DNA from: Prevotella sp.
GTDB taxonomy: Bacteria > Bacteroidota > Bacteroidia > Bacteroidales > Bacteroidaceae
DNA: 64,000 nucleotides
Reading direction: 5' to 3'
Assembly (NCBI GenBank): GCA_017847725.1
Contig: JAGAXW010000020.1
Location: forward strand, 18,979-82,978
A program made the position numbers and the translations under genes. The stretch's first letter is position 1; each line of letters starts with the position of its first letter. The notes under the pieces were generated by a model that made no database searches, was not told the DNA's origin, and saw only the letters and a list, made by a program, of their open reading frames with translations. Positions 1-64,000 of the stretch are shown here, one piece after another.

Positions 1-227
1 ATTGCCAGATACACGGAGTCTGTCTCGCTTTCGAATGTAAACTTGCCGTCCTTGACAACCAGTGTGTCTGAGGGTATGCCTGTTTGCATGTCTGAGGTGA
101 GGTAGAGGGTGTCTCCATCCTCCATTCCAGAAACCGACCCCTGTATTTTATAGGTGTTGGACTGACATGCTGTTAGTGCCAAGAAGGCAATGGCACTATA
201 CAATATACTGGTCGGAAATACTTTCAT
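1..227 (-). CDS. Lipoprotein with N-terminal DUF4369-like domain (partial, C-terminus off the window)
   Basis: The readable 75 residues begin with a lipoprotein signal (hydrophobic stretch, then LTACQS, so the lipid-bearing Cys is near residue 21). A short beta-rich segment follows (IQGSVSGMEDGDTLYL, then SDTLVVKDGKFTFE), which is the pattern of DUF4369. In Bacteroidota this domain usually precedes a thioredoxin-like AhpC/TSA domain, so the missing part is probably a periplasmic thiol-disulfide protein; that is inference. The start at 227 lies inside the prs coding region in another frame, a 32-base overlap, which suggests translational coupling as the last visible gene of the pheS operon. 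Confidence 0.7.
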   Translation of the reverse strand, partial: MKVFPTSILYSAIAFLALTACQSNTYKIQGSVSGMEDGDTLYLTSDMQTGIPSDTLVVKDGKFTFESETDSVYLA

Positions 228-1134
228 TATTGATGACTCTTCTGATGGTTTCTGCAAACATGTCGGCAACACTCAGCTGCTTGACCTTTTTACAATTCAT
301 GTTGTAGGGAATGGAGTCGGTGAAGACGATTTCTTCCAGGGCAGACTCCTGAACGCGTTGGCTGGCAGGACCGCTCATGACGCAGTGGGATGCACAGGCA
401 CGCACCGTCTTGGCGCCAGCCTCCTTCATGATGTCGGCAGCTTTGGTAATAGTACCGGCAGTGTCTACCATGTCGTCGATTATGACGACGTTCTTGTCTT
501 TGACATCACCGATAATCTGCATGGTTGCTATCACGTTGGCGCGAGCACGTGTCTTATTGCAGAGCACCAGGGGACAACCCAGGTATTTGGCATAGGTGTT
601 GGCACGCTTTGAACCACCTACGTCGGGTGAGGCTATCACCAAGTCTTCCAGCTGCAGACTCTTCAGGTAGGGCAGGATGACGCCAGAGGCATACAGATGG
701 TCGACGGGAACATTGAAAAAGCCCTGAATCTGGTCTGCGTGCAGATCCATCGTGATGACGCGGTCGATACCTGCAGTGCTCAGCAAGTCGGCCACCAGCT
801 TGGCACCGATACTGACGCGTGGCTTGTCTTTCCTGTCTTGGCGGGCCCATCCGAAATAGGGGATGACGGCGTTTATCGAACGCGCCGATGCACGCTTGGC
901 TGCATCAATCATGAGCAGCAGTTCCATCAGATTGTCAGAATTGGGGAATGTGCTCTGAACCAGGAAAATGTCGCGCCCTCGGATGCTCTCTTCGTAAGAT
1001 ACGGCAAACTCTCCATCAGAGAATTTCGTAATTTGTAACTGTCCAAGCGGACATCCCAGACTTTGGCAGATTTTCTCTGCGAGGTACTTTGTGGCCGTAC
1101 CAGAAAAGACCATGTATGAGTTAGGGTTTTCCAT
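196..1134 (-). CDS. prs: Ribose-phosphate pyrophosphokinase
   Basis: Makes PRPP from ribose 5-phosphate and ATP for nucleotide, His, Trp and NAD synthesis. The 312-residue length is normal. The flexible ATP loop is visible as YFGWARQDRKDKPR near residues 93-106, the metal and substrate segment as DLHADQIQGFF near 129-139, and the PRPP-binding loop as VVIIDDMVDTAGT near 213-225. It lies 29 bases downstream of the ThiE-like gene in a leftward operon that starts at pheS. Its 3' end overlaps the next lipoprotein gene by 32 bases. Cytoplasmic. Confidence 0.97.
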   Translation of the reverse strand: MENPNSYMVFSGTATKYLAEKICQSLGCPLGQLQITKFSDGEFAVSYEESIRGRDIFLVQSTFPNSDNLMELLLMIDAAKRASARSINAVIPYFGWARQDRKDKPRVSIGAKLVADLLSTAGIDRVITMDLHADQIQGFFNVPVDHLYASGVILPYLKSLQLEDLVIASPDVGGSKRANTYAKYLGCPLVLCNKTRARANVIATMQIIGDVKDKNVVIIDDMVDTAGTITKAADIMKEAGAKTVRACASHCVMSGPASQRVQESALEEIVFTDSIPYNMNCKKVKQLSVADMFAETIRRVINNESISDQYIV

Positions 1135-1163
1135 TGTTGTTGATATGTTGTTTATTATCCTAT

Positions 1164-1772
1164 TTATCCTATTGCTTTCCTTAATTTCCCAAAATGGTCT
1201 ATCAGTGCTTGATAGTCCAGTTCCTGATGGATGTTAAATCGGTTCCATAGGTCTCTGCAGATGACGACGCCTCCAAACCCCAGGTCCTTGGCTATCTTGA
1301 TGTTCTCGAGGTTCATGCCGCCTAATGCATATACGTGGCGGTCTATCAGGCCGCGGCGGGAGGCCTCCTTCAGTTCATCAAGAGTAAAAGTAGCTTTTCG
1401 GTCTGGCTCTGTCTGACTGTCGAAGATATACTTTAGGAAGACATAGTCGGCATTGCGCTTGGCTTCCTTCAGCAGTTCCAGATGGGTACAGGTACGGCTT
1501 ATGCGCCCCTTGTATCCTTTAGGTACAGGCGCGACCTCGTCATTCAAGTGAATTCCTTTTAACTTGTATTCTTCCTTCAGGTAGAAATTGTCGTGTACGG
1601 TAATCTTATTGTAGTATTCTTCGTGAAGCAACGTTAGGAGTCGCTCTGAATACATAGGTGAAGAGTCTGGCTTGAACAGGTGTAGGTCGTCCAGTCCCTC
1701 ATCGAATAGTGATGTAAGAATCTTGTCTTCTTCCACGAAAAACGTGGGTTGTGTCATTACAACAAGTTTCAT
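1164..1772 (-). CDS. Thiamine phosphate synthase / TenI-like TIM-barrel protein
   Basis: A 202-residue protein with the pattern of the ThiE/TenI superfamily: a short barrel with GIHLNDE near residues 74-80 (compare the GVHLGQ element of ThiE), the late-barrel YALGGMN near 150-156 and GFGGVVICRDLW near 166-177. ThiE condenses HMP-PP with the thiazole phosphate to make thiamine phosphate. Several ThiE substrate loops are poorly conserved and no other thiamine genes are nearby, so this may be a TenI-like relative with another role. It lies 6 bases after pheS and 29 bases before prs, within one operon. Confidence 0.7.
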   Translation of the reverse strand: MKLVVMTQPTFFVEEDKILTSLFDEGLDDLHLFKPDSSPMYSERLLTLLHEEYYNKITVHDNFYLKEEYKLKGIHLNDEVAPVPKGYKGRISRTCTHLELLKEAKRNADYVFLKYIFDSQTEPDRKATFTLDELKEASRRGLIDRHVYALGGMNLENIKIAKDLGFGGVVICRDLWNRFNIHQELDYQALIDHFGKLRKAIG

Positions 1773-1778
1773 ACTCTT

Positions 1779-2837
1779 TTAGTTGGCTGATTCAAACTCT
1801 TTTAGGAAACGTACATCGTTTTCAGAGAACATGCGCAGGTCGCTTACCTGATATTTCAGATTGGTAATGCGCTCTACGCCCATGCCAAACGCATAGCCGC
1901 TATATATCTTAGAGTCAATGCCGCATTGTTCAAGAACGTTCGGGTCGACCATGCCGCATCCTAAAATCTCCACCCAACCGGTGTGCTTGCAGAATCCGCA
2001 TCCTTTGCCACCACAGATAAAGCAGGAAATATCCATTTCTGCACTGGGTTCTGTGAATGGGAAGTAGCTGGGGCGCAGACGGATTTTTGTGTCGGCACCG
2101 AACATCTCGCGGGCAAACGACAGCAGAACCTGCTTCAAGTCGGTGAAGCTCACATTCTTGTCAATGTAGAGGCCCTCCACCTGATGGAAGAAGCAGTGGG
2201 CACGGGCTGTGATGGCTTCGTTGCGATATACTCGTCCAGGGCAGATGACGCGGATGGGCGCAGTCAGCTTTCCGTCTTCAGTGTGCATGTGCTCCATGAC
2301 CCTTGCCTGAACGCTGGAGGTATGGGAACGCAACAGGATGTTTTTCGTCACATCGTTGGGGTGCTGACTGATAAAGAAGGTGTCTTGCATGTCGCGAGCA
2401 GGATGGTCGGCTGCGAAGTTCATCTTTGTGAAGACATGCAGGTCGTCTTCCACTTCAGGGCCGTCGGCCAGCACAAAGCCCATGCGTGAGAATATGTCGA
2501 TTATCTCGTTGGTGACAATCGTCAGAGGATGGCGTGTACCCAGTTGAATGGGGTAGGGAGTCCGTGTAAGGTCAATACCTGTGTTGTCACTCTCTTGAGT
2601 CTCGGTTTGTTCTTTCAGTTGGTTGATACGGTCCTGAGCCATCTGCTTCAGTTCGTTAATCTTGATACCAACCATCTTTTTCTGGTCTGCAGCCACATTT
2701 CTGAAATCGTTCATGAGCGCAGTAATCTCACCCTTTTTGCTCAGGTATTTCAACCTTAGCTGTTCTACTTCTTCAGCATTCTGGGCGCTTAATGTCTCAA
2801 CTTCTTTGAGTAACTCATTTATTTTATCAAGTATCAT
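1779..2837 (-). CDS. pheS: Phenylalanine--tRNA ligase alpha subunit
   Basis: Catalytic subunit of the alpha2-beta2 PheRS that charges tRNA-Phe. An N-terminal coiled coil (about residues 1-75) is followed by the class II core. Motif 2 is visible around GRVYRNEAITARAHCFFHQV, a CxxC-rich segment around CFICGGKGCGFCKHTGW, and motif 3 as GYAFGMGVERI near the C-terminus. I chose the ATG at 2837 (352 residues) because the longer frame back to 2876 runs through the promoter box at 2865-2873. pheT is not in the window. First gene of the leftward operon with the ThiE-like gene, prs and the lipoprotein. Confidence 0.97.
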   Translation of the reverse strand: MILDKINELLKEVETLSAQNAEEVEQLRLKYLSKKGEITALMNDFRNVAADQKKMVGIKINELKQMAQDRINQLKEQTETQESDNTGIDLTRTPYPIQLGTRHPLTIVTNEIIDIFSRMGFVLADGPEVEDDLHVFTKMNFAADHPARDMQDTFFISQHPNDVTKNILLRSHTSSVQARVMEHMHTEDGKLTAPIRVICPGRVYRNEAITARAHCFFHQVEGLYIDKNVSFTDLKQVLLSFAREMFGADTKIRLRPSYFPFTEPSAEMDISCFICGGKGCGFCKHTGWVEILGCGMVDPNVLEQCGIDSKIYSGYAFGMGVERITNLKYQVSDLRMFSENDVRFLKEFESAN

Positions 2838-2864
2838 AATCAGGTAGAATAGATAAATTTTGAT

Positions 2865-2873
2865 GCAAAGGTA
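2865..2873 (-). promoter_or_regulatory. Bacteroidota -7 box for the pheS operon
   Basis: Read leftward this is TACCTTTGC, matching the TAnnTTTG consensus of the Bacteroidota housekeeping sigma factor. It lies 27 bases upstream of the chosen pheS start. It is back-to-back with the rightward promoter at 2917-2925. Confidence 0.75.
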
Positions 2874-2916
2874 CAAAATTATTGAGAATAATGAATTATG
2901 AATTGTGATTTATTTG

Positions 2917-2925
2917 TATCTTTGC
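2917..2925 (+). promoter_or_regulatory. Bacteroidota -7 box for the DUF4348-murB-MBL transcript
   Basis: TATCTTTGC, a TAnnTTTG match, about 40 bases before the start at 2966. No clear -33 TTTG was seen at the expected distance. Confidence 0.7.
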
Positions 2926-2965
2926 ATCAAAATTTGAGAGAAGACAGTTATAATTCATAGAATTC

Positions 2966-3799
2966 ATGAAGCGATTTTTAGTGGCTTTGCCTTTAGTGGT
3001 ATTGTTCATGATGTCATGCGATGGCAACAAGACGACTCGTAATAACGACGAAGATGTCCTCGACGACTCTGTACAAATGGTTGATTCCGATTCTCTCGCC
3101 AAATCTGTTGACGACATTCCGATGCCCAAGGCAGCTGATGAGTTGTTTGATGATTTCATCTTCAATTTCTCCGCCAATCAGAAGCTGCAGAAAGAGCGCA
3201 TCGTTTTCCCCTTGACAGTGACAGGCGAAAAGAAGACCAAGCACATTCATAAAAAGGAGTGGAAAATGGAGAACTTCTTTATGCGCCAGGGATATTACAC
3301 ACTGCTGTTCGATAATGAGAAACACATGGAAATCGTTAAGGACACAAGTGTCAGCCATGCTGTCGTAGAGAAGATCTATTTCAAGTCGAAGCAGGTCAAA
3401 CAGTACGTCTTCGATCGTATTCGTGGCTCATGGATGCTTACGTCCATTCAGACCATCCCCTTTGACAAGGCCTTGAATTCGACCTTCCTTCCTTTTTATT
3501 ATCAGTTTGCTACCGACAAGGACTTCCAGCAGCACCATCTTAGTGAGACCGTTAGTTTCGTCGGACCGGATCCTGATGATGATTTCAGTCAGATGGAGGG
3601 CATTATTACGCCTGACACATGGGAGGCATTTGCCCCCCAGCTGCCCTCAAAGATGATTTACAATGTCATCTATGGCAACCCCAAGTTTGAGGGCGACCAT
3701 AAGGTGTTTGTCCTGAGAGGCATCGCTAACGGTTTGGAGCTTCAGATGACCTTTAAGCGGAAAGGCGGCGTGTGGAAACTTACAAAGCTTACAACATAG
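2966..3799 (+). CDS. DUF4348-type lipoprotein
   Basis: A 277-residue protein with a lipoprotein signal (VVLFMMSCDGNK, Cys near 18) and an acidic linker to about residue 55. The rest is a globular domain typical of Bacteroidota DUF4348 proteins, rich in aromatics, with FMRQGYYTLLFDNEK near 107-121 and FKRKGGVWKLTKL at the end. The terminal GxWxLTKL strand resembles SnoaL/NTF2-like secretory folds, but the function is unknown. Its stop is followed at once by the murB start, so the two are probably co-translated. Confidence 0.8.
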   Translation: MKRFLVALPLVVLFMMSCDGNKTTRNNDEDVLDDSVQMVDSDSLAKSVDDIPMPKAADELFDDFIFNFSANQKLQKERIVFPLTVTGEKKTKHIHKKEWKMENFFMRQGYYTLLFDNEKHMEIVKDTSVSHAVVEKIYFKSKQVKQYVFDRIRGSWMLTSIQTIPFDKALNSTFLPFYYQFATDKDFQQHHLSETVSFVGPDPDDDFSQMEGIITPDTWEAFAPQLPSKMIYNVIYGNPKFEGDHKVFVLRGIANGLELQMTFKRKGGVWKLTKLTT

Positions 3800-4801
3800 A
3801 TGAAAGATATTCAGGACTATAGCTTGATAAGGCACAACACATTCGGCATTGACGCCAAGTGTCGTCGTTTCTTGGAATACGAAAATACCCAAGAGGCCGC
3901 GTGTGTGGCAAAGATGCTTCGTGAGTCGGATACTCCCTATATAATAATAGGTGGTGGCAGTAATCTGCTCTTGACTCAAGATTTTGAGGGCATTGTCGTC
4001 CACTCGGCCGTCAAGGGGTTTTCCGTCGACGGGTGTCGTGCCCGTTGCGGCAGTGGCATGGCGTGGGACCATGTCGTGGAACAGAGCCTGAATGTCAGTC
4101 TCTATGGTGCCGAGAATCTTTCTCTTATCCCTGGTGATGTAGGGGCAAGCGCAGTGCAGAATATCGGCGCATACGGAGTCGAGGCCAAGGACCTTATCGA
4201 GAGTGTTACTGCCGTTGAAATCACTACCGGGCGCGAGTTGACCATTGGGCGTGACGAATGTCGGTATGGCTATCGTGACAGTCGCTTTAAGCACGAATGG
4301 AAGAATCGCTTCTTGATAACGAATGTCACCTATCGTTTCTCCCGCGAATTTATCCCTCATCTCGACTATGGAAACATCCGCTCAGAGCTTGAGCGCCGTG
4401 GACTTGTGAATCCTACGGCTATGCAGCTTCGTCAGGTGATCATAGACATACGGCGTGCAAAATTGCCGGATCCGGAGGTGGTCGGCAATGCCGGTAGCTT
4501 CTTTATGAATCCTGTCGTCAATAAGGCTAAGTTCGACGAATTGATGGAGAAGTACCCTCAGATGCCCTATTATACAATAGACGAGAACCATGTGAAGATT
4601 CCAGCCGGATGGATGATAGACCAGTGTGGATGGAAGGGAAAGTCGTTAGGCCGTGCCGGCGTTCATGACAAGCAGGCGCTGGTCCTGGTCAATCGCGGTG
4701 GCGCAGAAGGCCGTGACATCGTATCCCTCTACCAAGCCATACAGTCTGATGTAAAGGAGAAGTTCGGTATAGAGATATTTCCAGAAGTAAATGTAATATG
4801 A
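3800..4801 (+). CDS. murB: UDP-N-acetylmuramate dehydrogenase
   Basis: Reduces UDP-GlcNAc-enolpyruvate to UDP-MurNAc with NADPH and FAD, the second committed step of peptidoglycan precursor synthesis. The 333-residue length and motifs fit type I MurB (E. coli-like): FAD segment IIGGGSNLLLT near 50-60, LSLIPGDVGASAVQNIGAYG near 108-127, the catalytic-Ser segment GNAGSFFMNP near 229-238, and a C-terminal catalytic-Glu segment FPEVNVI. The start directly follows the DUF4348 stop, and the stop overlaps the MBL gene start (ATGA). Confidence 0.97.
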   Translation: MKDIQDYSLIRHNTFGIDAKCRRFLEYENTQEAACVAKMLRESDTPYIIIGGGSNLLLTQDFEGIVVHSAVKGFSVDGCRARCGSGMAWDHVVEQSLNVSLYGAENLSLIPGDVGASAVQNIGAYGVEAKDLIESVTAVEITTGRELTIGRDECRYGYRDSRFKHEWKNRFLITNVTYRFSREFIPHLDYGNIRSELERRGLVNPTAMQLRQVIIDIRRAKLPDPEVVGNAGSFFMNPVVNKAKFDELMEKYPQMPYYTIDENHVKIPAGWMIDQCGWKGKSLGRAGVHDKQALVLVNRGGAEGRDIVSLYQAIQSDVKEKFGIEIFPEVNVI

Positions 4802-5562
4802 AACTGACTTTCTTAGGGACAGGAACCAGTTGTGGAGTACCCACCATCGGTTGTCAGTGTTATACATGCACCAGTCCGGACATTCACGACAAGCGGCTGC
4901 GTTGCTCGGCGCTCATAGAAACGGGGCAGACGCGCATCCTGATAGACTGCGGTCCGGACTTCCGCCAGCAGATTATGCCCCAGCCGTTCCGGCGGATTGA
5001 CGGTATCCTCGTCACCCATGCCCACTACGACCATGTGGGTGGTATGGACGACATCCGTCCTTTCTGTCAGTTTGGCGAGGTGAACGTCTACGCCGACCCT
5101 CTTGCGTGTCATGGCATGTTGGAGATGTTACCCTATTGTTTTGCAGAACATCGCTATCCGGGAGTTCCTGCCATTAGGTTACATGAGATCCATAAGCACG
5201 AGCCGTTTCGTATAGGCGACCTGGACATCATGCCGTTTGAGGTGATGCACCACGACCTGCCAATCATGGGTTACCGGATAGGGCGCTTAGCCTATATAAC
5301 AGACATGAAAACCATTGCAGAGACAGAGATTCCTTATATTGAAGGCTGCGACACTTTGATAGTCAATGCGCTGCGCCTGTCGCCCCACCACTCGCACCAG
5401 ACGCTCGACGAGGCTGTCAGATTTGCCGGCCGTATTGCTGCCCGGCAGACGTGGCTGATTCATAGCAGTCACGACATTGGCCGCCATGCCGAGGTGAATT
5501 CTGGGTTGCCTGGGAATATTCAGTTGGCTTACGACGGGCAGGTCATAGAGGTGAAAGCATAA
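4798..5562 (+). CDS. MBL-fold metallohydrolase (PhnP/RNase Z-like)
   Basis: A 254-residue metallo-beta-lactamase-fold protein. The metal motif is THAHYDHVGG near 73-82 (HxHxDH), with later ligand His and Asp in MHHDLP and YITDMK and a final His in WLIHSSHDIGR. The N-terminal LGTGTSCGVPTIGCQCYTC is typical of the PhnP/lipoate-hydrolase-like branch, which carries extra Cys residues. Substrate unknown; cyclic nucleotide or phosphodiester hydrolysis is the usual family activity. Overlaps murB by 4 bases and ends at a strong hairpin. Confidence 0.85.
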   Translation: MKLTFLGTGTSCGVPTIGCQCYTCTSPDIHDKRLRCSALIETGQTRILIDCGPDFRQQIMPQPFRRIDGILVTHAHYDHVGGMDDIRPFCQFGEVNVYADPLACHGMLEMLPYCFAEHRYPGVPAIRLHEIHKHEPFRIGDLDIMPFEVMHHDLPIMGYRIGRLAYITDMKTIAETEIPYIEGCDTLIVNALRLSPHHSHQTLDEAVRFAGRIAARQTWLIHSSHDIGRHAEVNSGLPGNIQLAYDGQVIEVKA

Positions 5563-5564
5563 GA

Positions 5565-5594
5565 AAAAGGAACTGATGTCGTTCAGTTCCTTTT
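5565..5594. terminator. Bidirectional intrinsic terminator between convergent genes
   Basis: Twelve-base arms AAAAGGAACTGA (5565-5576) and TCAGTTCCTTTT (5583-5594) with a 6-base loop. The A-rich and T-rich flanks serve both strands. The right arm reaches into the stop codon of the leftward gene ending at 5593. Confidence 0.85.
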
Positions 5595-5847
5595 ACTTTT
5601 TCTTGTGTCTGCCGAAGATGGAGCCATAGCTTTTCAAGAGTTTCCTGACCATCAGGAATGCATCAATCGCTGTGATGCTGTTGCCGATAAGGTTGGCAAT
5701 CTGTTCTCCTTTGGTGTCGGCTTTCTGAGCCATAAACACTTCATGCCACAGAGAATTGATTTTGTTGCTCTTCTGCGTGATTTCAGCCTTCACCTCTTCC
5801 TTGTGAAGCCGAATATCCTCAATGCTATGATATTGGACTGCTTTCAT
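5593..5847 (-). CDS. Small conserved hypothetical protein (envelope trio, third gene)
   Basis: An 84-residue protein, predicted largely helical, rich in Lys and Glu, ending in a basic tail (GRHKKK). I do not recognise a domain. The central stretch IANLIGNSITAIDAFLMVRKLL is moderately hydrophobic and amphipathic, so peripheral membrane association is possible. It lies 3 bases after the holin-like gene, which in turn abuts a YtxH gene, and this gene set is common in Bacteroidota. The stop codon overlaps the terminator arm. Confidence 0.7.
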   Translation of the reverse strand: MKAVQYHSIEDIRLHKEEVKAEITQKSNKINSLWHEVFMAQKADTKGEQIANLIGNSITAIDAFLMVRKLLKSYGSIFGRHKKK

Positions 5848-5850
5848 AAT

Positions 5851-6204
5851 CTAACCGTGTAAGATTTTTACAAGGAAGCCGACGAGTGGTCGCTCTATCC
5901 ATCTCTTCCTGTTGATGACAACGAGTAGCAGCAGCAAAAGAAAGAAGGCGGCGACAATAAGAAATGCCTTGGCCATGCCCATTGTCGGGGCTATCACATA
6001 TACGAAAGCGAAAGAACAGTAGAATAATATTGCTACACCCAAGAGGATGATGACCAGCAGCAGGGTAGAGGCAGTAACAAGGTGTACTACCTTCTCAATG
6101 GCGCTGAGCCTCAGGTGTTCTTTCTGAAGTCCGACATAGTCCTTTAGCGCCTCTATGAGTTGAGCAATAGACTCTACGTTCTTGTCGCTTGATAACATAG
6201 GCAT
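5851..6204 (-). CDS. Phage holin superfamily III-like membrane protein
   Basis: A 117-residue protein with an amphipathic N-terminus, two transmembrane helices (about residues 44-70 and 76-100) separated by a short PTMGMAK turn, and a basic end. This matches the chromosomal holin_3_6/DUF1469-type family found in many bacterial housekeeping contexts. Nothing nearby suggests a prophage. Its start directly follows the YtxH stop (6205). Likely an inner-membrane stress or envelope protein; function unproven. Confidence 0.75.
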   Translation of the reverse strand: MPMLSSDKNVESIAQLIEALKDYVGLQKEHLRLSAIEKVVHLVTASTLLLVIILLGVAILFYCSFAFVYVIAPTMGMAKAFLIVAAFFLLLLLLVVINRKRWIERPLVGFLVKILHG

Positions 6205-6420
6205 TTACTGTGCTTCGGGGGCTGCTTCGGCAATGTCGTCGACCAGGTCGTTCACGTCCTTGCGGCTCAGTTTGATGTTATGCTTCTTCATAAAGTCGTC
6301 CACGGCGTCCGTGATTTTAACACGGGTGTCCTCTCCTTTTTCAGGAGCCAGCAGGAGTCCAATGACAGCTCCGGCGAGAGCACCGCCGAAGAATGCACCT
6401 AAGTAACCTAAACTTTTCAT
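6205..6420 (-). CDS. YtxH-like small membrane protein
   Basis: A 71-residue protein. The N-terminal glycine-rich helix YLGAFFGGALAGAVIGLLLAP followed by EKGEDTR is the YtxH signature, then a charged helical tail with acidic residues. Proteins of this family are small, membrane-anchored and often stress-linked. First gene of the leftward trio; promoter box TACATTTGC is at 6461-6469. Confidence 0.85.
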   Translation of the reverse strand: MKSLGYLGAFFGGALAGAVIGLLLAPEKGEDTRVKITDAVDDFMKKHNIKLSRKDVNDLVDDIAEAAPEAQ

Positions 6421-6460
6421 ACGTTTTATATTTATTGGTTTAACATGTTGTATTTCCTAC

Positions 6461-6469
6461 GCAAATGTA
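6461..6469 (-). promoter_or_regulatory. -7 box for the YtxH trio
   Basis: Read leftward it is TACATTTGC (TAnnTTTG match), about 40 bases upstream of the YtxH start. Confidence 0.7.
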
Positions 6470-6564
6470 CAAAAAATAATTTAAAGAACAGTTTTCTAAG
6501 CCTGTTTTTTTGTTAAAAGCCTTACTTTTTTCCCATTTAACAAACTTTATGTGGGTTTTGTGAC

Positions 6565-6573
6565 TACTTTTGC
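6565..6573 (+). promoter_or_regulatory. Candidate -7 box for the SPOR lipoprotein gene
   Basis: TACTTTTGC matches TAnnTTTG about 70 bases before the start at 6644. A weaker alternative, TAATTTCGC, lies at 6585-6593. The A-rich leader that follows has no strong ribosome binding site. Confidence 0.45.
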
Positions 6574-6643
6574 CTAATATTTTGTAATTTCGCACTGAAA
6601 AACAAAATCGCAAAAATTTTAATTAGTAATATTCGAAAAAATT

Positions 6644-7147
6644 ATGAGAAAGTACACAGTTATTTGCACAGTTCTTGGGGCTGCTATGATTTTCACTGGA
6701 TGTAAGTCGAGCGAGAGTGCATACAAACAGGCCTACCTGAAAGCAAAGCAGCAGGAAGAGATGCAGCAACAGCAGGCTACAGCGCCTCAGGCAATCGACA
6801 ACAACGTAGTTGTACCGATGGTGGAGAAACCCGTTACCCAGACTCAGGTGGTTGACAATGCAGACAATGTTGCTGTAAGACAGGAGACCGTATCTGTTAT
6901 CAACGGCTCTGGATTGAAGAATTTCAGTGTTGTTGTCGGCTCTTTCTCTCTGAGAGCTAATGCCGATGGCCTGCAGCAGACCCTGAAGAACGAGGGCTAC
7001 GATGCACAGGTGGTTGTCAACAATAATGTCAGCCCTGCCATGTATCGTGTCGTTGCCACCACCTTTGATGCTAAGGCTGATGCAGCGGCCAGCCGCAACT
7101 CTCTGCAGACAAAGTTCCCTGGTGCTTGGCTGCTTTACGCTAAATAA
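6644..7147 (+). CDS. SPOR-domain lipoprotein
   Basis: A 167-residue protein with a lipoprotein signal (AAMIFTGCKSSES, Cys near 20), a Gln-rich linker (about 30-55) and a C-terminal SPOR domain (about 88-165, beginning NFSVVVGSFSLRANADGL). SPOR domains bind denuded septal peptidoglycan, so a role in division or cell-wall remodelling in the periplasm is likely. It is followed 11 bases later by ruvX and then def, probably one transcript. Confidence 0.85.
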   Translation: MRKYTVICTVLGAAMIFTGCKSSESAYKQAYLKAKQQEEMQQQQATAPQAIDNNVVVPMVEKPVTQTQVVDNADNVAVRQETVSVINGSGLKNFSVVVGSFSLRANADGLQQTLKNEGYDAQVVVNNNVSPAMYRVVATTFDAKADAAASRNSLQTKFPGAWLLYAK

Positions 7148-7158
7148 GCTAAGCGACA

Positions 7159-7575
7159 GTGGCACGTATACTGTCAATAGACTACGGAAAGAAACGAACA
7201 GGAATAGCAGTTACCGACCCGCTGCAAATGATTGCCGGCGGGTTGGCAACTGTTTCTACCTCTGGGCTGTTCGAGTTCTTGCAGGACTATGTGGCGCGTG
7301 AGCCGGTAGAGCGCATTGTCGTCGGCGAGCCGCGCCAGCCCAACGGGGAGCCCAGTGAGAATATGCAGCGCGTGCAGCAGTTTGTCAATCGCTGGCGCAA
7401 CGCGATGCCGCATATTCCAGTAGATTTTTATGATGAGCGTTTCACGTCAGTGTTGGCCCATCAGGCCATGCTTGATGCAGGTCTTCGTAAGAAAGCCCGT
7501 CAAGACAAGGCACTCGTCGACGAGATTAGCGCAACCATCATCCTGCAGGACTACATGCGAGCAAAGCATCTTTAA
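7159..7575 (+). CDS. ruvX: Putative pre-16S rRNA nuclease / Holliday junction resolvase-like YqgF
   Basis: A 138-residue protein of normal length. RNase H-fold signatures are visible: SIDYGKKRTGIAVTD at 6-20 with the first catalytic Asp, IVVGEPRQPNG near 53-63 and the YDERFTS segment near 90-96, with a final Asp in LVDEISA. The family processes the 16S rRNA 5' end and was earlier linked to Holliday junction resolution. The start is GTG at 7159, because no in-frame ATG precedes the conserved core. It lies between the SPOR gene and def. Confidence 0.93.
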   Translation: MARILSIDYGKKRTGIAVTDPLQMIAGGLATVSTSGLFEFLQDYVAREPVERIVVGEPRQPNGEPSENMQRVQQFVNRWRNAMPHIPVDFYDERFTSVLAHQAMLDAGLRKKARQDKALVDEISATIILQDYMRAKHL

Positions 7576-7596
7576 AATACTTTTAAAATTTCGACT

Positions 7597-8157
7597 ATGG
7601 TATTACCTATTTATATATATGGACAACCTGTACTCCGCAAGGTTGCTGAAGACATTCCCCAGGACTATGAGGGTCTTGACACTTTAATCCGTGACATGTG
7701 GGACACGTTGGCAGAGAGTGAGGGTATTGGTCTGGCAGCACCCCAGATTGGCAAGTCTATTCGTGTCGTGGTCATCGACCTGGATGTGATTAGCGACGAC
7801 CTGCCCGAGTACAAGGATTTCCGCCATGTATATATCAATCCCCACATCATCGAGTATGATGACAGCGAAGAGTCTTCCTCTGAGGAGGGATGCCTGTCTC
7901 TGCCTGCCATCCACGAGAAGGTGGTGCGCCCCACGCGCATACACGTCCAGTGGGTCGACGAGCAGTTCGAGGCACACGACGAGTGGATAGAGGGCTATCT
8001 GGCACGTGTCATGCAGCACGAGTTTGACCATCTGGATGGCAAGATGTTTGTCGACCGCGTCTCTCCGCTTCGTAAGCAGCTGATAAAGAACAAGCTGAAA
8101 GCTCTTATTCAAGGACGTTTCCGCTGCGGATACAAGACTAAATCCATCCGTAAATAG
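7597..8157 (+). CDS. def: Peptide deformylase
   Basis: Removes the formyl group from nascent N-terminal methionine. All three motifs are present in 186 residues: GIGLAAPQIG near 44-53, EEGCLSLP near 94-101 (metal Cys) and QHEFDHLDG near 145-153 (two metal His and catalytic Glu). The C-terminal extension is basic (FRCGYKTKSIRK). Cytoplasmic, metal-dependent (usually Fe). Lies 6 bases before the TPR gene, so it is likely co-transcribed. The matching methionine aminopeptidase gene is at 16278. Confidence 0.97.
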   Translation: MVLPIYIYGQPVLRKVAEDIPQDYEGLDTLIRDMWDTLAESEGIGLAAPQIGKSIRVVVIDLDVISDDLPEYKDFRHVYINPHIIEYDDSEESSSEEGCLSLPAIHEKVVRPTRIHVQWVDEQFEAHDEWIEGYLARVMQHEFDHLDGKMFVDRVSPLRKQLIKNKLKALIQGRFRCGYKTKSIRK

Positions 8158-8163
8158 ACGGTT

Positions 8164-10113
8164 ATGCTGAGAAGGGCAGCACTTTTCTTCTTGCTCCTGC
8201 CTACAGTTGTGTGGGCGCAGTTTAATACCGAACGCCTTCTGATGATAGGACGTTCGGCATTGTACTATGAAGATTATGTGCTCTCCATCCAGTATTTCAA
8301 TCAGGCTATCTCTGCCAAGCCCTACCTTTTTGAGCCCTGGTATTACAGGGCTGTTGCCAAATATTACCTCGACGACTACGTCGGAGCAGAGACAGACTGC
8401 TCTGAAGCCATACAGCGCAACCCATACGTCGTGGGAATCTACGAATTGCGGGGCCTTTGCCGTATACAGCAGAAAAGATTCGAGGGGGCTATCAGCGACT
8501 ACGACAAGGCACTGCGATACGACCCCGAGAACCTGAACCTGTGGCATAACCGGGCACTGTGCCGAATCCAGCAGAAAGACTATACCCATGCGCTGGCCGA
8601 CCTGGACACCATGTCGACCCGATGGAGCCGCAACGCCCGTATCTATGCCATGAAGAGCGAAGCCTATTTGTCGCAGAAGGATACCGCACAGGCCATTTCC
8701 GCGTTGGAGAAGAGCCTGGAGCTCGACGCCTACAACGGCAACACGTGGGCCATGCGCTCCATGATCAGTCTGGCACGCGAGGAGTGGCATGCCGGCGAGG
8801 AGTATCTGGACAAGGCCATCCATCTGTTGCCCAGACGCGGCGAACTGTATATCAACCGGGCCTTGGCACGATTCAATCAGAACAACCTGCGCGGAGCCAT
8901 GAGCGACTACGACATGGCACTCGACTATGAGCCTAACAATTTCTTGGGCCACTACAATCGTGGACTGCTGCGCGCACAGGTTGGCGACGACAACCGTGCC
9001 ATCACGGATTTCGACTTTGTGCTCAAGCTGGAGCCCGACAATCTGATGGCGCTCTACAACCGTGCCCTGCTTTTGGAAAAGACGGGCAACCCGCGTGCTG
9101 CCATCCGCGACTATAGTAAGGTGATTAGCGAGTACCCGAATTTCTGGACGGGCCTCCATCAGCGTGCCCAGTGCTATCGCAGTCTGGGCATGACGAGGCA
9201 GGCAGAGCAAGACGAGTTCCGCATACTGAAGGCCCAGCTCGACAAGCGCATGGGCAAGCAGCCGCGCCTGTCGAAGAAACAGATGCGCAAGCGCAGCGAC
9301 GAGGATATCGAGAAATACAACCAGTTGGCCGTGGCCGACGAGCAGGAGGTGGAGCACGAGTATCAGAGCGACTATCGCGGACGCGTGCAGAACCGCCGCG
9401 TCGGAATGGACTATATGCCGATGTATGCGCTCTCTACGGAAGTGCAGCACAACAAGGTCAACCACTATGTAGCCTACGACCGCCAGGTAGAGGCACTTAA
9501 TACCCATCTGCCTGTCGGCAGGCAGATGCACATCGTCTGCAATCGGTCGACGCTCAGCGAGGCTGCCACGCGCCGCTATTTCGGCCGGATTGACAGCCTG
9601 TCGGTGCTGATAGACCGCAGCCGCACGACGAAAGAGGCGCTGTCGCTGCTCTTCCAGCGTGCTGTGGCTTACAGTGTCATCCAGAATTACGGGAGTGCCA
9701 TAGACGACCTCTCTACCTATGTCCAGACCGACTCTACGCAGTCCGTTGCCTTCTGGCAGCGTGCTGTCTGCCAGTCGCGTCTCAACGAGTTCAATGCCTC
9801 GCAGGGTACGGATGTGAAGTTGCAGACGGCCAATGCGCTCTCCGACCTGTCGTATGCCATACAGCTGAGTGCGAATGCCTATCTATACTATAATCGCGGC
9901 AATGTCTATGTGCAGCGTCGCGACTACACGCATGCCATAGAGGACTATACGCGCGCCATAGCGATAGACGGCAATCTTGCCGAGGCCTATTACAACAGGG
10001 GCCTGGCCCGTATTGCTGCCAAGCAGGAGGCTGAGGGCATTAACGACCTCAGCAAGGCTGGCGAGTTGGGCCTGTATTCGGCCTACAGTATCATCAAGCG
10101 CTATCGCAAGTAG
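8164..10113 (+). CDS. Secreted tetratricopeptide repeat protein
   Basis: A 649-residue protein with a signal peptide (about 1-18, ending VWAQ) and two TPR arrays. About nine TPR units run from residue 20 to 340, with repeats such as PYLFEPWYYRAVAKYYLDDY and ALYNRALLLEKTGNPRAAI. A basic, Gln- and Arg-rich linker follows (about 350-440), then a second group of three or four units (about 490-640). It is likely a periplasmic or outer-membrane scaffold; partners are unknown. It converges on the LolA-like gene with only 4 bases between the stops. Confidence 0.85.
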   Translation: MLRRAALFFLLLPTVVWAQFNTERLLMIGRSALYYEDYVLSIQYFNQAISAKPYLFEPWYYRAVAKYYLDDYVGAETDCSEAIQRNPYVVGIYELRGLCRIQQKRFEGAISDYDKALRYDPENLNLWHNRALCRIQQKDYTHALADLDTMSTRWSRNARIYAMKSEAYLSQKDTAQAISALEKSLELDAYNGNTWAMRSMISLAREEWHAGEEYLDKAIHLLPRRGELYINRALARFNQNNLRGAMSDYDMALDYEPNNFLGHYNRGLLRAQVGDDNRAITDFDFVLKLEPDNLMALYNRALLLEKTGNPRAAIRDYSKVISEYPNFWTGLHQRAQCYRSLGMTRQAEQDEFRILKAQLDKRMGKQPRLSKKQMRKRSDEDIEKYNQLAVADEQEVEHEYQSDYRGRVQNRRVGMDYMPMYALSTEVQHNKVNHYVAYDRQVEALNTHLPVGRQMHIVCNRSTLSEAATRRYFGRIDSLSVLIDRSRTTKEALSLLFQRAVAYSVIQNYGSAIDDLSTYVQTDSTQSVAFWQRAVCQSRLNEFNASQGTDVKLQTANALSDLSYAIQLSANAYLYYNRGNVYVQRRDYTHAIEDYTRAIAIDGNLAEAYYNRGLARIAAKQEAEGINDLSKAGELGLYSAYSIIKRYRK

Positions 10114-10127
10114 CACGTTAGCGCTTG
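10095..10127. terminator. Inverted repeat spanning both stop codons of two convergent genes
   Basis: Perfect nine-base arms CAAGCGCTA (10095-10103) and TAGCGCTTG (10119-10127) with a 15-base loop. Each arm lies at the coding 3' end of one of the convergent genes (TPR, LolA-like). There is no clear T-tract, so its termination strength is uncertain. Confidence 0.4.
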
Positions 10128-10738
10128 TCTACAAACTTGCAGTGCTTGTACTGCTCCTTGGGGAATACGAAGTAATTGTCGGGGATGTTGCCGTGTGTGA
10201 AGTCGCTTATCTTGATGGTGGTATGGAAGATACCTATCTTTATGCGGACGTTGATGGGGTGTCTGTCCTTCTTGTCCAGCAGCACGCGGGCCTCCTTGAT
10301 ACCCTTCACTCCTTTCTTTGCCTTCAGGGTGATGTAGTATCCCTTGGGCGAGTCCTTGATGCTATAGTTGTAGTTGTCGGGTTCGAACTTGAACTTTGTG
10401 GCATATTTGTCGCGCTCTTCAGAGTGTGCGTCGTAGATGGTGACGGTATTCTTCTTGCGCTCCAGTCTGTAGTAGGTGACGTCGTCGTTCCATGCGATAT
10501 ATTTCTCGTCCATGAAGCGGCTCTTCTTGCCCTTCATCCAGATGGTGCCCTCCGTCTTGAAGATTCCGATGATGTTGACCTTGTAGTGCAGCGACGAGCC
10601 TTCGCGCCCGTACACTTTCTGGTAAACCTCGTTGAACATGCGGCGCGCCTGCTGTGCATTGGGTGTCTCGTGCTCCTGTGCCTGTATACTGACGGCTGCC
10701 ATCATGCAGATGGCGATAGCGAATAGGATTTTTTTCAT
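10118..10738 (-). CDS. LolA-like periplasmic protein
   Basis: A 206-residue protein with a cleavable signal peptide (MKKILFAIAICMMAAVSIQA, cleavage before QEHE). The body is a beta-rich sheet pattern with TIWMKGKKSRFMDEKYIAWN and EARVLLDKKDRHPINVRIK, resembling the LolA-like lipoprotein chaperones of Bacteroidota. The ATG at 10738 is preferred over the long frame to 10813, because the upstream part crosses the promoter box and a terminator. The start is only 8 bases after the -7 box, so the transcript may be nearly leaderless. Confidence 0.7.
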   Translation of the reverse strand: MKKILFAIAICMMAAVSIQAQEHETPNAQQARRMFNEVYQKVYGREGSSLHYKVNIIGIFKTEGTIWMKGKKSRFMDEKYIAWNDDVTYYRLERKKNTVTIYDAHSEERDKYATKFKFEPDNYNYSIKDSPKGYYITLKAKKGVKGIKEARVLLDKKDRHPINVRIKIGIFHTTIKISDFTHGNIPDNYFVFPKEQYKHCKFVDKR

Positions 10739-10746
10739 AACGGGGT

Positions 10747-10755
10747 GCAAAGGTA
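10747..10755 (-). promoter_or_regulatory. -7 box abutting the LolA-like gene start
   Basis: Read leftward it is TACCTTTGC, only 8 bases upstream of the ATG at 10738. If transcription starts a few bases after the box, as is usual in Bacteroidota, the 5' leader is almost absent. Confidence 0.65.
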
Positions 10756-10801
10756 GTGCAAAGTGGGCGAAAAACCAAAAAAAAATATGCTTTTCTAAAG
10801 G

Positions 10802-10837
10802 AAAAGGCCCCAAATCATAACGATTTGGAGCCTTTTT
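10802..10837 (-). terminator. Intrinsic terminator after rpiB
   Basis: Arms AAAAGGCCCCAAATC (10802-10816) and GATTTGGAGCCTTTTT (10822-10837) form a long stem with a single mismatch and a 5-base loop. On the leftward strand it follows the rpiB stop by about 24 bases and ends in a T-rich run. Confidence 0.85.
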
Positions 10838-10860
10838 GACAGGTAGGATGTACGGTCTGC

Positions 10861-11307
10861 TTACTTGACTTCCATCTTGTCGATACGCTTCTGGTGGCGT
10901 CCGCCCTCAAAGGTCGTCTTGAAGTATTCGTCCATAATCTGGGCGGCCGTGTTGTTGTCGATGAAGCGGCCCGGCATTACCAGCACGTTGGCGTCGTTGT
11001 GCTGACGGATCATGTGGGCAATCTCGGCACACCATGCCAGACCGGCACGGATGCCCTGGTGCTTGTTGAGCGTCATGGCCATGCCCTCGCCGCTGCCACA
11101 AATGGCGATGCCGGGGTATACCTCGCCACTCTCGATGCCCTTGGCCAGCTCGTGTGCAAAGTCGGGGTAGTCGACAGAAGTGTCGCTCCAGGTGCCATAG
11201 TCCTTATATTCGTAACCGTGCTCTTCCAGATACTGGAGAACAAACTTCTTCAAGGGATAACCTGCGTGGTCGCATGCCACGCCAATTGTCTTTACTTCCA
11301 TAGTCAT
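10861..11307 (-). CDS. rpiB: Ribose-5-phosphate isomerase B
   Basis: Interconverts ribose 5-phosphate and ribulose 5-phosphate. The 148-residue RpiB/LacAB fold shows GVACDHAGYPLKK near 9-21, the active-site Cys loop AICGSGEGMAM near 69-79 and ANVLVMPGRF near 106-115. The start may be the ATG at 11307 or the one at 11301. It follows tkt by one base, so the two non-oxidative pentose phosphate genes form an operon; prs, which uses the product, is nearby at 196-1134. Confidence 0.96.
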   Translation of the reverse strand: MTMEVKTIGVACDHAGYPLKKFVLQYLEEHGYEYKDYGTWSDTSVDYPDFAHELAKGIESGEVYPGIAICGSGEGMAMTLNKHQGIRAGLAWCAEIAHMIRQHNDANVLVMPGRFIDNNTAAQIMDEYFKTTFEGGRHQKRIDKMEVK

Positions 11308-11308
11308 A

Positions 11309-13321
11309 TTATGCTAAAAGTTTCTTAACTTGTTTGTATACATTCTCACCGGTGTAGCCGAGCTTCTCGTCGAGCACCTTGTAGGGAGCGGAGAATCCAA
11401 AGCTCTCCAGACCCCATACACAGCCGTCGGCTCCCACCAGCCCCTCGAGGTTGACGGGCAGTCCGGCGGTCATGCCGAACTTCTTCTTGCCGGCGGGCAG
11501 CACGCTCTGCTGATACTCCTTCGGCTGGCTGCGGAACAGGCCTTCTGACGGTACGCTCACGACGCGCACCTTGACGCCGTCCTGGCGGAGCAGGGCAGCG
11601 CCGGCTTCCAGCGTAGACACCTCCGAGCCAGAGGCCAGCAGGATGACATCGTAGTCGTCGTCCGACCCAGCCACGACGTAGGCACCCTTGGTGGCCTGGC
11701 TGTAGTCGTTGCCGGCGGGCAGCATCTCGATGTTCTGACGCGAGAAGATGAGGGCCGTCGGCGTGCTGGTGTTCTCCATGGCCATGCGCCAGCATACCGT
11801 TGTCTCCTCGGCGTCGGCCGGGCGGAGCACCAGCACGCTGTTCTTGCCGTGGTGGTTCTTCAGTTTCTCCATCAGTCGGATCTGGGCCTCCTGCTCTACG
11901 GGCTCGTGGGTGGGTCCGTCCTCGCCGACGCGGAATGCGTCGTGCGTCCAGATGAACTTCACGGGCAGTTCCATGAGGGCAGCCATGCGTACAGCCGGCT
12001 TCATGTAGTCAGAGAACACGAAGAAGGTGCCGCAGGCGGGAATCACGCCGCCGTGCAGTGCCATGCCGATGCAGCAGCAGGCCATGGTGAGCTCGGCCAC
12101 GCCAGCCTGGAAGAAGGCACCCGAGAAGTCGCCGCGCACCAGGTCGTGCGTCTTCTTCAGGAATCCGTTGGTATTGTCCGAGTTGGAGAGGTCGGCCGAT
12201 GCACAGATCATGTTGGGCACCTGCTCAGCCAGTACGCCCAGCACGGCAGCCGATGCGCTGCGAGTGGCCGAGCCGGCTTTCTGCTCCACCTTCGACCAGT
12301 CGATGACGGGTGCTTTGCCGCTGAACCACTCCTCCAGCTGCTTGGCCTGCTCGGGATGTTCCTTGGCCCACTCAGCCTTCTGGGCGTAGCGCTCTGCCAC
12401 AATCTTCTTCAGCTCTTCGCGACGCTTGGCGTAGAGTTCCTTGACCTCGGGGAATATCTGGAAGGGGTTCTCCGGGTCGGCCCCCAGGTTCTTCATGGTC
12501 TGGATATAGTTGTCGCCTCCGAGGGGTGCACCGTGGGTGGCGCAGTTGCTCTCATACGACGAGCCGTCGGCCTTGCGTGCGCCCTTGCCCATGACGCAGT
12601 GTCCGATGATGAGCGACGGGCGGTTCTTCTCGGCCTGTGCGTTCTTGAGGGCCTCGCGAATCTGGTCGACGTCGTTGCCGTCAATCTTCTGGATGTACCA
12701 TCCCCACGACTCGTATTTCTTGGCCGTGTCTTCGCTGGTCACCACCTCAGTCTTGGTGGAGAGCTGGATGTCGTTGGCATCGTAGAACATGATGAGGTTG
12801 TCCAGTCCCAGATTGCCGGCGATACGGCCTGCGCCCTGCGAGATCTCCTCCTGTACGCCACCGTCGGAGATGTAGGCGTAGATGGTCTGGTTCATCACGT
12901 CGCCCAGGCGTGCCTTCAGGAACTTGGCGGCGATGGCGGCGCCCACGGCAAAGGTGTGGCCCTGTCCCAGCGGTCCGGAGGTGTTCTCGATGCCGCGTGC
13001 TATCTCACGCTCGGGGTGGCCGGGGGTCACCGAACCCCACTGGCGCAGCTGCTGCAGGTCTTCCAGTTCGTATTTGCCAATCAGGCACAGCTGGGAGTAC
13101 AGCATGGGAGCCATGTGGCCGGGGTCCAGGAAGAAGCGGTCGCGCCCCTCCCAAGAAGGATTCTCGGGGTCGTAGACCAGAAACTCGGAATAGAGCGTGT
13201 TGATGAAGTCTGCACCGCCCATGGCACCGCCGGGGTGTCCAGACTTGGCTTTTTCTACCATCGAGGCAGCCAGGATTCTGATGTTGTCGGCTGCCCGATT
13301 CATAACTTTGTTATCGTTCAT
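11309..13321 (-). CDS. tkt: Transketolase
   Basis: A ThDP-dependent enzyme that moves two-carbon units in the non-oxidative pentose phosphate pathway. The 670-residue length is typical. The N-terminal ThDP domain shows KSGHPGGAMG near 25-34, GPLGQGHTFAVG near 116-127 and the cofactor loop YISDGGVQEE near 149-158 (GDG replaced by SDGG). The central pyrimidine domain and the C-terminal domain are complete. Promoter box TATATTTGC is at 13376-13384. Followed by rpiB after one base. Confidence 0.97.
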   Translation of the reverse strand: MNDNKVMNRAADNIRILAASMVEKAKSGHPGGAMGGADFINTLYSEFLVYDPENPSWEGRDRFFLDPGHMAPMLYSQLCLIGKYELEDLQQLRQWGSVTPGHPEREIARGIENTSGPLGQGHTFAVGAAIAAKFLKARLGDVMNQTIYAYISDGGVQEEISQGAGRIAGNLGLDNLIMFYDANDIQLSTKTEVVTSEDTAKKYESWGWYIQKIDGNDVDQIREALKNAQAEKNRPSLIIGHCVMGKGARKADGSSYESNCATHGAPLGGDNYIQTMKNLGADPENPFQIFPEVKELYAKRREELKKIVAERYAQKAEWAKEHPEQAKQLEEWFSGKAPVIDWSKVEQKAGSATRSASAAVLGVLAEQVPNMICASADLSNSDNTNGFLKKTHDLVRGDFSGAFFQAGVAELTMACCCIGMALHGGVIPACGTFFVFSDYMKPAVRMAALMELPVKFIWTHDAFRVGEDGPTHEPVEQEAQIRLMEKLKNHHGKNSVLVLRPADAEETTVCWRMAMENTSTPTALIFSRQNIEMLPAGNDYSQATKGAYVVAGSDDDYDVILLASGSEVSTLEAGAALLRQDGVKVRVVSVPSEGLFRSQPKEYQQSVLPAGKKKFGMTAGLPVNLEGLVGADGCVWGLESFGFSAPYKVLDEKLGYTGENVYKQVKKLLA

Positions 13322-13375
13322 AGTTTTTATTATTGAATATGTTAGTTTTTAACAGTTGCTTTATAGTTAGCAAGT

Positions 13376-13384
13376 GCAAATATA
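13376..13384 (-). promoter_or_regulatory. -7 box for tkt-rpiB
   Basis: Read leftward it is TATATTTGC, about 54 bases upstream of the tkt ATG at 13321. Confidence 0.7.
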
Positions 13385-13452
13385 CGAAAAAAAAATCATA
13401 AGGAAGTCAAATGTGCGAATTATTTTAATTTAATAACACTTGCTCAGAGGCG

Positions 13453-13557
13453 TCATAGAGCCTGTTCTTCTCGTCCCTGCAGGTCGTAGTACGTCACGCT
13501 GTCCACCTTGCCATTCTTGATGCTGATGATGGCGTTAGTATCGTCGTCATACTCCAT
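13453..13557 (-). pseudogene. Possible remnant of a secreted-protein C-terminal tail
   Basis: A 34-codon reading frame ends in NGKVDSVTYYDLQGREEQAL. The YYDLQGR element is the kind of sequence found in short C-terminal tails of Prevotella secreted proteins (compare YTLDGR near the end of the gene at 21536). An in-frame stop lies four codons upstream of the ATG. No ribosome binding site or promoter was seen. The likeliest reading is a decayed 3' fragment of a longer gene; it could also be a chance frame. Confidence 0.35.
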
Positions 13558-13595
13558 TCTATCCCGCTATACAACATCTTAGCCCTTAATACTTC

Positions 13596-13972
13596 ACGTG
13601 AGTTCGATGAAAAAAACAGTTTCACTCGTATGTGTATATTGTTAATAATTAACGAGATACGTGTGAAACTAAGTTTTGGAGAACACAGGTATGCAGTCCG
13701 GGGGCGCGCTATCTATCAAGTTAGGCTGAATCATCATCTACGCCAGCTTTATCACCGTCTGGAGAGCCTTATTTCATATCGTGCGACGGCCGTGGTAGAT
13801 ATGTGCGACGGCCGTCGCACGATACAATGCAACCGTTACAAAATATGAAATAGGCTATAATGGGAGATGATACAGACGTGATGGGACAAAAATATAGTTT
13901 CACACGTATCTCGTTAAAAATCAACGGTATATAACTACGTATGAAACTACATTTTTTTCATCAAACTTACGT
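13596..13972. repeat. Nested palindromic dispersed repeat, copy 1 (MITE-like)
   Basis: About 377 bases between tkt and htpG. The ends (13596-13677 and 13891-13972) are imperfect inverted repeats of about 80 bases, each holding an internal inverted pair AGTTTCAYACGTA / TACGTGTGAAACT. Inside, 13766-13779 pairs with the ATATGAAATAGGCT segment near 13842-13856. At the centre is a perfect 18-base palindrome, GTGCGACGGCCGTCGCAC (13803-13820), beside a half copy. A second copy in reverse orientation starts at 63772. The 72-codon reading frame at 13630 is not convincing as a gene. It may be a MITE or a structured intergenic repeat. Confidence 0.8.
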
Positions 13973-14011
13973 TAAAAGCAAAGAAACACTCCACCTAACG
14001 ACTAACATGAA

Positions 14012-14041
14012 GAGGATGTGCCAATTCTTTGGCACATCCTC
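14012..14041 (-). terminator. Hairpin terminator after htpG
   Basis: Perfect thirteen-base arms GAGGATGTGCCAA (14012-14024) and TTGGCACATCCTC (14029-14041), loop of 4. It lies 30 bases after the htpG stop. The T-tract on the leftward strand is weak (CTTCATG), but the stem is very stable. Confidence 0.7.
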
Positions 14042-14070
14042 AACTTTATAATATAACTTGTAAGTGCTTA

Positions 14071-16131
14071 CTACTTGATAAGGTCTACCGAGCGCTTCAG
14101 GAACTTGTCGAGTGCCTCGCCCTTCAGCATGCCGTTCTGCAGCAGTGCCAGGTCGATGAGCTGGTGGACGATGTCGTTCTGCTTGGCATAGTCGCTGATT
14201 ACTTGCTCCTTCTTCTGCTTCTGCTCCTCGACGGCCTTCTCCGTCTGGGCCTTCATGTCCTTGTCGTCCTGCGTGAGCTCCTCGGCCTTCTTCTTCTCCT
14301 GCTGCTGGCGGATGGCGGCCAGGCGGGCTTCCTGTCCCTTCAGCTCGGCCATGATGGGCTTGAGGGCCTCCTCGGTGTTGGCCTTGCAGTCGTCGAGTAC
14401 GCGCTTCACCAGGGGATGGTCGGCATTGAGCACGAGATTGAGCGAGTCGGGCATCTGGGCGTAGAAGTTCATGCCCTGCTGGAACCGGCTCATCTCCTTC
14501 ATGCGGCGCATCCACTCGTTCTGCGTGATGACCACGGGGCGCTGGCTCTCGCCCAGCGACTGAACCTCGACCATGAACTCGGTCTTCTCCATCTTCGGCA
14601 TCTGCGACTTGAACACCTGTGACAAATTGGCAGACTCCTCTTCTGTCAGGTTCGACTTGGGCTGGTCGTCCTTGACGATGAGACGGTCGATGATGTCAGC
14701 GTCTACGCGGGTGAAGCGAGCCTTCTCGAACTTCTGCTCCAGCATCTGGATGGCAGGCACGTCGAGCTGTCCGTCGAGCAGCAGCACGCTGTAGCCCTTG
14801 TCCTTGGCCGACTGGATGTATGAATACTGCTCTTCCTTGTCTGTGGCGTAGAGGTAGATGAGGTTGCCGTCCTTGTCCTTCTGGGCGCCCTCAATGAGGG
14901 TCTTGTACTCGTCGAAGGTGAAGAACTTGCCTTCTGTGTCCTTCAGCAGGGCAAAGTCCTTGGCCTTGTCGTAGAACGACTCCTCGGAGAGCATGCCGTA
15001 GTTGATAAACAGCTTCAGGTCGTCCCACTTCTCCTCGTATCCCTTGCGGTCTTCCTTGAAGATGCTCTGCAGGCGGTCGGCCACCTTCTTGGTGATGTAG
15101 GTCGATATCTTCTTCACCTCGCGGTCGCTTTGCAGGTAGCTGCGGCTGACGTTGAGGGGGATGTCGGGCGAGTCGATGACACCGTGCAGCAGCGTCAGGA
15201 ACTCAGGCACGATGCCCTCCACCTGGTCAGTGACGAACACCTGGTTGCAGTAGAGCTGAATCTTGTTGCGCTGCAGGTCGATGTTTGACTTGATGCGGGG
15301 GAAGTAGAGGATACCCGTGAGGTTGAAGGGGTAGTCGACGTTGAGGTGAATCCAGAACATCGGCTCGTCGTGCATGGGGTAGAGGGTGCGGTAGAACGAC
15401 TTGTAGTCCTCGTCCTTCAGCGTCGACGGTGCCTTGGTCCACAGAGGCTCCACGTTGTTGATGATGTTGTCCTCCTCGGTGTCCACCATCTCCTTCTTCT
15501 CGCTCGACCACTCCTGCTTCTTGCCGAAGGCCACGGGCACGGCCATGAACTTGCAGTATTTCTGGAGCAGCTGCTGTATCTTCTCCTTCTCCAGGAACTC
15601 CTTGCAGTCGTCGTCGACATAGAGGATGATGTCAGAGCCGCGGTCGTCCTTCTCGGCCTCGTCGATTTCGTAGGCAGGGCTGCCGTCGCAGCTCCACTTC
15701 ACGGCCTTGGCGCCTTCCTTGTACGACTTGGTGATGATCTCCACCTTCTTCGACACCATGAAGCTGGAGTAGAAACCCAGTCCGAAGTGGCCGATGATGT
15801 TGTTGGCGTTGTCCTTGTACTTCTCCAGAAAGTCGTTGACGCCCGAGAAGGCTATCTGATTGATGTATTTGTCGATTTCCTCCTCCGTCATGCCGATGCC
15901 TCGGTCGGAGATGGTGATGGTTCCCTTGTCGGTGTCGAGACTCACGTGGACGGTCAGGTCGCCCTGTTCGCCCTTGAACTCGCCCTGCTGGGCCAGCGTC
16001 TTCAGCTTCTGTGTGGCGTCGACGGCGTTGCTGACCATCTCGCGCAGGAAAATCTCATGGTCGCTATAGAGAAACTTTTTAATGACGGGGAAGATGTTCT
16101 CTGTCGTAACCCCGATGTTACCTTTTTGCAT
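14071..16131 (-). CDS. htpG: Chaperone HtpG (Hsp90)
   Basis: An ATP-dependent cytosolic chaperone, 686 residues. The N-terminal GHKL ATPase shows EIFLREMVSNAVDA near 27-40 (catalytic Glu and metal-binding Asn), DRGIGMTEEE near 77-86 and GHFGLGFYSSFMVS near 115-128. The middle domain includes NVSRSYLQSDREVKKI and the C-terminal dimerisation domain is complete. A charged Glu/Lys/Gln-rich helical stretch lies near 610-655. Promoter-like box at 16173-16181, divergent from map. Confidence 0.98.
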   Translation of the reverse strand: MQKGNIGVTTENIFPVIKKFLYSDHEIFLREMVSNAVDATQKLKTLAQQGEFKGEQGDLTVHVSLDTDKGTITISDRGIGMTEEEIDKYINQIAFSGVNDFLEKYKDNANNIIGHFGLGFYSSFMVSKKVEIITKSYKEGAKAVKWSCDGSPAYEIDEAEKDDRGSDIILYVDDDCKEFLEKEKIQQLLQKYCKFMAVPVAFGKKQEWSSEKKEMVDTEEDNIINNVEPLWTKAPSTLKDEDYKSFYRTLYPMHDEPMFWIHLNVDYPFNLTGILYFPRIKSNIDLQRNKIQLYCNQVFVTDQVEGIVPEFLTLLHGVIDSPDIPLNVSRSYLQSDREVKKISTYITKKVADRLQSIFKEDRKGYEEKWDDLKLFINYGMLSEESFYDKAKDFALLKDTEGKFFTFDEYKTLIEGAQKDKDGNLIYLYATDKEEQYSYIQSAKDKGYSVLLLDGQLDVPAIQMLEQKFEKARFTRVDADIIDRLIVKDDQPKSNLTEEESANLSQVFKSQMPKMEKTEFMVEVQSLGESQRPVVITQNEWMRRMKEMSRFQQGMNFYAQMPDSLNLVLNADHPLVKRVLDDCKANTEEALKPIMAELKGQEARLAAIRQQQEKKKAEELTQDDKDMKAQTEKAVEEQKQKKEQVISDYAKQNDIVHQLIDLALLQNGMLKGEALDKFLKRSVDLIK

Positions 16132-16172
16132 AGTTGTATTCAGATTTTACTATTTATCTGCTCATGCCCTTT

Positions 16173-16181
16173 GCAAATATC
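16173..16181 (-). promoter_or_regulatory. Candidate -7 box for htpG
   Basis: Read leftward it is GATATTTGC, one base off TAnnTTTGC, about 41 bases before the htpG start. No inverted repeat resembling a CIRCE heat-shock operator was seen here. Confidence 0.5.
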
Positions 16182-16224
16182 GTGCCAACTTTTGCGCCGG
16201 GACTTTCGAAAAAGTCGGAATAAT

Positions 16225-16257
16225 TTTGGCATTTTACGCACTAATTCGTATCTTTGC
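16225..16257 (+). promoter_or_regulatory. Full Bacteroidota promoter for map
   Basis: TTTG at 16225-16228, a 20-base spacer, then TATCTTTGC at 16249-16257. This matches both halves of the TTTG / TAnnTTTG consensus. The leader to the map ATG is about 15 bases, with a GGAAAAAG ribosome binding site near 16268. Confidence 0.8.
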
Positions 16258-16277
16258 ACCCAAATTCGGAAAAAGCT

Positions 16278-17150
16278 ATGATGAAAAGAAGATGGCGCTG
16301 CAAAGCCGGCGAGCAGCCGACAGAGTTTGACAAGCGCATCATGTACATGGAAAACAAAGGCGCTCTGGTGCCGACACGCGAACTGATAAAGACGCCGGAG
16401 CAGATAGAGGGCATCCGCCGCTCGGGCGTTGTCAACACGGGGGTGCTGGATGCCGTGGGCGAGGCCATCCATGCCGGCATGTCGACCCTGGAGATTGACC
16501 AGATATGCCGCGACTACTGCGACCGCCACGGAGCCATACCTGCATGCCTGAACTATGGAGGCGACGAGGAGACACCGCCTTTCCCCATGTCGGTGTGTAC
16601 GAGCATCAACGAGGTGGTGTGTCATGGTATTCCCAAGGCCGACGACATCTTGCAGGAGGGCGACATCATCAATGTCGACTTCACCACCATCCTGGACGGC
16701 TATTATGCCGACGCCTCGCGTATGTATATAATAGGTAAGACGACACCCGAGAAGGAACAGCTGGTGCGCGTCACCAAGGAATGTCTCGAGATAGGCATGG
16801 AGGCTGCCAAGCCCTGGCACGGCGTCAACGAGATAGGGCGCGCCATCCAGAAGCATGCCCACAAATACCACTACGGCGTGGTGCGCGACCTGTGCGGCCA
16901 TGGGGTAGGGCTCCACTTCCACGAGGAGCCCGAGGTGTGCCACTTCAGCCAGCGCGGCGACGGCATGATACTGGTGCCGGGCATGGTGTTCACCATCGAG
17001 CCGATGATCAACATGGGCACATGGAAGGTGTTCATCGATGCCGACGACCCATACGGCTGGGAGGTGATATCAGAAGACGAGCAGCCGTCGGCCCAGTGGG
17101 AGCATACGCTGCTGATGACAGAACATGGCGTGGAAATCCTTACCCATTAG
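16278..17150 (+). CDS. map: Methionine aminopeptidase type I
   Basis: Removes the initiator methionine after deformylation. The 290 residues include an N-terminal extension of about 45 (basic, WRCKAGE) typical of Bacteroidota forms, then the pita-bread fold. Metal ligands are visible in INVDFTTILDGYYADAS, GHGVGLHFHEEP, FTIEPM and QWEHTLL. The start is the ATG at 16278 (or 16281); an upstream TTG at 16254 falls inside the promoter box and is rejected. tsaD follows after 15 bases. Confidence 0.96.
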   Translation: MMKRRWRCKAGEQPTEFDKRIMYMENKGALVPTRELIKTPEQIEGIRRSGVVNTGVLDAVGEAIHAGMSTLEIDQICRDYCDRHGAIPACLNYGGDEETPPFPMSVCTSINEVVCHGIPKADDILQEGDIINVDFTTILDGYYADASRMYIIGKTTPEKEQLVRVTKECLEIGMEAAKPWHGVNEIGRAIQKHAHKYHYGVVRDLCGHGVGLHFHEEPEVCHFSQRGDGMILVPGMVFTIEPMINMGTWKVFIDADDPYGWEVISEDEQPSAQWEHTLLMTEHGVEILTH

Positions 17151-17165
17151 TACGAAAATAGGACT

Positions 17166-18209
17166 ATGAGTCTCGAAGATATGACAAAACCGATATACAT
17201 CCTTGGCCTGGAGTCGAGCTGCGACGACACGTCTGCCGCCGTGCTGAAGGACGGCGTCCTGCTGTCGAACGTGACGGCCTCGCAGGCCGTACACGAGTCA
17301 TACGGAGGCGTGGTGCCTGAACTGGCGTCGCGCGCACACCAGCAGAATGTGGTGCCCGTGGTTCACGAGGCCATCAAGCGGGCCGACATCACGAAGGAAC
17401 AGTTGTCGGCCGTGGCCTTTACGCGCGGACCGGGCCTGATGGGGTCGCTCCTCGTGGGCGTCAACTTTGCCAAGGGTTTTGCGCGCTCGCTGGGCATACC
17501 GCTGATAGATGTCAACCATCTGCAGGGGCATGTGATGGCCCACTTCATCAAGGAGTCGGACGACGACCAGCATCAGCCGCCCCTGCCGTTCATCTGCCTG
17601 CTGGTCAGCGGCGGCAACTCGCAGATAGTGCTCGTCCGCGCCTACAACGATATGGAGGTGCTGGGACAGACCATCGACGACGCTGCCGGCGAGGCCATCG
17701 ACAAATGCTCGAAGGTGATGGGGCTGGGCTACCCTGGTGGCCCTATTATCGACCGGCTGGCGCGTCAGGGCAACCCCAAGGCATACCAGTTTGCCGAGCC
17801 GCACATCCCCGGTCTGGACTATAGCTTCTCGGGCCTGAAGACGTCGTTTCTCTACAACCTGCGCAAGTGGGTCGAGCAGGAACCGGAGTTCATCGAGCGC
17901 CATAAGGAAGATATCGCTGCCTCGCTGGAGTGGACAATTGTCGACATCCTGATGAAAAAGCTGAAACTGGCTGTCAAGCAGACCGGCATCAAGCACGTTG
18001 CCGTAGCAGGCGGCGTCAGCGCCAACAACGGCTTGCGGAATGCCTTCCACGACTACGCAAAGCGCTATGGCTGGACGGTCTATATCCCCAAGTTCAGCTA
18101 CACGACTGACAATGCGGCCATGATAGGCATCGTGGGCTACTACAAGTTCCTGGACGGAGAGACCTGTTCCATAGACGCTCCCGCCTTTTCGAAAGTAACA
18201 TTTAAATAA
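17166..18209 (+). CDS. tsaD: tRNA threonylcarbamoyladenosine synthase subunit TsaD
   Basis: Transfers the threonylcarbamoyl group to A37 of ANN-decoding tRNAs, acting with TsaB and TsaE and taking TC-AMP from TsaC. The 347 residues contain GLESSCDDTSAAV near 13-25, the metal His pair in HLQGHVMAH near 118-126, LLVSGGNSQIVLV near 142-154 and the C-terminal AGGVSANNGLR. A second possible start is the ATG five codons in (17181). Lies between map and pncC. Confidence 0.97.
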   Translation: MSLEDMTKPIYILGLESSCDDTSAAVLKDGVLLSNVTASQAVHESYGGVVPELASRAHQQNVVPVVHEAIKRADITKEQLSAVAFTRGPGLMGSLLVGVNFAKGFARSLGIPLIDVNHLQGHVMAHFIKESDDDQHQPPLPFICLLVSGGNSQIVLVRAYNDMEVLGQTIDDAAGEAIDKCSKVMGLGYPGGPIIDRLARQGNPKAYQFAEPHIPGLDYSFSGLKTSFLYNLRKWVEQEPEFIERHKEDIAASLEWTIVDILMKKLKLAVKQTGIKHVAVAGGVSANNGLRNAFHDYAKRYGWTVYIPKFSYTTDNAAMIGIVGYYKFLDGETCSIDAPAFSKVTFK

Positions 18210-18219
18210 AATTGATAAG

Positions 18220-18732
18220 ATGGATTTTGAAAGTAAGATTATCAGTAGGGAGGTCAGCCAGCTGCTGTGGGAGATGGGAAAGACCGTGTCGACGGCAGAG
18301 AGCTGTACGGGCGGCCGAATAGCAGAGGCCATCATCTCCATTCCCGGAGCCTCCAAATATTTCAAGGGCGGCATCATCTCCTATGTCGACGAGGTGAAAA
18401 TGTCACTGCTGGGCGTGAGCGTTGAGCTGCTCGAAGAGAAGACGGCCGTCTGCGAAGAGGTGGCCCGGCAGATGGTGGCAGGAGCCTGCAAGGCACTCAA
18501 TACCAACTACGCCATCGCCGCAACAGGTCTGGCCGGCCCTACGGGAGGTACGAAGGAGATACCGGTGGGCACGATATGGCTCGCCTGCGGAACACCTGAT
18601 AAGCAGGTCGTCATGAAAGTCGAGGAAGACCACGGTCGCGACATCAATCTGGCCATCGCCACCAATGTCGCCATGCAGATGTTCCTGGATTTTCTGAAGA
18701 CAGAACCGCAGCCAGCCGAGTTAGAAGGTTAA
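18220..18732 (+). CDS. pncC: Nicotinamide-nucleotide amidohydrolase (CinA C-terminal domain)
   Basis: Deamidates NMN to nicotinate mononucleotide, recycling pyridine nucleotides. The 170-residue stand-alone CinA C-terminal domain shows TVSTAESCTGGRIAE near 21-35 (catalytic Ser) and AATGLAGPTGG near 103-113. There is no N-terminal molybdopterin-like domain. It lies 10 bases after tsaD, probably the end of the map transcript. Other NAD genes in the window are nadE and nadC. Confidence 0.92.
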   Translation: MDFESKIISREVSQLLWEMGKTVSTAESCTGGRIAEAIISIPGASKYFKGGIISYVDEVKMSLLGVSVELLEEKTAVCEEVARQMVAGACKALNTNYAIAATGLAGPTGGTKEIPVGTIWLACGTPDKQVVMKVEEDHGRDINLAIATNVAMQMFLDFLKTEPQPAELEG

Positions 18733-18791
18733 AAAATATTAAGAGTTGGATAATTGTCATTTATCCATTTCCAATTATCAACAAAAATATG

Positions 18792-18800
18792 TACCTTTGC
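18792..18800 (+). promoter_or_regulatory. -7 box for rpmB-rpmG-DUF4295
   Basis: TACCTTTGC, about 50 bases before rpmB. Just upstream are two overlapping inverted repeats (GATAATTG 18749-18756 with CAATTATC 18772-18779, and TGGATAA with TTATCCA) that could end the pncC transcript or act as an operator. Confidence 0.75.
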
Positions 18801-18851
18801 ACCCTGTTTGGAATAAGTTACATTTAAGGAACAAATAAAAAGTAGATAGAA

Positions 18852-19115
18852 ATGTCGAAAATTTGTCAAATCACGGGAAAAACGGCACAGATTGGAAACA
18901 ACGTGTCTCACTCAAAGCACCGCACAAAGCGCAGCTTTGACGTAAACCTGTTCAGCAAGAAATTCTACTATGTTGAAGAGGGTTGCTGGATTCAGCTGAA
19001 GATCAGCGCCGCTGGTCTGCGTATGATTAATAAAGTAGGTCTTGACGCTGCCCTGAAGCAGGCTGTTGCTAAAGGTTATGTAGACTGGAAAGACATTAAA
19101 GTAATAGGAGACTAA
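18852..19115 (+). CDS. rpmB: 50S ribosomal protein L28
   Basis: An 87-residue ribosomal protein with the typical start [20 protein letters not shown] and a basic [14 protein letters not shown] segment. Part of the large subunit. Five bases before rpmG in a three-gene translation cluster. Confidence 0.97.
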
Positions 19116-19120
19116 CGATT

Positions 19121-19312
19121 ATGGCAGGCAAGAAAGCTAAGGGTAATCGCGTTCAGGTGATTCTGGAGTGCACCGAGATGAAGGAAAGTGGACTCCCCGG
19201 TACAAGCCGTTACATCACGACCAAGAACCGCAAGAATACCCCGGAGAGAATGGAACTCAAGAAGTATAACCCCATCCTGAAGCGCATGACAGTGCACAAG
19301 GAGATTAAATAA
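19121..19312 (+). CDS. rpmG: 50S ribosomal protein L33
   Basis: A 63-residue L33 with [15 protein letters not shown] and the [20 protein letters not shown] core. Only one Cys is present in the usual metal-ribbon positions, so this is a Zn-independent (C-minus) form. The ATG at 19121 follows the L28 stop closely. Confidence 0.96.
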
Positions 19313-19324
19313 TCTAATTAAAGC

Positions 19325-19483
19325 ATGGCAAAGAAAACCGTTGCTACCCTCCACGAAGGTTCAAAGGATGGTCGCGCTTACACAAAGGTTATCAAGATGG
19401 TGAAGAGCCCCAAGACGGGTGCCTACATCTTCGACGAGCAGATGGTTCCCAACGAAGCCGTTAAGGACTTCTTCAAGAATTAA
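19325..19483 (+). CDS. DUF4295 protein, ribosome-linked small basic protein
   Basis: A 52-residue basic protein, MAKKTVATLHEGSKDGRAYT onward, ending NEAVKDFFKN. This is the DUF4295 family that follows rpmB-rpmG in Bacteroidota genomes, so a ribosome-associated role is likely. It lies 12 bases after rpmG. From memory ftsY follows directly in relatives; here it lies 5.7 kb away. Confidence 0.9.
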   Translation: MAKKTVATLHEGSKDGRAYTKVIKMVKSPKTGAYIFDEQMVPNEAVKDFFKN

Positions 19484-19510
19484 TTAGAACATACGTAATT
19501 ATCTCTATAC

Positions 19511-19545
19511 AAAAGGTGGGAAAGCAATTTTCCCACCTTTTTTTG
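19511..19545 (+). terminator. Intrinsic terminator after DUF4295
   Basis: AAAAGGTGGGAAA (19511-19523) pairs with TTTTCCCACCTTT (19528-19540), followed by a run of T. Strong and well placed 28 bases after the stop. Confidence 0.9.
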
Positions 19546-19621
19546 TGGTTTCTTTGGCTTATTCGCTTCCGTTCGCCGTCCCCTTGACCCTTGGTCTCTT
19601 GTCCCCTTGTGAGCAATCAGA

Positions 19622-19816
19622 TTATCGTTTTTTCCCTTTCTCGAAGATGTCGGCATGTGTGCCCGTCCGGTAAAGAGAAATGATTCGGATTTCGGTATCC
19701 TTCTCATAGAGCAGCAGCCAGTTGGGATTGATGTGGCACTCCCAGTAACCATTATAGTCGCCCGTGAGCAGGTGGTTGTGGTACTTGAGCGGCAGAGGCT
19801 CGTCTTTGCCATAGCC
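19622..19816 (-). pseudogene. Truncated YafQ-family toxin (N-terminus lost)
   Basis: Directly after the antitoxin stop codon and in the same frame, 64 codons read LPLKYHNHLLTGDYNGYWEC, then HINPNWLLLYEKD and SLYRTGTHADIF. This is the C-terminal part of a YafQ/RelE-type mRNA interferase, including the WECHI core and the RTGTH(A/S)D end. The first 25-35 residues of a normal YafQ are missing and there is no in-frame start codon, so the toxin is probably dead. Read-through or reinitiation at a rare codon cannot be excluded. Confidence 0.75.
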
Positions 19817-20071
19817 TCAGAGTGATTCGCACCAAGCCTTGAAATCATCCATCGACTTCATCTCGTACACCGGCTCTTTGCCACTGCGCACGTCCTCGAT
19901 AGCTTTCATTGTCTTGTCGTTCAGATACTCGCCGGTCTCCGGGTCGTAGAGGCGAGCCTTGACCTTTGAATGAGTATCCTCCCTCACCTCATAATTCCAG
20001 CCCATCTCTGCTATCAATTTCTTGAAGAAACTGACTTTGCTGTCGGGGATGTTGATAGTAATTGCCGTCAT
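19817..20071 (-). CDS. Antitoxin of a YafQ/RelE-type pair (toxin broken)
   Basis: An 84-residue protein. The start MTAITINIPDSKVSFFKKLI has the ribbon-like beta strand and helix of RelB/DinJ-style antitoxins, and the acidic C-terminal part (KSMDDFKAWCESL) would wrap the toxin. The gene is complete, but the toxin frame after its TGA lacks an N-terminus. Maintenance may be neutral, or the antitoxin may neutralise a homologous toxin elsewhere; both are inference. Confidence 0.75.
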   Translation of the reverse strand: MTAITINIPDSKVSFFKKLIAEMGWNYEVREDTHSKVKARLYDPETGEYLNDKTMKAIEDVRSGKEPVYEMKSMDDFKAWCESL

Positions 20072-20230
20072 GATGCTGTTTTTTTATGGGTTATGGCTGC
20101 AAAGTTAATGTTTTTCGCGCAATTGGCAAAGCAAAAGAAAAACTCTTTTTCCGCTCAGTCGAACTTACAGAAGGGGGACAGATACTGTGAGCAAGGACTT
20201 TCTTTCTTACAGCATCCCGTTTACCCTTAG

Positions 20231-20317
20231 TCACTGTTTACCCTTTGGGGTCAGGCAGTAGAGCAGAAAGATGATGCATGGCACGCCAATCATTACGAAC
20301 CCAATATAAGCTCCCAT
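20231..20317 (-). CDS. 28-residue single-pass membrane micropeptide
   Basis: MGAYIGFVMIGVPCIIFLLY then CLTPKGKQ: one hydrophobic helix followed by the TPKGK end seen in small Bacteroidota membrane proteins. The frame is complete with ATG and TGA. No promoter box is obvious and there is no second evidence of expression. Confidence 0.45.
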   Translation of the reverse strand: MGAYIGFVMIGVPCIIFLLYCLTPKGKQ

Positions 20318-20332
20318 AGTCAGTTTCTTTTC

Positions 20333-20372
20333 AGCTCACACGAGCTAGCTCACACGGGGACAAGCTCACACG
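20333..20372. repeat. Three short direct repeats AGCTCACACG
   Basis: Copies at 20333-20342, 20347-20356 and 20363-20372, separated by 4 and 6 bases. They lie in a gap of about 200 bases between the micropeptide and the araC gene. Meaning unknown. The remaining part of the 20072-20516 gap shows nothing else recognisable. Confidence 0.5.
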
Positions 20373-20516
20373 GGAACAGACCCCTCTGAGGTTTGTCAAT
20401 GAAACCCGTAGTTCAAAAACCTTACACCTTAATTATATATAAGCATATATTACTGTAATAAAAGGGTATTCTATCAAAAAAGAAAAAGAGTGCAGATGTC
20501 AGATGTGACAGATGGA

Positions 20517-21380
20517 CTATAAATCGCAAGAACAACCTCTGTACTCCGTGGGGGTCATGCCTGTGGCGTTCTTGAAATAGCGGGTGAAGGAGGCCTGTTC
20601 GCTGAAGCCTAACTGATGGGCTATCTGCTGGATGGTGAGGTCCTTGCGACCCTTGAGCATCGACTTGGCCTGGATGATGACGTACATGGTGACCCATTCC
20701 ATCGGGGTGGAGCCTGTCTCCTGGCGGATGACTGCCGAGAAGTGCTTGGGCGACAGGCAGCACTTGCGGGCATAGAAGGCCACGTCGCGGTTTTCGCGGT
20801 GGTACTCTATCAGATAGTCGTAGAAGCGGCTGAACAGGCTTTCGCTTCCGGCAGCCTCGTCGGGGTAGTTGTCGATGTGGTAGCCGTAGAGCATGCAGAG
20901 CAGGATGTTCAGCAATTGTCCTAACTGCTCCAGACGGTGAGGACTGTCGGCATTGGAAATGGTGCGAATCAGGTTGACGGCATCCAGCACGCGGGTAAAC
21001 TGCTCTTCCGTCAGCAGGCATGGCGGACGACGGCGGAAAACGGCCGCCTTCTGTGTGTAGGGGTAGCGCTGGATGAGCTGTTCGTAGAAGGCTCTCGACA
21101 CTGCAATGTTGGTACAGCGCAAATCCTTTGTCACCGCCATAGGCAGCATAATCTGTTCGGGCATGAGCACGGAAACGTCGTGTGTGCGCAGCTGGTATTT
21201 GGGCACTTCGTCGTTGAGGATGGCCCCGCTATGGCAGACAATAATCAGCAGGTCGTTGGCAATATAGGCCTCGCCCAACAGCGGAGGGGCGGGGATATTG
21301 TCGATGACGATCACCCCCCGTTGGGCAATCCTGTCCAACAGTTGTATGTAGGGGTGCGTTTGATTGGTCTTTGCTGACAT
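20517..21380 (-). CDS. AraC-family transcriptional regulator
   Basis: A 287-residue protein. The N-terminal half resembles an AraC cupin-like sensor (residues about 20-170, with NIPAPPLLGEAYIANDLLII). The C-terminal double helix-turn-helix (about 185-285) contains CCLSPKHFSAVIRQETGSTP and TIQQIAHQLGFSEQASFTRY. The ATG at 21380 is chosen because the promoter box at 21399-21407 lies inside the longer frame. It is divergent from the secreted beta-helix gene at 21536, the likely target. The ligand is unknown. Confidence 0.9.
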   Translation of the reverse strand: MSAKTNQTHPYIQLLDRIAQRGVIVIDNIPAPPLLGEAYIANDLLIIVCHSGAILNDEVPKYQLRTHDVSVLMPEQIMLPMAVTKDLRCTNIAVSRAFYEQLIQRYPYTQKAAVFRRRPPCLLTEEQFTRVLDAVNLIRTISNADSPHRLEQLGQLLNILLCMLYGYHIDNYPDEAAGSESLFSRFYDYLIEYHRENRDVAFYARKCCLSPKHFSAVIRQETGSTPMEWVTMYVIIQAKSMLKGRKDLTIQQIAHQLGFSEQASFTRYFKNATGMTPTEYRGCSCDL

Positions 21381-21398
21381 TGTTGTTACTTTTTGCGT

Positions 21399-21407
21399 GC
21401 AAAGATA
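21399..21407 (-). promoter_or_regulatory. -7 box for the araC-type regulator
   Basis: Read leftward it is TATCTTTGC, 18 bases before the ATG at 21380. The box supports the shorter start of the regulator. Confidence 0.75.
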
Positions 21408-21494
21408 AACATAATGTCGGAAAAAACACACGCTGTCCGTCAAATCGTTAAACATTTGCGTCAAATCGTTAAGGCTTTTATGCAGCGATAAGAC

Positions 21495-21503
21495 TATCTT
21501 TGC
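21495..21503 (+). promoter_or_regulatory. -7 box for the secreted beta-helix gene
   Basis: TATCTTTGC, 32 bases before the ATG at 21536. The upstream stretch 21437-21480 contains two copies of TCAAATCGTTAA (near 21438-21449 and 21461-21472) in direct orientation, a plausible AraC-type operator. Confidence 0.7.
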
Positions 21504-21535
21504 AGCCGATTTATTAACTCAAAACAAGTAAGGAT

Positions 21536-22852
21536 ATGAAGAAAGCACTACTCACAATGATTGTGATGGCATCAGCCATCGGAATGAACGCCCAGCCTCC
21601 TGCTGACTCGACACCCACCTATCCGCAGGGAGCCACCTACACCCACAGCAGCGGGACGGCTACCATCACCAGCAACTACTCGTCGTCTACTCAGTATTAT
21701 AATGTCATCCAGTGCACGGGTGGTACGCTGACCATGAACGGCTGCACCATCACCAAGACGGGCGACGGCAGCGGCGGCGACAACTCCAGTTTCTACGGCA
21801 ACAACTCGAGCATCTACGCCGGAGCCGCCAGTAGCAGCAATTATCAGAGCACGACAGCAGCCAGCGGTGCCAAGATCGTCGCCAAGAACGTAACCGTCAA
21901 CGGCAGTGCCCAGGGGGCCAACGCCGTGATAGCCACCAACGGTGCTTCGGTAGAGATTGACGGCATCACCATTGTTAACGACAAGAGCGTCTCACGCGGT
22001 CTGCACGCCACCTACGGCGGTATCATCACAGCCTCGAATGTCAATATAACCACCAACGAGGCAACATCTTCTACCATCGCCACCGACCGTGGCGGCGGCA
22101 CCGTGACCGTCACAGGCGGAACCGCTACTGCCAAAGGATCGAAGTCGGCAGTCATCTACTCTACTGGCACGATGTCAGCCACCAGTCTCGTTGGTACGTC
22201 AGCCAAAGGCGAGATTGCCGTTATTGAGGGTGATAACAGCATATCGATGACTAACTGCACGATGACCAGCGGCTCCTCTGAGCGCGGTCTGCTGATGATG
22301 CAGTCAGGCTCAGGCGATGCCAGCGGTGTGAATCCCGTGATGACTATCACCGGCACATCGCTCACCATGACCGACTTAAGTGCCCCACTGCTGGAAGTAG
22401 CCACTTGTGTCACCGCTACCTGCACACTTGACAACTGCACCGTCACCGTTCCCTCTGGCATTCTGATGTATGTGATGGCCGACTCGCAGTGGTCAACCAG
22501 TGGAGCCGTCGGCAACCTCATCCTCTCCAACGGCACCTACAGCGGCATCGTGAAGTACGACACGGGCTATACCGCCAATGTCACTGTCAACGAGGGAGCC
22601 GTGTGGAACCTGACAGGCAATGCCACCGTATCTAAACTTGTCAACAATGGCACCATCAACAAGAATGGCTACACACTGACCTACAGCTCGCTCAGCGGCA
22701 GCGGTACCATCAACGAGACCACGGGAATCGAGGAAGTAAGAAGTCGGAAGTCTGACGGAAGAGGCGAGATGTACACCCTCGACGGTCGCCAAGCCAACGC
22801 ATCGGTAAAAGGCATCGTCATTCAAGATGGCAAGAAGGTTGTCAAGAAATAA
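21536..22852 (+). CDS. Secreted beta-helix-like protein with Prevotella-type C-terminal tail
   Basis: A 438-residue protein with a signal peptide (cleavage near AIGMNAQ, residue 20). The mature part is very rich in Thr, Ser, Gly, Asn and Ala, with repeating short strands such as VTVNGSAQGANAVIATNGAS and GTVTVTGGTATAKGS, a parallel beta-helix pattern seen in surface adhesins. The end (GEMYTLDGRQANASVKGIVI, then GKKVVKK) is the short tail of many Prevotella exported proteins, probably a T9SS-related signal. Probably controlled by the divergent AraC regulator. Confidence 0.75.
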   Translation: MKKALLTMIVMASAIGMNAQPPADSTPTYPQGATYTHSSGTATITSNYSSSTQYYNVIQCTGGTLTMNGCTITKTGDGSGGDNSSFYGNNSSIYAGAASSSNYQSTTAASGAKIVAKNVTVNGSAQGANAVIATNGASVEIDGITIVNDKSVSRGLHATYGGIITASNVNITTNEATSSTIATDRGGGTVTVTGGTATAKGSKSAVIYSTGTMSATSLVGTSAKGEIAVIEGDNSISMTNCTMTSGSSERGLLMMQSGSGDASGVNPVMTITGTSLTMTDLSAPLLEVATCVTATCTLDNCTVTVPSGILMYVMADSQWSTSGAVGNLILSNGTYSGIVKYDTGYTANVTVNEGAVWNLTGNATVSKLVNNGTINKNGYTLTYSSLSGSGTINETTGIEEVRSRKSDGRGEMYTLDGRQANASVKGIVIQDGKKVVKK

Positions 22853-22871
22853 AACCTTTAGCTGATAAAAA

Positions 22872-22916
22872 TGTGCCGTTGGTTGAATAAACTTCCAGCG
22901 ACACTTTGTTTTTTAT
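22872..22916 (+). terminator. Intrinsic terminator after the beta-helix gene
   Basis: TGTGCCGTTGG (22872-22882) pairs imperfectly with CCAGCGACAC (22895-22904), followed by TTTGTTTTTT. Confidence 0.7.
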
Positions 22917-22932
22917 AATTTTGCAGTAAAAC

Positions 22933-23091
22933 CCAGGAAAGACAGGCGACACGAAGCAGACAGTGCGGATGCCTGACTCATAGACCTGCTTCATTGCAGT
23001 CAGTCGCGGCTCGATGTTGGGGTGTCGTCCATCGCGCCCTTAAACTGCTCGTCGAGGGTGTTCACGGGTAACGATACCGTAACGCGTGTCA
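22933..23091 (-). pseudogene. Fragment of a radical SAM gene (spore photoproduct lyase-like)
   Basis: Leftward translation gives LTRVTVSLPVNTLDEQFKGA in one frame, then after a one-base shift NIEPRLTAMKQVYESGIRTV and CFVSPVFPG. The order and sequence resemble SplB-like radical SAM proteins, in which an LPVNTLDE segment precedes an AMKxVYExGIRTVCFISPxFPG segment. Both ends are missing and the frame is broken, so it is a dead remnant, probably left by insertion or deletion in this accessory patch. Recognition is from memory of the family. Confidence 0.6.
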
Positions 23092-23125
23092 GACTAAATC
23101 GTTCAAAAAGGATGGAATTTGATAC

Positions 23126-23184
23126 ATTCGTTTGAAAAAATGCGTTAAAATATATAATATTCGTTTGAAAAAGTGCACTAAAAT
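23126..23184. repeat. Direct repeat pair upstream of the DUF4143 ATPase
   Basis: Two 26-base units, 23126-23151 and 23159-23184, share ATTCGTTTGAAAAA and the TTAAAAT/CTAAAAT ends with a few differences. A further GTTCAAAAAGGATGG lies just before. Immediately downstream is the palindrome AATGAAT-GTT-ATTCATT (23182-23198). They may be operators of the ATPase gene. Confidence 0.6.
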
Positions 23185-23217
23185 GAATGTTATTCATTGA
23201 GAAAAGTGTATCTTTGA
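23182..23217 (+). promoter_or_regulatory. Promoter and palindromic operator of the DUF4143 ATPase
   Basis: TATCTTTGA at 23209-23217 is the -7 box. The 17-base palindrome at 23182-23198 overlaps the expected -33 position, suggesting repression. The leader is about 20 bases to the ATG at 23239. Confidence 0.55.
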
Positions 23218-23238
23218 AGCACAAAATCGTTTTAGAAT

Positions 23239-24672
23239 ATGCTGAAAAGGAAAATAGAAGACTCTCTTACCCTGTGGAAAGACTCTGCTGGACACAAGCC
23301 TTTGGTGATAATGGGCATTCGTCAGTGTGGTAAGACATTCATAGCACAGCACTTTGCAGAAACAAACTACAAGACTGTTGTCTATATCAATTTCATAAAG
23401 CAGCCTGAGCGTATCACAGCGTTTCTTGGTGCGAAAGATGTGAACACTATTTTATTGAACTTGTCCGCACAGATTTCTGGAGTGACTTTCACTCCTGGAG
23501 AGACGTGTTTTATCTTTGATGAAATACAAGAATGCCCTGAAGCACGCACTTCACTGAAGTTCTTCAGGGAGGACGGGCGCTTCGATGTGATTGCAACAGG
23601 TTCACTACTTGGAGTGCAGGGGTATGGTGATGAACTAAAGAAACAACACCGCAGGTTGTCAAAAACGAAAGATCCTGGCATCAATTCTGTGCCAGTCGGC
23701 TCTGAAGACATCATTGAAATGTATCCGCTGGACTTTGAAGAGTTCCTTTGGGCCAACGGCGTGAGCACAGGAGTAATAGACGCTCTCTCAAAGTGCTACG
23801 CGCAAGAATCTCCCGTTCCTGCCGGCATACATGCTGCCTTGAAGAATATGCTGAACCTTTATGTCGCTGTCGGAGGACTGCCTGATGCTGTCAATGCTTT
23901 CCTCAGGACCAATAACATGAACGAGGTCAGAAAGGTCTATCAGTCCATCTTGAAGGAGTATCGCGATGATATGGTAAAGTATGCTCCTGACAAAGACAAG
24001 CCACATATCCGTGAGTGTTTCAACTCCGTTCCAAAACAGTTGGCAAAGGAAAACAAAAAATTCCAGTATAGTAAGGTGAAACCAGGAGGGCGCGGAGAGA
24101 CTTATGCCGGGGCGCTGCAATGGTTGGAAGATGCAGGTATTATCTGCCGCTGCTACAATACTGACATCACTGGGCTTCCGATGGAAGGCAATGCCAAGGA
24201 CAATGTTTTCAAAGTCTATATGTCCGATATTGGCTTGCTCGTAGAGATGCTTGGAGAGGGAACACGCGCTGACATTCTTCAAGGCAATCTTGGCGGTTTC
24301 AAAGGTGCTATATACGAGAATCTGATGGCCGACACACTTCACAAGAAATCGCAAAACCTTTACTATTTCCAAAAGGATTCAGGATTGGAATTAGATTTTC
24401 TTGTGCGAATGAACGGAGAGTGTGTTCCGCTGGAAGTCAAGGCGAAGTCAAGCAAGTCTAAAAGCGCAAGAACTGTTTTGAACCACCCGGAGAAGTATCA
24501 TGTCAAACAGATTATAAAGTTCGGTGATTACAATATCGGCAGGGAAGGGCAGTTATTGACCCTCCCCAGCTATATGCAGTTCCTGCTGAACTTGCAACCA
24601 GAAGAAATCGTGCTTGAACCGGTGGACATTGATGAAATTAACCGTATGGCATCAGAGTTCCTGGGACAATAG
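23239..24672 (+). CDS. AAA_14 / DUF4143 ATPase
   Basis: A 477-residue protein. The Walker A is GIRQCGKTF near 26-34, the Walker B FIFDEIQECPE near 90-100, and a sensor-like segment VIATGSLLG follows. The DUF4143 part covers about 220-470 and ends in a domain with LELDFLVRMNGECVPLEVKA, where the D...E-x-K spacing resembles PD-(D/E)XK nucleases. The family is widespread in Bacteroidota, often laterally moved, with no proven general role. It stands alone in the accessory patch, with its own palindromic operator and terminator. Confidence 0.88.
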   Translation: MLKRKIEDSLTLWKDSAGHKPLVIMGIRQCGKTFIAQHFAETNYKTVVYINFIKQPERITAFLGAKDVNTILLNLSAQISGVTFTPGETCFIFDEIQECPEARTSLKFFREDGRFDVIATGSLLGVQGYGDELKKQHRRLSKTKDPGINSVPVGSEDIIEMYPLDFEEFLWANGVSTGVIDALSKCYAQESPVPAGIHAALKNMLNLYVAVGGLPDAVNAFLRTNNMNEVRKVYQSILKEYRDDMVKYAPDKDKPHIRECFNSVPKQLAKENKKFQYSKVKPGGRGETYAGALQWLEDAGIICRCYNTDITGLPMEGNAKDNVFKVYMSDIGLLVEMLGEGTRADILQGNLGGFKGAIYENLMADTLHKKSQNLYYFQKDSGLELDFLVRMNGECVPLEVKAKSSKSKSARTVLNHPEKYHVKQIIKFGDYNIGREGQLLTLPSYMQFLLNLQPEEIVLEPVDIDEINRMASEFLGQ

Positions 24673-24692
24673 TTTTTCGAGATTCATCAAGG

Positions 24693-24740
24693 AAACTCAC
24701 GGATTTGCAAATAATCTGCAAATTTGTGAGTTTTCTTTTT
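24693..24740 (+). terminator. Intrinsic terminator after the DUF4143 ATPase
   Basis: AAACTCAC and ATTTGCA (24693-24709) pair with TGCAAAT and GTGAGTTT (24717-24733), then TTTCTTTTT. A short bulge separates the two stem parts. Confidence 0.8.
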
Positions 24741-24849
24741 GATTTGCGGAATAATAGCTTCAAATAGGATATAGCTTCAGTCTTACTCAAACAGGCCCGT
24801 CAAATCATCTCCAGTAAAAAGAAAAGAATTGTTCTAAGAGCTCACCAAG

Positions 24850-24978
24850 ATGTCAAAGCAGGCAAATTTAAAGTTTACGTTTACCCATGTATATATACAT
24901 GAAGGAGAAATAGAGGGGTATATCAAGCCTCCATCGGGAGGGATAGTTAAATTACCACCAAACAGACCGGAAAAATAA
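24850..24978 (+). CDS. Possible 42-residue protein
   Basis: MSKQANLKFTFTHVYIHEGE, then a Pro- and Gly-rich end (PPSGGIVKLPPNRPEK). Complete ATG-to-TAA frame in the gap between the ATPase terminator and ftsY. There is no good ribosome binding site or promoter box. It may be a chance frame or a remnant. Confidence 0.2.
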   Translation: MSKQANLKFTFTHVYIHEGEIEGYIKPPSGGIVKLPPNRPEK

Positions 24979-25005
24979 AAAACAGATGGAGCTTTTGATA
25001 AGAAC

Positions 25006-25032
25006 CTCACGGGGGGCAAGTCCTCCTGTGAG
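25006..25032 (+). other. Stable hairpin in the pre-ftsY gap (RNA element candidate)
   Basis: CTCACGGGGGG pairs with CCTCCTGTGAG around a short loop (25006-25032). It is followed by an AT-rich stretch and a strong terminator at 25114-25153. No gene precedes that terminator closely, so a small RNA between about 24980 and 25150 is possible. I see no match to a known RNA family. Confidence 0.3.
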
Positions 25033-25113
25033 CCAATAGCGATAAAATTTTGCAGAATTTAACGTAAATATTTTATCACTTGCCACCATCACATTTTTTT
25101 TGCCTACAACCAT

Positions 25114-25153
25114 AAAAATAAGGCTGCAATGTTTGGTTGCAGCCTTATTTTTT
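25114..25153 (+). terminator. Intrinsic terminator upstream of ftsY
   Basis: AAAAATAAGGCTGCAA (25114-25129) pairs with TTGCAGCCTTATTTTTT (25137-25153). It immediately precedes the ftsY promoter box and has no obvious upstream gene, so it may end a small transcript or insulate ftsY. Confidence 0.8.
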
Positions 25154-25155
25154 CG

Positions 25156-25164
25156 TACTTTTGC
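25156..25164 (+). promoter_or_regulatory. -7 box for ftsY-rimO-HU-HU/LysM
   Basis: TACTTTTGC, 19 bases before the ATG at 25184. It directly follows the terminator T-tract. Confidence 0.7.
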
Positions 25165-25183
25165 AGTCGTAATATATTGCGTT

Positions 25184-26140
25184 ATGGGTATTTTCGGATT
25201 TTTTAATAAGGAAAAGAAGGAGACACTGGACAAGGGATTGGAAAAGACCAAGACCAGTGTCTTCGACAAGATAGCCCGTGCCGTGGCCGGGAAGTCGAAA
25301 GTGGACGACGATGTGCTTGACAATCTGGAGGAAGTGCTCGTCACGTCGGACGTCGGCGTGGAGACGACGCTCAAGGTCATCGAGCGCATCGAGGAGCGAG
25401 TGGCGCGCGACAAGTATGTCTCTACCAGCGAGCTGAACGAGATATTGCGCGACGAGATAGCCTCGCTGCTGGCCGAGAACAATTCGGACGACAACGACAA
25501 CTGGGACCTGCCCGGCGACCATAAGCCCTATGTCATCCTGGTGGTAGGCGTAAACGGCGTGGGCAAGACGACGACCATCGGCAAACTGGCGTGGCAGTTT
25601 AAAAACGCCGGTAAGAAGGTATACCTGGGTGCTGCCGACACCTTCCGTGCCGCTGCCGTGGAGCAGTTGTGCATCTGGGGCGAGCGCGTAGGCGTGCCTG
25701 TCGTCAAGCAGCAGATGGGGTCCGACCCCGCCTCGGTGGCATTCGACACGCTGCAGAGCGCCAAGGCCAACGGAGCCGACGTGGTGCTGATAGACACCGC
25801 CGGCCGCCTGCACAACAAGGTGGGACTGATGAACGAGCTGAAGAAGGTGAAGGAGGTCATGAAGAAGGTGTTGCCCGACGCTCCCGACGAGGTGATGCTC
25901 GTGCTCGACGGTTCTACCGGGCAAAATGCCTTCGAGCAGGCAAAGCAGTTCTCGGCCGTCACTCAGATTACGTCGCTGGCCATCACGAAGCTCGACGGCA
26001 CAGCCAAGGGCGGCGTAGTCATCGGCATCTCCGACCAGCTCAAGGTGCCCGTGAAGTATATCGGACTGGGCGAGGGCATGCAGGACCTGCAGCTATTCAA
26101 TAAACGTCAGTTTGTGGACTCTCTCTTCAAGCATGACTAA
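25184..26140 (+). CDS. ftsY: Signal recognition particle receptor FtsY
   Basis: The SRP receptor GTPase that docks ribosome-nascent chain complexes at the membrane. The 318-residue form is nearly all NG domain, with only a short basic N-terminus in place of the acidic A domain. GTPase motifs are VGVNGVGKTTTIGKLA near 119-134, DTFRAAA, DTAGRLHNK and TKLDGTAKGG. The start MGIFGFFNKEKKE at 25184 is preferred over upstream codons that lie within the terminator. rimO starts 8 bases before its stop. Confidence 0.97.
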   Translation: MGIFGFFNKEKKETLDKGLEKTKTSVFDKIARAVAGKSKVDDDVLDNLEEVLVTSDVGVETTLKVIERIEERVARDKYVSTSELNEILRDEIASLLAENNSDDNDNWDLPGDHKPYVILVVGVNGVGKTTTIGKLAWQFKNAGKKVYLGAADTFRAAAVEQLCIWGERVGVPVVKQQMGSDPASVAFDTLQSAKANGADVVLIDTAGRLHNKVGLMNELKKVKEVMKKVLPDAPDEVMLVLDGSTGQNAFEQAKQFSAVTQITSLAITKLDGTAKGGVVIGISDQLKVPVKYIGLGEGMQDLQLFNKRQFVDSLFKHD

Positions 26141-27422
26141 ACAGACGATAGACATCATCACCTTAGGCTGCTCGAAAAACCTGGTCGACAGTGAGCAGCT
26201 GATGGGGCTCTTTGAGGCCAACGGCTATCATGTCACGCACGATGCCGAACAGCCTCAGGGTGAGATAGCCGTGGTCAACACGTGCGGATTCATCGAAGAC
26301 GCCAAGCAGGAGAGTATCGACACCATCCTCGAACTGGTGCAGGCAAAGGAGGAGGGACGACTGAAGAAACTCTATGTGATGGGATGCCTCTCGGAACGCT
26401 ATCTGGCCGACCTGGAAGCCGAGATTCCGGAAGTGGACGGCTGGTACGGCAAGTTCAACTACAAACAGCTGCTGACAGACTTGCAAGAGACAAACACCTG
26501 TGAGGGTAGGCGCCATGTCACTACGCCCAGTCACTATGCCTACGTGAAAATCTCGGAGGGCTGCGACCGCCATTGTGCCTATTGCGCCATCCCCATCATC
26601 ACCGGCCGCCACAAGAGCAGGCCCATGCAGGAAATACTGGACGAGGTGCGCTGGCTGGTGGGGCAGGGTGTCAAGGAGTTTCAGGTCATCGCCCAAGAAC
26701 TGACCTATTATGGAGTGGATATCGACGGCCGTCAGCATATCGCCGAACTGATAGAGCGCATGGCAGAGATAGAAGGGGTGGAGTGGATTCGGCTACACTA
26801 TGCCTACCCGGCTCACTTCCCATGGGACCTGCTGCGCGTGATACGCGAAAAGCCGAACGTATGCAACTATCTCGACATCGCCCTACAGCACATCTCCGAC
26901 CACATGCTGAGCCGCATGCAACGCCATTTCTCCAAGCAAGAGACCTACGAACTGATAGAGAGAATACGCCGCGAGGTGCCCGGCATCCATATCCGCACGA
27001 CGCTGATGGTGGGATTCCCGGGCGAGACGGACGACGACTTCAGCGAACTGATAGCGTTTACCAAATGGGCGCGCTTTGAGCGAATGGGTGCCTTTGCCTA
27101 TTCGGAAGAAGACGGGACATACAGCGCCCTGCACTACGCAGACGACGTGCCGGCTGAGGTGAAGCAGGCCCGACTGGATAAGCTGATGCGCATACAGCAG
27201 AACATCAGCGCCGAGATAGAGGCCGACAAGGTGGGGCGCCGGATGCGCATCATCGTAGACCGGCTGGAGGGCGACTATTTCGTAGGCCGCACGGAGTTCT
27301 GTTCGCCCGAGGTAGACCCAGAGGTGTTGGTGCCTGCTGCTGAAAATCTGCGGATTGGCGAGTTCTATGATGTACGCATTACGGATGCGGAGGAGTTTGA
27401 TTTATACGCTACGACATTATGA
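26133..27422 (+). CDS. rimO: Ribosomal protein S12 methylthiotransferase RimO
   Basis: A radical SAM enzyme with two 4Fe-4S clusters that methylthiolates an Asp of ribosomal protein S12. The 429 residues show the N-terminal UPF0004 Cys set (LGCSKNLVDSE, VVNTCGFIEDA, MGCLSERY), the radical SAM triad in GCDRHCAYCAIP near 139-150, and a C-terminal TRAM domain. The start ATG at 26133 overlaps the ftsY stop. The stop TGA overlaps the next ATG (27419), so all four genes are coupled. Confidence 0.96.
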   Translation: MTKQTIDIITLGCSKNLVDSEQLMGLFEANGYHVTHDAEQPQGEIAVVNTCGFIEDAKQESIDTILELVQAKEEGRLKKLYVMGCLSERYLADLEAEIPEVDGWYGKFNYKQLLTDLQETNTCEGRRHVTTPSHYAYVKISEGCDRHCAYCAIPIITGRHKSRPMQEILDEVRWLVGQGVKEFQVIAQELTYYGVDIDGRQHIAELIERMAEIEGVEWIRLHYAYPAHFPWDLLRVIREKPNVCNYLDIALQHISDHMLSRMQRHFSKQETYELIERIRREVPGIHIRTTLMVGFPGETDDDFSELIAFTKWARFERMGAFAYSEEDGTYSALHYADDVPAEVKQARLDKLMRIQQNISAEIEADKVGRRMRIIVDRLEGDYFVGRTEFCSPEVDPEVLVPAAENLRIGEFYDVRITDAEEFDLYATTL

Positions 27423-27703
27423 ATAACAAGGAGTTTATAGCAATGTTGGCCGAACGAACCGGCTATACTGCAAAGGATACCCAAAAGCTGGTGAACAACA
27501 TGGTCGACGCTATGGGGGACGCTTTCCAAGACGGCAACTCCGTTATGGTACCTAATTTCGGTGTCTTTGAAACGAAGAAGAAGATGGAGCGTATCATGGT
27601 GAATCCGTCGACTGGTCAGCGTATGTTGGTGCCGCCCAAACTGGTGCTTGGCTTTAAGCCAAACCAGGCCTGGAAGGCACAGCTGAAAGGAGGACAGGTA
27701 TGA
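27419..27703 (+). CDS. HU family DNA-binding protein
   Basis: A 94-residue HU-type protein. The helical N-terminal dimerisation part (ERTGYTAKDTQKLVNNMVDA) is followed by a beta-arm region (VPNFGVFETKKKMERIMVNP). It binds and bends DNA as a dimer. It overlaps rimO by 4 bases, and its stop overlaps the start of the membrane HU protein, with an AAAGGAGG ribosome binding site before that start. The two HU proteins may form heterodimers; this is inference. Confidence 0.9.
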   Translation: MNNKEFIAMLAERTGYTAKDTQKLVNNMVDAMGDAFQDGNSVMVPNFGVFETKKKMERIMVNPSTGQRMLVPPKLVLGFKPNQAWKAQLKGGQV

Positions 27704-28983
27704 TGGAGAAGTATACCATACAGGAGATAGCCAAGATACTTGTCGAGAAAAACGGGCTGTCGCAGCGCGACGCCAACAGATTCGCCACCGAGATGTTTGC
27801 CATCATCCTGGAGCAGCTGCAACAGGGCGACTTCGTGAAGGTGAAAGGTCTTGGCACCTTTAAGATTATCAATGTCGAGGCCCGTGCCAGTGTCAGTGTG
27901 CGCACGGGGGAGCGTGTCTTGATCGACAGTCATTCAAAGGTGAGCTTCACGCCGGATTCTACCATGAAGGAACTGGTCAATAAGCCTTTCTCGCAGTTTG
28001 AAACGGTAACACTCAATGAAGGCGTAGAATTTGACGATCTGGAAGACGATACTGACGAAGATACCTCTGTGGTCAAGGCTGTTTCCGACGATGCTCCTGT
28101 CGTGGAACCTGTTCCTGAGTTCGTTCCGGAATACGTGCCGGAGCCTGTCGTAGAACCTGTTGTGGAACCCATTCCTGAATTTATTCCGGAACCAGTTCCA
28201 GAGCCCGTTGTAGAGTCTGTCGTAGAGCCTGTTGTAGAACCCACTCCAGAGTCTGTTGTGGAACCCGTCGTAGAATCTGTTGTAGAACCCACTCCAGAGC
28301 CTGTTGTGGAACCCGTCGTAGAACCTGTTGTGGAACCCACTCCAGAGCCTGTTGTGGAACCCAGCCCCATCGTAGAACCCATTCCCGAACCAGCTCCCGA
28401 ACCGGAACCTGCTCCAGAGCCCGTCTCAGATAATAAACAGCCTCTGCTTGCAATTGACGACAATCCTCAAATATCCCGGTGGCTTTTAGTTGTAATGGGA
28501 TTTGTTGGCGTTGCGGTTGCAATGCTGTCTGCTTATGGAGGCTACCAGTATGGTATTGCCTCACAGCCATATGTGGCCGATACCGTCATGGTGAGGGATA
28601 CGGTGTTCGTTCCCCTGCCGGAGGAGGAAGAGGACTCTGTAGAACAGTTTGACGTGACTGACGAGCAGCATGAGATGGCAGAAGAAGAGAAACCGCAGCC
28701 ACAGCCCGAAGCCAAGACGGACGAGGCATCGGAGATAGCTGACAAATACGCCAAGAAAGACGAGCGCGTACGACTGGGAGCATACCGCATCGTGGGCACG
28801 GCCCAAGTAGTGACGGTGAAGCCTGGTCAGACTTTCTATAGCCTGTGTAGGGCATATCTGGGTCCGGATATGGAGTGCTACGTGGAAGTGTACAACGACC
28901 TGCCCCCAGAGCCCCGCCTGAATGCCGGTCAGACATTGAAGATACCGAAGTTGGAGCGCAAGAAGGCTCAAAAGAACAACTAA
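27700..28983 (+). CDS. HU domain - Pro/Glu repeat - transmembrane - LysM protein
   Basis: A 427-residue protein of uncommon build. An HU-like domain (about 1-92, with GDFVKVKGLGTFKI) is followed by an acidic stretch (105-125), a Val-Glu-Pro repeat region (133-242) and one transmembrane helix (about 261-285, WLLVVMGFVGVAVAMLSAYG). An acidic periplasmic stretch leads to a C-terminal LysM-like domain (about 368-420, VTVKPGQTFYSLCRAYLG). The likely topology puts HU in the cytoplasm and LysM on peptidoglycan, which would tie the nucleoid to the wall. Membrane-linked HU relatives are known in Bacteroidota; the role is unproven. Confidence 0.85.
   Translation: MMEKYTIQEIAKILVEKNGLSQRDANRFATEMFAIILEQLQQGDFVKVKGLGTFKIINVEARASVSVRTGERVLIDSHSKVSFTPDSTMKELVNKPFSQFETVTLNEGVEFDDLEDDTDEDTSVVKAVSDDAPVVEPVPEFVPEYVPEPVVEPVVEPIPEFIPEPVPEPVVESVVEPVVEPTPESVVEPVVESVVEPTPEPVVEPVVEPVVEPTPEPVVEPSPIVEPIPEPAPEPEPAPEPVSDNKQPLLAIDDNPQISRWLLVVMGFVGVAVAMLSAYGGYQYGIASQPYVADTVMVRDTVFVPLPEEEEDSVEQFDVTDEQHEMAEEEKPQPQPEAKTDEASEIADKYAKKDERVRLGAYRIVGTAQVVTVKPGQTFYSLCRAYLGPDMECYVEVYNDLPPEPRLNAGQTLKIPKLERKKAQKNN
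28098..28425 (+). repeat. Degenerate tandem repeat coding Val-Glu-Pro units
   Basis: Roughly 12- to 36-base units such as GTTGTGGAACCC and ACTCCAGAGCC repeat inside the HU-LysM gene. They code for VVEPVVEPTPEP-type segments, an extended Pro-rich rod between the HU domain and the membrane. Such arrays change length easily by slippage. Confidence 0.85.
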
Positions 28984-28989
28984 TATTTG

Positions 28990-29026
28990 AAAGTTTCTTA
29001 AAATGTAAGTTTTGAGAAACTTTTTT
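28990..29026 (+). terminator. Intrinsic terminator after the HU-LysM gene
   Basis: AAAGTTTCTTAAAA (28990-29003) pairs with TTTTGAGAAACTTT (29010-29023), then more T. It separates the ftsY operon from the moxR/bat cluster. Confidence 0.8.
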
Positions 29027-29072
29027 AATATAATTTATGTGTGCAGGTGCACGTAATGAGAATGGAATTGAC

Positions 29073-29081
29073 TACTTTTGC
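29073..29081 (+). promoter_or_regulatory. -7 box for the moxR/bat cluster
   Basis: TACTTTTGC, about 32 bases before the moxR ATG at 29113. The -33 half is weak. Confidence 0.6.
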
Positions 29082-29112
29082 ATTTCGAAAAAACAAGTAA
29101 ATTATAAACAAT

Positions 29113-30108
29113 ATGGCAGAAGCTATTGATATCCGTGAATTAAATATTCGGATAGAACAACAAAGTGGATTCGTTACAAATCTGGTGACGGGCATGGATC
29201 GTGTAATTGTCGGACAGAAACACCTTGTCGACAGTCTGTTGATTGGACTGCTGAGCGATGGCAATATTCTGCTTGAGGGTGTTCCCGGACTGGCTAAGAC
29301 GCTGGCCATCAAGACGCTGGCCCAGTTGATCGATGCTACCTATAGTCGTATACAGTTTACACCGGATTTGTTGCCTGCCGACGTGACAGGTACCATGATA
29401 TATTCTCAGAAAGACGAGAAATTCCAAGTAAAGAAAGGTCCGGTGTTTGCGAATTTTGTACTGGCCGATGAAATCAACCGTGCTCCGGCAAAGGTGCAGA
29501 GTGCACTGCTGGAGGCTATGCAGGAGAAGCAGGTGACGATAGGCAGTGATACCTTCGAGTTGCCCAATCCGTTCCTTGTGATGGCCACCCAGAACCCGAT
29601 AGAGCAGGAGGGCACCTATCCGTTGCCTGAAGCGCAGATGGACCGCTTTATGCTGAAGGTGGTGATAGGATACCCGACCATAGACGAAGAAAAGAAGATT
29701 ATCCGCGAGAATATCGCTGGAGCACTGCCAAAGGTGCTGCCTGTCACGACGGCTGAGGAGATTCTTCAGGCACGTTCCGTAGTACGTGAGGTGTATATTG
29801 ATGAGAAGATTGAACAGTATATAGCCGACATCGTGTTTGCAACCCGCTATCCTGACCGTTATGGACTCAAGGACATGAAAGACATGATTTCGTTTGGCGG
29901 TTCTCCTCGTGCCAGTATCAATCTTGCCAAGGCTGCCCGTGCCTATGCGTTCATCAAGCGCCGCGGATATGTGGTGCCAGAGGATGTCCGTGCCGTTGCT
30001 CACGATGTGTTACGTCATCGCATAGGACTTACCTACGAGGCCGAGGCATCAAATATTACCAGTGAGGAAATCGTCTCGAAGATTGTTAATAAGGTGGAAG
30101 TTCCTTGA
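29113..30108 (+). CDS. MoxR family AAA+ ATPase
   Basis: A 331-residue AAA+ chaperone-like ATPase. Walker A is EGVPGLAKTLAIK near 56-68, Walker B ADEINRAPAKVQ near 116-127, and the sensor 1 segment is VMATQNPIEQEGTYPLPEAQ near 156-175. MoxR ATPases help assemble or activate vWA-domain partners, here probably the DUF58 and BatA/BatB proteins encoded just downstream. Its stop TGA overlaps the next start. Confidence 0.93.
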   Translation: MAEAIDIRELNIRIEQQSGFVTNLVTGMDRVIVGQKHLVDSLLIGLLSDGNILLEGVPGLAKTLAIKTLAQLIDATYSRIQFTPDLLPADVTGTMIYSQKDEKFQVKKGPVFANFVLADEINRAPAKVQSALLEAMQEKQVTIGSDTFELPNPFLVMATQNPIEQEGTYPLPEAQMDRFMLKVVIGYPTIDEEKKIIRENIAGALPKVLPVTTAEEILQARSVVREVYIDEKIEQYIADIVFATRYPDRYGLKDMKDMISFGGSPRASINLAKAARAYAFIKRRGYVVPEDVRAVAHDVLRHRIGLTYEAEASNITSEEIVSKIVNKVEVP

Positions 30109-30977
30109 TGGAGACAAGTGAAATCCTCAAGAAAGTACGGAAGATAGAGATTAAGGCCCGTGGCCTCAGCTCGAACGTCTTTGCCGGGCAATATCATTCT
30201 GCATTCAAAGGCAGAGGTATGGCCTTCAGTGAGGTGCGCGAGTATCAATATGGTGACGACATTCGTGACATTGACTGGAATGTCACGGCTCGTTTTCACC
30301 ATCCCTATGTGAAGGTCTTCGACGAGGAGCGTGAGCTGACTGTTATGTTGCTCATAGATGTCAGTGGCTCGCTTGATTTTGGGACACAGCGCCAGTTGAA
30401 GCGTGATATGGTGACGGAAATCGCTGCCACGATTGCTTTCTCTGCCATCCAGAACAATGACAAGATAGGGGTGATCTTCTTCTCTGACCACATAGAGAAA
30501 TACATCCCTCCCAAGAAGGGACGTCACCACATCCTATATATCATCCGCGAAATGCTGAATTTCAAGCCTGAGTCTCGTCGTACGGATGTGAAGCAGGCTT
30601 TAGAGTTCCTGACCAGTGTGTCTAAGCGCCATTGTACAGCCTTTGTGCTGAGTGACTTTTACGACGATCAGGATTTCCTGCAGGCTCTTCAGATAGCTAA
30701 TCGTAAGCATGACCTGGTGGCGCTTCAGGTGTATGATGTGCGTGCCAAGGAGTTGCCGGATGTCGGCCTGATGCGTGTGGTCGATGCCGAGACTGGCCAC
30801 GAACAATATATTGACACGAGTAGCCGAAGTCTCCGTCAGGCGCATCAGCGCTATTGGGAAAGGCAGCAGCAGCGATTGTATGAATACATGAATAAGAGTA
30901 ATGTCGACTTGGTGAGCATTGCCACTAATGAAGACTATGTAAAGGCGTTACTTATGCTTTTTAAACAGAGAAGCTAA
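30108..30977 (+). CDS. DUF58 domain protein (vWA-like)
   Basis: A 289-residue cytoplasmic protein. The DUF58 signature YGDDIRDIDWNVTARFHHPY is near 43-62, and a vWA-like fold with LLIDVSGSLDFG near 80-91 provides a MIDAS-like DxSxS. Usually the partner of the upstream MoxR ATPase. The ATG at 30108 overlaps the moxR stop (TGATG); a TTG at 30105 is the less likely start. Ends one base into the next gene. Confidence 0.9.
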   Translation: METSEILKKVRKIEIKARGLSSNVFAGQYHSAFKGRGMAFSEVREYQYGDDIRDIDWNVTARFHHPYVKVFDEERELTVMLLIDVSGSLDFGTQRQLKRDMVTEIAATIAFSAIQNNDKIGVIFFSDHIEKYIPPKKGRHHILYIIREMLNFKPESRRTDVKQALEFLTSVSKRHCTAFVLSDFYDDQDFLQALQIANRKHDLVALQVYDVRAKELPDVGLMRVVDAETGHEQYIDTSSRSLRQAHQRYWERQQQRLYEYMNKSNVDLVSIATNEDYVKALLMLFKQRS

Positions 30978-32020
30978 TGAGAAGATTGTCCGTATTGATA
31001 TTGTTGGTCTTCAATGTTTTGACAGCGTTGTCGCAAGTAAACGTTGAAGCAAGGATTGATCCGATAGAAATACTGATTGGGCAGCAGGCGCAGGTAGTTC
31101 TGACGGTTCATGCCGACGAGAATGCCAACATAGAATGGCCTATGCTGAAGCCTCGCCAGTTGTTGAATGAGGGGGTTGAGGTCGTTCATGTGCAGCATCC
31201 TACCCAACATGAAATGGTGCTGACGGTGACAAGTTTTGACGGACGGCTCTATCACCTGGATCCTTTCTCGGTAAAGGTGAACGGGCGTGAGTACAAGACG
31301 GCTGATTTGGCACTGAAGGTGGTGGAAGTAGAGGTCGACACTACGAAACTGGACAAGTTTTATGGTCCGAGAGACGTGCAGGACAATCCTTTTCTCTGGA
31401 GCGAGTGGGCCTCTGTGTTTTGGCTCAGCCTGTTAGTCATATTGCTGTCGGTTGTCGGCTACTACCTGTTTTTGCGACTGCGTGACAACAAGCCTATTGT
31501 CGTCCGTATCAAGATGGTCAAACGGCTGCTGCCGCACCAGAAGGCAATGAAGGAGATAGAGCAAATCAAGACAGACCGACTGGTGACCTCTGAAAATCAG
31601 AAGGCTTACTATACCAAGCTGACGGATACGCTGCGCCGCTATATTGAGGAGCGATACGGATTCTCGGCAATGGAGATGACGAGCAGTGAAATCATCGAGC
31701 GCCTGATGGCATCCGCTGACGAACAGTCTCTGTCAGAACTGAGCCAGTTGTTCCTGACTGCCGACCTGGTTAAGTTTGCCAAGTATTCGACCCTCATCAA
31801 TGAGAACGACGCCAATCTTGTAAGTGCTGTTGACTTTATCAATCAGACCAAACTTGAGAATCAGCCTACGCAAGAGATTGTGAAACCCGAACTCTCTGCC
31901 GCCGACCAACGCACACAAAAGACCCGTCGGCTACTGAAGGCTGTCATCTGGTTGCTGGCCATCGCTACAGTGGGGCTTTTTGCCTATATCGTTTACAGCA
32001 TGTATCAACTGTTAGTATAG
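30977..32020 (+). CDS. Bat-cluster membrane protein of unknown function
   Basis: A 347-residue protein. A signal peptide or anchor (about 1-19) is followed by a beta-rich periplasmic part (20-135), a transmembrane helix (about 147-168, WLSLLVILLSVVGYYLFLRL), a cytoplasmic helical domain with TDTLRRYIEERYGFSAMEMT near 213-232, and a final helix (about 318-340). The cytoplasmic part resembles the helical tail of BatD-like proteins. It sits between the DUF58 gene and batA, a usual place for such a protein in Bacteroidota aerotolerance clusters. Confidence 0.75.
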   Translation: MRRLSVLILLVFNVLTALSQVNVEARIDPIEILIGQQAQVVLTVHADENANIEWPMLKPRQLLNEGVEVVHVQHPTQHEMVLTVTSFDGRLYHLDPFSVKVNGREYKTADLALKVVEVEVDTTKLDKFYGPRDVQDNPFLWSEWASVFWLSLLVILLSVVGYYLFLRLRDNKPIVVRIKMVKRLLPHQKAMKEIEQIKTDRLVTSENQKAYYTKLTDTLRRYIEERYGFSAMEMTSSEIIERLMASADEQSLSELSQLFLTADLVKFAKYSTLINENDANLVSAVDFINQTKLENQPTQEIVKPELSAADQRTQKTRRLLKAVIWLLAIATVGLFAYIVYSMYQLLV

Positions 32021-32030
32021 AAAAAGAAAA

Positions 32031-33029
32031 ATGGAATTTGAAAATAAAGAATATCTGTTTTTACTGCTGCCGCTGATACCTTATGTAATCTGGTATCTGA
32101 TGTATCGCAAGAAAAGCGAGCCAACGATACGCATGAGCAATACTCGTGTCTATCAATATGCGCCTCGCTCTTGGAAAGTCAGGCTTATGCCCATTCAGAT
32201 GCTGTTGCGTATCGCTGCCATTGTACTGCTGGTTATCGTCCTGGCGCGTCCTCAGACAAAAAATTCCTGGAAGAACAAGACGATGGAAGGTATCGACATC
32301 ATGCTGGCCATGGATGTGTCGACCTCAATGCTGGCTGAAGACCTCAAGCCTAACCGACTTGAAGCTGCCAAGCAGGAAGCCGCAGAATTCGTTGTTGCAC
32401 GCCCTAACGATAATATTGGCTTGACTATCTTCGCAGGTGAGGCTTTCACGCAATGTCCTATGACGACAGACCATGCTTCCTTGCTCAACCTGCTCCATAA
32501 CGTGCGAACCGATATCGCACAGCGCGGTTTGATAGAAGACGGAACGGCTATCGGTATGGGCCTGGCCAACGCAATCAGTCGCCTGAAAGACTCCAAGGCT
32601 AAAAGCAAGGTCGTTATCTTGCTGACAGACGGTTCAAATAATCGTGGCGACTTGTCGCCTATGACAGCTGCCGAGATAGCGAAAAGTCTTGGTATTCGTG
32701 TGTATACAATTGGTGTCGGCACCAACAAGGTGGCACCTTATCCTATGATAGTTGCCGGTGGTGTTCAGTATGTTAATGTACCCGTAGAAATTGACACCAA
32801 GACCCTGAGTGATATTGCTCATGCAACAGATGGCGATTTCTATCGTGCGACGAATAACCGTGAACTACAGAAAATCTATCAGGAAATAGATAAACTGGAG
32901 AAATCAAAGCTTAATATAAAGAAATTCAGTAAGCGCTACGAAGCCTATCAGCCCTATGCAATAGCTGCAGTGCTGATACTCTTGTTAGAGATGCTGTTGC
33001 GCATTACCGTGTTCCGTAAGTTACCATAA
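32031..33029 (+). CDS. batA: BatA-like vWA membrane protein
   Basis: A 332-residue protein with two N-terminal transmembrane helices (about 8-24 and 58-76), a periplasmic vWA domain (about 85-285) and a C-terminal helix (about 305-325). The MIDAS is intact: MAMDVSTSMLAED near 93-105 (DxSxS) and ILLTDGSNNRGD near 201-212. Bat proteins were linked to oxygen tolerance in Bacteroides fragilis; the molecular task is unsettled. Second vWA gene directly downstream. Confidence 0.9.
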   Translation: MEFENKEYLFLLLPLIPYVIWYLMYRKKSEPTIRMSNTRVYQYAPRSWKVRLMPIQMLLRIAAIVLLVIVLARPQTKNSWKNKTMEGIDIMLAMDVSTSMLAEDLKPNRLEAAKQEAAEFVVARPNDNIGLTIFAGEAFTQCPMTTDHASLLNLLHNVRTDIAQRGLIEDGTAIGMGLANAISRLKDSKAKSKVVILLTDGSNNRGDLSPMTAAEIAKSLGIRVYTIGVGTNKVAPYPMIVAGGVQYVNVPVEIDTKTLSDIAHATDGDFYRATNNRELQKIYQEIDKLEKSKLNIKKFSKRYEAYQPYAIAAVLILLLEMLLRITVFRKLP

Positions 33030-33054
33030 AAATAACGCAAATAATAGAAAGACC

Positions 33055-34773
33055 GTGTTTCGATTTGAAGATCCCATATATCTCTATTCCTTGGTACTGA
33101 TCCCATTGTTGGCACTTGTTCGTTTCGCGTTGTTGCGGCAACAGAAGAAACGCTTGCGCCGTTTTGGTGACATAGAACTCTTGCGCCAACTCATGCCGGA
33201 TGTTTCTCGGGTACGCCCTTCTGTGAAATTCTGGATGTTGCAGCTGGCATTGGCATTACTCATTGTCGTGATTGCCCGTCCACAGTTTGGAACAAAAATC
33301 AGCAATGAGAAGAGAACTGGTATTGAGACGATTATTGCGATGGATGTCAGTAACTCGATGCTGGCAGAAGATGTTACACCCAGTCGACTGGACCGTGCAA
33401 AAATGATGGTAGAGAATCTGGTGGATCATTTTACGGACGACAAGATTGGTCTTATCGTTTTTGCTGGCGACGCCTTCATACAGTTGCCCATAACAAGTGA
33501 CTATGTGTCGGCAAAAATGTTTCTTTCAAGCATTTCCCCCTCCATGATAGCTACACAGGGAACGGATGTCGCAGCTGCTATCAGACTGGCAACTCATAGC
33601 TTTACAAAGCAGGAGGGCGTCGGGCGTGCCATCATTGTTATCACGGATGGAGAGGACCATGAGGGAGGTGCGTTAGAAGCTGCTGAGGAAGCGAAGAGTC
33701 AAGGGATGCTCGTCTATGTCTTAGGTGTCGGATCGACAAAGGGTGCACCTATTCCTATCGGCGACGGCGACTATCTGAAGGACAATACTGGGCAGACCGT
33801 GATGACGGGGCTTAACGAGGAAATGTGCCGACAGATAGCCCAGGCTGGCGGTGGCGCATATATACATGTGGAGAATAACAGCCGTGCCCAGGATTTGCTT
33901 GATGCAGAACTTGGCAAGTTGACAAAAAAAGAAATTAGCAGTACCATCTATAGCGAGTATGATGAGCAATTCCAGTATGTCGGTTTATTGGCTTACCTGC
34001 TCTTATTGCTTGAGTTGTGCATACTGGAGATTAAGAATCCGCTGCTGAGGAATGTATCCCTCTTCAAGAGAAAAGGTACTGCGGTGCTGCTATTGCTGAT
34101 AATAGGATGCTGTTTTATGCCTTCTGATTTGTCAGCACAGAATGCCCGCCAGTTGGTGCGACAGGGAAATAAACATTTTCGTGCAGGAAACTATGCAGAT
34201 GCTGAGGTCGCGTATCGTAAGTCTGTAGAGAAAGATGCACGTAACGCCCAAGCTGCCTATAATCTTGGAAATGCCTTGCTTGCACAGCGTAAGGATTCTG
34301 CGGCAGTCGTCCAGTTTGAGGCTGCTGCAAAACTGGAAGAAAATCCTATCCGCAAGGCCATGGCTTATCACAATATTGGCGTTATATGTCAGGGCAAACA
34401 GATGTACTCTGAAGCCATAGAGGCTTACAAGGAGTCTTTGCGCAATAATCCTGATTCTGATGAGACCCGTTATAATCTTGAACTGTGTAAACGTCAACAG
34501 AAACAACAGCAGAATCAGCAACAGCAGGATAAGTCTAAACAAGACAAGAATCAAAAGAATCAGCAACAGCAACAAGATAAACAGAACGATCAGAGCCAGC
34601 AAAAAAATCAAGATAAGCAGAACAAGGAAGCGCAGCAACAGCCACGACAGATGAGTCGTGAGAATGCTGAGCAACTGCTTAATGCCGCCATTCAGGAGGA
34701 GAAATCTACCCAGGAACGTATGAAGAAGGCACAGCAGCAGGCAGGACGTCGCCGGCTCCAGAAGAATTGGTAA
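33055..34773 (+). CDS. BatB-BatC fusion: vWA plus TPR membrane protein
   Basis: A 572-residue protein joining two usually separate products. Residues 1-325 are BatB-like: two helices, a vWA domain with MAMDVSNSMLAED near 95-107 and VITDGEDHEGG, and a closing helix. Residues about 340-360 (AVLLLLIIGCCFMPSDLSAQ) look like a retained BatC signal peptide or anchor. Residues 360-480 hold three TPR units (RQGNKHFRAGNYADAEVAYR onward), then a Gln/Lys/Asn-rich tail (480-545). The start is GTG at 33055, as no ATG precedes the first helix. Confidence 0.85.
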   Translation: MFRFEDPIYLYSLVLIPLLALVRFALLRQQKKRLRRFGDIELLRQLMPDVSRVRPSVKFWMLQLALALLIVVIARPQFGTKISNEKRTGIETIIAMDVSNSMLAEDVTPSRLDRAKMMVENLVDHFTDDKIGLIVFAGDAFIQLPITSDYVSAKMFLSSISPSMIATQGTDVAAAIRLATHSFTKQEGVGRAIIVITDGEDHEGGALEAAEEAKSQGMLVYVLGVGSTKGAPIPIGDGDYLKDNTGQTVMTGLNEEMCRQIAQAGGGAYIHVENNSRAQDLLDAELGKLTKKEISSTIYSEYDEQFQYVGLLAYLLLLLELCILEIKNPLLRNVSLFKRKGTAVLLLLIIGCCFMPSDLSAQNARQLVRQGNKHFRAGNYADAEVAYRKSVEKDARNAQAAYNLGNALLAQRKDSAAVVQFEAAAKLEENPIRKAMAYHNIGVICQGKQMYSEAIEAYKESLRNNPDSDETRYNLELCKRQQKQQQNQQQQDKSKQDKNQKNQQQQQDKQNDQSQQKNQDKQNKEAQQQPRQMSRENAEQLLNAAIQEEKSTQERMKKAQQQAGRRRLQKNW

Positions 34774-34782
34774 GAAAGTTAT

Positions 34783-37380
34783 ATGAAATATAGAATCCAC
34801 GATAGAAAAAAAAGACAGGTAAAAAGTTTCTTTATTTTTTACCTCTTATTCTTGTTACCATTGGCTACTGCCGCTCAAAAGTTAACGGGCCGCGCACCCT
34901 CACAGGTGGCTGTCGGTGAGCAGTTCCGCCTAACCTATACTATCAATACGCAGGACGTAAAAGGTTTCCGTGCTGGTAATGTTCCAGAGGAGTTTGAAGT
35001 CTTGATGGGGCCAAGTACATCCACCCAGTCGAGTTTCCAGATGGTCAATGGGCATACATCCAGCACGTCGTCTGTCACCTATACATACATTCTTGTTGCT
35101 AACAAGCAGGGTACCTTTACCATTCCAGCTGCTCATGCCACTGTCGACGGCAAGACAGTGCAGTCTAACGAACTGCGCATCAAGGTTGCAGGTCAGGTGC
35201 AGAGTGGAGCTCGTGGGCGGCATCAGCAGGGCGGTTCTCAAGAGTTGCGCCCTGCAGGTTCGGCGATTTCCGGCAGCGACCTCTTTATCAAGGTTAGTGC
35301 CTCAAAACAGCACGTTCGTGAGCAGGAACCTATACTTTTAACCTATAAGGTATATACCCTTGTGGGGTTGACCCAGCTGAGTGGCAAGATGGCCGATTTG
35401 AAGAGCTTCTACTCTCGCGAGGTTCCTCTGCCTCAGGAAAAAAGTTTTAGAGTAGAAACTTTAAACGGACGCCAGTACCGTACCGTTACGTGGCAGCAGT
35501 ATGTCGTGTTTCCACAGACTACTGGAAAGTTGGAGATTCCAAGTATCACCTACGAAGGCATTGTTGTTCAGCAGAATCGCAATGTCGATCCGTTTGAAGC
35601 TTTCTTCAATGGCGGGTCTGGCTATGTGGAAGTTAAGAAACAGATAAAAGCTCCTGGCATTACTATTCAGGTGGATCCATTGCCTCAGCGTCCTGCTGAT
35701 TTCTCTGGTGGAGTGGGGCGCTATACGATCTCTGCTCAACTGGAGCGCAACGAGGTAAAGGCTAATGATCCTATCAAGTTACGTGTTGTCGTAAGTGGTT
35801 CTGGTAATATGAAGTTGCTGAAGCAGCCTGTGGTAAAATTCCCAAAAGACTTTGATAGTTATGATGCAAAGGTGACCGACAAGACCAAATTGACAGTCAA
35901 CGGAATTGAGGGATCTATTGTGTATGACTTCTTAGCCGTTCCTCGTCATCAGGGAAAGTACGAAATTCCTGCTATCGAGTACGTTTATTTTGACACCCAG
36001 AAAGGCACATACAACACAGTAAAGACAGAATCCTTTACACTCAATGTTGCCAAGGGAGACGGAAACAGTTCCTCTACCGTCTACACAGCACAGGAGGACA
36101 TTAAGCAATTGGCTCATGATATTCGTTATATTCATACAGGGAATACTGAACAGCGTGCCGTTGATGATTTCTTCTTTGGATCATCTGCCTATTGGACAAC
36201 GATAGCGTTGCTGCTTGTCACATTTGTCTCGCTGTTTGTTATTTTCCGGCACAGGGCTATCGAACATGCCAATATCATGAAACAACGTGCCGGAAAGGCT
36301 AACAAGGTGGCCGTCAAACGACTGAAGAAAGCTGACAAACTGATGCATGCCGGTCGCGAAGGAGACTTCTATGATGAGGTGTTGCGCGCATTATGGGGGT
36401 ATGTCGGCGACCGATTGAGCATGCCTGTCGAGCAGCTCTCACGTGACAATGTCAGCCAGCAGTTGGAAAATCACGGAGTCAGTGAAGAGGTCATCCGGCA
36501 GTTTATTGGTGCCCTTGAGGAATGTGAATATGCGCGCTTTGCTCCAGGTGATGCAAAAGGAAATATGAAGAAAGTTTATGATGCTGCTTTAAGTGCCATC
36601 ACTCAAATAGCCTCAACGATGAAGAAAAAGAGTCATTCGTCCCGTCCTGTGACACTGTTGCTTCTCATGCTGTTACCTATTGCAGCTTCTGCTGTAACTA
36701 AATCACAGGCAGACAGTCTCTATGCTGCCGAGCATTATCAGCAGGCTGCACAAATGTATGAGAAACTACTGAAAAAGGGAACTTCTGCAGATCTTTATTA
36801 CAATCTGGGGAATGCCTACTATCGTATGGACAATATTACACAGGCAGTTATTGCTTACGAACGTGCATTGCTGTTGGCACCAGGAGACAATGATATTCGC
36901 CAAAACCTTCAGCTGGCACGCTCAAAAACAATAGATAAGATGGTGCCAGAGTCTGAGATTTTCTTCCTCACATGGTATCGTTCGATAGTCTCGTTACTTG
37001 ATACCGACAGTTGGGCATATATAGCCGTTTTTGCACTATTGTTAGTAATACTTTTGGCATTGGCATATCTCTTCGCAGAACCTGTGTGGTTGCGTAAGGT
37101 AGGCTTCTTCGGTGGAATCTCCTTCTTGTTTGCCTTCCTGCTGTGCAATCTTTTTGCATGGCAGCAGAAACAGATGATAGACAAGCGTACGGGCGCTGTG
37201 GTTATTCAGTCGGCTATCAATGTAAAAAGTACCCCGGCAAAAAATGGTACTGACCTTTTCATCCTGCATGAGGGCACAAAAGTGACGGTCGTTGATGCCT
37301 CCATGAAAGAGTGGTGCGAGATACGCGTTGCTGACGGCAAACAAGGATGGGTGGAGAGTAAACAAATAGAGATAATTTGA
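34783..37380 (+). CDS. BatD-BatE fusion: immunoglobulin-like, TPR and SH3 membrane protein
   Basis: An 865-residue protein. A signal peptide (to about 30) is followed by BatD-type beta domains (32-460, starting LTGRAPSQVAVGEQFRLTY), a helix near 472-490 and a helical cytoplasmic part. At residue 613 an internal ATG starts a second signal-like segment (SRPVTLLLLMLLPIAASAV) followed by TPR units (about 640-720), two helices and a C-terminal SH3-like domain ending VESKQIEII, which together match BatE. The reading frame is continuous. The internal ATG at 36619 could also start a separate BatE. Confidence 0.85.
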   Translation: MKYRIHDRKKRQVKSFFIFYLLFLLPLATAAQKLTGRAPSQVAVGEQFRLTYTINTQDVKGFRAGNVPEEFEVLMGPSTSTQSSFQMVNGHTSSTSSVTYTYILVANKQGTFTIPAAHATVDGKTVQSNELRIKVAGQVQSGARGRHQQGGSQELRPAGSAISGSDLFIKVSASKQHVREQEPILLTYKVYTLVGLTQLSGKMADLKSFYSREVPLPQEKSFRVETLNGRQYRTVTWQQYVVFPQTTGKLEIPSITYEGIVVQQNRNVDPFEAFFNGGSGYVEVKKQIKAPGITIQVDPLPQRPADFSGGVGRYTISAQLERNEVKANDPIKLRVVVSGSGNMKLLKQPVVKFPKDFDSYDAKVTDKTKLTVNGIEGSIVYDFLAVPRHQGKYEIPAIEYVYFDTQKGTYNTVKTESFTLNVAKGDGNSSSTVYTAQEDIKQLAHDIRYIHTGNTEQRAVDDFFFGSSAYWTTIALLLVTFVSLFVIFRHRAIEHANIMKQRAGKANKVAVKRLKKADKLMHAGREGDFYDEVLRALWGYVGDRLSMPVEQLSRDNVSQQLENHGVSEEVIRQFIGALEECEYARFAPGDAKGNMKKVYDAALSAITQIASTMKKKSHSSRPVTLLLLMLLPIAASAVTKSQADSLYAAEHYQQAAQMYEKLLKKGTSADLYYNLGNAYYRMDNITQAVIAYERALLLAPGDNDIRQNLQLARSKTIDKMVPESEIFFLTWYRSIVSLLDTDSWAYIAVFALLLVILLALAYLFAEPVWLRKVGFFGGISFLFAFLLCNLFAWQQKQMIDKRTGAVVIQSAINVKSTPAKNGTDLFILHEGTKVTVVDASMKEWCEIRVADGKQGWVESKQIEII

Positions 37381-37392
37381 TACAAGTTTTTT

Positions 37393-38049
37393 ATGGAAGA
37401 ATTGATACATTTTGATAAACAACTGCTATTATGGTGCAACGGCAGTGATTCGTTGTTCATCGACTATATGGTGACGACGCTGACAAATGCTAAGACCTGG
37501 ATACCGCTTTATATAGCATTGTTATATGTCGTTGTGAAGAATAACAAGAGTGCTAAGGAGGTCTTTTATATCGTAGCAGCAGCCGGGCTCTGTGTTTTCT
37601 TGGCTGGAGGACTCGACGACATGATCGTGAAACCTCTCGTCGCCCGTTGGCGTCCCACGCACGATCCGGAGATTGGCATGCTTGTTGATGTCGTTGACGG
37701 GTATCGGGGTGGAAATTATGGCTTCTTTTCAGCCCATGCATGCAATACTTTTAGTATAGCGGTGTTTTTCTCGTTGCTCATGCGCTTCCGTCCCCTTGTC
37801 GCAGCGATGATTCTTTGGTCGTTGACCAACTGTTGGACGCGTCTTTATCTGGGCGTCCATTATCCTGGTGATATTACTGTCGGACTTATTTGGGGCGGAA
37901 TAGTTGGCTATGTAGTCTACCGTCTTTATTGCCGTGTGACAACACCGGCAGTATATCCTGCAAAACTTTGTTACATTCCTATCATCGTACTTGCGTTACT
38001 CTTCCTCTATGCTATCGTTCGTGGGATGGTAACTGCTTATGTTCTGTAA
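37393..38049 (+). CDS. PAP2-family membrane phosphatase
   Basis: A 218-residue protein with five or six transmembrane helices. The three PAP2 phosphatase motifs are KPLVARWRPTHDP near 77-89, GFFSAHACNTF near 112-122 (FSAH for the usual PSGH) and TRLYLGVHYPGDITVG near 153-168. Likely dephosphorylates undecaprenyl or other lipid pyrophosphates at the periplasmic face. Follows the bat cluster by 12 bases. Confidence 0.88.
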   Translation: MEELIHFDKQLLLWCNGSDSLFIDYMVTTLTNAKTWIPLYIALLYVVVKNNKSAKEVFYIVAAAGLCVFLAGGLDDMIVKPLVARWRPTHDPEIGMLVDVVDGYRGGNYGFFSAHACNTFSIAVFFSLLMRFRPLVAAMILWSLTNCWTRLYLGVHYPGDITVGLIWGGIVGYVVYRLYCRVTTPAVYPAKLCYIPIIVLALLFLYAIVRGMVTAYVL

Positions 38050-38067
38050 CCTTTTAGAAATAATGCC

Positions 38068-39285
38068 ATGAATGTAAAAGAAATATCGATAAAGGATTAT
38101 CAATATGACTTGCCTGATGAGCGTATTGCAAAATACCCAAAGGCTGAGCGAGATCACTCCAAACTACTTGTGTATAAAAATGGTGAGGTAGCGGAGGATA
38201 TCTTTTATAATCTGCCTAAGTATTTACCGGCGAAGGCCCTGATGGTGTTTAACAATACCAAGGTCATTCAGGCACGTTTGCATTTTCGTAAAGAGACGGG
38301 TGCACTGATTGAAATTTTTCTACTTGAGCCATCACAGCCTGCTGACTATGAGCAGATGTTTCAGACAACAAACCATTGTTCCTGGTTGTGTCTGGTGGGT
38401 AATCAAAAGAAATGGAAGGGTGGTCCGCTCGTCCATCATGATGACTCGTTCATGATTCAGGCTGTGCGGAAAGGCGAGGTAGGTACCAGCCAGCTCATAG
38501 AATTCCAATGGCAGGCCGCCGAGGGTCACCCTCCTCTCTCGTTTGCTGAGGTTATCGACAAGATGGGCGAGTTACCCATACCTCCATATCTTAATCGTGA
38601 AACGCAGGAGAGTGACAAAACTACCTATCAGACGGTCTATTCAAAGATTAAAGGTAGTGTGGCTGCTCCTACTGCAGGTCTTCATTTCACGAATCGAGTG
38701 CTGCAGGCTATAGATGAACATGGGATTGAACGCGAGGAACTGACGCTCCATGTCGGAGCGGGTACTTTCCGTCCAGTCAAAAGCGACACCATTGGTCAGC
38801 ACCCTATGCATACGGAATATGTGGCAGTTCATCGGCATACTATTGAGCGACTCATTGCCTATGGCGGATCTGCTATTGCCGTTGGCACCACCAGTGTGCG
38901 TACGCTCGAGAGTCTCTACTATATGGGACTAAAACTGATGAAAAACCCGGATCTTTCGGAAGAACAGTTACATATCAATCAATGGGAACCTTATGAGAAT
39001 AATGGCGAAACCCCTCAATCGGTTGTGGTCTTACAGGCACTGTTAGACTGGATGTCCCGTCATGAACTCAATGTGCTCCATTCCTCGACGCAAATTATTA
39101 TCGCGCCCAGCTATGAATATAAGATTGTCAAGATGCTTGTTACGAACTTCCACCAACCGCAGTCAACACTACTGCTTTTGGTCAGTGCTTTCGTGAAAGG
39201 TGACTGGCGTAAAATCTACGACTATGCGCTGGCACACGATTTCCGCTTCCTCAGTTATGGTGATTCTTCACTGCTGATGCCATAG
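38068..39285 (+). CDS. queA: S-adenosylmethionine:tRNA ribosyltransferase-isomerase
   Basis: Transfers and isomerises the ribosyl part of SAM to 7-aminomethyl-7-deazaguanine tRNA, forming epoxyqueuosine. The 405 residues show the N-terminal LPDERIAKYPKAERDHSKLL, the SVAAPTAGLHFT motif near 193-204, LHVGAGTFRPVKS near 227-239, and VTNFHQPQSTLLLLVSAFVK near the end. Slightly longer than the E. coli enzyme. The window also carries queD and queE (60476, 60846), earlier steps of the same pathway. Confidence 0.96.
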   Translation: MNVKEISIKDYQYDLPDERIAKYPKAERDHSKLLVYKNGEVAEDIFYNLPKYLPAKALMVFNNTKVIQARLHFRKETGALIEIFLLEPSQPADYEQMFQTTNHCSWLCLVGNQKKWKGGPLVHHDDSFMIQAVRKGEVGTSQLIEFQWQAAEGHPPLSFAEVIDKMGELPIPPYLNRETQESDKTTYQTVYSKIKGSVAAPTAGLHFTNRVLQAIDEHGIEREELTLHVGAGTFRPVKSDTIGQHPMHTEYVAVHRHTIERLIAYGGSAIAVGTTSVRTLESLYYMGLKLMKNPDLSEEQLHINQWEPYENNGETPQSVVVLQALLDWMSRHELNVLHSSTQIIIAPSYEYKIVKMLVTNFHQPQSTLLLLVSAFVKGDWRKIYDYALAHDFRFLSYGDSSLLMP

Positions 39286-39317
39286 TTATAATAGTAGGAT
39301 AAATAAATGAAATAAAT

Positions 39318-41240
39318 ATGAAGTACGGATTTATCAAGGTGGCTGCTGCCGTTCCGGCTGTCAAAGTGGCTGATGTCGATTACAATGTACAGGAGATGGA
39401 ACGGCTTATAGCTGTGGCAGATGGAGCTGGTGTGGAAGTCATCTGCTTTCCTGAACTTTCGCTGACTGCCTATACGTGTCAGGATCTTTTTAAGGAACAG
39501 CTTCTGCTGACAAGGGCAGAAGAGGGCCTTATCCGCCTGTTGGAGTTTACGCGCAAACTCGATATTGTCTGTGTCGTCGGGCTGCCTATTCAGGTGGGTG
39601 GCCTGTTGCTCAATTGTGCGGCAGTCATCCAGAGCGGAACGCTGCTGGGTGTAATCCCCAAGACCTACTTGCCCAACTATAGCGAGTTCTACGAGAAACG
39701 CTGGTTTGCATCCAGTCAGGACCTTAATCCCACAGAAATCTATCTGGCCGGTACACCCGTGCTTCTGTCTTCCGAACCCAAACTGTTTCAGACTGTTGAC
39801 GGTGCTAAGATAGGTGTGGAGATTTGTGAAGACGTTTGGGCACCGATTCCTCCCAGCAACCAGTTGACGATGGCAGGAGCCGATATCATACTTAATTTGT
39901 CTGCCAGTGACGAACTTATCGGCAAGCACAACTATCTCCGTTCGCTGTTAGCCCAGCAGAGTGCTCGCACGATGAGCGGCTATGTCTATGCCTCAAGTGG
40001 CTTCGGCGAGTCGACACAGGATGTGGTGTATGGTGGTAATGCCATGATTTTCGAAAATGGAACCATGCTGGCAGAGGGTGAACGCTTCTCATTCCAACCT
40101 CAGATGCAGATTGCTCAGATAGATGTGGAGCGTTTGCGTACAGAGCGATACAGCAACTCCACCTTCATCAATGCTCAGCGCAATGCTTCTGCAAAAATAA
40201 TCAATCTAAAAGGATCGGGGAAGCAAGATTTTAAACTCTCCCGTTATATTGACCCGCATCCTTTTATTCCGACAGATGATGACATGACGGCTACTTGTGA
40301 GGACATTCTTAACATCCAGACGGCAGGCCTCGCCAAACGACTGCTGCATACTAAGTGTCAGCATGTCGTGGTGGGAATCAGCGGCGGGCTCGATTCTACG
40401 CTGGCTTTGTTGGTATGTGTCCGAACCTTCGATAAACTCGGCTATGACCGTCATGGAATAGTTGGCGTAACCATGCCAGGATTTGGAACGACAGACCGTA
40501 CGCATGATAATGCCACGTCTCTTATGCAGTCGTTGGGTATTTCACAGATGGAGATTCCCATAGCCAAGTCTGTTACACAACATTTCGAAGATATCGGCCA
40601 CGACGCGTCTGTCCACGATGCAACTTATGAAAACTCACAGGCACGTGAGCGCACTCAGATACTGATGGATTTGGCCAACAAACTGAATGCCCTTGTCGTC
40701 GGCACAGGTGATTTGTCAGAACTGGCTCTTGGCTGGGCTACCTATAATGGTGATCACATGTCTATGTATGGTGTCAATGCAGGTATCCCTAAGACACTTA
40801 TCCAGTACCTTGTGCGTTACGTTGCCCAACTGCAACAGTTTGCCGCTGAGCGTGACACCCTCATCGATATTGTCGACACCCCGATATCTCCTGAGCTGAC
40901 CCCTGCTGATGAAGAAGGTAATATACAGCAGAAGACCGAAGATTTGGTTGGTCCTTATGAACTTCACGACTTCTTCCTCTATTATTTCCTTCGCTTTGGC
41001 TTCCGTCCTGTAAAGATTTTTGTGATGGCGCAACATGCTTTTGCCAAGACTTACGATTCGGAGACCATCAAGAAATGGCTTACCATCTTCTTCCGTCGTT
41101 TCTTCTCCCAGCAGTTCAAGCGTTCTTGTCTGCCTGATGGTCCCAAAGTTGGTAGTGTGTCACTCTCTCCACGAGGAGATTGGCGTATGCCGAGCGATGC
41201 CTCTAGTGCACTGTGGCTCAAAGAATGTGAATCGATATGA
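39318..41240 (+). CDS. nadE: Glutamine-dependent NAD+ synthetase
   Basis: Amidates NaAD to NAD+. The 640-residue protein joins an N-terminal nitrilase-like glutaminase (catalytic Glu in CFPELSLTAY, Lys in PKTYLPNYSEFYEKRWF, Cys in VEICEDVWAP) to a C-terminal synthetase with the P-loop VVGISGGLDSTLALLV near 353-368 and GTGDLSELALGWATY. Both halves are complete. It overlaps the methyltransferase gene by 4 bases. Confidence 0.97.
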   Translation: MKYGFIKVAAAVPAVKVADVDYNVQEMERLIAVADGAGVEVICFPELSLTAYTCQDLFKEQLLLTRAEEGLIRLLEFTRKLDIVCVVGLPIQVGGLLLNCAAVIQSGTLLGVIPKTYLPNYSEFYEKRWFASSQDLNPTEIYLAGTPVLLSSEPKLFQTVDGAKIGVEICEDVWAPIPPSNQLTMAGADIILNLSASDELIGKHNYLRSLLAQQSARTMSGYVYASSGFGESTQDVVYGGNAMIFENGTMLAEGERFSFQPQMQIAQIDVERLRTERYSNSTFINAQRNASAKIINLKGSGKQDFKLSRYIDPHPFIPTDDDMTATCEDILNIQTAGLAKRLLHTKCQHVVVGISGGLDSTLALLVCVRTFDKLGYDRHGIVGVTMPGFGTTDRTHDNATSLMQSLGISQMEIPIAKSVTQHFEDIGHDASVHDATYENSQARERTQILMDLANKLNALVVGTGDLSELALGWATYNGDHMSMYGVNAGIPKTLIQYLVRYVAQLQQFAAERDTLIDIVDTPISPELTPADEEGNIQQKTEDLVGPYELHDFFLYYFLRFGFRPVKIFVMAQHAFAKTYDSETIKKWLTIFFRRFFSQQFKRSCLPDGPKVGSVSLSPRGDWRMPSDASSALWLKECESI

Positions 41241-42025
41241 ATGAAATCGTCAGTAGCCTTCAGAATCCAAAGGTAAAACGGCTGATGCTGCTTCAACAAA
41301 AGTCGCAGGAACGTCGTTCTCGCGGTCTGTTCGTCGTGGAGGGACGCCGTGAACTGGAGCGTTGTTTGGCCTGTGGCTATCATCTTGATACGGTATTCTA
41401 CTGTCCGGAAATATATGGCTCTCACTGGAAAGGAGAGGGGAGAGTCGTTCAGTTGACGCCCGATGTCTATAACAAGGTCGCCTATCGTGGTGGGACTGAG
41501 GGCGTTATTGCCGAGGTCGAAGTACGCACACGTACACTTGATAGCCTGTCACTGTCAGACAGGCCGCTTGTTGTCGTCTTGGAAAGTGTTGAAAAGCCTG
41601 GTAATCTTGGCGCTGTACTTCGCTCTGCCGATGCTGCTCAAGTTGATGCCGTTATCGTCTGTGATCCACTTACCGACATCTATAACCCTAATCTCATCCG
41701 TTCGTCTACAGGGGCTTTTTTCAGTGTACCTTGTGTGACTTGTACGTCAGCAGAATGTATCACCTATCTAAAGCAGCATGCTATTCAGATACTCACAGCC
41801 CAGCTGCAGGACTCCAATCCTTATTATGCCACCGATATGAGAATTGGCACTGCAATCGTCATGGGAACCGAGTCGACAGGACTCACAGAACAGTGGCGTC
41901 AGGCTGCTGATGCACATATCCGTATCCCTATGCTTGGCATTGTTGACTCGCTCAATGTAAGTGTGTCTGCTGCTATCCTTATGTTTGAAGCTGTGCGTCA
42001 GCGACAGTGCAGAGATGAAGATTAG
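41237..42025 (+). CDS. SpoU/TrmH-family RNA 2'-O-methyltransferase
   Basis: A 262-residue SPOUT methyltransferase. The N-terminal substrate-binding part (NPKVKRLMLLQQKSQERRSR, VVEGRRELE) is followed by the SPOUT core: VLESVEKPGNLGAVLRSADA near 115-134, IVMGTESTGLTEQW near 214-227 and IPMLGIVDSLNVSVSAAI near 235-252. The target (tRNA or 23S rRNA) cannot be told from sequence. One base separates it from convergent ruvC. Confidence 0.92.
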   Translation: MNEIVSSLQNPKVKRLMLLQQKSQERRSRGLFVVEGRRELERCLACGYHLDTVFYCPEIYGSHWKGEGRVVQLTPDVYNKVAYRGGTEGVIAEVEVRTRTLDSLSLSDRPLVVVLESVEKPGNLGAVLRSADAAQVDAVIVCDPLTDIYNPNLIRSSTGAFFSVPCVTCTSAECITYLKQHAIQILTAQLQDSNPYYATDMRIGTAIVMGTESTGLTEQWRQAADAHIRIPMLGIVDSLNVSVSAAILMFEAVRQRQCRDED

Positions 42026-42026
42026 C

Positions 42027-42581
42027 TTATCCCTTCACCTTGTCTTTGTTCTTTAATACAAAGTCTTTCCAGCCCTTGTAGTGCACCTGCGACTCAGGAC
42101 GGTTCATCTGCATGTAGTGGCAGTAGGCTGCCCCCAGTGCGTCGGTGGCATCCATAAATTTAGAGAGCGATTCTTTATCGAATTTCAGGATGCGCTGCAA
42201 CATACCCGCCACCTGCTCTTTCGATGCTGCACCATTGCCCGTGATGGCCATTTTGATTTTCATAGGGGCATATTCGTGGATAGGTACGCCATGGTGGATT
42301 GCTGCCGCAATAGCTGTTCCTTGTGCGCGCCCTAGTTTGAGCATGGTCTGTACGTTCTTTCCGAAGAAAGGTGCTTCGATAGCCATCTCGTCGGGAAGGT
42401 AGGCATTGATGATGCCGGTGACTCGTTCAAAGATATGTCCCAACTTTAAGTAGCCGTCACTAAACTTACGTAAGTCGATGACGCCCATGGTAATCAGTTC
42501 TGCCTTATTGTCTTTTACACGGATGATTCCGTATCCCATGATGTTGGTTCCGGGGTCGATGCCCAATATTATTTTTTCCAT
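42027..42581 (-). CDS. ruvC: Crossover junction endodeoxyribonuclease RuvC
   Basis: Resolves Holliday junctions with RuvAB. The 184 residues have the RNase H-like catalytic set: Asp in [13 protein letters not shown] near 6-18, Glu in [11 protein letters not shown] near 67-77, and a C-terminal acidic cluster in [13 protein letters not shown] near 139-151. A basic tail ([13 protein letters not shown]) follows. ruvX at 7159 is a distinct, unrelated YqgF protein. Leftward, directly downstream of the GH10-like gene. Confidence 0.96.
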
Positions 42582-42582
42582 A

Positions 42583-44217
42583 TTACCTTTTCACGATGAA
42601 ATATCCCAATCGGTGCTGAATACCTTTCTTATGTCTGGAGCGTAATTGGTAGATTCCGTCTTTCAGTGACGATATGTTGATTTTCGGATGGTTGATGATG
42701 GTCCGTATCTCGCGTCCTTGAATATCGGAAATGACGAGCAGACCAGCATCAAAGGCTGCTTGTGGAACAGCGAGAGTCTCACCGTCATTCGGTATAAATG
42801 CGGGCGTTTTTTTGTTGGCTTCATTCTTCGGCAGGATGGCAGAACGCACAGGATTGCTTTCGTTGCCATAGCGGTCAATCGCTGTTATGGCATATTGCAG
42901 AGTTTGCCCATTGGCAGCTGAATGTCGAACAAAAAGTTGTGTATCCGTTTGGCGTGATGCTATCAGGTTGACGGGATTCTCGATGTCTACGGTCTCATCG
43001 TTTGCAGCATATACATTATATAAAAGGTTAGGGGCGTCGCTGCGGTTTTGTGCGCCATACCATATCAGACGGTCACCTTGCGGAGTACGTTCGACATATA
43101 AGGCCGTTGGTGCCGACGGTGGAATGCTATGCGCCCATGTCATGGGTGGAATGAGAGAAGGATATTTGTCGAAATCCTCAACAAGTCGGAAGACGCCTTT
43201 TATGTTGTCCAGCAGGAATTTGGCGCGGAAATAGCAGTGACCCAAACCCAGCTGTCGCGTCACATTCAGCTGTCGTTCTATTTCTGTTATCGGCCAGTTG
43301 CGCTCTTTGGGGTGCAACATGTAGATACCCAGTCCGGACACAATGGTACGCCCGTAGCTCTGTTCCTTCCAGTCGATGGCGAAGGGGTAGAAATTGTTTC
43401 CTTGAAAATACATCATGGGGTACAACTGATCCATCAGTCCCTGTCGCAGCCAACCTTGGGCATCTTGTGCCACTGTTCCGTTAGCACTCCATCCTCGGGC
43501 GCTATATCTGCTCAGATTGTCATATTTCCCGATAGGCGAACAACTTATCTTGACCCATGGCTTGTAAGATTTCACGGTGTCGTGAATCTTTCTGACAATC
43601 TGGGTGATGTAGCCGGCTTGCTTGAAGCCTCTCCATGTCTCAGGATATCGGATGTAGTCGAGGTGGATACCGTCAATGTCATACCTATATGTAATTTCCC
43701 TGCAGATGTCCGACAAGTAGTCGGCTGTCTGGCTGGCTTCAGGGGTCAGGTAACCTTCTCCACCGATGTGCTTGACCATAGCAGGGTAGCGCCTGCGTAG
43801 CATCTGGCAGCCATAACTTTTCCAATTGCCGATGGGTAGTGTGACCACCCATGCATGCAGCTCCATTCCACGCTTGTGGCATTCGTCGATAGCAAATTGC
43901 AGTGCATCATACCCAGGTGAAACGCCAGGTTTTCCCGAGAGACACCCATCCCAGGGCTCTATATCAGAAGGATAGATGGTTGTTGCACGTATTCTGGTTT
44001 GCAAGAGCACTGTATTCACATGGATGGATTTTAGTTGGTCTAAAATCTGCCGAAGTTGCTGTTGCTGTGCTTCAATGCCCATTCGGTCGTGAGCGTATGA
44101 TGCTGGCCAGTCGATGCCACCGATAGTTGTAATCCAAACCGCTCTAACCTCATATTTTGAGCCTGCACGAGCTACCAGCGGTAATATAAAAATTAAAAAA
44201 AATATAATTCGCTTCAT
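42583..44217 (-). CDS. GH10-like (GHL10/DUF187) secreted glycosidase-like protein with T9SS-type tail
   Basis: A 544-residue protein with a signal peptide (to about 18). The GHL10 barrel (about 20-345) has [18 protein letters not shown] near 23-40, [14 protein letters not shown] near 185-198 and a later [16 protein letters not shown] fibronectin-like segment (about 360-455, [20 protein letters not shown]) follows. The last 75 residues resemble a type A T9SS sorting domain ([15 protein letters not shown] ... LKDGIYQLR ... YFIVKR). It probably acts on peptidoglycan or a glycan at the cell surface; the substrate is not known. The start is 7 bases after the -7 box. Confidence 0.85.
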
Positions 44218-44224
44218 TTTGGCT

Positions 44225-44233
44225 GCAAAGGTA
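44225..44233 (-). promoter_or_regulatory. -7 box abutting the GH10-like gene start
   Basis: Read leftward it is TACCTTTGC, 7 bases upstream of the ATG at 44217, so the transcript may be nearly leaderless, as for the LolA-like gene. Confidence 0.65.
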
Positions 44234-44254
44234 CAAAAATCTCTTAACTTTTCA

Positions 44255-44285
44255 CTTGTAAATCTTAACTTTTTCGTACCTTTGC
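44255..44285 (+). promoter_or_regulatory. Promoter for cstA
   Basis: CTTG near 44255-44258, an 18-base spacer, then TACCTTTGC at 44277-44285. The leader to the cstA ATG at 44312 is about 20 bases. Confidence 0.7.
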
Positions 44286-44311
44286 ACGTAGAATTATTAA
44301 CATAAGAAAAA

Positions 44312-45772
44312 ATGATATCATTTCTTTTGAGCCTGTTGGCTCTTGTTTTAGGTTATTTTTTTTACGGTAAATTTGTAGAGAGGGTTTTCGGGCCAGATGA
44401 TCGTGCTACGCCAGCAGTGACAAAGGCCGATGGCGTTGACTTTATGGTACTTCCTTCGTGGAAGATTTTCATGATTCAGTTCTTGAACATTGCGGGTACA
44501 GGTCCTATTTTTGGTGCTATTATGGGTGCCCAGTTTGGCCCTGCCGCCTATCTGTGGATTGTTTTTGGCTGTATTTTTGCCGGAGCTACGCATGACTATC
44601 TGTCTGGCATGCTCTCCATCAGGCATGGAGGTGCCAATCTGCCGGAAATAATCGGCCAATATCTTGGTAATGTCACCAAGCAGGTGATGCTGGTGTTCTC
44701 CGTTTTCCTATTGATAATGGTTGGCGTAGTCTTTGTCTTCAGTCCAGCCAAAATACTGGGCGGTATCTGGGAACCCGCATTTTTCACGGAACATTTTGGT
44801 CAGTATGTCTTCTGGATAGCTATCGTGTTTATCTATTACCTTATTGCCACGATGTTGCCTATAGACAAGGTTATTGGCAAGATATATCCTATCTTCGCTT
44901 TTTCACTGCTTTTTATGGCCGCCGCCCTTTTTGGCGTATTGATGGTCAAACAACCCAACATTCCGGAACTGTGGACAGGTGTGAGTGGTGATCTGCTTAC
45001 TTCCGACAAGTTGTTCCCCTGTTTGTTTATCACCATTGCCTGTGGGGCTATCAGCGGATTCCATGCAACTCAGACTCCCTTGATGGCCCGTTGTGTTAAG
45101 AGTGAGCGTATGGCCCGCCCCATGTTTTATGGCGCCATGATTACTGAAGGTGTTGTAGCCCTTATATGGGCCACGGTGGCCATGTATTTTTTCTACGATA
45201 GTCCTGAGCCCGGATATGCTACCATCGCCGGCGGTGCTGGTATTGTCAACGATGCTCCCTCGATTGTTCACACAATTTGTAACGATTGGCTCGGAATCTT
45301 TGGTGGCATCCTGGCCATGCTGGGTGTTGTTGCTGCTCCCATTACAAGTGGTGATACAGCCTTGCGCTCTGCCCGTCTTATCATAGCCGACTTTCTGAAA
45401 ATAGAACAACGTACCATCCGTCATCGTCTCTATGTATGCGTACCGTTGTTTGCTGCATCGATGGCATTGCTTGTCTGGCAGATGGCTGACCCGGATGGTT
45501 TCAAAATCATATGGAGCTGGTTTGGCTGGAGCAATCAGACGCTTTCAGTGTTTACACTCTGGGCAATTACCGTTTATCTGGTACGTCAGCACAAGAATTA
45601 TTTCATTACCTTGATTCCTGCTCTATTCATGACGGTAGTCTGCACCACCTTCTTATTTACAGAAAAGGTATTCAAGCTTGATGCCCAGTGGACCTGGATA
45701 GTTGCTGCATTGGCCTTCCTGTCTGCTGTAGTGTGGTTCTGCTTGTGGTACACAAAAGAAAAACGAAAATAA
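44312..45772 (+). CDS. cstA: Carbon starvation protein CstA-like peptide/pyruvate transporter
   Basis: A 486-residue integral membrane protein with about 13 hydrophobic segments. CstA signatures include FLNIAGTGPIFGAIMGAQFG near 53-72, LSGMLSIRHGGANLPEI near 98-114 and GFHATQTPLMARCVKSE near 249-265. CstA proteins import peptides or pyruvate at the inner membrane. It is much shorter than E. coli CstA (about 700), typical of the Bacteroidota branch. Followed by a small beta-barrel gene. Confidence 0.9.
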   Translation: MISFLLSLLALVLGYFFYGKFVERVFGPDDRATPAVTKADGVDFMVLPSWKIFMIQFLNIAGTGPIFGAIMGAQFGPAAYLWIVFGCIFAGATHDYLSGMLSIRHGGANLPEIIGQYLGNVTKQVMLVFSVFLLIMVGVVFVFSPAKILGGIWEPAFFTEHFGQYVFWIAIVFIYYLIATMLPIDKVIGKIYPIFAFSLLFMAAALFGVLMVKQPNIPELWTGVSGDLLTSDKLFPCLFITIACGAISGFHATQTPLMARCVKSERMARPMFYGAMITEGVVALIWATVAMYFFYDSPEPGYATIAGGAGIVNDAPSIVHTICNDWLGIFGGILAMLGVVAAPITSGDTALRSARLIIADFLKIEQRTIRHRLYVCVPLFAASMALLVWQMADPDGFKIIWSWFGWSNQTLSVFTLWAITVYLVRQHKNYFITLIPALFMTVVCTTFLFTEKVFKLDAQWTWIVAALAFLSAVVWFCLWYTKEKRK

Positions 45773-45798
45773 TTATTAACTTATTAATATTCAAAACT

Positions 45799-46290
45799 AT
45801 GAAGAAAATTGTTTTATTCGTGATGGCTTTGATGGTTTCTGTTGTAGCCAATGCACAGTTTGAAAAGGGTAAGGGGTACTTAGGTGCTTCACTCTCCGGC
45901 TTTGACATCAGTAGACAGGCCAAGAAGTTCCATGTTGGACTTGACGCGAAGGTCGGCTACCTGTTTGCTGACAATCTGATGGGTACGGCACAAGTCGGCT
46001 ACAGCCACAAAGAGGACGAAAAAGACACCTTTGTCTTTGGCGTCGGTGGGCGTTACTATATCGTTCAGAACGGTCTCTATCTGGGAGCCAGTATGAAGTA
46101 CAAACATGCAGCGAACTATAACGATTTTCTGCCGGGCGTACAGGTTGGCTATGCATTCTTTGTAAGTCGTACCGTAACGATCGAGCCGGAATTGTACTTC
46201 GATATATCTACCAAGAAGTTCGACTATTCGAGCTATGGCTTGGGTATCGGCGTAGGAGTATATCTTTTTAAGGATCAACGAAAGAACTAA
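45799..46290 (+). CDS. Small outer-membrane beta-barrel protein
   Basis: A 163-residue protein with a signal peptide (about 1-19, ending VVANAQ). The mature chain alternates hydrophobic and polar residues in strands ending in aromatics (VGLDAKVGYLFADNLMG, GVGGRYYIVQNGLYLGASMK), typical of eight-stranded barrels of the OmpW/porin-like family. The last strand ends GVGVYLFKDQ. Start MKKIVLF at 45799 chosen over an upstream frame that lacks a signal. 26 bases after cstA. Confidence 0.85.
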   Translation: MKKIVLFVMALMVSVVANAQFEKGKGYLGASLSGFDISRQAKKFHVGLDAKVGYLFADNLMGTAQVGYSHKEDEKDTFVFGVGGRYYIVQNGLYLGASMKYKHAANYNDFLPGVQVGYAFFVSRTVTIEPELYFDISTKKFDYSSYGLGIGVGVYLFKDQRKN

Positions 46291-46296
46291 GAGCGT

Positions 46297-47145
46297 ATGT
46301 TGAGTGTCAACGAGTTAGTAGACCGATTGATAGATCTCTCCTTTGCGGAGGACATTGGTGACGGCGATCATACCACCCTGTGCTGTATCCCAGAGGATGC
46401 CATGGGAAAGTCGCATCTGTTAATCAAAGAAGACGGCATCCTCGCAGGTGTGGAGGTTGCTAAGGAGGTGTTCCGTCGCTTCGATCCTGATATGCAGGTA
46501 GAGGTGCTGATGCAGGACGGTACCCGTGTAAAGAAAGGCGATATCGCTATGATTGTCACAGGCCGGGTTCGCTCTTTGCTACAGACAGAGCGCCTGATGC
46601 TCAACATCATGCAGCGCATGAGTGGTATCGCAACGATGACCGACAAGTATGTCCAGCATCTGAAAGGTACCAAGACCCGTGTGCTGGATACCCGTAAGAC
46701 GACACCAGGCATGCGAATGTTGGAAAAACAGGCTGTCAAGATAGGAGGTGGCTGCAACCACCGCATAGGTCTGTTCGATATGATTCTGCTGAAGGACAAC
46801 CATGTCGACTTTGCCGGCGGCATCGTCAATGCTATTGACCGCTGTCATCAGTATTTGCAGGAGAAGAATCTTCATTTGAAAATCGAAATAGAGGTTCGCT
46901 CTTTCGATGAGTTGCAGCAGGTTCTCGATCATGGCGGTGTCGACCGCATCATGTTAGACAATTTCAGTGTGCCCGATACCAAAAAGGCTGTTGATATTAT
47001 TGCCGGCCGTTACGAGACAGAGTCCAGCGGTGGTATCACCTTTGACACCATTCGTGACTATGCTGAACAAGGAGTTGACTATATATCAGTAGGAGCATTG
47101 ACTCACTCTGTAAAGGGGCTCGACATGAGTTTTAAGGCATGTTGA
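46297..47145 (+). CDS. nadC: Nicotinate-nucleotide pyrophosphorylase
   Basis: Converts quinolinate and PRPP to nicotinate mononucleotide in de novo NAD synthesis. The 282-residue protein has an N-terminal AEDIGDGDHT near 15-24, the RVLDTRKTTPGMRMLEKQAV block near 128-147, GGGCNHRIGLFD and ILLKDNH, and the C-terminal barrel VDYISVGALTHSVKGLD. The start is the ATG at 46297. Its end overlaps the M23 peptidase gene by 7 bases. Confidence 0.96.
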   Translation: MLSVNELVDRLIDLSFAEDIGDGDHTTLCCIPEDAMGKSHLLIKEDGILAGVEVAKEVFRRFDPDMQVEVLMQDGTRVKKGDIAMIVTGRVRSLLQTERLMLNIMQRMSGIATMTDKYVQHLKGTKTRVLDTRKTTPGMRMLEKQAVKIGGGCNHRIGLFDMILLKDNHVDFAGGIVNAIDRCHQYLQEKNLHLKIEIEVRSFDELQQVLDHGGVDRIMLDNFSVPDTKKAVDIIAGRYETESSGGITFDTIRDYAEQGVDYISVGALTHSVKGLDMSFKAC

Positions 47146-48308
47146 GAACTTTTGGCCTTTTGGCTGTCAGTTGTTGGCTTTTGGCTGGTTGCAGCGATGA
47201 GTCGGCAACTGACAGCCAATTTTCATCCGTAGAATACCAGAGTCCTGTAGACTATGAAATCGTGCTTGCCGGAAACTTCGGCGAACCCCGCCCTTGGCAT
47301 TTCCATGGAGGTATTGACGTCAAGACTGGCAATGTAGAAGGCAAGCAGATTTTCTCTATTGCCGACGGTTATGTGTCGCGCCTGACGGTCAATATGTATG
47401 GTTTCGGAAATGCCATCTATGTCAGCCATCCCGATGGCAACACCAGTGTCTATTGCCATCTGAAGCGTTTTGCAGACCGCTATGAACAACAGCTACAGCG
47501 CACGGGGCGCGATACGTTATCCGTCCGTTTCGCTCCAGACCAATTTCCCGTAAAGGCCGGCGACCTTATCGCCATTAGTGGAAATACGGGCCATAGCACA
47601 GGGCCGCATTTGCATCTTGAGATACACGATACAAAGACGTGGGTCATGCGTGACCCTCTTGAATTCCTTGGTCACGTCGTTGCCGACAGCGTGGCACCCC
47701 AGGCTCATTCCTTTATGGCGCTGCCCGTTGAGGGAGAAGGTGTTTTCAATGGCAGCGCTACCAAACAGACCTTTGGTTTCGGACAGCCCGACACCAAGCG
47801 CCAGCATACCATATGGACCATCAGCCGTGGTTTTACGGCTTGGGGCAGGGTAGGCTTTGCCCTGTGGGCCGACGATTATTCGGAACTTACGTATAATCAC
47901 TATGGCATTCGCCACACCCGCTTGCTGGTAGATGGACGCGAGGTGTTCTCGTCAGACGTCGATAGCATCCCTGTCAGTTGCCAGCCTGAGGTCAACCGCT
48001 GGGGCGACTATCGCCACTGGCGGCGTACCCATGTGTGGTATATGAAGTCATATCGCGAGGACGGCATGCGACTGCCCATCCTGCATACCGATATCCATAA
48101 GGGGTATGTCATGTTCGACGAGGAGCGACCCTACCACATTACTTATATATTACGCGATTTCCAGGGAAATACATCCCGCTATAACTTTACCGTTGAGGGT
48201 GTCAGGGACAGCCGTGTGCGTCCCCATCGTTTTTTTTCCTATTACATTCTCGACGACTACCGCTTATGGCGTCAGTGTCTGTGGCCACTCCATACGCTTC
48301 ACCACTAA
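47139..48308 (+). CDS. M23 family metallopeptidase lipoprotein
   Basis: A 389-residue protein with a lipoprotein signal (SCWLLAGCSDE, Cys near 18). The LytM/M23 domain (about 45-180) has the zinc motifs FHGGIDVKTG near 53-62 (H-x3-D) and GPHLHLEIHD near 148-157 (HxH). Downstream is a beta-rich region without clear match (about 185-385). Likely cleaves peptidoglycan cross-links or stems at the outer or inner membrane surface. The start overlaps nadC by 7 bases in another frame. Confidence 0.9.
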   Translation: MLRTFGLLAVSCWLLAGCSDESATDSQFSSVEYQSPVDYEIVLAGNFGEPRPWHFHGGIDVKTGNVEGKQIFSIADGYVSRLTVNMYGFGNAIYVSHPDGNTSVYCHLKRFADRYEQQLQRTGRDTLSVRFAPDQFPVKAGDLIAISGNTGHSTGPHLHLEIHDTKTWVMRDPLEFLGHVVADSVAPQAHSFMALPVEGEGVFNGSATKQTFGFGQPDTKRQHTIWTISRGFTAWGRVGFALWADDYSELTYNHYGIRHTRLLVDGREVFSSDVDSIPVSCQPEVNRWGDYRHWRRTHVWYMKSYREDGMRLPILHTDIHKGYVMFDEERPYHITYILRDFQGNTSRYNFTVEGVRDSRVRPHRFFSYYILDDYRLWRQCLWPLHTLHH

Positions 48309-48348
48309 ACTTTTGCTTGTTTTCTTCGTTTTTTTGCATACTTATTTG

Positions 48349-48357
48349 TACCTTTGA
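48349..48357 (+). promoter_or_regulatory. -7 box for the C69 dipeptidase gene
   Basis: TACCTTTGA, one base from TACCTTTGC, about 38 bases before the ATG at 48395. Confidence 0.6.
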
Positions 48358-48394
48358 AGCCAAAATATAATTATAAACAAATAATATATAGAAG

Positions 48395-50038
48395 ATGAAT
48401 AGAAAAATATCTGTATTGTTCATGATGCTGGCAGCAACATACTCGTTGGCCTGCACGAATTTTATCGTAGGCAAGAAAGCCTCTGTTGACGGTTCTGTCA
48501 TTTGTACATACAATGCTGACTCTTACGGCTCTTTTAAGGGGCTGGACCACTATCCGGCAGCCAAGCACCAGAAGGGAGATATGCGTGCCATCTATGAATG
48601 GGAAACCAATAAATATCTGGGCTCCATCCCCGAAGTCCCTGAGACCTACAACGTGATTGGCAACATAAACGAGTGGCAGTTGACCATCGGTGAGACGACC
48701 TACGGTGGACGCAATGAGATGATTGACTCTACAGGCGTAATCGACTACGGATCACTTATCTATATTACGCTGCAGCGTTCTAAATCTGCACGTGAGGCTA
48801 TTCGTGTAATGACTTCGTTGGTAGAAACTTACGGATACTATTCCAGTGGTGAGACGTTCTCTATTTGTGATCCTAACGAGGCCTGGATACTTGAGATGCA
48901 GGGCTGTGGCCCTGACCGTAAGCAGTCGAAGGAGCGTGTCGTATGGGTTGCTTGCCGCATCCCCGACAATGCCATCTGCGGACATGCCAACCAGAGCCGA
49001 ATCGGCAAGTTCTCGATGAAGGATAAGGACAATGTACTCTATTCCAAAAACGTCATCAAATATGCACGCCAGAAAGGTTGGTTCAGCGGCAAGGATGAAG
49101 ACTTCTCATGGAAGATGGCCTATGCTGCCCCCGACTTCAGCGGACGCCGCATCTGTGATGCCCGTGTGTGGAGCTTTTTCAACCACCACATAAAAGGAAT
49201 GGATCGCTACCTGCCCTGGGCTTTGGGAAAGGATAAGAATGCGGAGGACATGCCCCTTTGGGTGATTCCCGACAAGAAGTTGAGCGTGGCTGATGTGATG
49301 GCCGACATGCGAGACCATTTCGAAGGTACTCCCATGGCTATCGACTCTTCTGATGTAGGTGCCGGAATATGGGAGATGCCCTATCGTCCCACACCTCTGT
49401 TCTACACCGTTGACGGTAAGAAATACTTCAATGAGCGTCCTACCTCTACCCAACAGACATCGTGGAGTTTTGTAGCGCAGATGCGCTCGTGGTTGCCGCG
49501 TGAGGTAGGAGGATGTTTCTGGTTTGGCAACGATGATGGTAACATGGTTGCCTATACTCCGGTTTATTGTTCGATGACTCGTCTGCCCGAGTGCTATAAT
49601 ACGCCGGGAGCCGATGAACTTACCTATAGCGATAAGAATGCCTTCTGGGTAGAGAACTGGGTTAGTAATATGGTTTATCCCCGTTACTCCATGCTGTTCC
49701 CCGCACTCCGTGAAGTGCGCGACTCCCTTGAGCGCGCCTATTTCGCCAAGCAGCCAGCCGTCGAGGCCAAGGCATGCCAGATGAGCCCTGCCGAACGCCA
49801 GCAGTTCCTCAACGACTATAGTGTCCAGCAGGCCCAGCAGATGCTGGCACGTTGGAAAGAACTGGCCTGCTACCTCATTGTTAGGTATAATGATATGACT
49901 ATCAGACCCGAGAAGAACGGTCGCCTGGAGCGTGACCAGTACGGACTGGGAGCCCCAGTGAAGCGTCCTGGCTACTCCAACGCTTTCGCCCGCAGAATAA
50001 TCAAGGAGACAGGCGACCGCTACGCTTTCCCTGAGTAA
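48395..50038 (+). CDS. C69/U34 family dipeptidase
   Basis: A 547-residue Ntn hydrolase. The signal peptide ends SLA, and the next residue, Cys20 in CTNFIVGKKASVDGSVICTY, is the expected N-terminal nucleophile. Family sequences such as INEWQLTIGETTYGGR near 89-104 and GVIDYGSLIYITLQRSKSAR follow. Members cleave dipeptides with broad specificity in the periplasm. No propeptide separates signal and Cys. Probably independent of nhaD, which follows after 37 bases. Confidence 0.9.
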   Translation: MNRKISVLFMMLAATYSLACTNFIVGKKASVDGSVICTYNADSYGSFKGLDHYPAAKHQKGDMRAIYEWETNKYLGSIPEVPETYNVIGNINEWQLTIGETTYGGRNEMIDSTGVIDYGSLIYITLQRSKSAREAIRVMTSLVETYGYYSSGETFSICDPNEAWILEMQGCGPDRKQSKERVVWVACRIPDNAICGHANQSRIGKFSMKDKDNVLYSKNVIKYARQKGWFSGKDEDFSWKMAYAAPDFSGRRICDARVWSFFNHHIKGMDRYLPWALGKDKNAEDMPLWVIPDKKLSVADVMADMRDHFEGTPMAIDSSDVGAGIWEMPYRPTPLFYTVDGKKYFNERPTSTQQTSWSFVAQMRSWLPREVGGCFWFGNDDGNMVAYTPVYCSMTRLPECYNTPGADELTYSDKNAFWVENWVSNMVYPRYSMLFPALREVRDSLERAYFAKQPAVEAKACQMSPAERQQFLNDYSVQQAQQMLARWKELACYLIVRYNDMTIRPEKNGRLERDQYGLGAPVKRPGYSNAFARRIIKETGDRYAFPE

Positions 50039-50075
50039 CTACATTATTACTATATAAGTAAATTGAATTAAGAAG

Positions 50076-51452
50076 ATGACCCTGATTATCGTAACAATGC
50101 TCATCCTGTCGTATCTGCTGATAGCGACAGGTCACCTCACGGGTGTTAACAAGGCCGCCATCGCCATGTTCCTTGGTACCATAGGGTGGGTGGTTTACGT
50201 CAGTTGGGGTACCGACTTTGTGATGGCGCAGCATCCGGAAGACTATCTTGAATGGCTTTCCGGAGCTGCGCCCACCAGCGACACGGTGAAGTATTACATT
50301 TATGACAATGTATTCCTGAAGTATGTCGGCAAGGCCGCGGCTATCGTGATGTTTTTGCTGGCCACGATGTCGATTGTAGAACTGCTTAACAACAATGGCT
50401 GCTTCGACTTCATCACCGAGTGGATACGAACGCGTAATTCCAAGCGTCTGCTGTGGACCATCACATTCGCCACTTTTGTCTTGTCAGCCAATCTTGACAA
50501 TCTCACCACTGCTATCACGATGCTGGTCATTATGCGCAATATATTGCAGAACTCCCGTCAGCGTATGTATGTCGGCTCGGCTATAGTGTTGGCCGCCAAC
50601 TGCGGTGGCTGTTTTACGGTGATAGGCGACCCGATAGGTCTTATACTTTGGGGCGACGGTGCCATTACGGCCAGTCACTTCTCTGCTTATCTGGCCGTGC
50701 CGGCACTGGCCGCCTGGATTATTCCTACCATCATGATCAACAGAGAACTGCCAGACCGTCTGGACACAGCCTGGAGTCCTTCGCCCTATCGCGGTGACGA
50801 CACCCGTCTGAACCGCTGGCAGCGCATTGTAATGCTGATAGTAGGCATAGGTGGCCTGTGGTTTATCCCAACGTTTCACAACATCACCAAACTGGCCCCC
50901 TTCCTGGGTGCCCTGTGTGTGCTCAGTGTGCTATGGGTGGTCAACGAAGCCTTCAACCGTAAAATTATAGCTACGGGACAGATGACGGAGCGGCGCATCC
51001 CAGTATCGTTGCAGTACGGTGCCCTTCAGCAAATGCTATTCGTAATGGGTATTATGCTGGGAATGGGTGTCATTGCCGAGACGGGCGTCTGGCATGACGT
51101 CGCAACATGGTTCGACACCTATATCCACGACATCTGGCTGATGGGTATTGTGGCTGGTCTGCTTAGCAGCATAGTCGACTCCTTCACGATTGCCATTAGC
51201 AACATCTCGCTCTATCACGTGGGTGGGGGAGATGTTGCCGTCAACGGCAACTATTGGAGCGTCATAGCCTTTGCCACGGCTGTAGGCGGCTGCTTGTTGT
51301 CTGTTGGCAGTATCAGCGGTATGGCCCTGATGAAAATGGAACAGGTCCGCCTGGGATGGTACATCAAGCACCTGACACCCAAAGTTATTTTAGGGTGGAT
51401 TGTGGGGTATGTCGTCTTGTGGATTGAGCTCCACTTCCTGACCACTATCTGA
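50076..51452 (+). CDS. nhaD: NhaD-type sodium:proton antiporter
   Basis: A 458-residue membrane protein of the ArsB/NhaD ion-transporter superfamily, with about 11-12 hydrophobic helices. SANLDNLTTAITMLVIM near 138-154 and ANCGGCFTVIGDPIGLILWG near 173-192 match NhaD. It swaps Na+ for H+ at the inner membrane and supports pH and Na+ balance. The ATP synthase operon follows. Confidence 0.88.
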   Translation: MTLIIVTMLILSYLLIATGHLTGVNKAAIAMFLGTIGWVVYVSWGTDFVMAQHPEDYLEWLSGAAPTSDTVKYYIYDNVFLKYVGKAAAIVMFLLATMSIVELLNNNGCFDFITEWIRTRNSKRLLWTITFATFVLSANLDNLTTAITMLVIMRNILQNSRQRMYVGSAIVLAANCGGCFTVIGDPIGLILWGDGAITASHFSAYLAVPALAAWIIPTIMINRELPDRLDTAWSPSPYRGDDTRLNRWQRIVMLIVGIGGLWFIPTFHNITKLAPFLGALCVLSVLWVVNEAFNRKIIATGQMTERRIPVSLQYGALQQMLFVMGIMLGMGVIAETGVWHDVATWFDTYIHDIWLMGIVAGLLSSIVDSFTIAISNISLYHVGGGDVAVNGNYWSVIAFATAVGGCLLSVGSISGMALMKMEQVRLGWYIKHLTPKVILGWIVGYVVLWIELHFLTTI

Positions 51453-51525
51453 TTCTTTATTCCCGTGTAAACGACATTATTTACAAAAAAAACGGAATTG
51501 TTTTCTTTTTTTTGAAATATTTTGT

Positions 51526-51534
51526 TAACTTTGC
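51526..51534 (+). promoter_or_regulatory. -7 box for the ATP synthase operon
   Basis: TAACTTTGC, about 45 bases before the atpD ATG at 51580. Several T-rich motifs lie upstream, so the -33 half cannot be fixed with certainty. Confidence 0.6.
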
Positions 51535-51549
51535 ACACATATTGACTAA

Positions 51550-53106
<1,557 letters not shown>

Positions 53107-53137
53107 TTGACGATTGACAAATTGAAAATTGACCATT

Positions 53138-53371
53138 ATGTTAAAGCTGAAGATCGTTTCGCCAGAGAAGGTAGAGTTCGACGGAGAAGTCAAACAGGTG
53201 ATTGTCCCTGGAACGAGCGGACAATTCGAGATTCTCAACAATCACGCCCCCATCATCTCGACCCTGCAGAAGGGCAAGGTGGTCTACGACGGTCGTGAGT
53301 TGGAGATTCTGGGGGGATTCGTAGAGGTACAGAAGAACACGGTATCGCTCTGTGTCGAGAAGTCCGAATGA
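53138..53371 (+). CDS. atpC: F1Fo ATP synthase subunit epsilon (short form)
   Basis: A 77-residue protein, only the N-terminal beta-sandwich of epsilon (LKIVSPEKVEFDGEVKQVIV, PGTSGQFEILNNHAPIIS). The C-terminal helical inhibitory domain of longer epsilon proteins is absent, as usual in Bacteroidota. I chose the ATG at 53138; upstream codons in frame have no ribosome binding site. Overlaps the next gene by 4 bases. Confidence 0.93.
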   Translation: MLKLKIVSPEKVEFDGEVKQVIVPGTSGQFEILNNHAPIISTLQKGKVVYDGRELEILGGFVEVQKNTVSLCVEKSE

Positions 53372-53637
53372 TACTCGAGGTCTTTCTCTCTGTCCTCTTC
53401 TTCACCCTCTTGGGCGTGGCCTATGTCAAGGGCTATGATGCCGTCAAAAGCCGTTCGCCCGAACATCTGCCGCAGTTCTATCTGATATTGGCAACCATAC
53501 GTATGCTGCTCGTCGCTACTGTTGTCGGGCTCTACGTATTCTTCACTGAGAGTAGAGAAGACGCCATCCGCTTTGCTGTCATGATATTAATTATGTACGC
53601 GATAATGATGGTCGTAACACTAAAATTAAGACATTAA
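53368..53637 (+). CDS. ATP synthase-operon small membrane protein (AtpI/AtpZ position)
   Basis: An 89-residue protein with three hydrophobic helices (about 1-20, 33-54 and 63-85). It lies between epsilon and subunit a, where AtpI-like assembly proteins are encoded. Its sequence lacks a pattern I can name, so the role as an assembly factor or Mg/Ca transporter is inferred from place only. Confidence 0.75.
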   Translation: MILEVFLSVLFFTLLGVAYVKGYDAVKSRSPEHLPQFYLILATIRMLLVATVVGLYVFFTESREDAIRFAVMILIMYAIMMVVTLKLRH

Positions 53638-53653
53638 GAAATAAGTAAAGTAA

Positions 53654-54706
53654 ATGAATCACATCAAACGACTGCTCTGCATTGCACTCGTGGCATTTGC
53701 TTTTATGCCTGCGCTGAGGGCTGAGGATTTCTCTGCCAAGGAGGTGGTACTTGAGCATATCAAGGACTCCCACGACTGGCACGTCACCGACTATGGTGAA
53801 GGGAAGTCGCTTGTCATACCCCTGCCCATCATCGTGAAAAGTTCCACAGGGTGGCACGTGTTCAGCTCGTCCGAGTTTGAACACCATGCCGATGCTGCGG
53901 GCTTGCGCCAGGGCCCTTACGGGCTGGCCATCGCCACAGAGGGCCAGCATGCAGGCAAGATAGTAGAGAACGGTGAGCCCGTTGTCGACCTCTCTATCAC
54001 CAAGACGGTAGCCGTGATGTTCATCAATGTCGTGCTGTTGCTCTGTTGCCTTCTGTTCAGCGCCCGCTGGTACAGGAACCGCAAGCCGGGCGACGCTGCA
54101 CCTGGTGGCTTTGTCGGCTTTGTCGAGATGATGGTGATGTATGTTGTAGATGAGATTATCAAGCCGGGTGTTGGCAAGGGCTACGAGAAGTATACGCCCT
54201 ACCTGCTCACGTGCTTCTTCTTCATCTTCACGTGCAACGTGATGGGTCTCATTCCGTTCCCCCCTGGTTCAGGTAATGTGACGGGCAATATCGCCGTCAC
54301 CTTTTTCCTGGCTCTGTGCACCTTTGTCATTGTGCAGTTCTCGGGCAATAAGCATTATTGGAAGGACATCTTCTGGCCCGACGTACCCACGTGGCTAAAG
54401 GCTCCAATACCCATCATCCCCGTTATCGAGTTTGTGGGTATCTTCACGAAGCCCTTTGCTCTGATGATCCGACTTTTTGCCAACATGATGGCTGGTCACG
54501 CCATTGCTGTTGCCATCACCTGCATTATTTTCCTGGTGGCAGCACAGTCGATGGCCGTTCAACTCTCCATGTCGGCCCTGTCGGTTGTGATGAGTGTCTT
54601 CATGATGTGTCTCGAGTGTCTGGTCTGCTTCATTCAGGCCATGGTGTTCACCATGCTGTCGGCCGTGTTTATCGGCTTGGCGCGTGTGGAGCCCGAGCAC
54701 AAATAA
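53654..54706 (+). CDS. atpB: F1Fo ATP synthase subunit a
   Basis: A 350-residue Fo subunit forming the proton half-channels. A signal-like N-terminus and a periplasmic stretch (about 20-115) precede five or six helices. The key helix carries the essential Arg in IRLFANMMAGHAIAVAIT (near 272-289), and a conserved FIFTCNVMGLIPF near 193-205. The long N-terminal extension with LEHIKDSHDWHVTDYGEG is typical of Bacteroidota a subunits. Confidence 0.95.
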   Translation: MNHIKRLLCIALVAFAFMPALRAEDFSAKEVVLEHIKDSHDWHVTDYGEGKSLVIPLPIIVKSSTGWHVFSSSEFEHHADAAGLRQGPYGLAIATEGQHAGKIVENGEPVVDLSITKTVAVMFINVVLLLCCLLFSARWYRNRKPGDAAPGGFVGFVEMMVMYVVDEIIKPGVGKGYEKYTPYLLTCFFFIFTCNVMGLIPFPPGSGNVTGNIAVTFFLALCTFVIVQFSGNKHYWKDIFWPDVPTWLKAPIPIIPVIEFVGIFTKPFALMIRLFANMMAGHAIAVAITCIIFLVAAQSMAVQLSMSALSVVMSVFMMCLECLVCFIQAMVFTMLSAVFIGLARVEPEHK

Positions 54707-54754
54707 AATGAGAATAACTAAAAAGAACAAAACATTAATAACTTAAAAATTTAA

Positions 54755-54997
<243 letters not shown>

Positions 54998-55047
54998 TCG
55001 GAGTTACTGCGTAAAGACGAAAAAGTAAGTAAATTAAATCACAGCGT

Positions 55048-55542
55048 ATGGATTTATTGCTTCCGAGTTCTGGTTTGTTGTTCTGGATGTCTCTGACGTT
55101 CTTCATAGTGTTCTTCCTGCTATGGAGGTTTGCGTTCGGTCCCATCACCACGATGGTGTCTGACCGCAAGGCTTTCATCGACGAGTCACTGCGTAAGGCA
55201 CACGAGGCCAATGAGCGACTGGCCAACATACAGAAAGAAGGCGAATCCATCTTGCAGGAGGCACGCGAGAAGCAGGCCCAGATGCTGAAAGAGGCTGCCG
55301 AGACGCGCGACGCCATTGTGGAGCAGGCTCAGGAGAAGGCCCGTGCCGAGGGTGCCCGCCTCATGGAAGAGGCCAAGGCTGCCATCGAGCAGGAGAAGAA
55401 GGCCGCCATTGCCGACATCCGTCAGCAGGTAGCCACCTTGAGTGTCGAGATTGCCGAGAAGGTGATTCGTCAGAATCTCCATGACGACAAGTCGCAGATG
55501 GATTTGATTGACCGTATGCTGGATGGCGTTGCTGCCAGTTAA
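55048..55542 (+). CDS. atpF: F1Fo ATP synthase subunit b
   Basis: A 164-residue stator subunit: an N-terminal membrane helix (about 6-27), then a long charged helix rich in Glu, Lys, Ala and Gln (30-140, KEAAETRDAIVEQAQEKARA) that dimerises and reaches the F1 head. 50 bases after atpE. Confidence 0.95.
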   Translation: MDLLLPSSGLLFWMSLTFFIVFFLLWRFAFGPITTMVSDRKAFIDESLRKAHEANERLANIQKEGESILQEAREKQAQMLKEAAETRDAIVEQAQEKARAEGARLMEEAKAAIEQEKKAAIADIRQQVATLSVEIAEKVIRQNLHDDKSQMDLIDRMLDGVAAS

Positions 55543-55563
55543 TAGAGATAGTAAGGTACGCGT

Positions 55564-56100
55564 ATGGATATAGGAGTAATATCGGTCAGATATGCGAGGG
55601 CGCTGCTCAAGAGTGCCATCGACGCCAAGCTCGAAGACCAGGTCTATCAGGACATGATGACGCTGGCCAAGAGCTACGTCGAGGTTCCCCAGCTACGCCA
55701 CACCATCGACAATCCCATGCTCCCCAAGGAGAAGAAGGAGTCGTTGCTGAAGGTTGCCTGTGGCACCGAGCCGACGGCTCTGACGCTCACTTTCGTAGGC
55801 CTCGTGCTGAAGGAAGACCGCGAGCAGATGATTCAGTTTATGGCCAACTCGTACGTCACGCTTTACCGTAAGCAGAAGAACGTCATCCGTGGAAAGTTGA
55901 CTACCGCTGCCCGTGTCTCTGCCCAGACAGAGCAGAAGATGCGCCAGATGGTAGAAAGCCAGACTAATGGTACTGTAGAGTTTGAGACGGAGGTGAACCC
56001 CGACATCATCGGCGGTTTCATCCTCGAGTACGACACGTTCCGCATGGACGCCAGCGTCAAGTCGAAACTCAACAACATTCTTAATACACTAAAAAAGTAA
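55564..56100 (+). CDS. atpH: F1Fo ATP synthase subunit delta
   Basis: A 178-residue stator subunit linking b to alpha. The family pattern is visible: ISVRYARALLKSAIDAKLED near 5-24, and the C-terminal NPDIIGGFILEYDTFRMDAS near 144-163. Ends 6 bases before atpA. Confidence 0.95.
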   Translation: MDIGVISVRYARALLKSAIDAKLEDQVYQDMMTLAKSYVEVPQLRHTIDNPMLPKEKKESLLKVACGTEPTALTLTFVGLVLKEDREQMIQFMANSYVTLYRKQKNVIRGKLTTAARVSAQTEQKMRQMVESQTNGTVEFETEVNPDIIGGFILEYDTFRMDASVKSKLNNILNTLKK

Positions 56101-56106
56101 ACAACA

Positions 56107-57693
56107 ATGTCAGATAAAATTAAACCAAGCGAAGTGTCCCAGGTGCTGCTCGACCAGCTGAAAGGCATCCAGAATGCCGAGCAGTTCGACGAGGTAGGTA
56201 CCGTACTGACCGTCAGCGACGGTGTGGCACGTATCTACGGACTCCGCAATGCCGAGGCTAACGAGCTGCTCGAGTTTGAGAACGGCACGATGGCCATCGT
56301 GATGAACCTCGAGGAGGACAACGTCGGTTGCGTGCTCCTTGGCACCACGTCGGGCATTAAGGAGGGCATGGTCGTGAAGCGCACCAAGCGCATTGCCTCC
56401 ATCCGCGTCAACGACAACATGCTGGGTCGCGTCATCAACCCCCTCGGCCAGGCTGTCGACGGCAAGGGAGACATCGACCTGAAGGATGCTTTCGAGATGC
56501 CGCTCGACCGCAAGGCCCCCGGCGTCATCTATCGTCAGCCCGTGAAGGAGCCGCTCCAGACAGGTCTGAAGGCTATCGACTCGATGATACCTATCGGCCG
56601 TGGCCAGCGTGAGCTTATCATCGGCGACCGCCAGACCGGTAAGACGGCTATTGCTGTCGATACCATCATCAATCAGAAGAGTTTCTATGAGGCAGGCAAG
56701 CCCGTCTACTGTATCTATGTAGCCATCGGCCAGAAGGCATCTACCGTTGCCACGCTGGTGCAGACGCTCAAGGAGCATGGTGCCATGCCTTACACCATTA
56801 TCGTGGCTGCCACTGCTGCCGATCCTGCCGCCATGCAGTATTACGCACCGTTTGCAGGTGCTGCCATCGGCGAGTATTTCCGTGACCGTGGCCTGCCCGC
56901 ACTGGTTGTCTACGACGATTTGTCGAAGCAGGCTGTTGCCTACCGTGAGGTGTCGCTGATTCTGCGCCGTCCCTCGGGTCGCGAAGCCTATCCTGGCGAT
57001 GTCTTCTACCTGCACTCCCGTCTTCTCGAGCGTGCTGCCAAGATGAACGAGCAGCAGGAGGTGGCCGAGCAGATGAACGACCTGCCCGAGTGCATGAAGG
57101 GCCATGTCAAGGGTGGTGGCTCGCTCACCGCACTGCCCATCATCGAGACACAGGCTGGCGACGTGTCGGCCTACATTCCTACCAACGTAATCTCCATCAC
57201 CGACGGTCAGATATTCCTCGAGAGCGACCTCTTCAACCGTGGTTTCCGTCCCGCCATCAATGTCGGTATCTCCGTATCGCGTGTGGGTGGCTCGGCCCAG
57301 ATCAAGTCGATGAAGAAGGTGGCTGGTACGCTGAAGATCGACCAGGCCCAGTATCGCGAGTTGGAGGCATTCTCCAAGTTCTCCAGCGATATGGATGCCG
57401 TGACGGCGATGACGCTCGACCGTGGCCGTAAGAACAACCAGTTGCTCATCCAGCCGCAATACAGTCCTATGCCCGTAGGCGAGCAGATTGCCATCCTCTA
57501 CTGCGGTGTCCACGGACTGATGCGCGACGTGCCCATCAACAAGGTGCGTGAGTGTCAGAACCAGTTCCTCGACAAGTTGCGCTCTGCAGCCCCCGAGGTC
57601 ATCGAGACGCTGGCCTCCGGTAAGATTGACGACGCCACGACGCAGAAGATTGAGGCTACGATGGCCGATATTGCAGGAACGTATAAAAAGTAA
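56107..57693 (+). CDS. atpA: F1Fo ATP synthase subunit alpha
   Basis: Non-catalytic F1 subunit, 528 residues. Walker A is [15 protein letters not shown] near 176-190, and [20 protein letters not shown] near 273-292 is the B-like segment. The C-terminal domain ends AGTYKK. A 580-codon antisense frame over this gene is a codon-bias shadow. Confidence 0.97.
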
Positions 57694-57699
57694 GAGCCT

Positions 57700-58668
57700 A
57701 TGCCAAGCCTGAAAGAGATTAAAGGCCGCATAGCCTCGGTCAACAGCACGCGCAAGATTACCTCTGCCATGAAGATGGTGGCTTCGTCGAAGCTCCACCA
57801 TGCGCAGGTGGCCATCCAGAACATGCTGCCCTACGAAACCATGCTCGAGCATATCCTCAAGTCGTTCCTCGCAGCAGAGGCAGAGCCGCAGACCATCTTC
57901 GACGTTGAGCGTCCCGTCAAGCGGGTAGCACTGGTGGTGTTCTCCTCCAACTCGTCACTGTGTGGTGGTTTCAACGCCAATGTTATCAAGATGATGACGC
58001 GTCGCGTCGACGAGTACCGTCAGCAGTTGGGCGAGGGGAGTGTCGAAATCTATCCCGTCGGCCGCAAGGTCGCCGAGAAGGCCCGCAAGCTGGGCTACGA
58101 TGTCAAGGGCAACTATGCCGACATCGTTGACCACCCCAACGTGCAGAAATGTATCGACATCGCGATGGAGCTGGGCACCAAGTTTGCCGATGGGGAGATT
58201 GACCGTGTGGAACTGCTCTACCACCACTTCAAGTCGGCTGGTTCGCAGATTCTCACCAACAAGCAGTTTCTGCCCATCGACCTCCGGGCCGAACTGGGTC
58301 GCGATCATGAGCGCGACCTGACCTCCAATGTTGCCACGCTGAAAGCACAGGAGTATCTGCGCAAGAATCGTCGCAAGCGTGAGGTCAAGGAAGGCGAGAC
58401 GGCACCGATTAACGACAACTTCATCGTCGAGCCCGACATGAACACGGTGCTTACCCAGCTGATTCCCAAGTTGGCCCACCTGATGCTCTATACAGCATTG
58501 CTCGACAGTGTGGCTTCTGAGCATGCCGCCCGTATGGTGGCCATGCAGACGGCAACCGACAATGCCGACGAGTTGCTGCGTGAGCTCAACCTGCAGTATA
58601 ACAAGGGCCGTCAGCAGGCCATTACTTCTGAGTTGCTCGACATCGTTGGCGGCAGCGTAAATAACTGA
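57700..58668 (+). CDS. atpG: F1Fo ATP synthase subunit gamma
   Basis: The 322-residue central rotor shaft: N-terminal helix LKEIKGRIASVNSTRKITSA near 3-22, the Rossmann-like middle with SNSSLCGGFNANVIKMM, and the C-terminal helix with RQQAITSELLDIVGG. Longer than most gamma subunits because of a middle insert. Its stop overlaps the truA start by one base. Confidence 0.96.
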   Translation: MPSLKEIKGRIASVNSTRKITSAMKMVASSKLHHAQVAIQNMLPYETMLEHILKSFLAAEAEPQTIFDVERPVKRVALVVFSSNSSLCGGFNANVIKMMTRRVDEYRQQLGEGSVEIYPVGRKVAEKARKLGYDVKGNYADIVDHPNVQKCIDIAMELGTKFADGEIDRVELLYHHFKSAGSQILTNKQFLPIDLRAELGRDHERDLTSNVATLKAQEYLRKNRRKREVKEGETAPINDNFIVEPDMNTVLTQLIPKLAHLMLYTALLDSVASEHAARMVAMQTATDNADELLRELNLQYNKGRQQAITSELLDIVGGSVNN

Positions 58669-59396
58669 TGCGGTATTTTATCTGGTTCAGTTACGACGGT
58701 ACCCGCTATCACGGATGGCAGAACCAACCTAATGGAGTGACAGTGCAGAGCGAATTAGAGCGCTGCCTGTCACTCTTGCTGCGTACTGCCGTCAGCGTGA
58801 CTGGTGCCGGCCGCACCGATGCCGGTGTCCATGCGCGTGTCATGGCAGCCCACTTCGACGCCGACGTTCCTGTCGACCCTGCTGTGCTGTCCATGAAGCT
58901 CAACGGCCTGTTGCCTGTCGACATCAGTGTCGACCGCATCGAGCCTGTCGCTGCCGACCTGCATGCCCGCTTCTCGGCTGTCGAGCGCACCTACCGCTAC
59001 TATGTCCACACCCGTAAGGATCCCTTTTGTCGCCAATACTCCTGCGAACTGCACTACCGGCTTGACTTCGACAAGATGAACGAGGCCGGTGCCGTCCTGA
59101 CCGAGTATAGCGACTTTGGTGCCTTCTGCAAGGCTGGTTCCGATGTCAAGACCACCCTCTGTCGCGTCACCCATGCCCAGTGGCACCGCCAGTCGGACTC
59201 CTCCTGGTATTTTGAGATAACGGCCAACCGCTTTCTGCGTAACATGGTGCGTGCCGTCGTTGGCACCCTTATCGAGGTCGGACGCGGTCGTATGTCGCTG
59301 GCCGACTTCCGTCGGGTGATAGAAGACGGCCGTCGCACGCAGGCTGGTGAGTCGATGCCCGCCAAAGCCCTGTTTTTAGAGAATGTAAAATACTGA
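58668..59396 (+). CDS. truA: tRNA pseudouridine synthase A
   Basis: Makes pseudouridine at positions 38-40 in the anticodon arm. The 242 residues show the catalytic Asp in TGAGRTDAGVHAR near 45-57 and the conserved FLRNMVRAVVGTLIEVGRG near 190-208. Overlaps atpG by one base, so it is likely read from the ATP synthase transcript. Confidence 0.95.
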   Translation: MRYFIWFSYDGTRYHGWQNQPNGVTVQSELERCLSLLLRTAVSVTGAGRTDAGVHARVMAAHFDADVPVDPAVLSMKLNGLLPVDISVDRIEPVAADLHARFSAVERTYRYYVHTRKDPFCRQYSCELHYRLDFDKMNEAGAVLTEYSDFGAFCKAGSDVKTTLCRVTHAQWHRQSDSSWYFEITANRFLRNMVRAVVGTLIEVGRGRMSLADFRRVIEDGRRTQAGESMPAKALFLENVKY

Positions 59397-59425
59397 TTTC
59401 CTCAGAACAATTCCCAATATCCCCC

Positions 59426-60346
59426 ATGGCCTGGTTACTATTAGCATTCATGTCTGCTGCCCTCTTAGGCTGCTACGACTCGTTGAAGAAGGAGGCGCTC
59501 AAGTCGAACGCCGTCATCCCAGTGCTGTTTCTGAACACCCTCTTCTCGTCGTTCATCTTCCTGCCCTTCATCGTACTCAGCGACACCACGCAGCTGCTCG
59601 ACGGCAGCATCTTCCACGTCGCCAGTGGCGGCTGGGAGGTCCATCGCTACATTGTGCTCAAGGCCCTCATCGTGCTCTCCAGTTGGATACTCGGCTATTT
59701 CGGCATGAAGCATCTGCCCCTCACCATCGTAGGCCCCATCAATGCCACACGCCCCGTCATGGTGCTTGTGGGCGCCCTGCTCGTATTCGGCGAGCGACTC
59801 AACGGTTGGCAGTGGATGGGTGTGATGCTCGCCGTAGCCTCCTTCCTGTTGCTCAGCCGCAGCGGCAAGAAGGAAGGCATCGACTTCAAGCACGACCACT
59901 GGATATGGATGGTAGTAGGCTCTGCTGCTCTCGGTGCCGTCAGCGGTCTTTACGACAAGTACCTCATGGCGCCGGTGGCGGGTGGGGGAGTGGGCCTCGA
60001 CCGCATGCTCGTGCAGTCATGGTACAACATCTACCAGTGCTTCATGATGCTTGCCATGCTCGTGCTGTTGTGGTGGCCCACTCACCATCGCACCACGCCC
60101 TTTCACTGGCACTGGTCCATCATCGGCGTCAGTATCTTCCTCTCCACCGCCGACTTCCTCTATTTCTACTCCCTGTCGCTACCCGATGCCATGATTAGCA
60201 TCGTCTCTATGGTGCGTCGCGGCAGTGTGGTGGTCAGTTTCCTCTTCGGTGCTGCCTTCTTCCACGAGCAGAACCTCAAGGCCAAGGCTTTCGACCTGGC
60301 GCTCGTCCTGCTGGGTATGATTTTCCTCTATATCGGTTCGGAGTGA
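59426..60346 (+). CDS. EamA/DMT-type transporter
   Basis: A 306-residue membrane protein with ten hydrophobic helices in two similar halves. The first half ends near MGVMLAVASFLLLSRSGKKE (about 132-151), and the second near LALVLLGMIFLYIGSE. EamA-like proteins export metabolites or amino acids; the substrate is unknown. It has its own ATG 29 bases after truA and no clear promoter. A terminator is not obvious after the gene. Confidence 0.85.
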   Translation: MAWLLLAFMSAALLGCYDSLKKEALKSNAVIPVLFLNTLFSSFIFLPFIVLSDTTQLLDGSIFHVASGGWEVHRYIVLKALIVLSSWILGYFGMKHLPLTIVGPINATRPVMVLVGALLVFGERLNGWQWMGVMLAVASFLLLSRSGKKEGIDFKHDHWIWMVVGSAALGAVSGLYDKYLMAPVAGGGVGLDRMLVQSWYNIYQCFMMLAMLVLLWWPTHHRTTPFHWHWSIIGVSIFLSTADFLYFYSLSLPDAMISIVSMVRRGSVVVSFLFGAAFFHEQNLKAKAFDLALVLLGMIFLYIGSE

Positions 60347-60388
60347 ATAAAAGTGTGCAAAATCTTTTGCCATTCAGCGAATTCTTCG

Positions 60389-60397
60389 TACCTTTGC
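60389..60397 (+). promoter_or_regulatory. -7 box for queD-queE
   Basis: TACCTTTGC, 78 bases before queD. The leader has a small stem CCATC-CTGAAT-GATGG near 60447-60462. It does not match the preQ1 riboswitch patterns I know. Confidence 0.65.
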
Positions 60398-60475
60398 AGC
60401 CGAAAATAAAGAATTACTGAAAAAACAATGATGTTTTTTTCCTACCCATCCTGAATGATGGAAGCTTTTTAAAGT

Positions 60476-60841
60476 ATGGTTTATTGTATATCAAAACAAA
60501 TGGAAGTGGCAGGTAGCCATCAGCTCAGCCTGTCGTACGAGAGTAAGTGCAGTCGCCTGCACGGTCACAATTGGACAATCACCGTTTTTCTCGCCACTAT
60601 GGAGCTCAATGCCGACGGCATGGTGGTGGATTTCACGCATATCAAAGAGGCTGTTCACGGTTATCTCGACCATGGCAACTTCAATGACTTGCTGCCCTTC
60701 AATCCCACAGCCGAGAACATTGCCGCATGGGTTGTCAAGAAGTTTCCCGAGTGCTATAAAGCCATTGTCAAAGAGTCTGACGGCAATGTCGCCCAGGCCT
60801 ATGACGACCATTTCCCCATCGAACCCGAATACCTGATGTAG
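60476..60841 (+). CDS. queD: 6-carboxytetrahydropterin synthase
   Basis: Forms 6-carboxy-5,6,7,8-tetrahydropterin from dihydroneopterin triphosphate in the queuosine pathway. The 121 residues have Zn and catalytic signatures: VAGSHQLSL near 11-19 (His), KCSRLHGHNW near 24-33 (catalytic Cys and His), DHGNFNDL near 65-72 and the catalytic Glu in VKESDGN near 97-103. queE follows after 4 bases. Confidence 0.94.
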   Translation: MVYCISKQMEVAGSHQLSLSYESKCSRLHGHNWTITVFLATMELNADGMVVDFTHIKEAVHGYLDHGNFNDLLPFNPTAENIAAWVVKKFPECYKAIVKESDGNVAQAYDDHFPIEPEYLM

Positions 60842-60845
60842 CCCT

Positions 60846-61439
60846 ATGAAGACCTACCGCATCAACGAGATATTCTATTCGTTGCAGGGCGAGGGGCGCC
60901 ATACTGGTCGTGCGGCCGTCTTCGTGCGCTTCAGCGGCTGTAACCTGCGTTGTCCCTTCTGCGACACCGACTTCAAGAGCTATCGCGAGCTGACGGCTGC
61001 CCAGATAGTTGCCGCCGTCAGCCAGTGGCGTGACTGCGGCTTTATAGTTCTCACGGGTGGCGAGCCGTCGCTGCAGGTCGACGAGGCACTTGTCGACGCG
61101 CTCCATCGCGAGGGCTTTTACATCGCCATCGAGACCAACGGCACCTGTGCGCTGCCTGCTGCCATCGACTGGGTGACGCTCTCGCCCAAGAGTTGCTTTG
61201 TCGACCATGCTCCTGCACTCGCAGCCCAGAAGGTCGACGAGGTGAAGGTCGTCTTCGATGGTATCCACGACCCGTCGTCGTGGGCCACGTCACAGGCCCA
61301 TTACCTCAACCTGCAGCCATGCGACACCGGCAATGCCGAGCGCAATCGCGAAGTAACGCGCCAATGTGTGGAGTACATCAAGCAGCACCCCCAGTGGCAT
61401 CTCTCCCTGCAGACCCATAAGTTCATACACATCCAATAG
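60846..61439 (+). CDS. queE: 7-carboxy-7-deazaguanine synthase
   Basis: A radical SAM enzyme that contracts the pterin ring to the 7-deazaguanine. The 197 residues carry the cluster motif GCNLRCPFCDTDF near 31-43 (Cx3Cx2C) and the SAM region VLTGGEPSLQV near 66-76. The N-terminal INEIFYSLQGEGRHTGRAAV is typical. Short, as QueE usually is. Same operon as queD; QueA at 38068 acts later. Confidence 0.95.
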   Translation: MKTYRINEIFYSLQGEGRHTGRAAVFVRFSGCNLRCPFCDTDFKSYRELTAAQIVAAVSQWRDCGFIVLTGGEPSLQVDEALVDALHREGFYIAIETNGTCALPAAIDWVTLSPKSCFVDHAPALAAQKVDEVKVVFDGIHDPSSWATSQAHYLNLQPCDTGNAERNREVTRQCVEYIKQHPQWHLSLQTHKFIHIQ

Positions 61440-61508
61440 TACAAGCACAAAATGATGAGATTATAACAAATTATTCTCCAATTTTTTGGTGGTTATTATT
61501 CTTTTATG

Positions 61509-61517
61509 TAATTTTGC
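61509..61517 (+). promoter_or_regulatory. -7 box for the long leader before the AAA+ gene
   Basis: TAATTTTGC, about 360 bases upstream of the AAA+ start, so the transcript would have a leader of that length. Confidence 0.5.
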
Positions 61518-61567
61518 CGCCAGAATCACTAATTCTATCACATACACATTATTTAAAAGTCACAAGA

Positions 61568-61638
61568 ATGAATAAAAAGACAATGGAAACAATCTACTGC
61601 CGAGCGGTTCTAAGATGAAGTATTGCTTTGTCTGGTAA
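61568..61638 (+). other. Two tiny overlapping reading frames in the leader
   Basis: ATG at 61568 gives MNKKTMETIYCRAVLR, then TGA at 61616-61618. A second ATG at 61615 overlaps that stop and gives MKYCFVW before TAA at 61638. Reading past the TGA in frame continues SIALSGNRVDGLRLVLTSLM to a stop at 61691. It may be a leader peptide pair, a recoded small protein or a broken remnant; none is proven. Confidence 0.3.
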
Positions 61639-61742
61639 CCGGGTGGATGGATTGCGCCTTGTCTTAACGTCATTAATGGCTATGTCCTTATAGACGGAGG
61701 TTCGTTCTTTGACTTGTTGCTACAAAAAAGTCGGGTGATGTG

Positions 61743-61807
61743 ATAGAGTGTCTTCACAAAAAGAAACTCTATAGATACCACAGGCAGGTGTTGCGGCACT
61801 GTGCCTG
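61743..61807 (+). other. Two hairpins in the leader of the AAA+ gene
   Basis: ATAGAGT (61743-61749) pairs with ACTCTAT (61766-61772). CAGGCA (61781-61786) pairs with TGCCTG (61802-61807), with a G- and C-rich loop. They lie between the -7 box and the AAA+ start and could form a structured 5' region. No known riboswitch or ncRNA was recognised. Confidence 0.35.
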
Positions 61808-61877
61808 TTACTCTCGTGCCCCTTGGAACAAAAGGGGGACATGATACCTTAATTATTTTTTAGCGTGTGTAATATAA

Positions 61878-63560
61878 ATGTGTAGAATTATGTTTAAATC
61901 AAATAGACTTATTAACGACTTCAGAAAACAGGAAAAGTATTCCATCTGGAAACATATTGAGGCGATGGCGGTAAACTATGCCGTCTATTCGGTTTCTTTG
62001 TTGGGCGTCGAACCATACCTGACGGGAAAGAATGTCTACGTGTATGCCAATGAAGAGAACTTGGTGGTGGTGTGCGTGGACAGCTATTTAGAAAAAGTGA
62101 AACCAACCTACGAGGAAGGTGATAGCATCGAGCCCATCATCCTGCAGCATGGACAAGTACCTCGCGATAGCGTGGTGTGGAAGTTGAAGGAAACGATGCG
62201 CCTCATGCAACGCCGACTGATCCTGTGCCGTTTCGACCTGAATGTCTATGGCGTACTGCTGACCGAGGCAAATATCACTAATGCCGACGATCTGGACGAT
62301 ATGTGGAAGGCTAACCACATCAAGGTGTTTGAGGGGTTCAAGGACTTGAGACACCGCAGGGCCTCGGTGAATAAGGACAACGGGCTGCAGGGCAGTATCT
62401 ATTGTACGGCAGCCCTGGACCGTGGACTGGATGGCGAGCTGGATGCCGCCAAAGTGCCGATGGACCCGAAGTCGTCGCTGGACGACGAGGATGATTTCGA
62501 GCGAAGACTGCAGGAGTTCATCTACGGTCAGCCTGAATTGACACCAGAGGAGGAGAAAAGTAAGACAGACGATGATACCGACGACGAAACAGAGGACACG
62601 GAAGAAAAAACAGATGTTGACACAGACGACAATGTGGACGACACCCTGATTCCTGACGGGGAGATAGAGCAGAACCAGACGCTGAGCGTGAAAGTGAAGA
62701 TTCTGCGTCCTCTTGCTAATCCGCGTGAGGAACTGGACATGCTGGTGGGGTGTGACGACATCAAACGCCGTATGGACGAACTGGTGGCGCTGACCAGCTA
62801 CAACAGACTGATTCATGAACAGTTTCCCGACAGCAAGCAGCATGAGGTGTCGCTGCACAGCGTGTTTCTGGGGCGGCCTGGAACGGGGAAGACGACGGTC
62901 TGTAAGATTTTCGGTTCGCTGCTGCGCCAGGCCGGTGTCTTGTCGAAGGGGCATGTGGTGGTATGCGACAGAGGCACATTCATCGGTACGTTGTGGGGCG
63001 ACGAAGAGCGCGCAGTGCGGCAGGTCGTTGAGAAAGCCCAAGGCGGCGTGCTGATGATAGACGAAGCTTACCTGCTGAATGGCAAGAATGAGAACGACCC
63101 GGGAAGAATGGTCGTGCAGCTGCTGATGAATGTCCTTGCCGACGAAAGCCAGCGTGATATAGCAGTAGTGCTATGTGGTTATAAAGAACAGATGCGTAAG
63201 ATGCTGGACACCAACCCTGGCCTGCAATCGCGATTTCCCAACAAGTTTGAGTTTACAGACTTTACAGTCGATGAACTGTTGGAGATTACACGCCGTCGCA
63301 TCAAAGACTACCACTATCTGTTCACCGCTCAGGCATGGGAGAAATACTGTGACATGCTTGCGCATGCCTATCAGGTACGCGACCCGGAGACCTGGGGCAA
63401 TGCCCGCTTCGTCTCCAACCAACTGGAGCGCATCTATATCCGCCATGCGGCCCGCTGTGTGAAGCAATGTCCCAAGGATAAGCATGATCTGCTCCTTCTC
63501 ACTCCTGACGACATCGTTCCCATCGAAATTCCCCGTCGCAAAAACAAAATAGGATTCTAA
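61878..63560 (+). CDS. CbbX/EccA-like AAA+ ATPase with unknown N-terminal domain
   Basis: A 560-residue protein. The N-terminal part (1-205) is mixed alpha/beta and matches nothing I know (EKYSIWKHIEAMAVNYAVYS, DSVVWKLKETMRLMQRRL). An acidic Asp/Glu/Thr linker (about 210-265) follows. The AAA+ domain (about 285-505) has Walker A FLGRPGTGKTTVCKIF near 328-343, Walker B GVLMIDEAYLLNG near 389-401 and the SRFPNKFEFTDF segment typical of CbbX/SpoVK ATPases. The start may be ATG at 61878 or 61890. The substrate is unknown. Confidence 0.88.
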   Translation: MCRIMFKSNRLINDFRKQEKYSIWKHIEAMAVNYAVYSVSLLGVEPYLTGKNVYVYANEENLVVVCVDSYLEKVKPTYEEGDSIEPIILQHGQVPRDSVVWKLKETMRLMQRRLILCRFDLNVYGVLLTEANITNADDLDDMWKANHIKVFEGFKDLRHRRASVNKDNGLQGSIYCTAALDRGLDGELDAAKVPMDPKSSLDDEDDFERRLQEFIYGQPELTPEEEKSKTDDDTDDETEDTEEKTDVDTDDNVDDTLIPDGEIEQNQTLSVKVKILRPLANPREELDMLVGCDDIKRRMDELVALTSYNRLIHEQFPDSKQHEVSLHSVFLGRPGTGKTTVCKIFGSLLRQAGVLSKGHVVVCDRGTFIGTLWGDEERAVRQVVEKAQGGVLMIDEAYLLNGKNENDPGRMVVQLLMNVLADESQRDIAVVLCGYKEQMRKMLDTNPGLQSRFPNKFEFTDFTVDELLEITRRRIKDYHYLFTAQAWEKYCDMLAHAYQVRDPETWGNARFVSNQLERIYIRHAARCVKQCPKDKHDLLLLTPDDIVPIEIPRRKNKIGF

Positions 63561-63595
63561 CCGCCGCGCGACGAGAGAATTTCCTATGTCAGTAT

Positions 63596-63632
63596 GGTAA
63601 CTACTCATGCCGTTGGGTGCTGAGTAGTTACC
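63596..63632. repeat. Perfect 12-base inverted repeat after the AAA+ gene
   Basis: GGTAACTACTCA (63596-63607) and TGAGTAGTTACC (63621-63632) with a 13-base loop. There is no T-tract, so it is not a classical terminator. The remaining gap to the repeat element at 63772 shows nothing recognisable. Confidence 0.65.
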
Positions 63633-63771
63633 ACGGATGGGTAGAAACTCGGAGCAGGAAAAGGGCTAAAACACCAATGTACAGGGCGATTTGCCTCGCG
63701 TGCGCATAGAAGAATACTCTTTAATGCAAGTGTAGAAGAGAAGGTACAAGAACTCTTCTTTCCCCTTTCTT

Positions 63772-64000
63772 ACGTGTGTTCGACGAAAAAATGTAGTTTC
63801 ATTCATAGATATATATCGTTGATTTTTAACGAGATACGTGTGAAACTATATTTTCGTCTCGTCACGTCTGTATCATCTCCCAAAATAGTCTATTTCATTT
63901 TGTGTGACGGTGGTATCATATTGTGCGACGGCCGTCGCACATATCTACCACGGCCGTCGCACGATATGAACTAAGGCTCTCCAGGCGGTGATAAACCTGC
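63772..64000. repeat. Nested palindromic dispersed repeat, copy 2 (cut by the window end)
   Basis: The first 229 bases of the same element as 13596-13972, in reverse orientation. The sequence closely follows the reverse complement of that copy from its right end: the AGTTTCA/TGAAACT pair, the GTTGATTTTTAACGAGATAC block, the perfect palindrome GTGCGACGGCCGTCGCAC (63923-63940), the half copy, and CTCTCCAG(G/A)CGGTGATAAA. Differences are scattered, so this is not a very recent copy. Confidence 0.85.

Follow-up and report, generated by a model that had tools for sequence, protein, structure and literature searches.

Two adjacent HU-family genes, named here HU1 and HU2, were found in the window (that is, the whole 64,000-nucleotide stretch of DNA that was analysed), the first encoding a soluble protein and the second an HU domain joined through an acidic linker to one predicted membrane helix and a LysM-like end. 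The two genes have been inherited jointly over a long time and have repeatedly been fused, and the DNA arm has been shortened on one side of the pair, in HU2. We consider it fairly probable that HU1 and HU2 form an asymmetric, IHF-like heterodimer that tethers DNA to the inner membrane and peptidoglycan.

The host is a gut Prevotella-like bacterium. The features of the locus are as follows.

25100..26140, + strand: ftsY (SRP receptor), first in the run ftsY-rimO-HU1-HU2; TIGR00064, 360.1 bits (cut-off 260.7)
26112..27422, + strand: rimO (ribosomal protein S12 methylthiotransferase); TIGR01125, 445.3 bits (cut-off 356.95)
27419..27703, + strand: HU1, soluble HU-family subunit of 94 aa; PF00216, E 6.3e-24; motif PPKL; intact frame
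27605-27607, + strand: arm-tip proline of HU1, Pro63; Pro here in 131/131 unique pairs
27700..28983, + strand: HU2, membrane HU subunit of 427 aa; PF00216, E 3.1e-19; AlphaFold model; family alignment
27715..27993, + strand: HU domain of HU2, residues 6-98; pLDDT block means 83-93 at residues 11-90, lower at both ends
27853..27954, + strand: beta-sheet and DNA arm of HU2, residues 52-85; modelled strands 52-59, 62-65, 72-75 and 78-85
27898-27900, + strand: Val67 of HU2, at the position of the HU/IHF arm-tip proline
27976..28032, + strand: conserved extension that follows the HU domain of HU2, VNKPFSQFETVxLN-GV; Asn of VN in 131/131
28033..28449, + strand: acidic Pro/Glu/Val linker, cytoplasmic; pLDDT block means 37-56; variable length and composition
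28465..28560, + strand: predicted membrane helix, residues 256-287; hydropathy 2.16; single long helix in the model
28762..28959, + strand: LysM-like domain, predicted periplasmic, residues 355-420; PF01476, E 0.0043, below cut-off

Gene order and conservation of the pair

The first-pass annotation had described two adjacent HU genes with a 4-base overlap, and this was confirmed: both frames are open at the coordinates listed above and the overlap reads ATGA (27700-27703). It would comprise only one base if HU2 starts at the second of two tandem ATGs. The overlap between rimO and HU1 is likewise ATGA, 4 bases long (27419-27422), and we infer that rimO probably starts at ATG 26133 rather than 26112.

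The same pair was found well beyond the window: each of the 134 other HU2 loci inspected has HU1 directly upstream and in the same orientation, with a gap of -14 to +32 bases. Three further divergent loci (G081, G175 and G259) also carry the pair. From the profile searches of the order and the phylum, the 30 best matches were taken as loci; the weaker matches inspected were nine from the order, whose HU1 neighbour was read from coordinates, and the three divergent loci, while G302 entered the count on its score and frame length alone. Copies of the window itself (L002, L004, L008, L009, L090 and L148) were removed before counting, and the unique set comprised 131 HU2s including that of the window (135 less four duplicates). 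In G033 and G778, with apparent frames of 479 and 508 aa at HU1, HU1 and HU2 are separate genes. In the tree, all HU2s formed one clade (SH-aLRT 99) and all HU1s another (86, not starred); both were separate from 25 other HUs and each spanned two bacterial classes.

In the comparison with L055, dN and dS were 0.066 and 1.71 for HU1, and 0.156 and 0.83 for the HU domain of HU2; two comparisons with L040 were saturated. Judging by this purifying selection and by conservation across the 131 unique pairs, the gene pair is not a chance feature. Within the HU2 extension, N94, P96, F97, F100, E101 and T102 were invariant in 28 alignment rows.

The order ftsY, rimO, HU1, HU2 was kept in all 50 loci read on genome contigs, and rimO was present in 40 of the 58 short-flank loci. 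Different neighbours of the pair were observed in family f138 and in some other families. Because HU1 and HU2 stay together in several families whose upstream genes differ, the pair could be ruled out as a mere by-product of the rimO operon. The neighbourhood also bears on whether the pair acts as a membrane-bound gene regulator, in which LysM would sense the wall and the HU pair would alter nearby genes, for example the downstream moxR-bat operon. Within the available flank, moxR was found downstream of the pair in 25 of the 50 loci, and it was also downstream at several loci without rimO upstream. However, the inconstant neighbours noted above, the general nature of DNA binding by HU and a Pfam scan of HU1 and HU2 that gave no signalling domain all count against such a regulator, which we regard as very unlikely.

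Architecture of HU2 and its relation to known proteins

The domain order previously read from the HU2 sequence was borne out: an HU domain, a linker, one membrane helix (by both hydropathy and model) and a LysM-like end, with the HU and LysM-like domains confident and the linker disordered in the AlphaFold model. The 'long Pro/Glu rod' of the first-pass annotation had to be given up, since this region is instead a disordered acidic linker that is not conserved and that varied across 80 HU2 proteins both in length (47-262 aa) and in Pro content (2-34%). The hydropathy core of the helix (28483-28539) is the sole hydrophobic segment in HU2. Among 131 HU2s, Lys/Arg flanking the helix were richer on the N side in 88, poorer in 25 and tied in 18; because of this more frequent enrichment, the N terminus is predicted to lie inside, with the protein crossing the membrane once.

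At the C-terminal end, the match of window HU2 to PF01476 reached 17.4 bits, under the cut-off of 20.9, and the AlphaFold model contained a beta-alpha-alpha-beta unit with pLDDT block means of 93-97 (residues ~355-420), the LysM fold being read off the strands and helices of the whole-protein model. A C-terminal-domain profile of 41 relatives matched solved LysM structures (Ecp6, 2.5e-11; Kbp, 3.6e-9), and both this profile and the modelled unit agree with a Kbp-type LysM. In contrast, the Prevotella-group end appeared divergent from Kbp: a profile from the group rows only had 4uz2 as best match (3.6e-4) and Kbp at E 0.11, and the end carries an unusual LGPDMECYVE block. At E <= 1, PF01476 was matched by 20 of 28 Prevotella-group members, including the window (best 5.4e-6), and by 10 of 28 members from other families (best 1e-4). 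The Prevotella-group LysM profile missed all 25 f138 loci, as well as 12 of the 29 loci (L091-L119) that represent other Bacteroidales families. A profile from 26 of those 29 loci recovered all 25 f138 loci and 28 of its own 29, the single miss being L093, which runs off its locus; at E <= 1e-3 it recovered 1 of the 81 proteins in the Prevotella-group set, which by construction includes L035 of another family. Since it scores below the Pfam cut-off and since the other-family profile recovered just that 1/81, the window LysM is divergent. It may bind peptidoglycan. The cysteine-containing LGPDMECYVE block was exact in 54 of 80 group proteins, and a cysteine lay within the last 75 residues in 77 of the 80 Prevotella-group HU2 proteins. 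An invariant LGPDMECYVEV block was considered and dropped because the relatives had been found with PDMECYVE as search seed.

A membrane-linked HU precedent in Bacteroidota had been mentioned in the first-pass annotation. This fits the HU-CCDC81-TM-SPOR proteins of Bacteroidota, reportedly described by Burroughs et al. in Cell Cycle in 2017 with a predicted role in chromosome partition, and which we take to be PF18174/PF18175 plus SPOR. The window genome encodes a separate member of this family (L146, scoring 97.6 and 88.2), but HU2 itself stands outside it: in the Pfam scan every CCDC81-type domain stayed below its cut-off (PF18175, 14.7 bits against 35) and SPOR gave no match at E <= 1, and HU2 could thus be ruled out as an HU-CCDC81-SPOR protein. 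Both have an HU-superfamily domain, one hydrophobic segment and then a peptidoglycan-binding domain, whereas HU2 has a classical PF00216 domain and a LysM-like end and is partnered by a soluble HU. The distributions differ as well: at E <= 1e-10, 194 of the order's 294 genomes contain PF18175 (SPOR aside), compared with 44 of 294 for HU2.

A second likeness is to HubP/FimV, with which HU2 shares a periplasmic LysM(-like) domain, a single membrane helix and a long acidic cytosolic part; HubP has these three elements and acts on origin position via ParA1 (PMC8789113). In HU2, however, the order is reversed, with LysM at the C end, an HU domain replaces the coiled coils/TPR (the Pfam scan gave no C-terminal TPR region in HU2), and DNA contact would be direct. 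Among the open-access matches listed, no published description of an HU-LysM protein was found, most subscription papers lying outside the scope of that search.

Dimerisation and the DNA arm of HU2

Both proteins scored well above the PF00216 cut-off of 22.4 (HU1, 84.5 bits; HU2, 69.4 bits). Foldseek with the HU domain of HU2 gave IHF/HU as top matches (E 6.5e-8), those among solved structures being IHF. Like the IHF alpha/beta and HU alpha/beta heterodimers, the pair consists of two distinct HU-fold subunits. It differs from them in falling short of the equivalog cut-offs for IHF and HU (IHF alpha/beta, best 58.3 bits for HU1 and 50 bits for HU2, cut-off 111), in the membrane helix of HU2 and, among the unique Bacteroidales pairs, in having the proline in HU1 only.

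A tethered HU1-HU2 model of a relative reached pTM 0.74, and its two top structural matches were single-chain IHF (2iie, TM-score 0.54, rmsd 8.9; 2iif, TM-score 0.38, rmsd 13.1). This model was built from 7 paired alignment rows (A10) without a control pairing, so that the two HU halves may pack anyway; alignment A9 (33 rows) had been set aside, since it divided 13 HU2-only rows between the two halves. The HU1 half shows an HU fold with arm, and residues 84-96, at the HU1 end, were under pLDDT 50.

The first-pass annotation had suggested that the soluble HU could dimerise with the membrane HU, and the gene fusions in the sister genus g27 strengthened this view. A single frame encoding HU1 and the whole of HU2, including the linker, the helix and the LysM-like end, occurred in 5 of the 54 g27 loci (species; L199, at a contig edge, was excluded), corresponding to five parsimony changes on a weakly supported tree (16 of 58 inner branches starred, and the fused L222 a long branch). 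Because the genes are fused in five relatives, HU1 is likely the dimer partner of HU2. The alternative that HU2 tethers as a homodimer, with HU1 an ordinary soluble HU merely sharing the operon, seems quite improbable: HU proteins can form homodimers, window HU2 has a complete HU domain, and its arm stretch has the full length of 41 residues, as in all 135 HU2s outside g27; but the five single-gene fusions, the presence of HU1 in 134/134 inspected loci even with changed neighbours, and arm shortening in HU2 and not in HU1 oppose it. Thus, of the earlier idea that a single molecule could tie the nucleoid to the wall, the tether layout stood, whereas the evidence favours an HU1:HU2 pair over one molecule.

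The concern that the HU-like part might lack the DNA-binding arm was not borne out, window HU2 showing modelled strands at residues 52-85. HU/IHF proteins carry an intercalating proline at the arm tip. In HU2 it was absent from all 106 Bacteroidales of the unique set but present in all 25 f138 proteins; the three divergent loci, which are from the same order, have it too and keep an RNP arm. In g27, 20 of the 54 loci, all five fusions among them, had an HU2 arm stretch of 21-39 residues instead of 41 (seven parsimony changes), while the HU1 arm, measured by sequence pattern, was 24 residues long in 54/54; outside g27 it was 24 in 116 of 135 loci, the other 19 not fitting the pattern. Since most Bacteroidales HU2s have lost the arm-tip Pro and those of g27 often part of the arm, most of the grip on DNA probably comes from HU1. 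The HU1 proline was missing in 8 of the 54 g27 species, including one of the five fusions (L203), and its loss was more frequent where the HU2 arm was shortened (7/20 versus 1/34; Fisher p 0.003); this coupling was not significant once relatedness was respected (2 independent pairs, supported branches).

The loss of Pro and arm from HU2 might also reflect a lesser importance of DNA binding. In the eukaryotic CCDC81, the HU fold has been proposed to have turned from DNA to protein-protein binding, and HU2 might similarly be a HubP-like envelope landmark that has given up DNA binding and uses its HU fold and HU1 to bind proteins. The absence of the HU2 proline in 106/106 Bacteroidales, the partial arm loss in g27 and the loss of the HU1 proline in 8/54 g27 species would agree with this, as would the resemblance of the tethered pair to doublet-microtubule proteins (8snb_1K, TMq 0.49) and the low charge in f138; the net charge of the HU domains was modest (+5 and +2 in the window, means of -0.8 and -0.3 in f138), and that of the other Bacteroidales HU2 domains averaged -0.17. 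We nevertheless consider a landmark of this kind unlikely, given that HU1 kept its arm length in 54/54 g27 loci and its proline in 131/131 unique pairs outside g27, and that HU2 kept a full-length arm in 135/135 loci outside g27 and an RNP arm in the three divergent loci.

Proposed tether and its meaning

In the proposed heterodimer, soluble HU1 would bring a full DNA arm with proline, and HU2 would supply the other half of the dimer, which its linker, membrane helix and periplasmic LysM would hold at the inner membrane and peptidoglycan. HU1 would become membrane-bound on meeting HU2, and DNA would thereby be kept at the envelope in a direct DNA-membrane-wall tether, which may help to position or segregate the nucleoid. 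Such a tether would be laid out like the polar landmark HubP, with a nucleoid protein as cytoplasmic head. The stronger version, for which we see about an even chance, is an obligate wall-anchored HU heterodimer with divided labour, in which one subunit grips DNA and the other anchors to membrane and peptidoglycan, the anchor having lost its Pro in most Bacteroidales, repeatedly shed part of its arm in one genus and fused about five times there.

How the nucleoid is held and placed in Bacteroidota has been little studied. If true, our reading would mean that many gut Bacteroidales, together with bacteria of a second class of the phylum, have a direct physical connection between chromosome and cell wall. 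A conserved anchored HU heterodimer would offer a single-gene handle (hu2 or its LysM part) in culturable Bacteroides- or Prevotella-type strains, and the natural fusions, together with stepwise loss of one arm, would provide a comparative system for the roles of each half of an HU dimer.

Genomic context and distribution of the pair

The window encodes a soluble HU-family protein (HU1, 94 aa) and an adjoining HU protein with a membrane segment and a LysM-like end (HU2, 427 aa), which belong to a run of four genes:

25100-26140, ftsY, first gene of the run ftsY-rimO-HU1-HU2
26112-27422, rimO, directly 5' of HU1, with an ATGA overlap with HU1
27419-27703, HU1, PF00216 match well over the cut-off
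27700-28983, HU2, PF00216 match well over the cut-off

The 4-base overlap of HU1 and HU2 proposed in the first-pass annotation was confirmed (ATGA is common to both genes), and the pair it suggested seeking in relatives was indeed found: HU1 adjoined HU2 on the same strand in all 134 other loci examined, which were the best-scoring ones from genus-, order- and phylum-scale searches. The order ftsY-rimO-HU1-HU2 was kept in 50 of 50 loci from genome contigs. In 18 of 58 short-flank loci rimO was not found, with contig ends cutting some of them and another gene lying upstream in others. Since other upstream genes replace rimO at some loci, the pair forms an independent unit. The moxR and bat-type genes 3' of HU2 (window 29113-34773) also follow it in many relatives; within the flank examined, moxR followed HU2 in 25 of the 50 loci, and also in several loci without rimO upstream.

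Judged from homologous named records, the window is Prevotella-like. HU2 was matched at E <= 1.3e-13 in 31 of 36 genomes of the same genus (own included), and the five genomes lacking a match are 50-86% complete. Among 294 genomes sampled from the order, a wide profile detected HU2 at E <= 5e-30 in 41; two weaker matches with long frames and one fusion brought the total to 44. Among the matches listed for 281 genomes of the class, all seven strong ones fell within the order and no HU2 at comparable scores was found outside it; the next matches (7.9e-22 and weaker) were mostly frames of <200 aa, two being 339 and 380 aa. HU2 was also present in f138, a family in another class of the phylum. Its distribution is patchy. 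In a tree, HU2s formed one clade (support 99) and HU1s another (86, not starred), both apart from 25 other HU proteins of the same genomes. At locus L242 (genome G259), the HU part (1777-2220, minus strand) and the membrane-LysM part (1190-1843, minus strand) occupied different overlapping frames, reflecting either an assembly error or a real frameshift.

Domain architecture and topology of HU2

The domain architecture of HU2 is almost certain: the HU domain is followed by an acidic linker, one hydrophobic segment and the LysM-like end. In an AlphaFold model built on a 28-row alignment, the HU domain (strands within 52-85) reached pLDDT block means of 83-93 between residues 11 and 90 and the LysM-like unit 93-97; the linker was disordered, and a separate helix spanned residues 256-287. 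The low scores of the whole model (mean pLDDT 68.5, pTM 0.30) are expected because the domains are joined by disorder. Foldseek matches of the model were IHF and HU (best E 6.5e-8). The linker is not the Pro/Glu rod described previously: besides its modeled disorder, it varied among 80 Prevotella-group proteins from 47 to 262 residues, with 2-34% Pro and 12-45% Asp/Glu. The claim of a single membrane segment held in a unique set of 131 non-duplicate pairs (106 Bacteroidales, own included, and 25 f138), with hydropathy >1.5 in 130 of 131 HU2s and two segments in none. The N side of this segment was richer in Lys/Arg in 88 of the 131, poorer in 25 and equal in 18. Because Lys/Arg lay mostly on the N side and there was no early hydrophobic segment, sequence suggests that the HU part is inside and LysM outside.

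The window HU2 scored under the Pfam cut-off for LysM. At E <= 1, LysM was found in 20 of 28 Prevotella-group members (best 5.4e-6) and 10 of 28 members from other families. A profile from the C-terminal ends of 41 relatives matched solved LysM domains down to 2.5e-11; the best such match for the Prevotella group alone was 3.6e-4. The other-family LysM profile found 1 of 81 of the Prevotella-group set versus 25 of 25 f138 proteins. Judged by these profiles, the Prevotella-group LysM is divergent. It carries an unusual cysteine-containing block, LGPDMECYVE (window 28858-28887), exact in 54 of 80 proteins; Cys occurred among the last 75 residues of HU2 in 77 of 80 Prevotella-group proteins versus 2 of 55 elsewhere. 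The block could serve a special ligand or a disulfide. The HU2 of L093 (G163) is a 726-aa open frame with the hydrophobic segment, its C-terminal end lying beyond the locus stretch examined.

DNA arms, gene fusions and the putative heterodimer

The arm-tip position, where HU/IHF proteins carry the intercalating proline, was Pro in HU1 of all 131 unique pairs. In the 106 Bacteroidales HU2s it was Val (98), Ile (7) or Glu (1) and never Pro; f138 HU2s had Pro in 25 of 25. Since the HU2s of three divergent same-order loci outside the unique set (G081, G175 and G259) have an RNP arm, the proline was probably ancestral and lost en route to the remaining Bacteroidales HU2s.

In the sister genus g27, which belongs to the same family, 55 of 60 genomes had a match, as did 37 of 37 good assemblies. 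HU1 and HU2 were fused into a single uninterrupted frame in 5 of 54 usable loci, and each of the five frames also encodes the linker, the hydrophobic segment and the LysM-like end. That neighboring genes have fused is classically taken as evidence for their products acting in contact. The HU2 arm stretch was 41 residues in all 135 HU2s outside g27 and in 34 of the 54 g27 loci, the other 20 (including all five fusions) having 21-39; HU1 arm length was constant in 54 of 54 loci. On a tree computed without the HU2 arm columns, arm length required 7 changes and fusion 5, many branches being weak. As the shortening was repeated and confined to the HU2 arm, the sequences indicate that this arm is dispensable in g27 while that of HU1 is kept. 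However, HU1 was without Pro in 8 of 54 loci, one of which (L203) is a fusion; 7 of the 8 belong to the 20 loci whose HU2 arm is shortened.

When HU1 and HU2 of one relative were modeled as a single chain by reading through the stop (mean pLDDT 83.2, pTM 0.74), single-chain IHF gave the two top structural hits (2iif, TM 0.38; 2iie, TM 0.54). Because there was no control pair, this model indicates compatibility with a heterodimer, not proof. We consider an HU1:HU2 heterodimer quite probable. The model also matched sperm and flagellar doublet-microtubule proteins (8snb_1K, 9e2g_2N and 8g2z_1T), which are perhaps tandem CCDC81-type HU domains.

A possible DNA-envelope tether and a second membrane HU protein

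According to PMC8789113, Vibrio cholerae HubP combines a LysM domain in the periplasm with a single membrane helix and a long, acidic stretch in the cytosol; it influences chromosome 1 origin position via ParA1. Compared with HubP as described there, HU1:HU2 has the same layout, whereas its domain order is reversed and it has a predicted DNA-binding head. On the basis of this layout and head, HU1:HU2 is proposed to tether DNA to the envelope, which would most likely serve nucleoid placement; a link from DNA to the wall is somewhat more likely than not.

The same genome encodes another membrane HU protein, from a different family (L146:1300-2433; contig C17 of the genome, near 121028), with two HU-CCDC81 domains, a hydrophobic segment and SPOR (97.6, 88.2 and 39.6 bits). 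For proteins of this kind, a partition role was reportedly predicted in 2017 by Burroughs et al. HU2 is a different membrane HU beside the HU-CCDC81-SPOR protein in one cell, and one genome encodes two distinct HU proteins that are predicted to be wall-linked.
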